A stretch of DNA of 33,050 nt from a bacterium (GTDB lineage Bacteria > Krumholzibacteriota > Krumholzibacteriia > JACNKJ01), in assembly GCA_016873475.1 (NCBI GenBank), contig VGXI01000013.1:1-33050 (forward strand), written 5' to 3'. This document shows, one piece after another, positions 1 through 33,050 of this stretch. The first letter of the stretch is position 1. The number at the start of each line of letters is the position of its first letter. The notes below the pieces were generated by a model, which had not been told where the DNA came from, searched no databases, and saw nothing but the letters and a program-made list of their open reading frames with translations. The position numbers and the translations under genes were made by a program.

Positions 1-1
1 G

Positions 2-913
2 GGGACGCCGACGATCGCGCAGAACGGCATGGAGCTGGGCGACGGCGCCGCCGTGACGGCCACCGACTGCCAGGTGGGCGGCCACCACTGGATCGGCGTG
101 GGCTGGACCTCCACGGGTCTGCTCCTCATCGACGCCTCGCCCGTCACGCTGACGGACTTCGACTCCAGCGGCGACCAGGTCTGCGTCTACGCCTACGACA
201 GCGACCTCGCGCTGAACGGCGGCACGCTGCTGCACACCGGCAGCGACCCCGCCTACGATGGGCTGACGATGTACAGCAGCAGCGCCTATCCGGCGCCCGG
301 CGGGCCGCGCGTCGAGGCGCAGCCCTTCGCTGCTCGCGCGGACGGGGGCGGGCGGGCGGCCATGGCGGTCAGCCTGACGGGTGTCACGCTCACCGGCCAG
401 AACCGGCCCGGCAGCTGGGGGCTGGACGCCTACGCCGAGGCCGACCAGATCACGCTGGTCGCTGAGGGCTGCACGATCAGCGGCTTCGAGACCGGCGCCT
501 GGATGGAGGAGGCGGGCGGCGTGCTGCTCGCCGATCTCACCGACAACGCGATTCGGGACAACGTCGACGGCGTCTGGTCGAACACAGCGGCGCCCGTGGA
601 CGCCCGCCGCAGTTGGTGGGGGCATTTCACGGGCCCCTACCACACGACGCTCAACCCGGTCGGCCAGGGCAACGCGGTCAGCGACAACGTGCTCTTCGAG
701 CCCTGGACGGGCATGGCGGGGATCGCGCTGCTCCCAGCGAGCAGCGGACCGATCACCTGCAGCCAGACCAGCCTGCTCACCGTCCACTACGCGCCCGATC
801 CCGCGACGCCGGCCCTGCGCGGCTACGAGATCACGCTCGACCCGAGCGCCGAGCTCGGCATCGGCGCGGGTGACATCACGGATCTCGGCGCCCCCTCGAC
901 GGGCTCGGCATGA
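2..913 (+). CDS. Secreted right-handed beta-helix protein, 5'-truncated upstream part of a frameshifted gene
   Basis: The frame is open from the left edge of the window, so the true start lies upstream; the first internal ATG is at 29. The product has short repeating beta-strand turns typical of a parallel beta-helix. It also has the recognisable rung ending RRSWWGHFTGPYH followed by TLNP-GQGNAVSDNVLFEPW, which is common in secreted beta-helix proteins of candidate phyla. After about residue 240 a cohesin-like strand pattern begins (LLTVHYAPDPATPALRGYEITL). The frame then stops at a TGA (911-913) in the middle of that domain. The remainder of the same domain is encoded in frame +1 from 910. 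The two parts are most likely one gene broken by a missing base, either a true mutation or an assembly or sequencing error. Function is unknown; it is probably a cell-surface or extracellular structural or carbohydrate-related protein. Confidence 0.75.
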   Translation, partial: GTPTIAQNGMELGDGAAVTATDCQVGGHHWIGVGWTSTGLLLIDASPVTLTDFDSSGDQVCVYAYDSDLALNGGTLLHTGSDPAYDGLTMYSSSAYPAPGGPRVEAQPFAARADGGGRAAMAVSLTGVTLTGQNRPGSWGLDAYAEADQITLVAEGCTISGFETGAWMEEAGGVLLADLTDNAIRDNVDGVWSNTAAPVDARRSWWGHFTGPYHTTLNPVGQGNAVSDNVLFEPWTGMAGIALLPASSGPITCSQTSLLTVHYAPDPATPALRGYEITLDPSAELGIGAGDITDLGAPSTGSA

Positions 914-3297
914 GCGACTACTTCGACGTCATCGACAACGGCGACGGCACGATCACCGTCTCGGCGGCCATCCTCGGCGCGACGAGCGGCCTGACGACGG
1001 CGGCCGACCTCTTCACCGTCGCCGTCCACGGCGCGCAGACGGGCGCCGGCACCCTGGCGATCAGCGACTACAAGCTGCGCGACCTGGACAACGCCGATTT
1101 CTTCGCGACGGTCGCCGGCGCCGACGTGCTCGTCGACTGCACGCCGCCCGACGTGCCGGGACTCTTCCCCGAGCCGACCTACACGCAAGGCACGAGCAAC
1201 ACGCTCGCCTGGAGCGACATGGCGGCGAGCGGCGCCATCGAGTACCTGATCCAGCGCGCCGAGGACGCCGGCTTCACGCTCGGCCTGGCCGACAGCGGCT
1301 GGATCGCGGGCCTCAGCCACCTCTTCGGCGGGCTCGCGGACGGGCAGATCTACCACTACCGCGTCAAGGCGCGCGATGTACTGCTCAACGAGTCGGCCTG
1401 GTCGGCGGCGGAGTTCTCCACTCAGGACGACACGGCGCCGGTGACGGCGGTCGATCCGCTCGCGACCTACCAGGGCGCGGCGAGCTGGAACCTGAGCTAC
1501 GCGGCGAGTGACGCGACGAGCGGCGTCGCCACCGTGGAGCTCTTCTACCAGTTCGCGGGCGGCGCCTGGCAGTCGCTGGGCGCGGTCGGCGCCAGCCCCG
1601 TGAGCTTCATGGCGCTGGACGGCGACGGCCTCTACGGCTTCTACACGGTGGGCACGGATGGCGCCGGCAACGTCGAGCTCGCGCCCGCTGCGGCTGATGC
1701 GGAGACCACGCTGGACACGATGCCGCCGGCGGGCACCTTCGTCATCAACGCGAATGCGGCCTACACGAACACGCTCGCGGTGAGCCTGGACAGCGGCATC
1801 TCCGATCTCCACCCGCCGCTCGAGATGCGCTTCAGCAACGACGGCGTCGGCTTCTCGGCCTGGGAAGCCTACGCGGCGGCGCGCGCCTGGACGCTCGCGG
1901 CCGGCGCCGACGGTCCGCGCACGGTCTGGGCCGAGTTCAAGGACGCCGTGGGCAACGTCTACGCGGTGCAGGACGCGATCGTCTACGACGCCACGGCGCC
2001 CGCCGGCATCAGCGGCCTCGCGCTGGAGACCGGCCACCACAAGATCACGGTCACCTGGAACGATCCCAGCACCGCGGACCTCGCCGGGCTCGAGATCTAC
2101 CGCGGCGTCTACCGCGACGCGGCCTACGTCTCGGCCTACCCCGAGTACGACGACCTGCCCGGCGCGACGATGCCGGCGCGGCCCGCGAACCGCGCCGCCG
2201 CGTACGCCAGCCCCGAGTGGGAGCTGGCCGGCACGGCCCTGCCCGGCGACGAGATCTTCGTGGACGCGGGCGCGCCGCGCGGCGTCTACGTCTACCAGGT
2301 CTTCACGGTGGACGTGGCGCTGAACTACGGCCCGGGCCAGGCCGGACCGCCTTACCTGCCCACGCACGGCAAGGCCAACTACTGGCTCGGCGACGTGGAC
2401 GACTACGGCACGGGCGACGGCTTCTACGACGGCTTCGTCAACATCGGCGACATCACGGTGATGGCGGCGACCTTCGGCCTCTGCGATGGCGCCGGCGGCT
2501 ACAACAACGAGGTGGATGTCGGGCCGACGAGCAACAACAGCCCGCAGGGCATCCCCACCACCGATAGCTGCATCGACTTCGAGGACCTGATCATCATCGC
2601 GATCAACTACGGTGAGGTGGCGCCGCTGGCGACGCCGCCCGCAGGCGCGGGCGATCCGGTCTTCACCTGGTACCGCATCGACGAAAACACCTGGGGCTTC
2701 GGCTTGCTCGAGCCCGGCGTCGGCCTGCAGGGTCTGCGCCTTTGCGCGACGCTGCCGGAGGGGATGGCACCTCAGGTGACAGCCGGGCAGGGGCTGCTGG
2801 CGGCGGGCCGCCACTTCCTGGCGAACATCGAGGCCGGCGGTCTCGATGCGAATCTGGCGCTCCTGGGCACGCCTCACGCGTTCACGGCAGCCGGCGAACT
2901 CCTGCGCGTGACCCTGCCCGCGGGCGTCGCGCCCACGGATCTCGCCATCACGGCGCGGAGCACGGACAACGCCGCCCTCCACTTCACTCTCGACGATACC
3001 GCGATCCCCGAGCTGCCCACGGTCTACCGCGTGGCGCAGAACTTCCCCAATCCCTTCAACCCGAAGACGGCGATCCGCTTCGACCTGCCCGAGGCGCAGG
3101 TCGCGCGCGTGGCCGTCTACGGCGCGGACGGCCGCCTCGTCAAGCAGTTGCTCGACCGGACGCTGCCCGCGGGGTTCCATCAGGTGGTCTGGGACGGCAC
3201 CGACAGCGCGGGCGCCCAGGTCGCCTCGGGGGTTTACTTCTACAGCGTGCAGGCGGGGCCGCTCAGCGAGACCCGCAAGATGCTGCTGATGAAATAG
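910..3297 (+). CDS. Downstream part of the same secreted protein: cohesin-like remainder, FnIII-like repeats, dockerin-like domain, FlgD-type C-terminal domain
   Basis: This 795-codon frame overlaps the preceding stop as ATGA but has no convincing ribosome binding site or signal peptide, so 910 is probably not a genuine start. Residues 1-80 complete the cohesin-like domain left unfinished upstream. Fibronectin type III-like modules follow to about residue 490. Residues 494-568 contain two Asp/Asn-rich segments (GDVDDYGTGDGFYDGFVNIGD and a second one ending CIDFEDLIIIAINYG) that look like paired dockerin calcium loops. The last 90 residues, starting with YRVAQNFPNPFNP and ending SGVYFYSVQAG...KMLLMK, form the FlgD-Ig-like C-terminal domain used as a sorting or anchoring tag in FCB-type bacteria. 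Role inferred: a large modular surface protein. The protein to which it binds is not visible. Confidence 0.8.
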   Translation: MSDYFDVIDNGDGTITVSAAILGATSGLTTAADLFTVAVHGAQTGAGTLAISDYKLRDLDNADFFATVAGADVLVDCTPPDVPGLFPEPTYTQGTSNTLAWSDMAASGAIEYLIQRAEDAGFTLGLADSGWIAGLSHLFGGLADGQIYHYRVKARDVLLNESAWSAAEFSTQDDTAPVTAVDPLATYQGAASWNLSYAASDATSGVATVELFYQFAGGAWQSLGAVGASPVSFMALDGDGLYGFYTVGTDGAGNVELAPAAADAETTLDTMPPAGTFVINANAAYTNTLAVSLDSGISDLHPPLEMRFSNDGVGFSAWEAYAAARAWTLAAGADGPRTVWAEFKDAVGNVYAVQDAIVYDATAPAGISGLALETGHHKITVTWNDPSTADLAGLEIYRGVYRDAAYVSAYPEYDDLPGATMPARPANRAAAYASPEWELAGTALPGDEIFVDAGAPRGVYVYQVFTVDVALNYGPGQAGPPYLPTHGKANYWLGDVDDYGTGDGFYDGFVNIGDITVMAATFGLCDGAGGYNNEVDVGPTSNNSPQGIPTTDSCIDFEDLIIIAINYGEVAPLATPPAGAGDPVFTWYRIDENTWGFGLLEPGVGLQGLRLCATLPEGMAPQVTAGQGLLAAGRHFLANIEAGGLDANLALLGTPHAFTAAGELLRVTLPAGVAPTDLAITARSTDNAALHFTLDDTAIPELPTVYRVAQNFPNPFNPKTAIRFDLPEAQVARVAVYGADGRLVKQLLDRTLPAGFHQVVWDGTDSAGAQVASGVYFYSVQAGPLSETRKMLLMK

Positions 3298-3319
3298 GGC
3301 CGCCGGCGCCACACTTGTC

Positions 3320-3349
3320 GGAGGGGGGCGCGACCCGGCGCCCCCCTCC
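3320..3349. terminator. Perfect 12-bp hairpin after the modular surface protein
   Basis: The arms GGAGGGGGGCGC (3320-3331) and GCGCCCCCCTCC (3338-3349) pair perfectly around a 6-nt loop GACCCG. There is no T-tract afterwards, so this is a terminator-like or mRNA-stabilising hairpin rather than a textbook intrinsic terminator. It separates the two secreted-protein genes. Confidence 0.55.
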
Positions 3350-3367
3350 CCTTCGCGGAGGACGGCC

Positions 3368-4144
3368 ATGCGCAGCCTCGTTTCGGCTCTCCTGCTGATC
3401 CTCGCGACTGCGTCCGCCGGCCAGGCGGCCGTCGCGCTGCGCTTCGCCCCCGCGGATCAGACCGTGCCCACGGGAAACAACGCGACGCTCTCGGTCATGG
3501 TCGACGAAGCGATCGCCATCCGCACCGTCGAGCTCACGGTGACCTACGATCCGGCAATCCTGACCAGCCTCGAGGGCGATCCCGGCCAGCTCTTCCTCGG
3601 CTCCGGCTGCACTCTCTTCCCCGACTTCCAGGACGATACCCCGGGCCAGTGGTACGGCGCCTGCGTGGCCCTGGGCTTCAACTGCTGGGTGACCGGCCCC
3701 GGCGAGCTCTATCGCTGGACATTCAACGGCACGAACCCGGGCACCAGCCCGATCACGGCCATCCAGGTGCGCCTCTACGACCCCGCGGCCAACGTGATCG
3801 CGGACGTCACGCTGCCCCCCACGACGGTGCGCGTCGGCGAGGGCACGGCCAGCCCGCCGCCGCCGGCCCCCGGCCTCGGCCTCGAGCTCGCGCCCAACCC
3901 CTTCAACCCGAGCTGCCGGATCACGCTGAGCGGCGGCGCGGGTCCGGCCCGCCTCGAGATCTTCGACCTCGCCGGCCGCTGCCTGGCGGCGCCCTGGCAG
4001 GGCGAGCTCGCCGCCAGCGAGCGCTCCTTCACCTGGGAGGCTCTCGACGCGTCCGGCCGCCCGCTGCCCAGCGGGGTCTACCTCTTTCGCCTGAGCGACG
4101 GCACGGGCGCCGTCTGCACGCGCCGCGGCACTCTGCTCAAGTAG
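3368..4144 (+). CDS. Secreted cohesin-like domain protein with FlgD-type C-terminal domain
   Basis: The 258-residue product begins with a clear signal peptide (hydrophobic core up to about residue 20, cleavage near AGQAA). A GGAGGA ribosome binding site at 3357-3362 lies 5 nt before the ATG. Residues 21-155 look like a cohesin-type beta-sandwich: they open with a strand resembling FAPADQTVPTGNNATLSVMV and contain VELTVTYDPAILT, as in cohesins and related adhesion domains. After a Pro-rich linker (SPPPPAPG), the last 90 residues form a FlgD-Ig-like C-terminal domain with the motif LAPNPFNPSCRITL, ending SGVYLFRLSDGTG. It lies just downstream of a larger protein of the same type and may be co-secreted with it. 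A direct cohesin-dockerin partnership with that neighbour is possible but is only inference. Confidence 0.85.
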   Translation: MRSLVSALLLILATASAGQAAVALRFAPADQTVPTGNNATLSVMVDEAIAIRTVELTVTYDPAILTSLEGDPGQLFLGSGCTLFPDFQDDTPGQWYGACVALGFNCWVTGPGELYRWTFNGTNPGTSPITAIQVRLYDPAANVIADVTLPPTTVRVGEGTASPPPPAPGLGLELAPNPFNPSCRITLSGGAGPARLEIFDLAGRCLAAPWQGELAASERSFTWEALDASGRPLPSGVYLFRLSDGTGAVCTRRGTLLK

Positions 4145-4155
4145 CCGGCGCCCCC

Positions 4156-4184
4156 TTGCGCCTCGCCAGGGCGGCTGCTAGCTT
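4156..4184 (+). promoter_or_regulatory. Putative asnA promoter
   Basis: TTGCGC (4156-4161) and TAGCTT (4179-4184) are separated by 17 bp. The -35 hexamer matches, and the -10 resembles, the sites upstream of the second selenoprotein gene (TTGCGC, 18 bp, TAGACT). It lies about 55 nt upstream of the chosen asnA start. Confidence 0.4.
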
Positions 4185-4238
4185 GTCCGCGTTCCCTATC
4201 CGCTTCTCCCGCATTACCCTGGCCCAGGATGGATGACC

Positions 4239-5360
4239 ATGGCAGACAAGACCGCCGATCTCGCCGGCCCCGGCGTCAGCACCTACGAGGAGGTCGCCAA
4301 GGCCCTCCCCGTCGGCTACAGGTCCGTGCTCACCCCCAACGAGACGCAGAAGGCCCTCTACGCCGTCAAGCGCGCGATCGAGGACGGCCTGGCCCGCGAA
4401 CTCAACGTGATGCTGGTCCAGTGCCCGCTGATCCTCGAGAAGAGCAGCGGCATGAACGACTACCTGGACCGCGACGGCTCGCGCACCCCGGTGGACTTCC
4501 TGGCCGGCCTCGGCCTGCCCCAGCGCATCGAGGCGCAGGTCGTGCAGGCGGCCACCAAGTGGAAGCGCTTCGCGCTCAAGCAGTACGGCTGCCAGGTCGG
4601 CGAGGGCATCAACACGGACATGCGCGCCGTGCGCAAGGACTACTTCCTGGACCACGACCACAGCAGCTACGTCGACCAGTGGGACTGGGAGCGCGTGATC
4701 ACGCCGGCCGACCGCAACCTCGACTTCCTCACAATGATCGTCAAGAAGATCTGGAAGGTGCTCGTCGAGGCGGAGGAGCTGGCGCACGACATGTATCCCC
4801 AGCTCGACAAGTACGAGAAGATGCCGCGCGAGCTGGTCTTCCTGCACGCCGAGGAGATCCTCGAGCGCTACCCCGACCTCCCGCGCAAGCAGCGCGAGAC
4901 GAAGATCATCCAGGAGCACCCGGCGATCTTCATCTACGGCATCGGCCACACGCTGGACGACGGCTATCCCCACGAGATGCGCGCCGCCGACTACGACGAC
5001 TGGGTCACGCCCAGCGTCGTCAAGAAGGGCAAGCAGATGCACGGCCTCAACGGCGACATCCTGGTGTGGAACAAGATCACGCACCGGCGCCACGAGCTCT
5101 CCAGCATGGGCATCCGCGTCACCAAGGAGACGCTCAAGCAGCAGCTCAAGATCACGGGGCAGGAGCACTTCCTGAACCTGCCCTACCACAAGATGATCCT
5201 GAACGACGAGATCCCGCTCAGCATCGGCGGCGGGCTCGGCCAGAGCCGCATCTACAGCTACATCCTCAAGAAGGCCGCCCTCGGCGAGGTGAGCGTGACG
5301 ATCTGGCCCGAGCAGCTGCACAGGATCTGCGCGGAGAAGAACATCCACCTGCTGCGCTAG
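4239..5360 (+). CDS. asnA: Aspartate-ammonia ligase (ammonia-dependent asparagine synthetase)
   Basis: This enzyme makes asparagine from aspartate, ammonia and ATP in the cytoplasm. It has a class II aminoacyl-tRNA-synthetase-like fold. Family signatures seen here include KWKR followed by GEGINTDMRAVRKD, the highly conserved SYVDQWDWERV, ERYPDL, the block RAADYDDW, the segment LNGDILVWN, ELSSMGIRV, and the C-terminal SIGGGLGQSR. The product is 373 residues, somewhat longer than the 330-residue E. coli enzyme because of an N-terminal extension and small insertions. Three ATGs cluster at 4229, 4233 and 4239. AGGA at 4226-4229 is best spaced for 4239, which I chose; 4233 is in the same frame. 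The gene is convergent with the gatE-gatD operon, so it shares the theme of Asn/Gln and amide metabolism with its neighbours. Confidence 0.95.
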   Translation: MADKTADLAGPGVSTYEEVAKALPVGYRSVLTPNETQKALYAVKRAIEDGLARELNVMLVQCPLILEKSSGMNDYLDRDGSRTPVDFLAGLGLPQRIEAQVVQAATKWKRFALKQYGCQVGEGINTDMRAVRKDYFLDHDHSSYVDQWDWERVITPADRNLDFLTMIVKKIWKVLVEAEELAHDMYPQLDKYEKMPRELVFLHAEEILERYPDLPRKQRETKIIQEHPAIFIYGIGHTLDDGYPHEMRAADYDDWVTPSVVKKGKQMHGLNGDILVWNKITHRRHELSSMGIRVTKETLKQQLKITGQEHFLNLPYHKMILNDEIPLSIGGGLGQSRIYSYILKKAALGEVSVTIWPEQLHRICAEKNIHLLR

Positions 5361-5379
5361 GCGCCCACAGCAGATCCAG

Positions 5380-5455
5380 GCCGACGACAGAGAGCCCTTC
5401 CGCTCGACTCCGCACTGCGTGAGTCGCTCGCGGAAGGGCTCTCTGCCGTCGGCCC
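5380..5455. terminator. Long imperfect hairpin downstream of asnA
   Basis: The arms 5380-5404 and 5431-5455 form a 25-bp stem with a single mismatch. Inside it, CGACTC (5406-5411) pairs with GAGTCG (5422-5427), so the whole element folds as one long rod. There is no T-tract. It starts 19 nt after the asnA stop and probably acts as a terminator or RNA 3'-end stabiliser. Confidence 0.6.
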
Positions 5456-5776
5456 CGTTCCCTCCGGCCGCCTAGCGCAGCGGGTGGATGGGCCCGCTTG
5501 TCCCCGCCGCCTGCGTGGGCACCGCCGGCGCCGGGCAGCGCCCGTCGGGTAGGCGCCGCGCTCCTCGCAGCGGTAGGGTGAAGCGGCTCGTTTTGTACAC
5601 GTGTACACTCCGCCTCGGCGTGGCAGGCGCGCTGGCATGGCCGCAGTCGCGGCAGAGGCGGCGGCGCAGCAGGCGGGCGATCCGCCCCCGGGGGCGACTC
5701 CTCCGCGCTGCGCGCTCGTTCCCGGTCGGTCTGCCCGAGCCCATGGGTTCGCGCGCGCCCATCGGCGGCAGTGCTG
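5456..5776. other. Intergenic region between asnA and gatD hairpins, no convincing gene
   Basis: About 320 bp between two terminator-like hairpins. Open frames exist on both strands, but their products are Arg/Ala/Pro-rich, have no recognisable domain, and lack good ribosome binding sites, as expected from GC-rich non-coding DNA. The one striking element is the perfect 14-bp palindrome at 5594-5607, listed separately. Confidence 0.5.
5594..5607. promoter_or_regulatory. Perfect 14-bp palindrome TGTACACGTGTACA
   Basis: TGTACAC (5594-5600) is followed at once by its reverse complement GTGTACA. It lies in GC-rich non-coding DNA and is flanked by TTT on the left. It looks like an operator for a dimeric DNA-binding protein, but no gene start lies close to it on either strand, so its role is unknown. 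Confidence 0.4.
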
Positions 5777-5845
5777 GGGGCTGCGTGAGGGGCTTCTCCC
5801 GAACGTCGTTGTTTCGACTTCGGGGGAAGCCCCTCACGCAGCCCC
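5777..5845 (-). terminator. Long hairpin with loop TTGTTT downstream of gatD
   Basis: The arms 5777-5808 and 5815-5845 pair over about 30 bp with one bulge and one mismatch around the loop TTGTTT (5809-5814), closed by CG on both sides. It ends 6 nt from the gatD stop codon. It is one of three hairpins in the window that share this loop. Confidence 0.65.
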
Positions 5846-5850
5846 GAGGA

Positions 5851-7287
5851 TTACTTCCGGTGGTCGCGCACGAAGGCCTCGAGCTCGGGCAGCCCGCCCT
5901 GGAAGAGCAGGTACCCATCGTGGGTCTCGCGCTCGGTGATGTCGTCCGCCACCGGCGTTGTCATGATGCGCTTCAGCTCGGCGAGGTCGGCGCTCTGCCC
6001 CAGTGCCCAGCCCAGCTTCATGTAGGCCACCTCGGGCAGCATGTTAGCCAAGGGCACCACGCCCATCTCCATGATCTCGCGGCCCGTCTCGTAGACGTAC
6101 ATCTGCACGTAGCCCCAGAGCGTCTGCACGGTCATGAAGACGGCGACGCCCGCCGCGCGCGCCCGCTCGAGCGCCGGGTAGACCGGCCGGTTGACGTGCC
6201 CGAGCCCCGTCCCCGCGATGACGATGCCGCGGTAGCCGTGGTCGATGAGCGAATCGAAGATGTCCGCCTTCATGCCCGGGTAGTAGTAGACGATGGCGAT
6301 GCGGTCGTCGAAGACCGGCGTCGCCCGGAAACCGGCCAGCGCGGCCGCCTTCGCCTCGGCCCCCCGGCCCGCCACCGCCGTGCGGAAGCGGCGCTGGTTG
6401 TAGTCGCGGCGCAGGGGGCGCAGGCCTTCGCGGCTCACGGTGGCCAGTGGCGTGTCGCTGATCGTGCGGAAGGTGCTGCGGTAGCTCGAGTGCATCTTGC
6501 GCACGCGGGTGCCGCGGTGGAGCAGGCCGTACTGGTCGCTCGTCGGCCCGAACATGCAGACCATCACCTCGGCGATGTCGCCCTGGCCCGCGGTCACCGC
6601 GGCGTGGATCAGGTTCAGCGCCGCGTCCGAGCTGGGGCGGTCGCTGCTCCTCTGGCTGCCGACCATCACGATCGGCACCGGCGGGTTCTGGAGCATGAAG
6701 CTGAGCACGGCGGCCGTGTGGGCCATCGTGTCCGTCCCGTGGCCGATGACGATGCCATCCACGCCCTCGCGGATCGCCGCCTCCACCGCGCGCGCAGTGC
6801 CGATCCACTGCTCGGGTCCCATGTTCTCGCTGAAGACGCCGTAGAGCTTCTCGGTCTCGAGATTGCAGACCTCGGCCAGCTCGGGCACCGAGCCGTAGAG
6901 CTCCCCCGGCGTGAAGGCCGGAATCACGGCGCCCGTGCGGTAGTCGAGGCGGCTCGCGATCGTGCCGCCGGTGCCGAAGAGCCTGACGAAGGGCTTGCCC
7001 GCGTCGCGCGGGAAGGCCCTCTCGGGCACCTTGTAACGGGCTTCCTTGCGCCCCACCTCGACGAGCCGCGCCACGGTGTCGACCTGCAGGCCGACGTTGT
7101 AGCCACTGGCCAGCTTGAGGACGAGGTGCTCGGCATCGGCCGTTTCGCTGCGCGGCAGGATGATGCCGCGGAAGTCGCCCTGGCTGGTCTCGGCCTCGAC
7201 CTCGCTCCAGACGCCGACCCCGTGCCGCTCGAGCAGCGCGCGCCCAGCGCCGCGATAGCCCTTGAAGCGCTCCCCGCTTTCGCTCAT
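5851..7287 (-). CDS. gatD: Glutamyl-tRNA(Gln) amidotransferase subunit D (archaeal type)
   Basis: GatD releases ammonia from Gln or Asn and passes it to GatE, which converts Glu-tRNA(Gln) to Gln-tRNA(Gln). The 478-residue product has the two-part GatD layout. An N-terminal Tudor-like domain (about residues 20-85, including RGIILPRSETADAEHLVLKL and SGYNVGLQV) precedes an L-asparaginase-type amidase domain. The first catalytic-Thr motif FGTGGTIAS is at residues 104-112 and the second motif HGTDT at 183-187, followed by MAHTAAVLSFML. The N-terminal domain separates GatD from plain type I/II asparaginases. The start overlaps the gatE stop as ATGA, showing translational coupling. The family is regarded as characteristic of archaea, so its presence among clearly bacterial genes is unusual. 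An unrelated asparaginase role is unlikely given gatE next door. Confidence 0.9.
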   Translation of the reverse strand: MSESGERFKGYRGAGRALLERHGVGVWSEVEAETSQGDFRGIILPRSETADAEHLVLKLASGYNVGLQVDTVARLVEVGRKEARYKVPERAFPRDAGKPFVRLFGTGGTIASRLDYRTGAVIPAFTPGELYGSVPELAEVCNLETEKLYGVFSENMGPEQWIGTARAVEAAIREGVDGIVIGHGTDTMAHTAAVLSFMLQNPPVPIVMVGSQRSSDRPSSDAALNLIHAAVTAGQGDIAEVMVCMFGPTSDQYGLLHRGTRVRKMHSSYRSTFRTISDTPLATVSREGLRPLRRDYNQRRFRTAVAGRGAEAKAAALAGFRATPVFDDRIAIVYYYPGMKADIFDSLIDHGYRGIVIAGTGLGHVNRPVYPALERARAAGVAVFMTVQTLWGYVQMYVYETGREIMEMGVVPLANMLPEVAYMKLGWALGQSADLAELKRIMTTPVADDITERETHDGYLLFQGGLPELEAFVRDHRK

Positions 7288-9230
7288 CGGCGTCGCCCTC
7301 CCTTCGGCGCGGGGACCGGCGCCCCGCGCGTCGCGGCCGCGAGCTGCCCGCGCAGGCGCGCGCCGGCGCAGCTCACGCCCAGGCTCTCGCGCAGGCGCCC
7401 GAGGCGATAGCGTTCGAGGCTTTCGCCCGCCAGCGGTCGAGCCGGCGGCGGCAGGGCGGCGAGCGCGCTCGCCAGGCGCGCCGCCAGGGCCGCGTCGTCG
7501 AGTGGCGGCGGCGGCACGGGCCGCTCGCGCCCGCCGCTGCGCGCCCAGCGCGCGAGGGCGGCGCGGTCCGTCTCCCGCGGCGCCGTCGCCAGGAACTCCG
7601 GTAGCCAGTCGAGGCCCACCGCGTCGGGGAGACGCAGCCCCTCCCGCTCGAGCGAGCGCCAGTGGGCCGTGAGCGCGAAGGCCAGGCGTCGCAGCGCGGC
7701 CGCATCACCTTTCAGCGCGCCCCTCAGGGCGAGAAAGCTGCCCGCTCGCCCCTGGCGCTGGAGCTGGCCGGCCAGTTCGGTGCCGAGGCCCGCGGCGGCG
7801 AGCGCGGCCAACTCATCCCAGGGGCGCGGCGGCAGCGCGGCGCGCAGGGCCTCCCAGTCCCGCGTAGGCAGGGGCCGCGGCGGCAGGTCGGTGTCGGGGT
7901 ACATGCGGTCGGGTCCGGGCAGCACGCGCTCGAAGCGCGTGGTGCCGTCCGGCTGGGCCTGGCGCGTCTCGCGCGGCACGCCGGCCAGCGCCTCCTGCGC
8001 GCGCAGCTCGATCTCGCCGAGGGCGGTCTCGAGGTCGCGCGGCCCGCCCCAGACCATCAGCATCGGCGTGTCGTCGCTGACGCCGAGGATCTGCCGCACC
8101 CGGTGCCACTCGCTCCAGGTCGGCCCGTCGTCCAGCTGCTCGCTGGAGACCAGGTTCGGATTCCGATCCAGGCAGGCCACCACGCGCACGCGGTCCCGGA
8201 ATTCGCCGAGGAAGCGCAGGCCGGGCTGCACCTCCCGCCGCAAGACACCCTCGAAGCCCGGCAGAGCGATGACACCGAGCCGGTCCCCCCGCGCGAGCGC
8301 CTTCTGCACCGGCCGGTACTGGCAGTTCTTGAACAGGCCCGTCACCTCGGCGCGCAGGCCCTGGTAGCCGACGGCCGGCAACCCGCGCCCCGCCAGGATC
8401 TCGCGGATCTCGAGCAGGCTCTTCTGACGCAGGGCCTCGTTGTGCACGAGCCGGCCGATGGCCGGAATGCGGCTCACGCCCTTGATCTCGATGCGCGTGC
8501 CCCCGCGCACGCTCACGTTCACGTCCTGCCGGGCAGCGCCAGCGCCGCGGCGCACCTTGCCGGTGGCGCGCGTGAGCCGGCGCACGGCCTGCGCCGCCGC
8601 CTCGACCGCGGCCGGCGTGTGGAGCGCCGGCGCCGTGACGACCTCGACGAGCGGCATGCCCAGGCGGTCGGTGCGGTAGCAGCGCAGGTGCCCCTGGTCG
8701 GAGAGCTCACGGCTCGAGTCCTCCTCGATGCTGAGCTGGAGGATCGCGAGCGGCACACCGTCCACCGGCAGCTCGCCCTGGACGCCGAGGATCGCCGTGC
8801 GCTGGAAGCCGGTCGGGATCGAGCCGTCGAGGTACTGCTTGCGCATCACGTGCAGCTCGCCCACCGGTTGCAGGCCGAGCAGCAGGGTGATCTCCATGGC
8901 GATGCCAAGCGCCTCCTGGTCGATCTCGAAGGGCGGTGCGTCGTCCATCTCGTAGGTGCAGACGCTCTCCTTGTTGAGCCGGTAGAGGATCTCCTTGCGC
9001 GTCTTGAACTCCATGAGCGCCGTGCCGTCGTACTCGCCGAGCTCGGAGAGCGTGGGCCGCATGTGGCGGAGGATCTCGGCGTCGAAGGCGTCGCTGTAGC
9101 GGCCGGCCGGGCAGCGGCAGAAGAGCTTGCGGCGCGTCGAGAGCTGGACGTGCACCTCCAGGCCGGCCTTGAGGCCCAGGGCGCTGTAGTCGTCGGCGCT
9201 GAGGGTGCCGTACTCGGGCAGCTGGGACAT
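7284..9230 (-). CDS. gatE: Glutamyl-tRNA(Gln) amidotransferase subunit E (archaeal type)
   Basis: GatE binds Glu-tRNA(Gln), phosphorylates the glutamyl group with ATP and amidates it with ammonia from GatD. The 648-residue product starts with the GatB/GatE kinase cradle: GLKAGLEVHVQLSTRRKLFCRCP, then VCTYEMDD and IEEDSSRE. The pattern RQDVNVSVRGGTRIEIKGV is the typical GatB/E block. About residues 290-440 form the AspRS-like GAD insertion found in GatE but not GatB. The C-terminal part is the helical and tail region. I start it at 9230 (MSQLPEYG) because GGAG precedes it at a suitable distance and it is close to the putative promoter; an in-frame upstream ATG at 9266 lies on top of the predicted -10. 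It forms an operon with gatD. Confidence 0.92.
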   Translation of the reverse strand: MSQLPEYGTLSADDYSALGLKAGLEVHVQLSTRRKLFCRCPAGRYSDAFDAEILRHMRPTLSELGEYDGTALMEFKTRKEILYRLNKESVCTYEMDDAPPFEIDQEALGIAMEITLLLGLQPVGELHVMRKQYLDGSIPTGFQRTAILGVQGELPVDGVPLAILQLSIEEDSSRELSDQGHLRCYRTDRLGMPLVEVVTAPALHTPAAVEAAAQAVRRLTRATGKVRRGAGAARQDVNVSVRGGTRIEIKGVSRIPAIGRLVHNEALRQKSLLEIREILAGRGLPAVGYQGLRAEVTGLFKNCQYRPVQKALARGDRLGVIALPGFEGVLRREVQPGLRFLGEFRDRVRVVACLDRNPNLVSSEQLDDGPTWSEWHRVRQILGVSDDTPMLMVWGGPRDLETALGEIELRAQEALAGVPRETRQAQPDGTTRFERVLPGPDRMYPDTDLPPRPLPTRDWEALRAALPPRPWDELAALAAAGLGTELAGQLQRQGRAGSFLALRGALKGDAAALRRLAFALTAHWRSLEREGLRLPDAVGLDWLPEFLATAPRETDRAALARWARSGGRERPVPPPPLDDAALAARLASALAALPPPARPLAGESLERYRLGRLRESLGVSCAGARLRGQLAAATRGAPVPAPKGGRRR

Positions 9231-9264
9231 CGGGGCTCCGGTGGCTAAGGGCTTGCAGCCTCGC

Positions 9265-9294
9265 AAGGTACAGGAAGCGGCCGCCCAGTGCCAG
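9265..9294 (-). promoter_or_regulatory. Putative gatE-gatD promoter
   Basis: On the minus strand CTGGCA (9294-9289) and TACCTT (9270-9265) are 18 bp apart. The same pair with the same spacing (TTGGCA, 18 bp, TACCTT) is found upstream of the DUF362 gene at 27344. This would give a leader of about 28 nt before the gatE start at 9230. Confidence 0.4.
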
Positions 9295-9324
9295 CCCCGG
9301 CGACCGGGTGGCGGTGGCGATCAA

Positions 9325-9350
9325 GAATCATGAATCTTGAATCTAGAATA
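9325..9350. repeat. Four heptad repeats GAATCNN in an AT-rich patch
   Basis: GAATC recurs at 9325, 9332 and 9339, with GAATA at 9346, giving an exact 7-bp period. This is a sharp AT-rich island in a GC-rich genome. It lies upstream of the first selenoprotein gene, on the far side from the gatE promoter, and overlaps the proposed -35. Confidence 0.6.
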
Positions 9351-9366
9351 CTGTTTGCATTACACT
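9337..9366 (+). promoter_or_regulatory. Putative promoter of the first selenoprotein gene
   Basis: TTGAAT (9337-9342) and TACACT (9361-9366) are 18 bp apart in the AT-rich island. The leader would be about 180 nt. An alternative site lies nearer the gene: AGATCCTTGC at 9481-9490 also occurs at 10742-10751 before the second paralogue. Confidence 0.3.
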
Positions 9367-9548
9367 TGTGTGCGACTGTAGCCGGTCCTGGGCGAGCCCT
9401 CCGCGACGCGGCAGGCGCGGCGCTCCCGCTCAGGGCGAGGCTTGCTCACGGGAGGTGGGCGGAGGGATTCGCCGGCCGCCAGATCCTTGCTCCAGGCGCG
9501 GCGCCCGTAGGCGTCCGCAGGCTCTCACCCAACCCACGGGGGAATCGC

Positions 9549-10598
9549 ATGCTGACAAAGCTCAAGCTCGCCGCCGTTCTCATGCTCATGCTGGTCGCGA
9601 CCTCGGCGTTCGCCGTCCAGCGCGTGGTGCTCGTCGAGTACTTCACGAACACTAGCTGACCCTACTGCCCGACTGCGGACGCAGTCTTTGACGCTTTCGG
9701 CGACAATCACACGGACGACGAGGCCGCGCTCGTCTGCTGGCACATGAGCTGGCCCGGCTACGATCCCTTCTACCAGCACAACACCGTCGACAACAACGGC
9801 CGCCGCAGCTTCTATGGCATCAACGGGATACCGGCCTGGAAGATGGACGGTTACCTGAACCCCAATGCCGGCACGGTGAATGCGCTCTACGCGAGCGAGT
9901 CGGCCATTCCGACCCCGGTGACCCTGACGATCGTCGGCGCCTACGACGACGTCACCGGCTACGTTCAGTACACGGTGACGGCTTCCACGAACGAGACGCT
10001 GCCCACCGGCAGCTACCGCATCTTCGTCGCGCTGACGGAAACCGACATCTACTTCCAGGGCTCCAACGGCGTCCTCTGGCATCCGGACGTGATGCGCGAC
10101 TGCTTCCCGACCCACGCCGGCACGGACGTCACCTTCAGCGGAGGTTTCCCCCAGGTCGCAACGGTCTCGGGCGACTTCACGCTGAACTCCATCTACAACT
10201 GGAACAACTGCCGTCTCGTGGCTTGGGTGCAGGACGTCACTGGCCAGAAGAAGGTCCAGCAGGCGGTGGCGGCCTTCGTGAGCGGTCTCGACCTGACGGA
10301 CGCCCCCGCGGCGCCCGCCCGGGCGATGGCCCTCGGCGCGAACTACCCGAATCCCTTCAACCCCAGCACGACGATCCCAGTCAGCGTCGAGCGCACCTCG
10401 GCGGCGCGGCTGGACATCATCGCGCCTGACGGCCGGCTCGTGCGCACCCTTCACGAGGGCGAGCTGCCTGCGGGCACGCGCGAGTTCAGCTGGGACGGCA
10501 CCGCGGCCAACGGCCAGGGCGTGGCCAGCGGCGTCTATCTCGTGCGGCTGCACAGCGCGGATGGCCTGCAGAGCCGCCATCTGGTCCTCATGAAATGA
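9549..10598 (+). CDS. Secreted thioredoxin-like selenoprotein (UxxC) with FlgD-type C-terminal domain, paralogue 1
   Basis: One reading frame of 349 residues runs from ATG 9549 through an in-frame TGA (9657-9659, codon 37) to a normal TGA stop at 10596. A signal peptide occupies residues 1-22. The sequence VVLVEYFTNTS-U37-P-Y-C40-P follows, in the position of the CxxC of thioredoxin-fold proteins of the Omp28-related type. Later conserved blocks are DPFYQHNTVDNNGRR and YGINGIPAW, the latter with a likely cis-Pro. A beta-rich middle domain follows, and the last 90 residues are a FlgD-Ig-like sorting domain (GANYPNPFNPSTTIP). A SECIS-like hairpin lies just after the TGA. The redox function is inferred from UxxC; the substrate is unknown. 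Reading TGA as a stop would leave a bare signal peptide and an orphan domain with no start site. The next gene repeats the whole arrangement. Confidence 0.85.
9657..9686 (+). promoter_or_regulatory. In-frame UGA (Sec37) and SECIS-like hairpin, paralogue 1
   Basis: After TGA 9657-9659, GACTGC (9671-9676) pairs perfectly with GCAGTC (9681-9686) around the loop GGAC. The loop begins 18 nt after the UGA and opens with G. A small apical loop with a guanosine among its first two bases, 16-37 nt from the UGA, fits the general bacterial SECIS model recognised by SelB. Confidence 0.75.
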
Positions 10599-10655
10599 GC
10601 TCGCCTCCCTCCCCCTCGCGCGCGTTGTTTCGCGCGCGCGGGGAGGGAAGCGAGC
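10599..10655 (+). terminator. Long hairpin with loop TTGTTT after paralogue 1
   Basis: The arms 10599-10624 and 10631-10655 form an imperfect stem of about 23 paired bases around TTGTTT (10625-10630), with CG flanking the loop on both sides. It begins directly after the stop codon and precedes a separate classical terminator. Confidence 0.65.
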
Positions 10656-10701
10656 GTCCCAGCGCGCGCGAGCCGGAGGGCAGCTCGCTGGTTTGGAAGA
10701 C

Positions 10702-10728
10702 AGGGGGGGCCGCTGGGCTCCCCCTTTT
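10702..10728 (+). terminator. Intrinsic terminator after paralogue 1
   Basis: A 10-bp stem (10702-10711 with 10716-10725, one G-T pair) around a GCTG loop is followed by a run of T. It is nearly identical to the terminator after paralogue 2 at 11959-11985. Confidence 0.8.
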
Positions 10729-10753
10729 CGTTGCCCGACCGAGATCCTTGCGC

Positions 10754-10783
10754 TTGCGCCGAGAAAGCTGAAGAGGCTAGACT
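10754..10783 (+). promoter_or_regulatory. Putative promoter of the second selenoprotein gene
   Basis: TTGCGC (10754-10759) and TAGACT (10778-10783) are 18 bp apart, giving a leader of about 45 nt before ATG 10834. The site lies just after the terminator of paralogue 1, so the two genes are probably transcribed separately. Confidence 0.45.
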
Positions 10784-10833
10784 TATTTTGTCTCCACGCA
10801 GTGACCGCCACCCTCGCCCGCAAGGAGGACGCA

Positions 10834-11889
10834 ATGAACCGTCGCGCTCTCTGTCTGAGCATCCTGGCGTTGCTCGCCCTTGCGCTGCCAGCCAGCGCCG
10901 TCGAACGCATCGTCCTGCTCGAGAAGTTCACGAACACGGCCTGAGCGGCCTGCGGATCGGCGGAGCCGATCTTCGTGCAGTTCGTCCTGGACCACCCCGA
11001 CTGCGTCGCCTTCATGCCGCATGTCAACTGGCCCCAAAGCAACGACCCCTTCTACGTCCACAACACCGCCGACAACAACGGCCGCCGTGCGCTCTACGGC
11101 GTCAATGCCGTGCCCTTCGAGATCCTCGACGGCGTGCTCGAGCCGGTCTACTTCTACACCTACGCCCGCATCCTGGCCGCCTACAACACGCGCAAGGCGG
11201 TGCCGACCGACGTCACGCTGAGCTACACGGGCCTCTACGTGCCCAGCACAGGTCAGGTGGACTTCACCGTCACGGCCTCGACGACCAGCGCCCTGCCCGC
11301 GGGGGACTTCCGCCTGCACATCGTCCTCACCGAGAGCGGCATCTTCTACGACGCTGCCAACGGGATCGACTACCACGAATTCACGCTGCGCAAGATGTTC
11401 CCGACCTTCAACGGAACGAGCGTGAGCTTCAGCGGCGGCTTCCCGCAGACGGCGCAGGCCTCGACGAGCTTCACGCTCAATCCGGCCTACGTGCCGGCCA
11501 ACTGCAAGCTCGTCTACTTCCTGCAGAACCACACGACGAAGGAGGTCTTCCAGGCCGGCCAGATCACGCTGGACGACATCCAGGACCTGACGGACGTCGC
11601 CGAGCTGCCGCTGCGCCTGCGCCTGGGGGCGAACTACCCCAATCCCTTCAACCCGTCCACGACCATTCCCCTCAGCCTCGATGCCGAGGCCAGCGTGCGC
11701 CTGGCGGTGCACGACGCCGCGGGCCGGGAGCTGCGCGTGCTGCACGACGGCGCGCTGCCGGCCGGCAGTCGCGAGTTCCACTGGGATGGGCGTGACGCGG
11801 CAGGTCAGACCCTGCCCAGCGGCGTCTATCTGTTTTTTGTGACCGGCGCCGGCGAAACCGCCGGCCGGCGCGCGCTCTTGCTGAAATAG
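10834..11889 (+). CDS. Secreted thioredoxin-like selenoprotein (UxxC) with FlgD-type C-terminal domain, paralogue 2
   Basis: The frame of 351 residues runs from ATG 10834, preceded by the strong ribosome binding site AAGGAGG at 10822-10828. It continues through TGA 10942-10944 (again codon 37) to a TAG stop. The signal peptide ends near ASA (residue 22). The sequence then reads IVLLEKFTNTA-U37-A-A-C40-G, aligned with paralogue 1 without gaps from the start codon. Shared blocks include NDPFYVHNTADNNGRR, the YGVNAVPF segment, SFSGGFPQ, and the C-terminal GANYPNPFNPSTTIP domain. The cysteine at position 40 is kept, while the two residues between U and C differ (AA against PY). As before, the frame is open on both sides of the TGA and nothing else in the gene is broken. 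The inferred role is an extracytoplasmic thiol or selenol redox protein. Confidence 0.85.
10942..10971 (+). promoter_or_regulatory. In-frame UGA (Sec37) and SECIS-like hairpin, paralogue 2
   Basis: After TGA 10942-10944, GATCGGC (10955-10961) pairs perfectly with GCCGATC (10965-10971) around the loop GGA. The loop starts 18 nt after the UGA, exactly as in paralogue 1. CTGC (10950-10953) can also pair with GCAG (10977-10980) as a lower stem. The stem sequences of the two genes are unrelated, so the fold and spacing, not the sequence, are conserved. Confidence 0.75.
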
Positions 11890-11893
11890 CTCG

Positions 11894-11940
11894 CTCGCCG
11901 CCTCTCGCGCCCGAAACAACGGGCGCGACCCGGCGGCGAG
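11894..11940 (+). terminator. Long hairpin with loop AAACAA after paralogue 2
   Basis: CTCGCCGCC (11894-11902) pairs with 11932-11940, and TCGCGCCCG (11905-11913) with 11920-11928, separated by a small internal loop. The apical loop AAACAA is the reverse complement of TTGTTT, again flanked by CG. It starts just after the stop codon. Confidence 0.65.
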
Positions 11941-11958
11941 TTCGCTTGGCGAGATGCG

Positions 11959-11985
11959 AGGGGGAGCCGCTGGGCTCCCCCTTTT
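11959..11985 (+). terminator. Intrinsic terminator after paralogue 2
   Basis: A perfect 10-bp stem, AGGGGGAGCC (11959-11968) with 11973-11982, around a GCTG loop is followed by T residues. It is a near copy of the terminator at 10702-10728. Confidence 0.85.
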
Positions 11986-12006
11986 GCCTGCCCGCCGAGT
12001 CTGGGG

Positions 12007-12035
12007 ATGACGGCGGCGCCGCGCCCTGCTAGGCT
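12007..12035 (+). promoter_or_regulatory. Putative promoter of the membrane protein and dUTPase genes
   Basis: ATGACG (12007-12012), 17 bp, then TAGGCT (12030-12035). The -10 is of the same TAGNCT type as at 10778. The match is moderate. Confidence 0.3.
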
Positions 12036-12053
12036 CCGCCCGGGAGGTGCGTC

Positions 12054-12845
12054 GTGCGCAGTCTCGGTCTATCTTCGTTCTGGCGCTGGGCGCTGGCCCT
12101 CGTGCTCTGCCTCACCGGGCTCCTGGTACAACGGCTGATCTCGAGCGAGCTGCCGCTGACCGTCGACCAGGAGTGGGCCGGCCGGCGCATCGCGAGCACG
12201 CTCGAGCAGGTGCACGTCGGTCCCGGCGGCCAGCGTCTCAGCGTGTCCGGCGGCGATGCCGACTGGACCGGCGAGTTGATCTGGCGACCGGTCGCCGGCG
12301 AGGCCGCATTCGCGCGCATGCCGCTGCGCAATCTCGGCAGCCTGATCACGGGTGAGATCCCTGCCCAGGCTCGGGGCCGGCGGGCCGAGTACCGCCTCGA
12401 GATCGAGACGCCCGCGGGCCTCCTGCGCCTGCCCGCGCAGGGCACCCTGGTCACGCGGTTCCGGGGCGCCACGCCGCTGGCCCTGGGCCTCGCTCACATC
12501 CTGCTGCTCGCGCTCGGCCTCCTGCTGGCCATGCGCGCCGGGCTCGAGGCGCTGGCCCTCGGCGATCACGCGCAGCGTTTCGCCTGGGGCAGTTTCCTCT
12601 GCGTCTTGGCCGGCGGCCTCGTCGTCGGCCCCCTGATGAAGCACTACGCCTACGGCCTGCTCTGGGCCGGGCCACCGCGCGGCCTCGACAGCACCGACAG
12701 CAAGACCCTCGTCCTGGCCCTCGCCTGGCTCCTGCCGCTCATCCTCAGGGCGCGCGGCCGCCGGGCGCGGCGCTGGATCGTGGTCGCCGCGCTGCTCAGC
12801 CTGCTCGCCTTCCTCGTCCCGCACAGCACTTTCGGCCCCGCCTGA
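12054..12845 (+). CDS. Membrane protein of unknown function
   Basis: The start is GTG, with GGGAGGTG a few bases upstream. The 263-residue product has an N-terminal membrane segment (about residues 10-28) and an extracytoplasmic domain of about 110 residues rich in short beta strands. Four further hydrophobic segments follow, near 143-160, 178-195, 216-233 and 240-255. The C-terminal loops between them are rich in Arg. I recognise no family. The layout of one segment, an outside domain, then a helical bundle recalls small sensor or transport accessory proteins, but nothing more specific can be said. It is followed after 27 nt by the dUTPase gene, so the two may be co-transcribed. Confidence 0.7.
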   Translation: MRSLGLSSFWRWALALVLCLTGLLVQRLISSELPLTVDQEWAGRRIASTLEQVHVGPGGQRLSVSGGDADWTGELIWRPVAGEAAFARMPLRNLGSLITGEIPAQARGRRAEYRLEIETPAGLLRLPAQGTLVTRFRGATPLALGLAHILLLALGLLLAMRAGLEALALGDHAQRFAWGSFLCVLAGGLVVGPLMKHYAYGLLWAGPPRGLDSTDSKTLVLALAWLLPLILRARGRRARRWIVVAALLSLLAFLVPHSTFGPA

Positions 12846-12872
12846 GCCCCGCTGCCCAGGCAAGGAGAATTC

Positions 12873-13274
12873 GTGAAGGACATGCTCGAGGAGATCTTCG
12901 CGCTGCAGCGGGACTTGAACCGCTACACGCTGGCCCAGAACGGACAGGGCGACTACGACGCCATCCCCCGTGACCGCGCGCTGCAGAACACCTGGGTGCG
13001 CAACTACGCGCTGGCGATGACGCAGGAGATCGCCGAGTTGGTCGACTCCACCAACTGGAAGTGGTGGCGCACGAAGGCGGACCTCTTCGACGAGCAGAAC
13101 CTGAAGGTGGAGCTGGTGGACATCCTCCACTTCTGGGTCAGCGCCTGCCAGGTGATGGGGCTCTCGGCCGCCGACGTCCACCGCATGTACTTGCAGAAGA
13201 ACGCCGTCAACCGCCAGCGCCAGGACCGCGGCTACCTCGAGAAGGACGCGGCGGACAACCGCGGCATCGGCTAG
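12873..13274 (+). CDS. Dimeric (MazG-like, all-alpha) dUTP diphosphatase
   Basis: The enzyme hydrolyses dUTP to dUMP and pyrophosphate, keeping uracil out of DNA and feeding dTMP synthesis. The 133-residue product belongs to the all-alpha NTP pyrophosphatase group, not the common trimeric Dut family. The magnesium-binding pattern is visible as E52-x-x-E55 in QEIAELVDSTNWKWW and E80-x-x-D83 in VELVDILHFW. The segment STNWKWW is characteristic of the dUTPase_2 family. The start is GTG, with AAGGAG (12862-12867) about 5 nt upstream. The product is shorter than phage and trypanosome relatives, as is usual for bacterial members. dCTP or broader NTP activity cannot be excluded. Confidence 0.85.
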   Translation: MKDMLEEIFALQRDLNRYTLAQNGQGDYDAIPRDRALQNTWVRNYALAMTQEIAELVDSTNWKWWRTKADLFDEQNLKVELVDILHFWVSACQVMGLSAADVHRMYLQKNAVNRQRQDRGYLEKDAADNRGIG

Positions 13275-13294
13275 ACCGCGCCGGTTCGCCGACC

Positions 13295-13813
13295 TCAGTG
13301 CGTTCGGATCACGATGTAGACGGCGATCGCCAGGGCCACCGCCTCCTTGAGCAGGCTGGCCAGCAGCTTGCCGAGGAAGGCGCCCCAGCCGGCGCGCAGG
13401 GCCTGCGCGTCCACGCGCCGTCGCTGCCAGGCCTCCAGCAGCACGGCTCCGGCCGCGGCGCCGAGAAAAGCCCCGACGAGCGTGCCCACCAGCGGCAGCG
13501 CCGCGGAGCCGATCAAGGCGCCCACGATACCGCCGAGGAAGGCGCCGCCCACGCCCCACCAGGACGCGCCGTAGCGCTTCGTCATCGCCGCGCCGAGCAG
13601 GGACTCGAGCAGCTCGGCCAGCAGCACCGCGCCGAGCATGACGAGCAAGGCCACCCAGCCGATGGCCACGAAGCCGCCGAACCAGGCCGCCGCCAGCGCC
13701 AGCCCGAGCATCAGGAAGTTGCCCGGCAGGCCCAGCGGCACGAGGATCAGGCAGGCGAGCAGCCCGAGGTCGAGCCCGATCAAGCCCAGCACGCGCAGCG
13801 CGGTGTCGCCCAT
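13295..13813 (-). CDS. DUF456-family membrane protein
   Basis: The 172-residue product is almost wholly hydrophobic, with about four to five membrane segments. It is rich in Gly and Ala with glycine-zipper patterns, for example GGAFLGGIVGALIG and LVGTLVGAFLGAAAGA. The N-terminal block LPGNFLM and the central ELLESLLGAAMTKRYGASWWG match the DUF456 family. Its biochemical role is not known to me. The ATG at 13813 follows the VOC-protein stop by 8 nt, so it is the second gene of a two-gene operon. The frame is open further upstream, but that part overlaps the VOC gene and is not used. Confidence 0.85.
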   Translation of the reverse strand: MGDTALRVLGLIGLDLGLLACLILVPLGLPGNFLMLGLALAAAWFGGFVAIGWVALLVMLGAVLLAELLESLLGAAMTKRYGASWWGVGGAFLGGIVGALIGSAALPLVGTLVGAFLGAAAGAVLLEAWQRRRVDAQALRAGWGAFLGKLLASLLKEAVALAIAVYIVIRTH

Positions 13814-13821
13814 GGCCTCCC

Positions 13822-14601
13822 CTAGCCCAAGGTGATGGCGGCGAAGACCGCCCCTTGCGGGTCCTGCGCGACCGTGAAGCGACCGACCTTCGGAATGTCG
13901 CGTGGCGGCACGATCAGTCGCCCGCCGAGACGCTGCGCCGTTTCGGCCACGCGGTCCACGGAGGCGGTGGCGAAGTAGAGCATCCAGTTCGGCGGCACCG
14001 GCCCCATGTCGGGCGTGATCGGCATCATGCCGGCGAGCGAACCCTCGCCCTGCGTGAACTCGGTGTACTCCATCTCGGTGAGATCGCTCTTCTTGGCGCC
14101 CCAGTCGAAGAGGCCGCAGTAGAAGTCGCGGGCGCGGCCGGTGTCCGGCGTCATCAGCTCCGCCCAGCAGAGCGAGCCCGGTTCGTCCTTGAGCTGGGCG
14201 CCGTGGTGCTGGCCCGGTTGCCACAAGCTGAGCACGGCCCCCGTTGGATCCTGGAGGACGGCCATGCGGCCGAAGTTCATCACGTCCAGCGGGGGCGCGA
14301 GGAGCCGGCCGCCGAGCGCGCTCACGCGCACCGCGCTCGCTTCGAGATCCGCGACGCTGACGTAGGCGCTCCAGTGCGGCGGCACGCCCTGATCGGTCTC
14401 CTCGCTGCGCTGCTTGTGGAGCGCCCCGACCGACTTGCCCCCCCGAAAGAGCATCGTGTAGACCAGGCCCGGCGCGACGGGATCGTCGTGATGGGTCCAG
14501 TCGAACAGCTCGCTGTAGAAGCGCTTTGCAGCCTCGGGATCGCTGGTCGTCAGCTCGACCCAGCAGAAGGTGCCCGGGGCGTGGGCGGCAAACTCGGCCA
14601 T
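13822..14601 (-). CDS. VOC (glyoxalase/bleomycin-resistance fold) protein with two domains
   Basis: The 259-residue product has two tandem VOC domains, about residues 10-128 and 136-258. Each opens with a line such as FCWVELTTSDPEAAKRFYSELFDW or LCWAELMTPDTGRARDFYCGLFDWG. Each ends with FGRMAVLQDPTGAVLSLWQP or VGRFTVAQDPQGAVFAAI. This matches the two-domain VOC proteins annotated as glyoxalase-like or hydroxylase-like. Metal-ligand residues cannot be assigned with certainty, so the substrate is unknown. AAGGAG precedes the ATG and the promoter at 14632-14660 fits well. It is divergent from the thioesterase gene. Confidence 0.88.
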   Translation of the reverse strand: MAEFAAHAPGTFCWVELTTSDPEAAKRFYSELFDWTHHDDPVAPGLVYTMLFRGGKSVGALHKQRSEETDQGVPPHWSAYVSVADLEASAVRVSALGGRLLAPPLDVMNFGRMAVLQDPTGAVLSLWQPGQHHGAQLKDEPGSLCWAELMTPDTGRARDFYCGLFDWGAKKSDLTEMEYTEFTQGEGSLAGMMPITPDMGPVPPNWMLYFATASVDRVAETAQRLGGRLIVPPRDIPKVGRFTVAQDPQGAVFAAITLG

Positions 14602-14631
14602 GGTGACTCCTTCGTGTGAGAGGGTGCGGGC

Positions 14632-14660
14632 AGTCTAGCGGGCGGGCGCGGACGACTCAA
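14632..14660 (-). promoter_or_regulatory. Putative promoter of the VOC-DUF456 operon
   Basis: On the minus strand TTGAGT (14660-14655) and TAGACT (14637-14632) are exactly 17 bp apart, about 30 nt before the start codon. This is one of the best promoter matches in the window. Confidence 0.5.
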
Positions 14661-14689
14661 GCGCCCGTCCCGCCCGGCGCGCGGGGGCC

Positions 14690-14718
14690 TTGCCACGCGG
14701 CGCGCGACCTGCTTGACT
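14690..14718 (+). promoter_or_regulatory. Putative thioesterase promoter
   Basis: TTGCCA (14690-14695), 17 bp, then TTGACT (14713-14718), with a leader of about 20 nt before ATG 14744. It is back to back with the VOC promoter. Confidence 0.35.
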
Positions 14719-14743
14719 GGCCCCGCGCCCCGCCGGAGGAGCC

Positions 14744-15178
14744 ATGCCTCGACTGACGCTCACGCCGGTGACCGCCTACGATTTCGCGTGCACGCTGACC
14801 GTGCGCACGACCGACCTCAACTATGGCGGCCACCTCGGCAACGACCGCCTGCTCGCGCTGGTTCAGGAGGCGCGTGTCGCCTTTCTCGCCGAGCGCGGGC
14901 TCAGCGAGCTGAACGCCGGCGGGCCGAGCCTGATCATGGCCGACGCGGCGGTCGTCTACCAGGGCGAGGCCTTTGCGGGCGATGCGCTGCGCTTCGAGGT
15001 CGCCGCCCGCGAGCCGGGCCGGGTGGGCTTCCGCCTCCTCACGCGGGTCACGCGCCCGGCCGACGGGGCGGCCATCGCTCTCGTCGAGACGGGCCTGGTC
15101 TGCTTCGACTACGCGCGGCGGCGCCCGCAGCCGCTCTCGCCCGCGCTGCGCGCCCTCTGCGGCGCGCCCGCGTCCTAG
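14744..15178 (+). CDS. Acyl-CoA thioesterase, hotdog fold (4HBT family)
   Basis: The 144-residue product has the length and layout of single hotdog-fold thioesterases of the YbgC/FcbC type, which hydrolyse acyl-CoA esters. The key segment is VRTTDLNYGGHLGNDRLLALVQEAR. There the Asp/Asn before YGGH-GN and the long central helix match the 4HBT active-site region. A second strand block, VVYQGEAFAGDALRFEV, and a third, ALVETGLVCFDYARRRPQPL, complete the fold. GGAGGAGCC precedes the ATG. The acyl substrate cannot be deduced. Confidence 0.85.
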   Translation: MPRLTLTPVTAYDFACTLTVRTTDLNYGGHLGNDRLLALVQEARVAFLAERGLSELNAGGPSLIMADAAVVYQGEAFAGDALRFEVAAREPGRVGFRLLTRVTRPADGAAIALVETGLVCFDYARRRPQPLSPALRALCGAPAS

Positions 15179-15216
15179 TCTCCCGGGCGCGAACTTCCAG
15201 TCCCCGTGACAGGGCA

Positions 15217-15247
15217 GTGACAACGCGGAAGCGCCGATCACTACCTT
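15217..15247 (+). promoter_or_regulatory. Putative promoter of the TonB receptor-HmuY operon
   Basis: GTGACA (15217-15222) and TACCTT (15242-15247) are 19 bp apart. TGACA also occurs 11 bp upstream (15207-15211), one helical turn away. The -10 hexamer is the TACCTT type seen at other starts. No clear Fur box was found. Confidence 0.3.
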
Positions 15248-15298
15248 ATGCGCCATGAATCCCCGGTTCGGCTCACCCCTCGCGCCCGGCAGGTGATC

Positions 15299-17257
15299 AT
15301 GGCCCCGCGACCCCTGCTCGCCGCCTTGTTGCTGCTCGCGCCGCTGCTCGCCCACGGCGAGGAGGCGCCGGCGCCTCAGTACATCGCCCTGGACGACAGC
15401 ACCACCCTCAAGGTCTACGCCCTCGACGCCGTCGTGGTCACCGGCTCGCGCACCGAGCAACGCCTGGCCGACGTCACGATCGCCACCGAGCTGATCCGGC
15501 GCGAGGACCTCGCGCGCTCGGGCGCGCCCGACCTCGCCGACTTCCTCGAGAAGCAGGCGGGCATCGTCGTCAACCACTCGCTCTTCGGCAGCGGCGTGCA
15601 GCTGCAGGGTCTGGGCAGCGAGTACGTGCTGGTGCTCGTCAACGGTGAGCGCGCACTGGGCCGCAAGGGTGGCGTCATCGATCTCTCGCGCTACGCCACC
15701 GACAACATCGAGCGCATCGAGGTGGTGAAGGGCAACCAGTCGGCGCTCTACGGCGCCGATGCGATCGGCGGCGTCATCAACATCATCACCCGCGGCAGCG
15801 AGCGGCCGCTCGAGATGGACCTGCGCGGGGACTTCGGCGACGGCGGCGAGCGGGACCTCGGTGCCAGTCTCGGCTACCGCGGGCAGCGCTGGACCAGCCG
15901 GACGACCGGCAGCTGGGACGAGGCGGAACCCTACGACCTTGCGCCCGCCGATCCCGAGACGAGCGTCGACGGCTTCCAGGAGCTGAGCCTGGCCAACCAC
16001 AGCGAGTGGGACCTGGCCGATCGCCTGCAGCTCAAGGGCGACCTCAGCTACATCTCGCGCGACCAGGAGGGTGTGGACGGCGGCACCCTGGCCTCGCCGG
16101 CCGTCTTCGACCGCACGGCCAAGACCGAGATCTTCGCCTGCGCGCTCGGCCCCAACCACCATGCCGCCAGCGGCAATCGCACGCGGGGCAGCCTGCAGTT
16201 CAGCTACTACCTCGACCAGTACCTGGAGGACCAGCGCGGCTCGACGGCCCTCGATCAGTACCAGGAGACCCGGCAGCGTCTGCTCCACGGCTCCGCCCAG
16301 CACGACCACCTGCTGCCCGGCCGCCACCTGCTCTCCACCGGCCTGGAGGCCTTTCAGGAGTGGATCGAGACCGAGCGCCTCGCGAGCGGTGCCGAGGAGC
16401 GCGAGCGGCTCGGCCTCTTCCTGCAGGATCAGTGGGAGCAGGGACCGGAGGGGCGGCTCAAGCTGATCGGCGGCCTGCGCCTCGACCACGACTCGCAGTT
16501 CGGCACCCACCTGACGCCCAAGCTCAGCCTGCGTCGCGACCTCGGTCGCTCTGTGATCCTGCGCGCGGGACTCGGCCAGGGCTTCCGGGCGCCGGACTTC
16601 AAGGAGCTGTACATCTACTTCGCCCATCCGGCGGTCGGCTACGTGGTCTACGGCAACCCGGACCTCGAGCCCGAGCTCTCGCGCAGCGCCAATCTCGGCC
16701 TCGAGTGGCGCAGCAACCAGGGCTTCTGGCTCTCGGTGAACGCCTTCTACCACGACTTCGACAATCTCATCCAGGGCGTGCTCACCGACGAGCTGGTCGG
16801 TGGTCTCCGGAAGGCGGTCTACGTGAACGTCGCCGAGGCGACGATCCGCGGCCTCGAGTCGAACCTGCACCTGCGTCCCCTGCCGGCTCTGCAGGCCGAA
16901 CTGGGCTACGCCTACCTCGACAGCCGCGACGAGGAGACGGGCTCCATCCTCGACGGCCGCCCCCGCCATCGGGGCACGCTGAATCTGGACTACCGCTTCG
17001 TGCGCGCGCGCGCGAACCTCGCCCTGCGCGCCTCGCTGGTCGGCGAGCGCAGCTTCACCCAGGAGACCAGCGGCCTCGCCTCGACCAAGGCCGATCCCTA
17101 CGCCCTGCTCGACCTGCGCCTGAGCAAGGAGCTGGGCGAGCACCTCGGCCTCTCGCTGGCGGTCAAGAACGTTCTCGATGCGGGCGATCACGACTACCTG
17201 CGGGTCGCGCCGCGCCGCTTCGTCGCCGGCTTCAGCCTCAAGCACGGCAACCGCTGA
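15299..17257 (+). CDS. TonB-dependent outer-membrane receptor, probably for haem
   Basis: The 652-residue product has a signal peptide (residues 1-20) and then a plug domain: VVVTGSRTEQRLADVTIATELI, DLADFLEKQAGIVVN, QLQGLGSEYVLVLVNGERALGR, and the classic end IERIEVVKGNQSALYGADAIGGVINIITR. The rest is a 22-strand-type barrel with GLGQGFRAPDFKELY and a C-terminal strand ending FVAGFSLKHGNR. I prefer ATG 15299 to the in-frame ATG 15248, because AGGTGA precedes it and the signal peptide begins there. The next gene encodes a HmuY-type haem-binding lipoprotein, so haem import as in HmuR/HmuY systems is the best inference. Other substrates such as cobalamin or siderophores remain possible. Confidence 0.92.
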   Translation: MAPRPLLAALLLLAPLLAHGEEAPAPQYIALDDSTTLKVYALDAVVVTGSRTEQRLADVTIATELIRREDLARSGAPDLADFLEKQAGIVVNHSLFGSGVQLQGLGSEYVLVLVNGERALGRKGGVIDLSRYATDNIERIEVVKGNQSALYGADAIGGVINIITRGSERPLEMDLRGDFGDGGERDLGASLGYRGQRWTSRTTGSWDEAEPYDLAPADPETSVDGFQELSLANHSEWDLADRLQLKGDLSYISRDQEGVDGGTLASPAVFDRTAKTEIFACALGPNHHAASGNRTRGSLQFSYYLDQYLEDQRGSTALDQYQETRQRLLHGSAQHDHLLPGRHLLSTGLEAFQEWIETERLASGAEERERLGLFLQDQWEQGPEGRLKLIGGLRLDHDSQFGTHLTPKLSLRRDLGRSVILRAGLGQGFRAPDFKELYIYFAHPAVGYVVYGNPDLEPELSRSANLGLEWRSNQGFWLSVNAFYHDFDNLIQGVLTDELVGGLRKAVYVNVAEATIRGLESNLHLRPLPALQAELGYAYLDSRDEETGSILDGRPRHRGTLNLDYRFVRARANLALRASLVGERSFTQETSGLASTKADPYALLDLRLSKELGEHLGLSLAVKNVLDAGDHDYLRVAPRRFVAGFSLKHGNR

Positions 17258-17286
17258 ACCCCTCACCCCCCCGCAAAGGAGTCCAC

Positions 17287-18378
17287 ATGAAGCTGCTTCG
17301 CCTGCTGCCCCTGCTGCTCGCGGTCGGCATCCTTGCCGGCGCCTGCAGCGACGATGAACTCGCCCCCACCGGCGACGACAACGAGACCGCGACGGTCGCG
17401 ACCACCGACAACGGCGACGGCACCTTCACGACCGTCGTCGACGCCGGCTACCTGACCGCCACGGAGTGGATCTACGTCGACCTCGAGGCCGGCACCCAGG
17501 TGACGCCCGCCGATCCCGCCGCTTCCACCGAGTGGGATCTCGCCTTCAAGTTCGCGAACATCATCCTCAACGGCGGCGCCAACGGCAGCGGCGCCGCGGC
17601 GCTCCACGCCTACGACGACGGCGCCTTCGCCACCCTGGCGACCGCCCCGGAGACGGTCTACCTCACCGACACCGGCACAGGCGACGCCGGGCAAGCCTTC
17701 AACGCAGGCACGGGCTGGTACGACTACGATCCCATCTCGCACGCCTTTGCGATCCGGCCGGACCGCTACTATGCGATCCGCCGGGCGGACGGCTCCTACA
17801 TCAAGCTCAAGATGATCGACTTCGTCGATGGCGCCGGCACGCCGGGCTTCCCGACCTTCGTCTGGGCGCCCATCGCCGGCGACTTCGCCGTGGCGACGGC
17901 CCTCGCCGGAGCGGCGCGGGAGACGGTGATCGTCGCCGCCCCGCTAGGCAGCAGCGACTGGGTGTACTTCAGCCTGGCGACCGGCCTGGCGGCCTCGCCC
18001 GCCGACCCCGCGAACGCGGACGACTACGATCTCGCGCTCAACTTCGCGAACATCCGCCTGAACGGCGGCACGAACGGCACCGGCGGTGTCGGCCTCGTCG
18101 CCTTCGACGACACGGGCTACGCAGCGCTGGCCACGGCGCCCGCGGCCGGCTACATCAGCGACACCGGCACCGGCGACAGCGGGCTGGCCTTCAACACGGG
18201 CAGCGGCTGGTACACCTATGACTTCATGACTCACACGATGAACGTCAACGCCGACCGCTACTACGCGATCGCCGGTGCGGACGGCAGGCACTACAAGCTC
18301 CGCGTGAACGCCTTCCACTACGAGAGCGGCGTCGCCGCCCACCTGAAGCTGGAGTGGGAACCGATCGCGGCGCCATAG
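17287..18378 (+). CDS. HmuY-family haem-binding lipoprotein with two tandem HmuY domains
   Basis: The 363-residue product starts after AAAGGAG. It has a lipoprotein signal with the modified Cys at residue 20 (ILAGAC). Two copies of a domain of about 150 residues follow. Copy 1 has STEWDLAFKFANIILNGG, GTGWYDYDPISHAF and DRYYAIRRADGSYIKLKM. Copy 2 has ADDYDLALNFANIRLNGG, GSGWYTYDFMTHTM and DRYYAIAGADGRHYKLRV. These blocks match the HmuY family, in which a single domain binds haem and hands it to a TonB receptor. A double-domain version could bind two haems or span a longer distance. Residues corresponding to the haem-ligating histidines of P. gingivalis HmuY were not identified. It is 29 nt downstream of the receptor gene and surely in the same operon. 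Confidence 0.85.
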   Translation: MKLLRLLPLLLAVGILAGACSDDELAPTGDDNETATVATTDNGDGTFTTVVDAGYLTATEWIYVDLEAGTQVTPADPAASTEWDLAFKFANIILNGGANGSGAAALHAYDDGAFATLATAPETVYLTDTGTGDAGQAFNAGTGWYDYDPISHAFAIRPDRYYAIRRADGSYIKLKMIDFVDGAGTPGFPTFVWAPIAGDFAVATALAGAARETVIVAAPLGSSDWVYFSLATGLAASPADPANADDYDLALNFANIRLNGGTNGTGGVGLVAFDDTGYAALATAPAAGYISDTGTGDSGLAFNTGSGWYTYDFMTHTMNVNADRYYAIAGADGRHYKLRVNAFHYESGVAAHLKLEWEPIAAP

Positions 18379-18388
18379 ACCCAAGAAA

Positions 18389-18420
18389 CGGCGCCCCCGC
18401 TCCGTGGAGCGGGGGCGCCG
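18389..18420. terminator. 14-bp perfect hairpin between convergent genes
   Basis: CGGCGCCCCCGCTC (18389-18402) pairs with GAGCGGGGGCGCCG (18407-18420) around the tetraloop CGTG. It lies between the HmuY gene and the DUF4384 gene and can serve both strands. No T-tract is seen. Confidence 0.65.
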
Positions 18421-18444
18421 CGCTTCTCCCCAGATCAAGAGGGC

Positions 18445-19683
18445 TCAACGACGGCCGGGACGCGACTCCGGCTTCGCCTCGGGCTTGCCGCGCTCCTTGC
18501 GCGAAGGCCGCTCCTCGGGCTTGGACGCCGGCTTGGATTCCGGCTTGGCCGCGGGTCTCGACTCCGGCCGGCGCTCCTCCGCGCGCGGCGGTTCGGGCTT
18601 CGCCTCGGGCTTGCTCTCGGGCTTCTCGGGGCGCACGGCCGGTTTGTCCTCGCGCTGCGCTGGGCGATCGTCGCGCTTGTCGCGGTCCTCGTCGCGGCGA
18701 CTGGGCCGATCGCCGCGGCGATCGTCGTCGTCCTTGCGGCTGGGCCGATCCCCCGGCTCGTAGCGCCGGTCGTTGCGATCCCAGCGCTGCGGCCGATCCG
18801 GGCGGTCGTCCCGGCGATCCGACTTCGCGCCCCGATGATCCTCGCGGATCGCGACGGGCGGACGGCCGGGTTTGTCGCGATCCCAGTCCCCCGGCTTGAC
18901 GACGTAGTGCACGCTCTTCCAGCGCAGGCGCGGGCCGTCGTGCCGATCGCGGTACCAGAAGTCGTACTCGGGGCGGTGGCCCCAGTGCCACCAGCGGCGA
19001 TGGCACCAGTGGTGATCCCAGTGCCAGTCGACCCAGAGGTTGATGCTGACGTAGGGATCCCAGAAGGGGTCCCAGTAGCGGTCCGGGTACCACTGGTAGA
19101 CGAGATAGCGCGGGTAGGGCACCACGGCGCGGACGTAGAACCAGGCGACGTCGCTGGCATAGCCGTCGGGGCCGCGGCCCTCGCCGTCCCAGGTCAGCTG
19201 TTCGTTGATCTCCCAGATCGCCTCCGACGGGTCGCCGCTGATGCGGCCGCCGACGCTCGCCGAGCGGTACCAGTACTCGTTGCTCGGCTCGAGCACGCCC
19301 AGGCGCAGCGGGTAGGGCGAGGCGACGGCGACGATGTACTCGATGCCCTTCGGCCCATCGATGACCAGGTCGTAGCGGTCCTCGGGGCCAGGGATCGAGT
19401 TGACCCGCCCGCCCTGCACCCACTGCGAGTCGCCGTAGCGGGGGTAGAGCAGGCTGAGGTAGCCGTCGCTGTCGACATTGTAGACGGCGACGTAGCTATC
19501 GGCGTTCGTGCGGAAGCGGATCGTCAGCCCCTGACCGTAGTCGTAGACGGCACCGTCCGCGTTGTCGAGCCAGACATCCACGTCCACGGGCCCGGCGGTC
19601 GACTGGTCGTAGGGCGTCACCGTCGCCGCCGCGGCCAGTGCCGGCAGCAGGAGCGCACTGAGGATCGCGATGAGCGTCTTCAT
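18445..19683 (-). CDS. Secreted DUF4384 protein with aromatic/His-rich segment and charged repetitive tail
   Basis: The 412-residue product has a signal peptide (residues 1-20). Residues 45-125 form a DUF4384-type domain, with LTIRFRTNADSYVAVYNVDSDGYLSLLYPR and YDLVIDGPKGIEYIVAVAS. From about 190 to 255 there is an exceptional W/H/Y/D-rich stretch (DPFWDPYVSINLWVDWHWDH, then HHWCHRRWWHWGHRPEYDFWYRD). The final 150 residues are low-complexity and highly charged, first Arg/Asp (GDRPSR-type repeats), then Lys/Pro/Glu (KPE repeats). GGAGAGGAGG precedes the ATG. It is the last gene of the sigma-factor operon, 14 nt after the lipoprotein gene. The His/Trp cluster could bind metal and the tail could bind the cell wall or polyanions, but neither is proven. 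Confidence 0.8.
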   Translation of the reverse strand: MKTLIAILSALLLPALAAAATVTPYDQSTAGPVDVDVWLDNADGAVYDYGQGLTIRFRTNADSYVAVYNVDSDGYLSLLYPRYGDSQWVQGGRVNSIPGPEDRYDLVIDGPKGIEYIVAVASPYPLRLGVLEPSNEYWYRSASVGGRISGDPSEAIWEINEQLTWDGEGRGPDGYASDVAWFYVRAVVPYPRYLVYQWYPDRYWDPFWDPYVSINLWVDWHWDHHWCHRRWWHWGHRPEYDFWYRDRHDGPRLRWKSVHYVVKPGDWDRDKPGRPPVAIREDHRGAKSDRRDDRPDRPQRWDRNDRRYEPGDRPSRKDDDDRRGDRPSRRDEDRDKRDDRPAQREDKPAVRPEKPESKPEAKPEPPRAEERRPESRPAAKPESKPASKPEERPSRKERGKPEAKPESRPGRR

Positions 19684-19697
19684 GGTTTCCTCCTCTC

Positions 19698-20591
19698 CTA
19701 GCGACCGCCGGCGGCGTTGCGCGTGCCACCGGTGCGCTGCTTGAAGCTGTTGGCGTCGCCGGCCCGCGGGGCCTTGCCGGCGGCATTCGCCCCGGCGCCC
19801 GCGATCACGGCGAGCTCGGGATTGCCCTCGTCCACCTGGAAGGCCCAGTCGACCACCACGAAGTCCTCGCCGATCTCGCGCACGCGGAACTTCGCGAAGT
19901 GATTGTCCCAGGTCCAGACCAGGTAGGCGTGGCCCGTGTAGAGCCGCACCAGGTCCGCCTCGTCGAGAGTCCAGCCACCCTCGGGGGCCCAGTCGATCTC
20001 GTCGAGGGACTCGACCCAGCCGGCGCTCTGCAGGTCGGTGCCGTAGACGTCCTCCCCTACCAGGACGTCGGTGCTCTGCATCGCGTAGCGATCCCCATCC
20101 CAGAGGAGGTACATGTCGGCGTAGGGATCGTCCCAGGGGAGCACCATGTGCTGGTAGAAGCCCGAGAAGTCGACCCCGGCCAGGGCGTCCTCGTCGTAGA
20201 CGGTGATCCGCCCGGCGGGACGCGGCGTGTCGTGGATGGTCTCGTAGCTGAGCTCGCTCTCGCGGCCGTCCCAATCCCGCGCCGCGACGGCGTAGTAGTA
20301 GGTGATGCCGTTGCTCACCTGGCCGTCGCGGTAGTACTCGTCGATGCTGGAGCCGATCACCGCGTAGGGACCGCTGGCGTTCGGGCTGCGGTAGATGCTG
20401 TAGCTGGCGAGGTCGGCGTCATGGATCGGGCTCCAGTAGAGCTCTACGGAGCGATCGCCCGTGACCGAGAAGACGCCCGAGGGGGCGGGGAGTCGCGGCT
20501 CCTCATGCCAAAGGCGGGAGCTGCGACAGGCGCCCAGGCCGAGGGCCATCGCCACCAGGAGTGCGCCGCGGATCAGGTTGCTGGTTATCAT
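19698..20591 (-). CDS. Lipoprotein with fibronectin type III domain
   Basis: The 297-residue product has a canonical lipobox LGAC with Cys at residue 22. Residues 38-125 look like one FnIII domain (ELYWSPIHDADLASYSIYRS, then YYYAVAARDWDGRESELS). The remaining part has a repeated pattern of short acidic and aromatic strands (LLWDGDRYAMQS, VWTWDNHFAKFRVREI) ending in an Ala/Gly-rich tail. The second half is not a family I recognise. It lies between the Spy-like gene and the DUF4384 gene in the same operon, which suggests a group of envelope proteins under the ECF sigma factor. Confidence 0.8.
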   Translation of the reverse strand: MITSNLIRGALLVAMALGLGACRSSRLWHEEPRLPAPSGVFSVTGDRSVELYWSPIHDADLASYSIYRSPNASGPYAVIGSSIDEYYRDGQVSNGITYYYAVAARDWDGRESELSYETIHDTPRPAGRITVYDEDALAGVDFSGFYQHMVLPWDDPYADMYLLWDGDRYAMQSTDVLVGEDVYGTDLQSAGWVESLDEIDWAPEGGWTLDEADLVRLYTGHAYLVWTWDNHFAKFRVREIGEDFVVVDWAFQVDEGNPELAVIAGAGANAAGKAPRAGDANSFKQRTGGTRNAAGGR

Positions 20592-20627
20592 CGCGTGACC
20601 TCCGTTCCTCGCTGTCCTCGGGCCCGG

Positions 20628-21164
20628 CTAGCGGCCGCCTGCGCGGCCGTGAGACCGGGACTTCGGCTTGCTGTCCTTGGGCCTTGCGGTGTCCGGCCCG
20701 CGCTCCTCGCGGATGTCCTTGATCATCTCGCGCAGGCGGGCGTTGAAGCGCTTCTCGAAGAGCTCGAAGCGCGCCTGCTGCTCGAGGGAGAGCAGGGGGA
20801 AGGCCTGGCGCCGGAAGGCGCCCTCCTCGGCCTGCAGGCGCTCGTCCAGGCGGCGCATGTCCGCCATCACCGAGCGGATCTGGTCGCCGTTGCGGCTGGA
20901 GTCCTTGACGAGCACCTCCAGCGCCTGCTCGAGGCCGCGGCGCTCCTGGCGGTGCCGCGTGCGGGCGCGGTCGTAATCCTCGTAGAGCGGCACGAACTCG
21001 CGCGCGGCCTGCGAGTCGAGTCCCAGTTCGCGCACGAGCTCCCAGGACTTGACGTCGCGGATTTGCTGGCGCAGGTCCTGCCGCTCGCGCTCCTGAAGGG
21101 CCGCCGCCGGCGCCGCCGTCAGGCTCAGGATCAGCAGGCCGGGGACGATCGCCATCTTGCGCAT
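20628..21164 (-). CDS. Spy/CpxP-like periplasmic helical protein
   Basis: The 178-residue product has a signal peptide (residues 1-22) and then a single long, charged, helical region with heptad-like spacing. It includes LQERERQDLRQQIRDVKSWEL, then FVPLYEDYDRARTRHRQERRG, and a central FRRQAFPLLSLEQQARFELFEKRFNARLR. The segment LLSLEQQARFELFEKRF resembles the LTxxQ motif of Spy/CpxP and heavy-metal-resistance proteins. Such proteins act as periplasmic chaperones or sensors. The Lys/Arg-rich tail probably faces the envelope. It follows the anti-sigma gene by 18 nt, which fits a role as an envelope-stress effector or a signal to the anti-sigma factor. Confidence 0.8.
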   Translation of the reverse strand: MRKMAIVPGLLILSLTAAPAAALQERERQDLRQQIRDVKSWELVRELGLDSQAAREFVPLYEDYDRARTRHRQERRGLEQALEVLVKDSSRNGDQIRSVMADMRRLDERLQAEEGAFRRQAFPLLSLEQQARFELFEKRFNARLREMIKDIREERGPDTARPKDSKPKSRSHGRAGGR

Positions 21165-21182
21165 CTCGGTTCCTCCTCGCGC

Positions 21183-21788
21183 TCAGCCGCGCAGGCTGGC
21201 CAGGCGCTCCGCCAGCGCCGCCATTTCCGTCACCGTCAGCTCTTCGAGCAACTGATCGGGATCCTCGTCTTCCGCTGCCAGCGACGGGCTTTCGTCGAGC
21301 AGGATCTCCAGCTCGCCCGCGCCGGCTGCCAGCTCCAGCTCCAGGGCCGCCAGGCCGGGCAGCGGCCCCTGCCCCTCGGCGATCGGGGCCCGCGGCGCGC
21401 CGGGCAGCTCGGGCGACCGCTGGCTCCACCAGAAGAGCGCGACCAGCAGCAGGATCGCCGCCGCGGCCAGGCCGCCCCAGGCCAGGCGCGCCGGCAGGGG
21501 CGCGCGCTCCGGCGTCGCTGGCGTCTCCTCGGCAAGCCCGCGGAGCACCCGCGCGCGCAGGGCCGGCCAGTAGTCCGCGGGCGGTTCGCCGAGGGGCCGC
21601 TCCGCCAGCCGCGCCAGCGTCCGGCGCAGGGCCGCCAACTCGCTGGCGCAGCCGGGGCAGCGCGTCAGGTGCTCGGCCAGCTCGCCGGCGGCGGCCGCGT
21701 CCCGCCCGCCCGCCCGCTCGGCGTCGAGGGCGTCCAGGAGGCGATCCTGCCAGGCGCGGCAGGCCCTAGTCGTCGAGCGCGTCTTCAT
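21183..21788 (-). CDS. Anti-sigma factor with zinc-finger (HC2-type) and one membrane helix
   Basis: The 201-residue product starts inside the end of the sigma-factor gene (23-bp overlap), the usual arrangement for ECF sigma/anti-sigma pairs. The N-terminal domain has HLTRCPGC within an Ala-rich helix, consistent with the zinc-binding anti-sigma domain. A single membrane segment lies near residues 106-125 (a run of Leu/Ala/Ile ending FWW). The C-terminal part is acidic (AAEDEDPDQLLEEL) and outside. Function inferred: it holds the sigma factor at the membrane until an envelope signal arrives. Confidence 0.88.
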   Translation of the reverse strand: MKTRSTTRACRAWQDRLLDALDAERAGGRDAAAAGELAEHLTRCPGCASELAALRRTLARLAERPLGEPPADYWPALRARVLRGLAEETPATPERAPLPARLAWGGLAAAAILLLVALFWWSQRSPELPGAPRAPIAEGQGPLPGLAALELELAAGAGELEILLDESPSLAAEDEDPDQLLEELTVTEMAALAERLASLRG

Positions 21789-22335
21789 CGCTCAGCTCCC
21801 GCTTCAACTTCTGCAGGGCCTGGAAGTGGTTGGCCCGCACGCCGCCCTCGCTGCGCTGGAGCGCGGCGGCGATCTCGCCGTAGTCCAGCCCTTCCCGGTG
21901 CCGCATCAGGAAGACGGCCCGCTGCTTCGGCGGCAGGGCGGCCACCGCCCGCTCGATGCGAGTGGCCAGATCCTTGCGCGCCAGGTCGCGCTCCGGCTGG
22001 CCGCGCCGCGTGCGCAGCCGCCGCACCACGTCGCCGAGGGCGACCAGCGGGTGCCGTCGCGCGCTGCGCAGCCGGCTCAGGCAGAGATTCACGGCGATCC
22101 GATGCAACCAGGTCCCGAAGCTCGCCCGGAACTCGAAACTCGGCAGGGCTCGGAAGGCTCGGATGAAGGTCTCCTGCGCGATGTCGTCGGCCGCGTCCGG
22201 GTCGCCCAGCATGCCCAGCGCCAGGCGATGGATCCGCTTCTCGTGCCGCTCCATGAGTGCGTCGAAGGTCCATCGCTCCCCCTCCAGGAATCGCCGGACG
22301 AGCTCGCCGTCGTCGAGTCCCGCGTGCCGGCTCAC
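21766..22335 (-). CDS. ECF (extracytoplasmic function) RNA polymerase sigma factor
   Basis: The 189-residue product has region 2 with WTFDALMERHEKRIHRLALGMLGDPDAADDIAQETFIRAFRAL, the DIAQETF-x-RAF motif being the hallmark. Region 4 has IERAVAALPPKQRAVFLMRHREGLDYGEIAAALQRSEGGVRANHFQALQKLKREL. Regions 1.1 and 3 are absent, as in ECF factors. It heads a five-gene minus-strand operon that includes its anti-sigma factor and envelope proteins. The upstream region holds the 11-bp tandem repeat at 22390-22411. The start is ATG 22335; a small gene is divergently placed. Confidence 0.93.
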   Translation of the reverse strand: MSRHAGLDDGELVRRFLEGERWTFDALMERHEKRIHRLALGMLGDPDAADDIAQETFIRAFRALPSFEFRASFGTWLHRIAVNLCLSRLRSARRHPLVALGDVVRRLRTRRGQPERDLARKDLATRIERAVAALPPKQRAVFLMRHREGLDYGEIAAALQRSEGGVRANHFQALQKLKRELSDEDALDD

Positions 22336-22389
22336 TGTCGATCTCCGGAAGCTTGGACGCCGGGGCGGCCGGTCCGTTTAAGGGCCCCG

Positions 22390-22411
22390 CCGCGTAACGA
22401 CCGCGTAACGA
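22390..22411. repeat. Perfect 11-bp tandem repeat upstream of the sigma-factor gene
   Basis: CCGCGTAACGA occurs twice, back to back. It sits between the divergent sigma-factor and small-protein genes, so it could be a regulator binding site or part of a promoter. No -10 was assigned. Confidence 0.5.
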
Positions 22412-22479
22412 CTGGGAGCGATCCTCTCTCGCGACGCACCGGCAGGAGGCCGGCACCCAACCCGGCAAAGGAGGCCCGC

Positions 22480-22695
22480 GTGTCCACCTTCGTGGTCAGC
22501 TTCCTCGGCGATCCCCAGCGCAGCTTCCGCGGCCGGGTCCGGCACGTGGCCTCGGGCGAGGAGGCCGTTTTCGCCTCGGTCACCGACCTGCTCCTCTTCT
22601 TCGAGGAGACGGCGGGCTTGACGGGCCGGGACCCCGAGACGGCGGAGACGGCCCCGCCCCGGTTGGAGACGCCGGAGGGGCATCGGGACGCCTGA
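22480..22695 (+). CDS. Small protein of unknown function (71 residues)
   Basis: The start is GTG with AAAGGAGG 6 nt upstream. The first 45 residues are well formed (FVVSFLGDPQRSFRGRVRHVASGEEAVFASVTDLLLFFE), and I have the impression of similar small proteins in other bacteria, though I cannot name a family. The tail is Glu/Thr/Pro-rich. Its last 116 bp overlap the 3' end of the regulator gene on the other strand. Confidence 0.7.
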   Translation: MSTFVVSFLGDPQRSFRGRVRHVASGEEAVFASVTDLLLFFEETAGLTGRDPETAETAPPRLETPEGHRDA

Positions 22696-25600
22696 GGCGC
22701 TCCCCCAGTTCGCGCAGGCGCGGCGAGGGCGGCAGGTCCAGCTCCTCGATGAGCAGGCGCTCGTAGCGCTGGTAGTCCGCCAGGGCCTCTCGGCGCTGGC
22801 CGAGGCGGCGCTGGGCCTCGATGAGATGCCAGTGCAGGCCCTCGGCGTAGGGATCGCGCTCCAGCCCCTGGCGGCAGAGGACCGGCAGCTCCGCCCAGCG
22901 CTCGCCCTTCGCCAGGAGGCCAAGCAGCCGCTCCAAGGCCCGCAAGAAGCGATCGCGCAGGCCTTCCCGTTCGAGCACCGCCATCTCCTCGTAGGGGCTC
23001 TCGGCCAGGAAATCGCCGCGATAGAGCGCCAGGGCGGCCCGCAGCGCCGCCTCCAGGCCCTTCGCGTCGTCGCGCCGCCGGGCGGCCTCCGCGGCAGCCA
23101 GCCCGGCCTCGAACTCGGCCACGTCGTAGCGGTGCCCGGCTCCCGGATCGAGCCGGCAGGCTTCCTGGCGGTGCTGCACATGCGAGGGGCCCTCGTCTCG
23201 ATCGAGCAGCCGCCGGAGCTGGAAGATGCTCTGGCGCAGGTTGCCGCGGCTGCGCTGCGGATCGGCTTCCGGCCAGAGCGCTTCGAGGATCTGCTCCTGG
23301 GGCACCCAGCGAAAGCGCTGTACGAGGAGCAGCTGGAAGAGCCGCAGCGCGCGGCGCGAGGGCCAGTCCTCGAGGCGCAGGCAGTCCTCGCCCCGCTCGA
23401 TCTCGAGCGGACCCAGGGCGCGGACGTGCAGCGAGTGCCCCGGCGCCGCGCTGAGCTCCGCGGCCGCGGCCTGGGCAGCGCCGTCCCGGCGGCCGCGCGC
23501 GAGCCGCGCGAGCAGGCCGCGCGCGCCGTCGCCACCCAGCCGGCCGAGCAGCTCCACGAGGCGCAGCCGGCAGCCCTCGTCCGCGCTCTCCGCGAGTGGC
23601 GCCAGGGCGGCGAGAGCCGCCTCCCCCATCGCATCGAGGGAACGGGTGGCGTGCTCCGCCTCGATCCCCCGCGCCAGTGCCGCCGCCCAGAGGCGCGCGC
23701 AGGCTGCTGGCTGCTGGACGCGCAGGGCGCGCTCGTGCTCCGAGGCGGCCAGGGCGCTCAGGAATTCGGCGAGCGGCGCGTCGGCGAGTCGGCCGGCGGC
23801 GAGGGCGCGATCCAGGCGCAGGCAGGCGAGCCGCCGTCGCTCGAACTGGGCGTCGGCGGCCCCCAGCAGGCGCTCGGCGCGCTGCCAGTGCGGCCCCTCG
23901 TGACCGGGCGCCGCGGCCAGACCGAGCAGGGTCTCGCAGTGCCCCTCGTGCAGACGATGCCCCACGCTGCGCGCCGCGGCCAGCGCCCGGCGCAGGCGGC
24001 GGCGGGCGATGAGCCGATTGCCCTCGGCGAGATCGAGTTCGGCCAGGGCCAGGTGCGGGATGGAGCGCATCTCCGCCTCCGCCTCGCGCTCACCCAGTTC
24101 CTGCGCCCGCTCGAGGTGCGCGCGGGCGGCGGTGTACTCGCCCTCGAGGAAGCGCAGGCGGCCGAGGCTGTAGTGCAGGACGGCCAGCATCGTTGCGTAC
24201 TCGAGTCGCTCGGCGATGCGCAGGGCCTCCTCGCAGCAGTCGGCGGCCTCGCGCAGCTCACCGGCCTCCACGAGCGCCCAGCCCAGCACGCCCAGGCTGT
24301 GGCAGATGCGCCGCGGGTCGCCCAGCTCGCGGAAGATGGCCACGGAGCGGCGGCCGGCGCGCTTCGCCTCGCGGAACTCGCCGCGCGGCCCGTAGACGTT
24401 GCCCACCAGCAGGTAGAGCACCCGCCCCTCGCCGAGCGCATCCTGGCGACGGCGGAAGATGCGCCCGGCCTGCACGAGCGCCGCGGCGCCCTCCTCCAGA
24501 CGCCCCAAGTCGCAGGCCGAGACGCCACGGAGGCCGAGCAGGCGCCCTTCCACGGCCGGCCGCAGGCCGGGCTCGGCCAGGGCGCGGTCGCACAGGCGCA
24601 GGCAGCTGCGGTAGTTGCCTTGACGCATGGCGAGCTGGGCGAGCAGGCTGAGCAGCTCGACACGCCGCGGGCCGCTCGCCGCCCGGCGCAGGGCAGCCCG
24701 ATAGGCGCGCGCCGCCTCGGTGAAGCGGCCCTGCACCTCGTGCACCCGTCCGAGCAGGTGCAGGGCCGAGGCGCTCGCTGCGAGCCGCGCTGCCGGCAGG
24801 CTGACGAGCAGCTCGCGGAGCAGGCTGTACTGGCCGGTGGCGAGCAGCTCCTCGCCCTGGCGCTCGCAGAGGGCGAGCAGCCCGTCGCTGTCGCCCGCCT
24901 CGGCGCTGGCCGCGGCGGCGCCGATCCAGTCGCCCCGCTGCCGCAGCAGGCCCGCCGCGCGGCTCAGCAGCGCCTGCCGCCGCGCTTCGCCCTCGTGCCG
25001 GGCGAGCTGCTCGCGCAGGCAGTCGCGAAAGAGCGCGTGCAGGCGGTAGCCGCCCGCCGCATCGGGGGCGAGGAAGCAGTTGCGCCGCGCCAACTCGGCG
25101 AGCCGCGCGGCCGCGTCGCGGCTTCCCAGCAGCGCATCGCAGAGCGCGGGCTCCTGGCGCGGCAGGATGGCGATCGCGCGCAGGAAGCGGCGGGTCTCGG
25201 CGGGTAGTCCGGCCAGCACCTCTTCGGCGAAGTAGGCGAACCAGTCGCCGCGCGCGGCGCGCAGGCCCGCGAGCGCCGCGGCGAGCGCGGCCGGCGTCGG
25301 CTCGGCAAGGCCCTGGAAGAGAATGCCCACGCCCGCCGCCCAGCCCTCGGTCAGGGTCGCAATGCGCGCTGCCTCCGCTGCCGGCAGCAGCTTGCCCGGA
25401 AAGCGCAGCGCATAGAGCGCCGCGATCTCCTCGGCGCTGAATGCCAACTCCGCGGCGCCGAGGCTGGCCAGCTCGCCGGCCGCGCGCAGGCGCGTCAGCG
25501 GCAGGTCCAGGGCTTCCCGCGAGAGAAGCGCCAGACACCCCGTGGCGGGTAGCTGGCGGAGCAGGCGCTCGAGCAGGGCCCGCACCGGCGGCGCTCCGGC

Positions 25601-25990
25601 CACGAGATGCAGGTCGTCGAGCACGACCAGGCAGGGCGCCGGCGCCGCGGCGAGCAGGGCCAGGGTGCCGCCGAGCCGGTCCTCGGGCTCCATCTCGCTC
25701 GCGGGATCGACGGGGCGGCCCAGGGCGCGGCGCAGGGCGGCCTCGAAGAGCCGCGCGAAGGCCGCGGAGTCGGCATCGCCCGCCTCCAAGCTCAGCCAGG
25801 CCACGGGACCCGCGTGCCGGCCCGCGGCGCGCGCGAGGAAGGCCGTCTTGCCGAAGCCCGCGCCCGCGGTGACGGCGAGCACGCGCCGACGTCGACAAGT
25901 CTCCCAGAGCTCGTCGAGGCGAGGGCGCTCGAGGTACAGGGCCGGCAGCCGGGGCGGCTCCAGCTTGGTGAGGACGAGCGAGGATGGCAT
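22580..25990 (-). CDS. Large transcriptional regulator: STAND ATPase, TPR, winged helix and BTAD
   Basis: The 1136-residue product has a Walker A motif at residues 41-50 (TAGAGFGKTA) and Walker B near CLVVLDDLHLV, as in MalT/NB-ARC-type STAND ATPases. A long helical repeat (TPR-like) region covers about 380-840. Near 852-945 is an OmpR-type winged helix (ALGPLEIERG, then WPSRRALRLFQLLLVQRFRWVP and LWPEADPQRSRGNLRQSIFQLRRLL). Residues 950-1095 form the bacterial transcriptional activation domain (BTAD). In classical SARPs the DNA-binding and BTAD domains come first; here they are last. ATG 25990 (MPSSLVLTKLEPPRL, typical of MalT-like N-termini) is chosen although the frame is open to 27319; GGGTGA is a modest ribosome binding site. 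The signal and target genes are unknown. Confidence 0.9.
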   Translation of the reverse strand: MPSSLVLTKLEPPRLPALYLERPRLDELWETCRRRRVLAVTAGAGFGKTAFLARAAGRHAGPVAWLSLEAGDADSAAFARLFEAALRRALGRPVDPASEMEPEDRLGGTLALLAAAPAPCLVVLDDLHLVAGAPPVRALLERLLRQLPATGCLALLSREALDLPLTRLRAAGELASLGAAELAFSAEEIAALYALRFPGKLLPAAEAARIATLTEGWAAGVGILFQGLAEPTPAALAAALAGLRAARGDWFAYFAEEVLAGLPAETRRFLRAIAILPRQEPALCDALLGSRDAAARLAELARRNCFLAPDAAGGYRLHALFRDCLREQLARHEGEARRQALLSRAAGLLRQRGDWIGAAAASAEAGDSDGLLALCERQGEELLATGQYSLLRELLVSLPAARLAASASALHLLGRVHEVQGRFTEAARAYRAALRRAASGPRRVELLSLLAQLAMRQGNYRSCLRLCDRALAEPGLRPAVEGRLLGLRGVSACDLGRLEEGAAALVQAGRIFRRRQDALGEGRVLYLLVGNVYGPRGEFREAKRAGRRSVAIFRELGDPRRICHSLGVLGWALVEAGELREAADCCEEALRIAERLEYATMLAVLHYSLGRLRFLEGEYTAARAHLERAQELGEREAEAEMRSIPHLALAELDLAEGNRLIARRRLRRALAAARSVGHRLHEGHCETLLGLAAAPGHEGPHWQRAERLLGAADAQFERRRLACLRLDRALAAGRLADAPLAEFLSALAASEHERALRVQQPAACARLWAAALARGIEAEHATRSLDAMGEAALAALAPLAESADEGCRLRLVELLGRLGGDGARGLLARLARGRRDGAAQAAAAELSAAPGHSLHVRALGPLEIERGEDCLRLEDWPSRRALRLFQLLLVQRFRWVPQEQILEALWPEADPQRSRGNLRQSIFQLRRLLDRDEGPSHVQHRQEACRLDPGAGHRYDVAEFEAGLAAAEAARRRDDAKGLEAALRAALALYRGDFLAESPYEEMAVLEREGLRDRFLRALERLLGLLAKGERWAELPVLCRQGLERDPYAEGLHWHLIEAQRRLGQRREALADYQRYERLLIEELDLPPSPRLRELGERLRRPDAPPASPTGAGPSPPSRGPGPSSPPSPRRRGAGR

Positions 25991-26176
25991 GGCGCGGTCA
26001 CCCGGCGGCTGGCGGTCGCAATCCAGTATGCCGCTTCCCGGGCAGGCACTCAAGCGAACCCGCCGGCGTCCGCGCGGGGTCCGGCGCTTTCCCCGCATTG
26101 CTCGCCGGCGGGCATGACGGTTGCCCCCGCGTTCAGCGGTATCGCCGCACCGCCATCGCGAATGGAAAGGACTGCC

Positions 26177-27259
26177 ATGCCCGCCTCGGACGGCAAGCGC
26201 CAGATCTGGATCATCCCGGGTGAATCGCCGGGGGGCTTCGTCCCGATCCCGGCGGACCGGGCGCCCGGTCACCGCGTCGTGGCCGCGCCCATCGCGCGGC
26301 GACAGCGCCGCTCCGAGACGCGTCCGCTGCGCCTGCTCGCGCGGCTCTACGGGCTCGGCCCCCTCGGCGCCCTGTTCGGAGGCGCGACGCGCGGGGAGCA
26401 GATCCTGGCCGGGACCGCCCTCGGCGCCGGAGTCCTCTGGCTGCTGCTGCAACTGCCGCCCGTCGCGGCGGGCCTGCCGGCCCTGCCGCGGCTGGGCCTC
26501 GCGCTGCTTTGCGGCGGCCTCGCGCTGGCGGCCTGGTCCCGCGAGTTGGCCCTGGCCGCGGGCCAGCGGCGCCTCAACCGCGACCGCCTGCCGGCCTGGA
26601 TGCGCGGCAGCGGCGGGGCGGCGCTGCTCGGCCTGACCCTGCCCGGATTCGGGCTGCTCCTCGCCGGACGGGCGCGGCGCGCGGCCCTTGCCTTCGTCAA
26701 TGCGGGACTCACGCTGGGCGCGCTCTGCGCGGCGGCCGGCTTGATCCTGACGCCCGGACCAGGAAAGCCGAGCGCCGCCGTCGAACTGTGCCTCGGTGGG
26801 ACGCTCCTCGCGGTCGCGCTGGGAGCCCTCCTCTGGGTGGCGGGCGCCCTCGACGGCGGCCGGCTCCTGGCCAATGCCGCCCGCCGGCCGCGCGCGGTGC
26901 CGGCGGACCGCTTCGCTCTCGCCCTGCTCCTGGCCCTGATGCTCTTCGGCGCCGCCTTCGATCCCGCCGAGCTGGCCAGCGACCTCGACGCCATCGCCGC
27001 CTCGCTGCAGGCCCGCGACTTCCGCCACGTCCCGCTGGCCTGCGAGCTCTGGGCCCTGCGCCTCGATCCCTCCCGTCCGGAGTACGCGCTGCGCGCGGCG
27101 GATCTCGCCGCCGCCAGCGATCGGCCGACCCTGGCCGGCGCCCTCCTCTACTCGGTGCGCGAGCGCTGGCAGGTCTGCACGGTTCGCTTCGGCCGCGAGT
27201 GGCCGCGCCGCCCGCGCCTGGACGGCCACGCGGCGGTGGGCGCCGCGCTCCCCCAGTAG
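26177..27259 (+). CDS. Multi-spanning membrane protein of unknown function
   Basis: The start is ATG 26177 with AAAGGA 8 nt upstream; in-frame upstream ATGs lack such a site. The 360-residue product has a hydrophilic N-terminus (residues 1-60, rich in Arg and Pro). About six hydrophobic segments follow between residues 65 and 265, with Arg-rich loops. A soluble helical C-terminus (LQARDFRHVPLACELWALRLDPSRPEYALRAADL) resembles a TPR-like pair. I recognise no family. It is divergent from the large regulator gene, so regulation by that protein is possible but unproven. Confidence 0.7.
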   Translation: MPASDGKRQIWIIPGESPGGFVPIPADRAPGHRVVAAPIARRQRRSETRPLRLLARLYGLGPLGALFGGATRGEQILAGTALGAGVLWLLLQLPPVAAGLPALPRLGLALLCGGLALAAWSRELALAAGQRRLNRDRLPAWMRGSGGAALLGLTLPGFGLLLAGRARRAALAFVNAGLTLGALCAAAGLILTPGPGKPSAAVELCLGGTLLAVALGALLWVAGALDGGRLLANAARRPRAVPADRFALALLLALMLFGAAFDPAELASDLDAIAASLQARDFRHVPLACELWALRLDPSRPEYALRAADLAAASDRPTLAGALLYSVRERWQVCTVRFGREWPRRPRLDGHAAVGAALPQ

Positions 27260-27267
27260 CGCCCGAC

Positions 27268-27297
27268 TTGGCATGGCCGGGCGCCGCGGTGTACCTT
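27268..27297 (+). promoter_or_regulatory. Putative promoter of the DUF362-polyferredoxin operon
   Basis: TTGGCA (27268-27273) and TACCTT (27292-27297) are 18 bp apart, with a leader of about 40 nt. It is the closest relative of the gatE promoter. Confidence 0.45.
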
Positions 27298-27343
27298 TGC
27301 GGAGTGGGATGTCCGCCATGGCTCCCGGAGCCGGAGGTCACCG

Positions 27344-28276
27344 ATGACGCTCTGCAGCCGCCGCGACTTCATCAAGGGTCTCGCCGCGGGATCCGCCCTC
27401 GCCCTCACGCCCCTGCCCTTGCTCGGCGCCGAGGAGACGCCGCGCACCCTCGCGATTGCCCGCTGGCAGGGCGAGGCACTCGGCGAGGCGACGCTCGACG
27501 CCGCGGCGGGCCGCCTCACCGAGCGCGCGATCGCGGCCCTGGGCGGCATGGGCCGCTTCGTCACGAAGGGCGATCGCGTCTGGGTGAAGCCCAACATCGG
27601 CTGGAACCGGAGCCCCGCCCAGGCGGCCAACACGCACCCGGCCGTCGTCGGCGCGCTCGTGCGCCTCTGTCTCGAGGCCGGCGCCAAGAGCGTGCGCGTC
27701 GGCGACCACACCTGCCATGAGCCGCGGCAGACCTACGCGACGAGCGGCATCGCCGCCGCCGTCGCGGCCGCGGGCGGCGAGATGGTGACGCTCGACCCCG
27801 CGCGCTGCCGGCGCGTGGCGCTCGGCGGCAAGCGGCTCAAGGAGTGGGAGCTCTTCCCGGAGATCCTCGAGGCCGACCTCGTCATCAACGCGCCGATCGC
27901 CAAGCACCACGGGCTCTCGCGCACGACGGCCTGCATGAAGAACTACATGGGCGTCGTCGGCGGCAATCGCAGCGTCTGGCACCAGGACTTCGCGACCTGC
28001 CTGGTGGACATCACGGCCTTCCTGAAGCCGCGCCTGTGCGTGCTGGACGCGACGCGCGTGCTCCTGCGCCACGGCCCGCAGGGCGGCAACCTCGAGGACG
28101 TGGCGACGCCCGGCCTGGTCGCCGCCGGCGCCGACATCGTCGCGCTGGACGCGCTGGCCGCCGAGCTGATCGGCCTCGCGCCGGCCGAGCTGCCCGTGCT
28201 GAAGGCGGGCGTTGCGGCGGGCCTGGGCAGCCTCGACTACCGCGCGCAGGCCGGTGCGGAGCTCGCCGTCTCGTGA
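27344..28276 (+). CDS. Tat-exported DUF362 protein
   Basis: The 310-residue product has the twin-arginine motif SRRDFIKG at residues 5-12 followed by a hydrophobic stretch, so it is exported folded and probably with a cofactor. The DUF362 domain is shown by GDRVWVKPNIGWNRSP, the NTHPAVVGALVRLCLEAGAKSVRVGDHT block, DLVINAPIAKHHGLSRTTACMKNYMGV, and the final segment ALDALAAELIGL. DUF362 proteins often accompany iron-sulfur proteins and the family is uncharacterised in detail. GGAGGTCACCG precedes the ATG. The stop overlaps the next start as GTGA, so it is coupled to the membrane polyferredoxin. Confidence 0.88.
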   Translation: MTLCSRRDFIKGLAAGSALALTPLPLLGAEETPRTLAIARWQGEALGEATLDAAAGRLTERAIAALGGMGRFVTKGDRVWVKPNIGWNRSPAQAANTHPAVVGALVRLCLEAGAKSVRVGDHTCHEPRQTYATSGIAAAVAAAGGEMVTLDPARCRRVALGGKRLKEWELFPEILEADLVINAPIAKHHGLSRTTACMKNYMGVVGGNRSVWHQDFATCLVDITAFLKPRLCVLDATRVLLRHGPQGGNLEDVATPGLVAAGADIVALDALAAELIGLAPAELPVLKAGVAAGLGSLDYRAQAGAELAVS

Positions 28277-29919
28277 CCGCGCGGGGCCGGGCGCGGCGGC
28301 TCATCTGGCTGCGCCGCGGCGTCCAGGCGGCGAGCCTGGCGCTCTTCGTCGGGCTGCTCCTCGCCATGCGGCCGCCAGAGAGCGGCGCGCCCTCGCCCCG
28401 GCTCGGCTTCTACTTCCACCTCGATCCGCTGCTGCTCGTCGGCGCCTGGCTGGGCGGCGAGCGCCTCGCCGGGCCCGCGCTGCTCGCCCTCGCCACGCTC
28501 GCGCTCACCGTGCTGCTCGGCCGCGTCTTCTGCGGCTGGCTGTGTCCCCTCGGCGCGCTGCACAACGCGCTGAGCTGGCTGGGCTGGCGCAGCGCCGCCC
28601 GCCGCCGCGAGACGGACGGCCTCTCGCGCTGGCAGCGCGCCAAGTACTGGCTGCTCGTCGCCCTGCTCGTGATGGCCGTGGGCGGCGCGCACTGGACGGG
28701 CGTCTTCGATCCCCAGTCCCTGCTCTACCGCAGCCTGACGACGGGGCTGCTGCCCGGCCTCGACTGGGGGATCAGCGCGGGCGCAGCGGCGATCTTCCAG
28801 GCCGACCCGCAGCTGGGGCCGCTGCACCTGACCGCGCTCAGCGAGCCGCTCTACCGCTTCTGGCGGGACGCGCTGCTCGCTGGCAGGGAGTTCGTTTTCG
28901 CGGGCGGCGGGCTCATCCTGGCCCTGTTGCTCGCGCTGCTCGCGCTGAACCTCTGGCGGCCGCGTTTCTGGTGTCGTTACCTGTGCCCTCTCGGCGCGCT
29001 GCTCGGCGCCTGCGCGGGGCGCACGGCCCTGCGCCTGACGCCGACCGGAACCTGCGGCGCCTGCCAGCGCTGCCTGCTGCGCTGCCCCGCGGCGGCGCAG
29101 CCCGAGAAGCCCGGTCAGTGGTTGCCCGAGGAGTGCTTCGGCTGCTGGAACTGCGTGGCGAGCTGCGGCGAGGACGCCCTCGACTTCCGCTGGCAGTGGC
29201 CCTGGCGGCGGCCCGCCGCCGCGCGCGTGGACCTCGGCCGGCGCGCGCTCGTCGGCGCGGGGCTGGCGGGCCTCGGCGCGCTGCTCGTCTTCAAGTTGCC
29301 GCCGAGCGCGCGGGCGAAGACCTTTGGCCCCGAACTGATCCGCCCGCCGGGCGCCCTCGCCGAGGGCGACTTCCTCGCCCGCTGCGTGCAGTGCGGCCTG
29401 TGCATGCAGGTCTGCCCGACGGGCGCGCTGCAGCCGGCCATCGATCAGGCGGGCCTGGCCGGCCTCTGGACGCCCGTGCTCGTGCCGCGCCTGGGCTACT
29501 GCGAGCACGGCTGCGCGCTCTGCGGGCAGGTCTGCCCGACGGGCGCGATCGCGCCGCTCGCGCTCGCCGAGAAGCAGGCGCTGAGTATCGGCCTCGCCAC
29601 CATCGACACCACGCGCTGCCTGCCCTACGTCTACGGGCGCGAGTGCATCGTCTGCGAGGAGCACTGCCCCGTGCCGACGAAGGCGATCTACTTCGTGGAG
29701 ACGGAGGTCACGCTGCGCGGCGGCGAGCGGCGGGTGCTCAAGCAGCCGCGCGTGGAACCGACGCTCTGCACGGGCTGCGGCATCTGCGAGACGAAGTGCC
29801 CCTTCGCCGACCGCGCGGCGATTCGCGTGACGAGCGCGAACGAGAGCCGGCATCCGGCGAACCAGCCGCTGCTGCCGGGCGGGACGGAGAGCGTTGGAAG
29901 CAATCCCTACGGCGCCTAG
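28273..29919 (+). CDS. Membrane polyferredoxin, NapH-like part fused to NapG/MauM-like ferredoxin part
   Basis: The start is GTG, overlapping the preceding stop. The 548-residue product has an N-terminal membrane part with several helices and the paired motifs C87GWLCPLG and C234RYLCPLG typical of NapH/CcoG-like proteins. Cysteine clusters follow near 261-273 (CGACQRCLLRC) and 288-297 (CFGCWNCVASC). A further helix with an Arg-Arg pair, then more clusters, make up the C-terminal ferredoxin: 371-382 (CVQCGLCMQVCPTG), 410-424 (CEHGCALCGQVCPTG), 458-465 (CIVCEEHCP) and 499-510 (CTGCGICETKCP). It therefore carries several [4Fe-4S] clusters and can pass electrons between the membrane and the periplasm. 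A NapG-like half fused to a NapH-like half is the best description. The partner oxidoreductase is not in the window. Confidence 0.88.
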   Translation: MTARGRARRLIWLRRGVQAASLALFVGLLLAMRPPESGAPSPRLGFYFHLDPLLLVGAWLGGERLAGPALLALATLALTVLLGRVFCGWLCPLGALHNALSWLGWRSAARRRETDGLSRWQRAKYWLLVALLVMAVGGAHWTGVFDPQSLLYRSLTTGLLPGLDWGISAGAAAIFQADPQLGPLHLTALSEPLYRFWRDALLAGREFVFAGGGLILALLLALLALNLWRPRFWCRYLCPLGALLGACAGRTALRLTPTGTCGACQRCLLRCPAAAQPEKPGQWLPEECFGCWNCVASCGEDALDFRWQWPWRRPAAARVDLGRRALVGAGLAGLGALLVFKLPPSARAKTFGPELIRPPGALAEGDFLARCVQCGLCMQVCPTGALQPAIDQAGLAGLWTPVLVPRLGYCEHGCALCGQVCPTGAIAPLALAEKQALSIGLATIDTTRCLPYVYGRECIVCEEHCPVPTKAIYFVETEVTLRGGERRVLKQPRVEPTLCTGCGICETKCPFADRAAIRVTSANESRHPANQPLLPGGTESVGSNPYGA

Positions 29920-30773
29920 CGCAGAGTCGGCAGGGAGACGAGTCCCGACTGCAGGCGCAGGGTATCACCGGCGATCCGGGCTGCACCGAAGCGGCCGGCA
30001 TAGTCGCGGAAGCTGAGGCCCTGCGCGGCTGCGGCGAGCAGCGAGGCATCCCGCCGGCAGATCGCCGCCAGCGCCGCGAGGGCGGCCCGCGCTGCGCCGC
30101 TGTCCGGGTAGGCGGCCACGAAGGCGCGCTCGGGCGAGAGCGCCTCGCCGTAGTCCCCCACCGCCGCATAGACGCGCCCGTCGAGGCTGAGCGGATCGCC
30201 GCCGGAGAAGGGCAGGTAGGGCTCCTCGCTGAAGGCGCCGCGCAGGAGCCGCTCGCTGTGCGGGCGCAGGCCCGCCTGCGGGAGCGCCGCGAAGAGCGGA
30301 TCGCCGCCCGGCGCGGGACGGGACCCCGCCGCGGCGTCGGCAATGGCGGCCATCGCGGGCTGCAGCGCGGGCGCGCCGTCCGGGTTGTTGACCTGGATGA
30401 AGAGGTCCCCCGCAACCAGCGTGAGCTGATGGGGCGCGGCGCTGTGCCGGTGAGCCAGCGCCGGCAGCGGCGCCTCGCGCCCGCACTTGAGCAGATAGAC
30501 CGCGTAGGCCGCGCGGGCGTCCTCGAGGCGGTAGACCTCGAGGTCCAGCTCGCGATCCGCGCTGTCGGCGTAGGCCGCGACCAACAGATCGACGAAGCCG
30601 AACTCGTGGAAGAGCTCGGCGCCACCGTCGATGTGGCCGTAGAGCTCGCGGCCGGGGTAGAGCCGCGGCGCGCCGGCGAGCCGCCAGCCCGCCGGCGCCG
30701 GCGGGGGCGCGAGGGGCTCGCGCGCCGCCGCCGCACTCGCGAGCACGAGCAGCAGCCAGGCCAGCGCGCGCAT
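29916..30773 (-). CDS. Secreted protein, DUF6599-like
   Basis: The 285-residue product begins with a signal peptide (residues 1-18). A beta/alpha pattern follows: ELYGHIDGGAELFHEFGFVDLLVAAYAD, then LEVYRLEDARAAYAVYLLKCG and LTLVAGDLFIQVNN. This matches my recollection of the DUF6599 family. Function is unknown. The start overlaps the DUF362 stop (TGATG), so the two are translationally coupled. The gene overlaps the end of the polyferredoxin gene by 4 bp on the opposite strand. Confidence 0.75.
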   Translation of the reverse strand: MRALAWLLLVLASAAAAREPLAPPPAPAGWRLAGAPRLYPGRELYGHIDGGAELFHEFGFVDLLVAAYADSADRELDLEVYRLEDARAAYAVYLLKCGREAPLPALAHRHSAAPHQLTLVAGDLFIQVNNPDGAPALQPAMAAIADAAAGSRPAPGGDPLFAALPQAGLRPHSERLLRGAFSEEPYLPFSGGDPLSLDGRVYAAVGDYGEALSPERAFVAAYPDSGAARAALAALAAICRRDASLLAAAAQGLSFRDYAGRFGAARIAGDTLRLQSGLVSLPTLR

Positions 30774-31960
30774 CAGGCCTGCAGGTGCTCGATGCGCGCG
30801 GGGTCGGCGATGCCGAGGCCGAGGGTCTCGGCGTAGCGCAGGTAGTCCGTGTAGCGCGGGTGCTCGTTGACGGCCACGCCCATCGCCTTGCGCTTGGCGA
30901 CCATGAGATCGTGGCAGACGCGGTCCAGCGCGAAGGGATCCGTGGCCAGGAAGAGCCGCTGGTAGTCCCAGGTGAAGGCGGCGTTGGGCATCGGGCCGCC
31001 GTCGTACTGACCGACCAGGCCCTCGTTCACGTTCAGCACCAGCTTGTCGCGCAGGCAGGGGAAGGCGAGCACCTCGGTGCACACCTTGAAGAAGAGCGGC
31101 TGGTGCAGGCGGCCCGTGTTGCAGATGGCGCCGTAGCCGAGGTTCTTGGTCGCCATCGAGATGCCGTTGCCCGTGTTCTTGAAGACGGCCAGGTTGATGA
31201 TCTTCGTGAGCCGCTGGGTGACCAGCCTGCCGAAGGGCGAGCGCAGGTCGCTCACGACGTGCTGGTGCAGGTAGTTCAGATCCGTCGGCGCCGGCGCCTC
31301 GGCCCAGTAGAGGACTTCGTCATCGAAGTTGCCCGCGCTGACATGGCGCCCATCCTTGAGCCAGCCGCTCTGATCGGCGCCGTCCTCGAAGGCCGCTTCG
31401 TCCATGGTCTGGAGCCCCTCGATGCCGACGCCCGGGAAGCGCTCGGCCGTGAAGCCCGCTTCCGCGAGCATGATGTCGAAGCGATCCCAGATGACGATGT
31501 TCGCGCGCGGCAGGCCGTTCTCCGTGAGCCAGGCGATCACCGCATCCGCCAGTTCCAGGTGCGTGCTGATCAGCCCCGCGCCCACGGGGTTCACCTTGAT
31601 GCCGACCACATCGTCCGCCGCGAAGAGCCGCTTGAAGGCCGCGCCCTCGTCCGTGCCGAAGAGGCTGCGCAGGCCGCGGCGGAACATGATCCCCACGGCA
31701 GCGGCGTCGACGAGGCCCGCCGCGATCGCCGCCGGCTCGTGGACCTCGACGACCCGCCCCGGCTGCGCGCCCGGCAGCGAGTGCGCCGTGCGCGGCGCGG
31801 CCAGCGCCTTGTCGATGTTCGTCGCCGGCTCGGCCGGCGCCGCCTCGTCCGCCCAGACCGCCGGGCGGCCGAGCAGGAGCCCCGCGCCGGCGAAGCCGCC
31901 GGCCTTGAGGAAACCGCGGCGGTCGCAGTGGAAGAGCCCGTCCATCGTGCGGTAGCGCAT
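30773..31960 (-). CDS. Tat-exported DUF362 protein, second copy
   Basis: The 395-residue product has the twin-arginine motif DRRGFLKAGG near residue 13, followed by a hydrophobic stretch. The DUF362 features are DVVGIKVNPVGAGLISTHLELADAVIAWL, NIVIWDRFDIMLAEAGF, the segment TKIINLAVFKNTGNGISMATKNLGYGAICN, and KLVLNVNEGLVGQYDGGP. It is much diverged from the DUF362 protein encoded at 27344-28276. A possible -10, TAGAGT, lies at 31989-31984 on the minus strand but no clear -35 was seen. It forms an operon with the DUF6599-like gene. Confidence 0.88.
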   Translation of the reverse strand: MRYRTMDGLFHCDRRGFLKAGGFAGAGLLLGRPAVWADEAAPAEPATNIDKALAAPRTAHSLPGAQPGRVVEVHEPAAIAAGLVDAAAVGIMFRRGLRSLFGTDEGAAFKRLFAADDVVGIKVNPVGAGLISTHLELADAVIAWLTENGLPRANIVIWDRFDIMLAEAGFTAERFPGVGIEGLQTMDEAAFEDGADQSGWLKDGRHVSAGNFDDEVLYWAEAPAPTDLNYLHQHVVSDLRSPFGRLVTQRLTKIINLAVFKNTGNGISMATKNLGYGAICNTGRLHQPLFFKVCTEVLAFPCLRDKLVLNVNEGLVGQYDGGPMPNAAFTWDYQRLFLATDPFALDRVCHDLMVAKRKAMGVAVNEHPRYTDYLRYAETLGLGIADPARIEHLQA

Positions 31961-32137
31961 CGTCGTCCCCTTTCGTCGCGCGGACTCTAGCGCAAGCCGC
32001 GGCGCGCGGGAACCGCTATCCGGGCCGCCCGGAGTCCGGGCGCGCCGGCGCCCTCGCCTGCTTGGGGCAGCCACAGGAGGAGGCGATCGCATTCCCTATC
32101 TCTTTGAATTGAAAGATGTTACAATGGTGACTGGATC

Positions 32138-32165
32138 TTGACATTTCCCGGCCTGTGAATACCTT
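32138..32165 (+). promoter_or_regulatory. Putative promoter of the HybA-like gene
   Basis: A consensus TTGACA (32138-32143) is followed after 16 bp by TACCTT (32160-32165). The -10 is the TACCTT type seen elsewhere. It lies inside the palindrome at 32154-32169. Confidence 0.45.
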
Positions 32166-32169
32166 CACA
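32154..32169. promoter_or_regulatory. CRP/FNR-family-type palindrome TGTGA-N6-TCACA
   Basis: TGTGAATACCTTCACA matches the core half-sites of the E. coli CRP consensus exactly. It overlaps the proposed -10, so a repressor role is more natural than activation. A second palindrome, GGACA-AGCA-TGTCC (32171-32184), follows one base later. Confidence 0.5.
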
Positions 32170-32234
32170 AGGACAAGCATGTCCTGAACTTGGCGACCTT
32201 GCCACCCCCCCTGCCGGGACAGGAGGTCGACGCC

Positions 32235-33050
32235 ATGCAGGATCGGCGCGAGTTCCTCAAGGGCCTCGGGGCCGCGAGCCTGGGCAGCGCGCTGCCCGCC
32301 GCCGCGGGCGCGGAAGCGTCCGCGCGCAGCCACGACGAAGACCTCGGCGTGCTCGTCGACACCACCTACTGCGTGGGCTGCCGCAAGTGCGAGTGGGCCT
32401 GCCGGGACAGCAACCGCATGGCCAATGAGCCCATCGAGAACTACGCCAATGCGGCCACGCTGAGCGCGCCGCGGCGGCCGGATGCGAAGCTCCACACCGT
32501 GGTGAACGCCTACCCGGGCGCAGCGGACGGCGAGCCGCGCTTCGTGAAGTTCCAGTGCATGCACTGTCTGGAGCCGGCCTGCGCGAGCGCCTGCATCGTC
32601 GGCGCGCTCAGGAAGGACGCGAGCGGGCCGGTCAGCTACGACGCCGGCAAGTGCATCGGCTGCCGTTACTGCATGGTGGCTTGCCCGTTCCAGATCCCGA
32701 CCTACGAGTACGACGTGGCGCTCGACCCGCGCGTCATGAAGTGCACCTTCTGCTTCGAGAAGACGGTGCGGGCGGGCGGGCGACCGGCCTGCGTCGACAT
32801 CTGCCCCAAGGGCTGTCTGATCTACGGCAGCCGCGCCGAGCTCATCGACTACGCGCGCCGGTGCCGCCAGCGCGATCCCGACCGCTACCATGACCACCTC
32901 TACGGCGAGCACGAGGCGGGAGGCACGAGCTGGCTCTACCTCGCCGCCGCGCCGCTGACCGCGCTGGGCTTCCCGGCACTCGGGGCGCAGGCGCCGGGCC
33001 ACTACACCGAGCGCGTGCAGCACGCGGTCTTCAAGCACTTCTTCCCGCCC
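32235..33050 (+). CDS. HybA-like Tat-exported 4Fe-4S ferredoxin, 3'-truncated by the window
   Basis: The frame is open from ATG 32235 (after AGGAGG at 32221-32226) to the last base, 272 codons so far. A twin-arginine motif DRREFLKG lies at residues 3-10. Four cysteine clusters follow: C46-x2-C49-x2-C52-x3-C56, then C108MHCLEPACASAC120, C140IGCRYCMVACP, and C170TFC with C186VDIC190P. This is the four-cluster pattern of HybA, DmsB and NrfC-type electron-transfer subunits. The segment GGTSWLYLAAAPLTALGFP resembles the region before the membrane anchor of HybA. The likely role is periplasmic electron transfer to a NrfD/HybB-type membrane subunit, which would be expected just beyond the window. 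Confidence 0.88.
   Translation, partial: MQDRREFLKGLGAASLGSALPAAAGAEASARSHDEDLGVLVDTTYCVGCRKCEWACRDSNRMANEPIENYANAATLSAPRRPDAKLHTVVNAYPGAADGEPRFVKFQCMHCLEPACASACIVGALRKDASGPVSYDAGKCIGCRYCMVACPFQIPTYEYDVALDPRVMKCTFCFEKTVRAGGRPACVDICPKGCLIYGSRAELIDYARRCRQRDPDRYHDHLYGEHEAGGTSWLYLAAAPLTALGFPALGAQAPGHYTERVQHAVFKHFFPP

Follow-up and report, generated by a model that had tools for sequence, protein, structure and literature searches.

Tandem genes for predicted secreted thioredoxin-like selenoproteins of the Omp28/HBP35 type in a Krumholzibacteriota genome

Results

Two adjacent genes with an in-frame TGA at codon 37

The window, that is, the whole stretch of 33,050 nucleotides analyzed here, contains two adjacent genes on the forward strand, each predicted to encode a secreted Omp28/HBP35-like selenoprotein. 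Gene 1 (9549..10598) starts with ATG, encodes 349 aa and ends with a TGA stop, and gene 2 (10834..11889) starts with ATG, encodes 351 aa and ends with TAG. The two proteins are 46% identical. Judged by eye, both N-termini are signal-peptide-like (MLTKLKLAAVLMLMLVATSAFA, 9549..9614, in gene 1), and they are followed by the motifs VVLVEYFTNTS-U-PYC in gene 1 and IVLLEKFTNTA-U-AAC in gene 2. The U of these motifs corresponds to a TGA at codon 37, located at 9657..9659 in gene 1 (UPYC), where it aligned with the Cys (TGC/TGT) of homologues, and at 10942..10944 in gene 2 (UAAC), where it also aligned with their Cys. Codon 40 is TGC (Cys) in both genes, and apart from TGA37 neither frame holds another internal stop. 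The coordinates and translations agreed with the preliminary description of this DNA, which had reported TGA37 and Cys40 in both paralogues and frames open on both sides of the TGA. The same description had treated TGA as an ordinary stop codon in the window, and this codon indeed terminates gene 1, gatE (7284-9266, reverse strand) and a TonB receptor gene (15248-17257).

A 78-nt stretch is repeated 3' of both genes (10660-10737 and 11917-11994, 76%). After gene 1 this repeat includes a hairpin on the forward strand (10702..10725) that could be an intrinsic terminator; terminator-like sites were no commoner than in shuffled sequence. Because this terminator-like stretch follows each gene, the tandem duplication probably included the 3' flank. 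An Rfam search of the window returned no match at the gathering score.

Selenocysteine machinery of the genome

The source genome is a 3.6 Mb metagenome assembly of 425 contigs with 4.99% contamination. The genes selA, selB and selD and a tRNA-Sec (selC) with the anticodon TCA (UCA in the RNA) were all found in it, on contigs other than that of the window, so that each of the four components named for checking in the preliminary description is accounted for. The selD gene itself contains an in-frame TGA, within the motif GGUSAK. Across the phylum, 78 of the 80 genomes had a selA match, which in 77 was over the cut-off, and selB was detected in all 46 good-quality genomes. As nearly the whole phylum carries selA and selB, contamination is unlikely as the source of this machinery. 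We also found selA in both genomes carrying the Sec relatives L057 and L058.

Exchange of Sec and Cys among homologues

We collected 138 homologues from two phyla, 68 with UxxC and 70 with CxxC, and the two residues occupied a single alignment column. Each in-frame TGA read within the domain coincided with the codon for the first CxxC cysteine. In Krumholzibacteriota, the family was present in 35 of 80 genomes, and all 23 distinct TGA sites lay on the first CxxC Cys of 52 Cys homologues. In Candidatus Neomarinimicrobiota, the phylum of L058, it was present in 90 of 245 genomes, about 70 of which had one TGA as counted from the listing; in the loci read, the in-domain TGA was always at the same active-site codon. 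The presence of selB and selC and the Sec/Cys conservation at residue 37 were the two points on which the earlier proposal could have failed, and it held on both.

If TGA37 were a real stop, the genes would have decayed or the downstream frames would begin internally, and mechanical ORF finding does give frames of 284 and 304 aa that begin 3' of the TGA (internal codons 9744 and 10975). However, the same catalytic codon recurs in the 68 homologues with intact flanking frames and is otherwise Cys, and termination at this codon would sever the signal peptide from the remaining protein. This reading is already contradicted by conservation, and we consider it very improbable. Genome-wide reassignment of TGA to Trp or Cys would also let the frame run open through the codon. 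Against it, gene 1, gatE and the TonB receptor gene terminate with TGA, the aligned residue is Cys and never Trp, tRNA-Sec(TCA) and SelA/B/D are encoded in the genome, and the homologous domains show no in-frame TGA besides codon 37; the probability of reassignment is therefore negligible. Neither the reassignment nor the pseudogene reading was retained. From these sequence comparisons, TGA37 almost certainly specifies Sec in both genes.

A scan of the window's own genome revealed a third Sec paralogue (L023, contig C48, FEKFSNTGUSAC) and two Cys paralogues (L024 and L079, on contigs C40 and C219). In the tree, L023 was the nearest relative of gene 2. In another genome (G004), Sec, Cys and Sec copies adjoin each other. 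The tree requires at least six Sec/Cys switches on well-supported branches, which indicates that this exchange has occurred several times.

Several further observations were made among the relatives. In the loci read from Neomarinimicrobiota genomes of 0.7-0.9 Mb (L126-L129, L133 and L134), we observed the Cys form only, which suggests that Sec may have been lost with genome reduction. Two loci of that phylum (L138, G199:C37; L139, G200:C8) each contain three Omp28-related Sec genes clustered in one stretch, so that the other phylum shows tandem multiplication as well. A longer Sec subfamily (L062-L075), mostly of 820-880 aa, occurs in 14 Krumholzibacteriota genomes of one family; it mostly has UPYCP and the hairpin loop GGUC, and the three members tested scored under the NF045500 cut-off. 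Internal TAA or TAG codons in some relatives looked odd at first sight, and nearly all proved to be the normal gene end; the relatives from the 0.7-0.9 Mb genomes with such apparent stops have Cys at the active site. One Sec homologue (L132, G320:C58) has an additional in-frame TAG 58 codons 3' of its Sec codon, which may reflect faulty assembly or decay of this copy.

SECIS-like hairpins downstream of the UGA codons

A SECIS-like hairpin follows the UGA in each gene on the forward strand. The hairpin of gene 1 (9671..9686) has the form GACUGC-GGAC-GCAGUC and that of gene 2 (10956..10970) the form AUCGGC-GGA-GCCGAU, and in both the loop GG lies 20 nt 3' of the U in UGA, in agreement with the position of a SECIS-type loop G (approximately 16-37 nt 3' of UGA). 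In comparison with synonymous shuffles, the gene 1 hairpin alone was not significant (p = 0.108), and the gene 2 hairpin gave p = 0.0045, a value not to be taken at face value given the kinship of the compared sequences. The single minimum-energy fold of either hairpin was not significant against shuffles, so the case for a SECIS element rests on the comparison of homologues. A hairpin score of at least 13 was obtained at 51 of 61 Sec sites and at 1 of 69 Cys sites, a contrast between related sequences whose P values are likewise not to be read at face value. Of the 61 distinct Sec sites, 24 had the loop GG at a distance of 20-21 nt from the U, and most of the others had a near variant. In the nine homologues with a three-base loop, pairing was kept in 54 of 54 pair cells, and two pairs had changed on both sides. 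These results supported SECIS-type elements at the level of the group, with weak support for gene 1 alone.

Domains, fold and active site

The profile, the structural model and conservation together delimited a thioredoxin-like domain in gene 1 (9612..9917), with UxxC and a cis-Pro-like proline (P95). It is followed by an Omp28 beta domain (PF11551) at 9810..10280, and the corresponding domain of gene 2 lies at 11095..11568, all on the forward strand. The PF11551 scores of the two proteins were 42.6 and 42.7 bits, over the gathering cut-off of 34.9. The Pfam matches were Omp28 and FlgD_ig, and those to thioredoxin were weak. The predicted structure of the mature gene 1 protein (mean pLDDT 93.6) consists of a thioredoxin-like domain, a beta domain and a tail, and its best PDB match was HBP35 of Porphyromonas gingivalis (5y1a, E 1.5e-14). 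A profile built from 35 homologues also placed HBP35 first (E 1e-9), and in this alignment the UxxC segment paired with FTAEWCGYC of HBP35. The isolated thioredoxin domain was modeled with a pLDDT of 85; thioredoxins matched it weakly, and no PDB match fell under E 0.001. Among the 35 sequences, the invariant columns were U/C37, C40, a Tyr, the cis-Pro-like proline and a Gly. The model, the profile match to HBP35 and the conserved columns support the thioredoxin-like fold originally proposed, in which Sec takes the first position of CxxC.

A previous study reported that the thioredoxin activity of HBP35 was abolished by changing both active-site cysteines (PMC2907840). Given the match to HBP35, this activity, and the invariance of U/C37, C40 and the cis-Pro-like proline, both proteins are very probably thiol-disulfide oxidoreductases with a Sec nucleophile. 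Their main role could instead lie outside disulfide exchange, for example in hydroperoxide reduction or in the binding of heme or a metal. Hemin binding has been reported for HBP35 (PMC2907840), and a B12/heme-type TonB receptor is encoded in the window. However, UxxC/CxxC and the cis-Pro-like proline, a redox active site, are among the few invariant columns, and such a role appears unlikely.

Probable export and the C-terminal tail

Both proteins end in a FlgD_ig domain resembling a type IX secretion system (T9SS) tail, encoded on the forward strand. The type A-like tail of gene 1 (10338..10595) scored 27.4 bits with TIGR04183, over the cut-off of 23, and that of gene 2 (11635..11886) scored 18.7 bits, under the cut-off. 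Together with the N-termini read by eye, these matches bear out the secretion signal and the C-terminal sorting-type tail noted in the first reading. The same genome encodes homologues of SprA (381 bits) and PorU (430 bits, with neighbours), both over their cut-offs, and dozens of similar C-terminal tails.

Alternatively, the proteins might stay periplasmic, or a different route might bring them to the outer membrane; the FlgD-type tail would then not act as a type IX signal. The score of the gene 2 tail is compatible with this, as are three Sec relatives (L057, L058 and L138) that end in dockerin-like repeats rather than in a FlgD-type tail. By contrast, the SprA and PorU homologues, the many tails of this kind and an architecture equal to that of the type IX cargo HBP35 make such a route rather improbable. 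Type IX export of both proteins to the surface is, from these sequence features, fairly likely.

Neighbouring genes

The two genes lie beside genes for the archaeal Glu-tRNA(Gln) amidotransferase, GatD (5851-7287) and GatE (7284-9266), both on the reverse strand and both over their TIGRFAM cut-offs, on a contig that also holds bacterial genes. According to a 2022 review, archaea are the only organisms in which GatDE now occurs (PMC9499178). An AsnA-like aspartate-ammonia ligase gene (4233-5360, forward strand) adjoins gatDE, and its product scored 283 bits against a curated cut-off of 293.

Discussion

Taken together, the sequence comparisons, the structural model and the analogy with HBP35 make it likely that the two genes encode exported thioredoxin-fold selenoenzymes with a Sec nucleophile and type IX-like surface export. 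In the proposed mechanism, the hairpin just 3' of UGA would recruit SelB and Sec-tRNA(UCA), and the ribosome would insert Sec at UGA37 rather than terminate. The signal peptide would take the protein across the inner membrane, and the FlgD/Por-type tail would most likely direct it through a type IX-like system, with the SprA and PorU homologues, to the cell surface. There the protein would act as HBP35 does in P. gingivalis, but with higher active-site reactivity; U37 would be the attacking residue and C40 the resolving residue. A broader proposal, for and against which we see the chances as balanced, is that an entire branch of selenoproteins reaches the bacterial surface through a type IX-like system and provides an extracellular selenothioredoxin that has been repeatedly swapped with Cys versions and multiplied in tandem.

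Through these findings, the poorly understood GOS_C selenoprotein acquires a recognizable fold relative (HBP35), a domain plan and a probable location. Selenoproteins of the Omp28 type proved common in both phyla and offer numerous natural Sec/Cys pairs, which makes it possible to test what advantage Sec confers extracellularly. Such genes are at risk of being cut or missed in annotation, since the frames 3' of the TGA resemble separate genes.

The preliminary description had regarded these proteins as an undescribed class. This does not hold at the level of the class, as a related one is already known as GOS_C or NF045500; the narrower link between a selenoprotein and a type IX sorting domain does appear new, in that no paper making it was found in the open-licence literature. 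In the same literature, no paper was found naming Omp28 together with selenoproteins, and for selenoproteins and Krumholzibacteria there was nothing beyond a passing co-mention. GOS_C was described in 2008 by Zhang and Gladyshev as a hypothetical selenoprotein with a thioredoxin-like fold and UxxC, represented by 74 Sec and 312 Cys sequences (PMC2398784); the family is thus known from marine metagenomes, and a 2026 review equates it with NF045500, the 'Omp28-related selenoprotein' (PMC13188914). NF045500 was the best NCBIfam family by E-value for both window proteins, at 63.1 and 51.6 bits under a curated cut-off of 200, whereas true members used as positive controls scored 587 and 603 bits. 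On these scores, and in the tree, where they form a separate branch, the window proteins are placed as a divergent sister branch of NF045500 and not as members by the curated rule. This branch may work like the members, with which it shares a signal peptide, the thioredoxin-like fold, UxxC in the same place, an Omp28-type beta domain and a SECIS-like element. The window proteins carry a FlgD/T9SS-like tail, unlike typical members; a relative in another genome (L160) is over the NF045500 cut-off and has a T9SS tail.

Compared with other known systems, the window proteins share the motif and, by inference, the chemistry of bacterial thioredoxin selenoproteins (Trx-like UxxC and TlpA-like), which belong to another family and have neither the Omp28 domain nor the sorting tail. 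The Omp28 family (PF11551, NF033782; PDB 2r2c) has in common with both proteins the beta domain, over the Pfam cut-off; the window proteins differ from it in scoring under the NF033782 cut-off, in having Sec for Cys and in that no lipoprotein signal was noted. HBP35 has thioredoxin, beta and C-terminal type IX domains in the same order, is a surface type IX cargo, and has a catalytic Cys pair that aligns with U37/C40. The differences are that HBP35 has CxxC where the window proteins have UxxC, and that hemin binding has been reported for HBP35.

Follow-up and report, generated by a model that had tools for sequence, protein, structure and literature searches.

A conserved SECIS-like hairpin follows the in-frame UGA codons of two tandem Omp28-like genes in a Krumholzibacteriota genome

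The stretch of DNA analysed here (33,050 nucleotides from an uncultured bacterium; hereafter ‘the window’) carries two tandem genes on its forward strand, each containing an in-frame UGA. With this codon read as selenocysteine, gene 1 forms an open frame of 349 amino acids (9549–10598, + strand; stop codon TGA at 10596–10598), in which the UGA (9657–9659) is codon 37, within the sequence FTNTS-U-PYC. Moving along the product from its N-terminus, we see a putative Sec-type signal peptide (MLTKLKLAAVLMLMLVATSAFA; 9549–9614), assigned from sequence features only; a thioredoxin-fold domain (residues 23–121; 9615–9911); an Omp28 region that takes in the end of the thioredoxin fold and a beta domain (residues 88–244; 9810–10280; Pfam PF11551, 42.6 bits, above the gathering cut-off of 34.9); and a C-terminal FlgD_ig / Por_Secre_tail-like domain (NYPNPFNPST…; 10344–10586) scoring 44.7 bits against FlgD_ig and 27.4 bits against TIGR04183, the type IX sorting tail, for which the cut-off is 23. 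A terminator-like hairpin lies beyond the gene (10702–10725, + strand), but is weak as a prediction, with two such hairpins found versus 1.4 expected from shuffles.

Gene 2 (10834–11889, + strand; 351 amino acids with selenocysteine, again at position 37) is a tandem paralogue, preceded immediately upstream by a Shine-Dalgarno-like sequence (AAGGAGGA) and sharing 46% identity with gene 1 across a 332-residue alignment that extends to either side of the UGA (10942–10944; FTNTA-U-AAC). Its product also begins with a signal-peptide-like segment, matches Omp28 at 42.7 bits against the same cut-off of 34.9 and, like that of gene 1, scores above the Pfam cut-off for FlgD_ig; its TIGR04183 score, 18.7 bits, falls below the cut-off of 23. 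Ordinary annotation would split or truncate both genes at the UGA, and the list of open reading frames shows them as pieces only.

Upstream, the window encodes two secreted-type proteins with FlgD_ig / type IX-like tails (910–3297 and 3368–4144, + strand), as well as archaeal-type Glu-tRNA(Gln) amidotransferase subunits, here in a bacterial genome: GatD (5851–7287, − strand; 478 bits, cut-off 324) and GatE (7284–9230, − strand; 390 bits, cut-off 319.6), adjoined by an AsnA-like gene (4233–5360). No Rfam family exceeds its gathering score within the window.

An AlphaFold2 model of the gene 1 product (mean pLDDT of 82) positions U37 and C40 at the start of a helix within a thioredoxin fold, which is followed by the beta domain; the UGA occupies the place of the first cysteine of a thioredoxin-type CxxC motif, giving an active site of U37-P-Y-C40. 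The closest solved structure is that of HBP35 (PDB: 5y1a; Z 24.7, rmsd 2.8, 224 aligned residues) followed by 2axo (Z 20.0), with ordinary thioredoxins (Z 9–11, aligned to residues 23–121) and the Omp28 domain of 2r2c (Z 9.4) some way below. Foldseek also matched Kir channels, but at a TM-score of about 0.3 or below these hits reflect nothing more specific than a beta sandwich and were set aside.

Just 3′ of the UGA, and within the coding region, each gene contains a hairpin. That of gene 1 (9671–9686, + strand) is formed by a 6-bp stem, GACTGC (9671–9676) pairing with GCAGTC (9681–9686) through Watson-Crick pairs alone, closed by the loop GGAC (9677–9680); reading from the UGA, the sequence of 9657–9686 is TGA, CCCTACTGCCC, then stem, loop and stem. 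The gap between UGA and stem is 11 nt and the loop begins at the 18th nucleotide past the UGA (17 nt between), all exactly as the initial annotation had described. Hairpin 2 (10954–10972, + strand) has an 8-bp stem (GGATCGGC/GCCGATCT; seven Watson-Crick pairs and one G-U) and the loop GGA (10962–10964), held at an identical distance from its UGA. Both are shorter than the SECIS element of E. coli fdhF.

Hairpin 1 is both the minimum-free-energy and the centroid structure predicted for 9657–9695 (-9.5 kcal/mol). The expectation that it would be more stable than shuffled sequence is borne out, if barely, by simple shuffles (mean -6.1 kcal/mol, z -1.8; nine of 200 at least as stable) but fails once the null is a synonymous recoding of the peptide, which yields an equal or better hairpin with p 0.21 when drawn with the codon usage of the window and p 0.40 with that of gene 1 itself. 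Four of the six pairs involve codon positions 1 and 2, and so are dictated by the protein sequence, leaving only pairs 15–30 and 18–27 (numbered from the T of TGA) in which wobble position meets wobble position; for this reason 21–40% of synonymous recodings fold equally well, and the stability of hairpin 1, being unexceptional by this measure, proves little on its own. For hairpin 2, the same null gives p 0.0016.

Measured against the constraints compiled for bacterial SECIS elements (PMC13188914, Fig. 2A), both hairpins conform to the canonical model, and the earlier proposal that spacing and loop G follow bacterial rules holds for every constraint listed. The model allows an apical loop of 3–9 nt on an upper stem of 4–16 bp (loop 4/stem 6 in gene 1, loop 3/stem 8 in gene 2); a G within the first two loop positions (satisfied by GGAC and by GGA); 16–37 nt from UGA to loop (17 nt in both genes); and a free energy at or below -7.5 kcal/mol (bare hairpins of -8.1 and -11.2 kcal/mol, respectively). 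The GGA-triloop class to which hairpin 2 and its relatives belong sits at the lower size limit of this model.

The initial annotation had suggested aligning relatives and looking for compensatory changes, and here the evidence is far more telling. A profile search of 80 Krumholzibacteriota genomes identified Omp28-like genes in 38; a search with gene 1 alone had retrieved no relatives, probably because its U was back-translated as Cys. Amongst the distinct sequences, the two from the window included, the column aligned to U37 is occupied by UGA in 37, by Cys in 39 and by Ser just once. A perfect stem of 5 bp or more, with the loop placed as in a SECIS element, is present in 29 of the 37 UGA genes and absent from all 39 Cys genes (p 1e-13 by the Mann-Whitney test, a value that overstates the independence of what are related sequences). 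The same association is apparent within a single cluster: on contig C43 of genome G002, three tandem paralogues read UGA–Cys–UGA, with 7-bp hairpins in both UGA genes and none in the Cys paralogue that lies between them.

Covariation points the same way. Hairpin 1 falls in a class with 4-nt loops, in which the stem is 100% paired and compensatory changes occur at three of its six pairs; none of 500 shuffles did as well, and versions of the stem slid along the alignment were only 28–61% paired. In the 3-nt-loop class of hairpin 2, double changes are seen at two of seven pairs. Many relatives share an identical 16-nt core, however, such that few independent changes underlie the covariation. Amongst these is the wobble pair 18–27, C-G elsewhere and U-A in the window, where its two bases come from seldom-used codons: ACT accounts for only 3% of Thr codons and GCA for only 2% of Ala codons.

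One UGA subfamily departs from this pattern. Its genes, mostly of the type xxATWU (L074, L078, L079, L084, L087, L096 and L100–L102), often have no good hairpin 17 nt from the UGA, and several carry a qualifying one at 32–33 nt instead; the SECIS element of this subfamily may therefore differ. Elsewhere in the genome of the window, two more Omp28-like genes contain an in-frame UGA (C48, 5257–5979; C149, 1263–1955), and two paralogues have no stop (on C40 and C219). One homologue (L033, at about 1549) has Ser at both active-site positions (SGPS) and, judged by this motif, is probably not redox-active.

The genome also encodes a complete set of components for selenocysteine decoding, all exceeding their respective cut-offs: a tRNA-Sec with anticodon UCA (72.7 bits), SelA (440 bits), SelB (332 bits) and SelD (338 bits). 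The SelD gene (L038) has an in-frame UGA of its own, in the context ASAGG-U-SAK, and its product is likely itself a selenoprotein. Across the phylum, tRNA-Sec was detected in 69 of the 80 genomes (E ≤ 1e-9), with two distinct candidates in G073 (C21 and C32; 71.4 and 58.7 bits). Four genomes that contain UGA-bearing Omp28 relatives (G037, G045, G051 and G055) gave no tRNA-Sec at this threshold; these are probably gaps in draft assemblies. G037 is listed as 100% complete.

Taken together, an exchange of UGA with Cys at a single column, a conserved and covarying hairpin confined to the UGA genes, complete selenocysteine machinery, and a thioredoxin fold whose UxxC lies where a helix begins are all established by computation, and uphold the SECIS-like reading first offered for hairpin 1. 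It is the comparison across relatives, rather than the stability of any one hairpin, that settles the matter. We are thus highly confident that 9671–9686 is a bacterial SECIS element serving the decoding of UGA 9657–9659 as selenocysteine, with a product predicted to act, after export, as a thiol-disulfide oxidoreductase, and that the same applies to gene 2.

The best-surviving alternative, although we think it highly improbable, is that the hairpin has been conserved for another cause, such as translational pausing or a constraint on the protein segment SAE/TAD, with recoding directed by a different element, perhaps one further downstream. The amino acids that fix four of the six pairs lend this some weight, as does the finding that in some relatives the best qualifying hairpin is at 24–33 nt; set against it are the equal loop distance in both window genes and most of their relatives, and the covariation of wobble positions, exemplified by rare ACT and GCA codons that pair with each other.

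Slightly less probable still is that the UGA represents a true stop, or an error of sequencing or assembly, the hairpin being a by-product of the GC-rich codons for PTADAV. The synonymous-codon null for hairpin 1 is as this would predict, but the tandem paralogue likewise has UGA as its codon 37, coding similarity between the two genes persists 3′ of it, and dozens of genes spread over many Krumholzibacteriota genomes show UGA at this column; nor would it account for Cys homologues that have no such hairpin, or for the intact selenocysteine machinery. Reading of the UGA as Trp or Cys, through a reassigned code or near-cognate readthrough with no SECIS element involved, can be dismissed as very unlikely: UGA reassignment does occur in other lineages, yet residues other than UGA at this column are Cys (39) or Ser (1) and never Trp, gene 1 itself terminates at a UGA, and the genome contains both the selenocysteine machinery and a UGA-containing SelD.

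Returning to the SECIS reading, we would envisage the following sequence of events. Hairpin 1, within the mRNA of gene 1, would be bound by SelB in complex with GTP and Sec-tRNA(Sec); whilst holding the hairpin, SelB would deliver the charged tRNA to the UGA at 9657–9659, which would then be decoded as selenocysteine. The resulting protein would comprise a signal peptide, a thioredoxin fold bearing U37-P-Y-C40, an Omp28-type beta domain and a type IX-like sorting tail; gene 2 would be recoded in the same manner via hairpin 2. The insertion of selenocysteine itself, and export of the products to the cell surface, are what we infer from these features, with redox activity suggested by analogy to a Cys-containing structural relative, HBP35, whose thioredoxin activity depends on its two active-site cysteines (PMC2907840).

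The genome encodes SprA of the type IX translocon (381 bits, or 492 with its neighbours; cut-off 200). More tentatively, and on balance doubtfully, we raise the possibility that both proteins are selenocysteine oxidoreductases exported by type IX secretion to the cell surface to act extracellularly, and this in a phylum most of whose genomes have a tRNA-Sec and in which several subfamilies of selenocysteine-containing Omp28 proteins are missed by current profiles.

The roughly 37 UGA-containing Omp28 relatives extend the known selenocysteine/Omp28 family across Krumholzibacteriota, and in doing so provide a pointer towards exported selenocysteine redox enzymes. They also offer a natural comparison of selenocysteine and Cys paralogues, including the one cluster in which the two alternate. 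Our literature search retrieved no paper joining a selenoprotein with Omp28, and none that substantively links Krumholzibacteria with selenoproteins; for type IX secretion together with selenoproteins, the single hit was a feeding trial in rabbits.

Comparison with known systems places the two proteins close to a described kind. A hypothetical selenoprotein, GOS_C, with UxxC in a thioredoxin-like fold, was represented by 74 sequences in the 2008 Global Ocean Sampling study (PMC2398784), and has since been equated with NCBIfam NF045500, ‘Omp28-related selenoprotein’ (PMC13188914). This family shares with the window proteins the UxxC in a thioredoxin fold, the exchange of selenocysteine with Cys and a SECIS-like element, and is the top NCBIfam match of both (3e-17 and 9e-14). 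The match is, however, confined to profile positions of about 28–276 out of 377, and its scores (63.1 bits for gene 1, 51.6 bits for gene 2) lie far below the curated cut-off of 200, so that both go unrecognised by NCBI's selenoprotein model; seven of nine relatives tested match at 39–70 bits and the other two gave no match. On these profile scores, the window proteins fall outside NF045500 as NCBI defines it and are best described as divergent, previously unannotated siblings of the known selenocysteine/Omp28 kind, rather than as members. Both qualify as Omp28 under Pfam PF11551, with the selenocysteine active site preceding the region that Pfam covers. In architecture, the nearest counterpart is HBP35 of Porphyromonas gingivalis (5y1a; PMC2907840), which likewise combines thioredoxin, beta and C-terminal export domains, but at just 12% identity and with Cys48 and Cys51 where the window proteins have selenocysteine and Cys.

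Follow-up and report, generated by a model that had tools for sequence, protein, structure and literature searches.

The closest described relatives of the proteins considered here belong to a selenoprotein family first reported in 2008 from ocean metagenomes, GOS_C, for which that report gives 74 sequences with selenocysteine (Sec) and 312 with Cys, a thioredoxin-like (Trx-like) fold, and SECIS-like elements (PMC2398784). Table 1 of a 2026 review carries the family of NCBIfam model NF045500 as “hypothetical protein GOS_C” with a UxxC motif, and the legend to its Fig. 2 models the bacterial SECIS (bSECIS) as a stem of 6–8 bp with a loop of 3–4 nt, a G in loop positions 1–2, 18 nt spacing, and an MFE below −7.5 kcal/mol (PMC13188914).

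The window analyzed here, a whole stretch of 33,050 nt from a bacterium of the phylum Krumholzibacteriota, contains 2 tandem genes, A and the downstream B, whose products are 46% identical and both have NF045500, “Omp28-related selenoprotein,” as their best NCBIfam match over most of their length. They score 63.1 and 51.6 bits where the cut-off is 200, a value reached by none of the 80 genomes of the phylum that were searched. We file both proteins as Omp28 (PF11551), as relatives and not strict members of NF045500. They are real, under-annotated selenoproteins of a kind already known, since GOS_C was reported in 2008 and NF045500 exists, while the branch found in this phylum is divergent and is missed by the curated model. 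A literature search for selenoproteins together with Omp28 found nothing under that family name, the GOS_C name leading instead to the 2008 paper (PMC2398784), and one for selenoproteins together with type IX secretion (T9SS) found nothing beyond one paper on rabbit nutrition.

A tandem gene pair with in-frame UGA codons

The features of the 2 genes are collected in Table 1. When the in-frame TGA is read through, each protein begins with a signal-peptide-like hydrophobic N-terminus (judged by eye) and continues into FTNTSUPYC or FTNTAUAAC, then an Omp28 domain, then FlgD_ig, so that homology runs in frame on both sides of the UGA, with the signal-like start and FTNT.UxxC before it and Omp28 and FlgD_ig after it. 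Both proteins exceed the gathering threshold of PF11551 (42.5 and 42.7 against 34.9).

Table 1. Features of genes A and B and their flanks in the window
Feature	Position	Strand	Detail
Gene A, Omp28-related selenoprotein paralogous to B	9549–10598	+	
Gene A in-frame TGA, read as selenocysteine	9657–9659	+	Residue 37 from ATG 9549
Gene A TGC	9666–9668	+	Second Cys position of UxxC
Gene A SECIS-like hairpin	9671–9686	+	GACTGC-GGAC-GCAGTC; 6-bp stem, 9671–9676/9681–9686; loop start +18
Gene A Omp28 domain (PF11551)	9810–10280	+	
Gene A FlgD_ig/T9SS type A sorting-like tail	10398–10559	+	
Terminator-like hairpin, gene A/gene B spacer	10702–10725	+	Consensus scan; weak, shuffled region gives a mean of 1.3 such sites
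AAGGAGG 5′ of gene B	10822–10828	+	
Gene B, exported Omp28-related selenoprotein	10834–11889	+	351 residues; stop TAG
Gene B in-frame TGA, read as selenocysteine	10942–10944	+	Residue 37; UxxC position one
Gene B TGC	10951–10953	+	Second Cys position of UxxC
Gene B SECIS-like hairpin	10955–10971	+	GATCGGC-GGA-GCCGATC; 7-bp stem, 10955–10961/10965–10971; loop 10962–10964, loop start +18
Gene B Omp28 domain (PF11551)	11095–11568	+	
Gene B FlgD_ig tail	11671–11850	+	

A first question is whether these codons are simply true stops, with the upstream parts being remnants of pseudogenes, assembly errors, or genes expressed from an internal start only. This is what ORF calling with translation table 11 would imply, since it yields truncated ORFs from 9744 and 10975, as standard annotation would, and such a cut at the UGA would cause the active site to be missed. 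The part before the TGA is nevertheless conserved in frame, with its signal-peptide-like start and FTNxxU motif, and the TGA falls in a single column in 53 distinct sites from many genomes, with one TGA per match. We consider true stops barely credible, and the recurrence of TGA at one column refutes this reading together with its pseudogene and assembly-error variants.

Reading through UGA in 2 adjoining genes could also reflect a genome-wide reassignment of this codon to a normal amino acid. TGA is, however, the terminal codon of gene A (10596–10598) and of gatE, and the frames under TGA = U continue into unrelated-looking sequence. The genome moreover encodes the machinery for Sec: selA (440 bits), selB (332 bits, with a C-terminal fragment that shares its frame), a tRNA-Sec with anticodon TCA (72.7 bits), and selD (338 bits). 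In relatives, the site is occupied by Cys. The terminal use of TGA refutes reassignment, to which we give practically no credence. An in-frame TGA is also present in selD, and the hairpin after it, GGGUCC-GGA-GGACCU, again has a GGA loop that begins at +18. Loop and register are thus common to the 2 genes studied here and to a selenoprotein gene of the same genome that is unrelated to them.

At least 4 UGA-containing Omp28 relatives occur in the genome of the window, including 2 on other contigs (C48, L051, TGA at 548; C149, L104, TGA at 460), and Cys forms are found in it as well (C40, L062; C219, L063). Downstream of the gene A stop, positions 10599–10725 contain a long GC-rich inverted repeat and the terminator-like hairpin, and a similar GGGGGAGCCGCTGGGCTCCCCCTTTT sequence lies at about 11959–11985, 3′ of gene B. 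The hairpin in the spacer faintly suggests that A and B are separate transcription units.

Elsewhere in the window, on the minus strand, gatE (TIGR00134, 390 bits) adjoins gatD (TIGR02153, 478 bits) at 5851–9266, both over their cut-offs, and the 2 constitute a GatDE-type Glu-tRNA(Gln) amidotransferase. GatDE is regarded as archaeal, whereas the genome in which it occurs here is bacterial and has T9SS genes. A large ORF resembling MalT/AfsR regulators (1579 aa, matches under cut-offs) lies at 22580–27319, also on the minus strand.

Hairpins downstream of the UGA codons

The apical loops are 4 nt in A and 3 nt in B, on upper stems of 6 bp and of 7–8 bp (the eighth pair in B being a possible G-U at 10954/10972), within the 3–9 nt and 4–16 bp used as SECIS criteria. 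Both loops have a G in their first 2 positions and both start at +18, with 17 nt in between, inside the UGA-to-loop range of 16–37 nt, and the 44-nt segments fold with an MFE of −9.5 (A) and −20.6 kcal/mol (B) where −7.5 or lower is asked. The original prediction had described a 7-bp stem around a GGA loop 18 nt after the UGA of gene B, which is exact to the base, and had paired it with a gene A hairpin of different sequence at the same offset, which we find as well. The residues encoded there do differ (PYCPTADAV versus AACGSAEPI), and it had been argued from this that the shared structure is not a by-product of protein conservation.

How far this argument reaches depends on the gene. When the downstream sequence is shuffled by base, 80 of 50,000 trials for A and 56 of 50,000 for B give an equally good hairpin at exactly +18. 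When the same peptide is recoded with synonymous codons, the +18 hairpin is found in 705 of 200,000 recodings of B (0.35%) and in as many as 40,939 of 200,000 recodings of A (20%). The hairpin might be only a consequence of the amino-acid sequence and carry no signal, the codons of Ala-Asp/Glu-Ala/Pro being naturally self-complementary in GC-rich DNA; the 20% for A speaks for this idea and the 0.35% for B against it. The by-product argument of the original prediction is thus strong for B and weak for A taken alone, and it is the comparative data that settle the point. Folding energies give modest z-scores (44 nt, A −0.65 and B −1.82; hairpin with short flanks, A −2.87 and B −2.44). A fifth of the recodings of A do equally well, and the single-sequence folding energies of the 44-nt segments are unremarkable. 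The case rests on comparative data and not on either hairpin alone.

Sec and Cys forms across the phylum

When 80 genomes of the phylum were searched, an alignment of our own detected relatives in 33 (E 1e-10) and NF045500 did so in 42 (E 0.001). The comparison was made on the loci of the own-alignment search, 60 fetched stretches, one distant Saprospiraceae locus (a Cys form), and the window, with sites made unique on the 60 bases from the site onward, and all matches flagged with one TGA were taken in. At the column of the first UxxC residue, the resulting 89 distinct sites have TGA in 53, TGC in 26, and TGT in 10, with no other codon; because matches without a TGA were taken in only in part, the 36 Cys sites are no census of Cys forms and 53 to 36 is no frequency.

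We counted a hairpin as present when its loop lay at +16 to +21 with a G in the first 2 bases and its score was at least 12. By this measure one follows 46 of the 53 TGA codons (2 more have a weaker one and 5 have none) and none of the 36 Cys codons, a difference with a Fisher p of 3e-18 if relatedness is ignored. The UGA sites divide into the group of A and B themselves (7), a PSAVAG clade (28), and an ATW clade (18), a split (35 and 18) made by motif first and agreeing with the tree except for L054, which stands apart on a weak branch. All 35 sites of the A/B group and the PSAVAG clade have the hairpin. In 34 of them it is at +18, where it is formed by 15 distinct stem-loop sequences, and in the remaining one (L022), with a single sequence, it is at +20. 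In the ATW clade, a hairpin at +16 is present at 12 sites and a weak one at another, and 5 of the 18 have none by the same measure (L106, L109, L073, L110, and one of the 2 sites in L086, the TGA at 2604). A laxer search (+16 to +37, loops up to 9 nt, score at least 12) leaves 3 of the 18 ATW sites with none, finding hairpins at 15, and also picks up 5 of the 36 Cys sites. The ATW sites lacking a hairpin may have a SECIS in another register or of irregular form.

UGA homologues with no hairpin at this position had been named in advance as the finding that would count against the prediction. In the A/B and PSAVAG clades there are none; the ATW clade does contain them, and of all our results this one speaks most strongly against a simple rule of a +18 hairpin after every UGA. 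Across the family as a whole, the link between hairpin and UGA is thus imperfect. Since the ATW clade has its hairpin at +16, in weak form, or not at all by the measure used, the exact +18 is a property of the A/B and PSAVAG clades and not of the whole family.

The covariation proposed as a check is found across the homologues, including at pairs that join third codon positions. The register with a 4-nt loop is represented by 29 sequences, from A and the PSAVAG clade. Their outer pair, +12/+27, takes the forms T-A, C-G, G-C, and A-T and is unpaired in 3 of 29; the pair +15/+24 is C-G or T-A and is unpaired in 5 of 29. In each case both partners are third bases of codons, and the changes are therefore nearly silent in the protein. 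One exact duplicate among the 29 was left out (28 used), and in 27 distinct rows 3 pairs vary in both partners. Such cells number 9 where shuffling gives 1.3, and the covariation score is 0.185 against 0.057 shuffled, every slid register being worse. In 5 sequences the loop is followed by Arg or Ser codons; in these the inner pairs of the 4-nt-loop structure are broken, and a stem of 4–5 bp with a 5-nt loop is found instead, with the same start at +18.

A natural experiment is provided by paralogues in which Sec and Cys forms adjoin and the hairpin is retained or lost along with the UGA. In another genome from the same family, 3 Omp28 relatives stand in tandem in the order UGA-Cys-UGA (L053, G004:C43, 444–3658). 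The Cys copy is nested among UGA copies (SH-aLRT 99 and 100) and is without the hairpin; given this placement, a loss of Sec in this copy is the most likely history. The ATW clade also has a Cys copy nested within it (L103), likewise with no hairpin. At least 4 Sec/Cys changes are needed on the tree, which comes from a quick search and has many weak forks.

For the group as a whole, these results refute the idea that the hairpin merely follows from the peptide, whatever might be said of gene A alone: it is absent from all 36 Cys sites, and the stem shows compensatory changes at third/third positions (CCT..GGA, CCC..GGG, CCG..GGC; TCC..GCG, CCT..GCA) that are nearly silent in the protein. We regard that idea as very improbable. 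Support for the central proposal of the original prediction, a bacterial SECIS recoding UGA as selenocysteine, comes from the full Sec machinery in the same genome, the exchange of Sec and Cys in one column across all 89 sites, the restriction of the hairpin to UGA sites, and the covariation. As a reading of sequence, SelB-guided Sec insertion is strongly supported, and A and B very probably both depend on their hairpins for it.

Probable export and function, and relation to known families

If this is correct, the signal peptide would be made first, after which SelB with Sec-tRNA(Sec) would bind the hairpin through its GG-starting loop 18 nt past the UGA, and selenocysteine would be inserted, so that the thioredoxin-like N-terminal region, ahead of the Omp28 domain, carries a UxxC redox motif. 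The protein would then be exported by its signal peptide and probably delivered to the cell surface by the type IX secretion system via its C-terminal tail, where it would most likely act as a thiol/disulfide (selenenylsulfide) oxidoreductase. What the data show are the in-frame UGA, the hairpins with their conservation and covariation, the Sec machinery, and the T9SS core genes; that Sec is in fact inserted, that SelB binds, and that the protein sits at the surface and acts on a substrate as a redox enzyme is inferred.

For the route of export, the tail of A scores 27.7 against the T9SS sorting domain TIGR04183, over its cut-off of 23, and that of B scores 18.7, under it; core T9SS genes are present in the genome (SprA 492 bits, PorU 430 bits, both over cut-off with adjoining in-frame pieces). 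Surface delivery by T9SS is moderately supported for A and less so for B, and if it does take place, this would be a case of selenocysteine at the cell surface. Over the UxxC part, a family profile matches thioredoxins of solved structure (2axo, 3.1e-5; 1fo5, 3.4e-5), which, together with the motif itself, would point to a thiol/selenol redox role. AlphaFold models of the 2 window proteins alone had a mean pLDDT of 49, too low for use. Sec might also be inserted into a protein that is a structural adhesin or a surface binder of selenium or metal and not a redox enzyme. Members of Omp28 are named outer membrane proteins, we know of no activity for any of them, and the tail points to a surface protein. 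Exchange of Sec and Cys within UxxC/CxxC and the similarity to thioredoxins argue against an adhesin or binder, which we consider unlikely, and on balance we lean toward a redox role at the surface for A and B.

Taken together, these observations may describe a large and so far uncounted radiation, in this phylum, of selenoproteins that are exported and probably delivered to the surface by T9SS. It would comprise 3 UGA clades, with members in no fewer than 37 of the 80 genomes searched (a hand count), all below the score of the known family. The SECIS register would be +18 in 2 clades and +16 in the third, perhaps dispensed with in a few, and the hairpin would have shaped the protein, with Ala-Glu/Asp/Val at the G-rich loop in Sec forms versus Ala-Asn in the nearest Cys clade. 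We give this joint reading an even chance.

Among known proteins, the 35 kDa hemin binding protein (PDB 5y1a) matches weakly over the CxxC part (E 0.005), which is insufficient for kinship. We take it to be HBP35 of P. gingivalis, a T9SS-exported protein with a thioredoxin domain, and it presumably carries Cys and not Sec. With respect to Omp28, the Pfam match starts C-terminal to the UxxC region, and ordinary members with Cys at the Sec site were seen only in relatives from Krumholzibacteriota. The hairpins of A and B show no departure from the bSECIS model, their spacing being toward the short end and unusually constant. The likeness to NF045500/GOS_C, as far as the 2008 report and the review entry describe that family, lies in the UxxC motif, the Trx-like region, the occurrence of both Sec and Cys forms, and downstream SECIS-like elements. 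The genes here differ in scoring far below the cut-off of the family and in forming a tandem pair, and A and B have a FlgD/T9SS-type tail.
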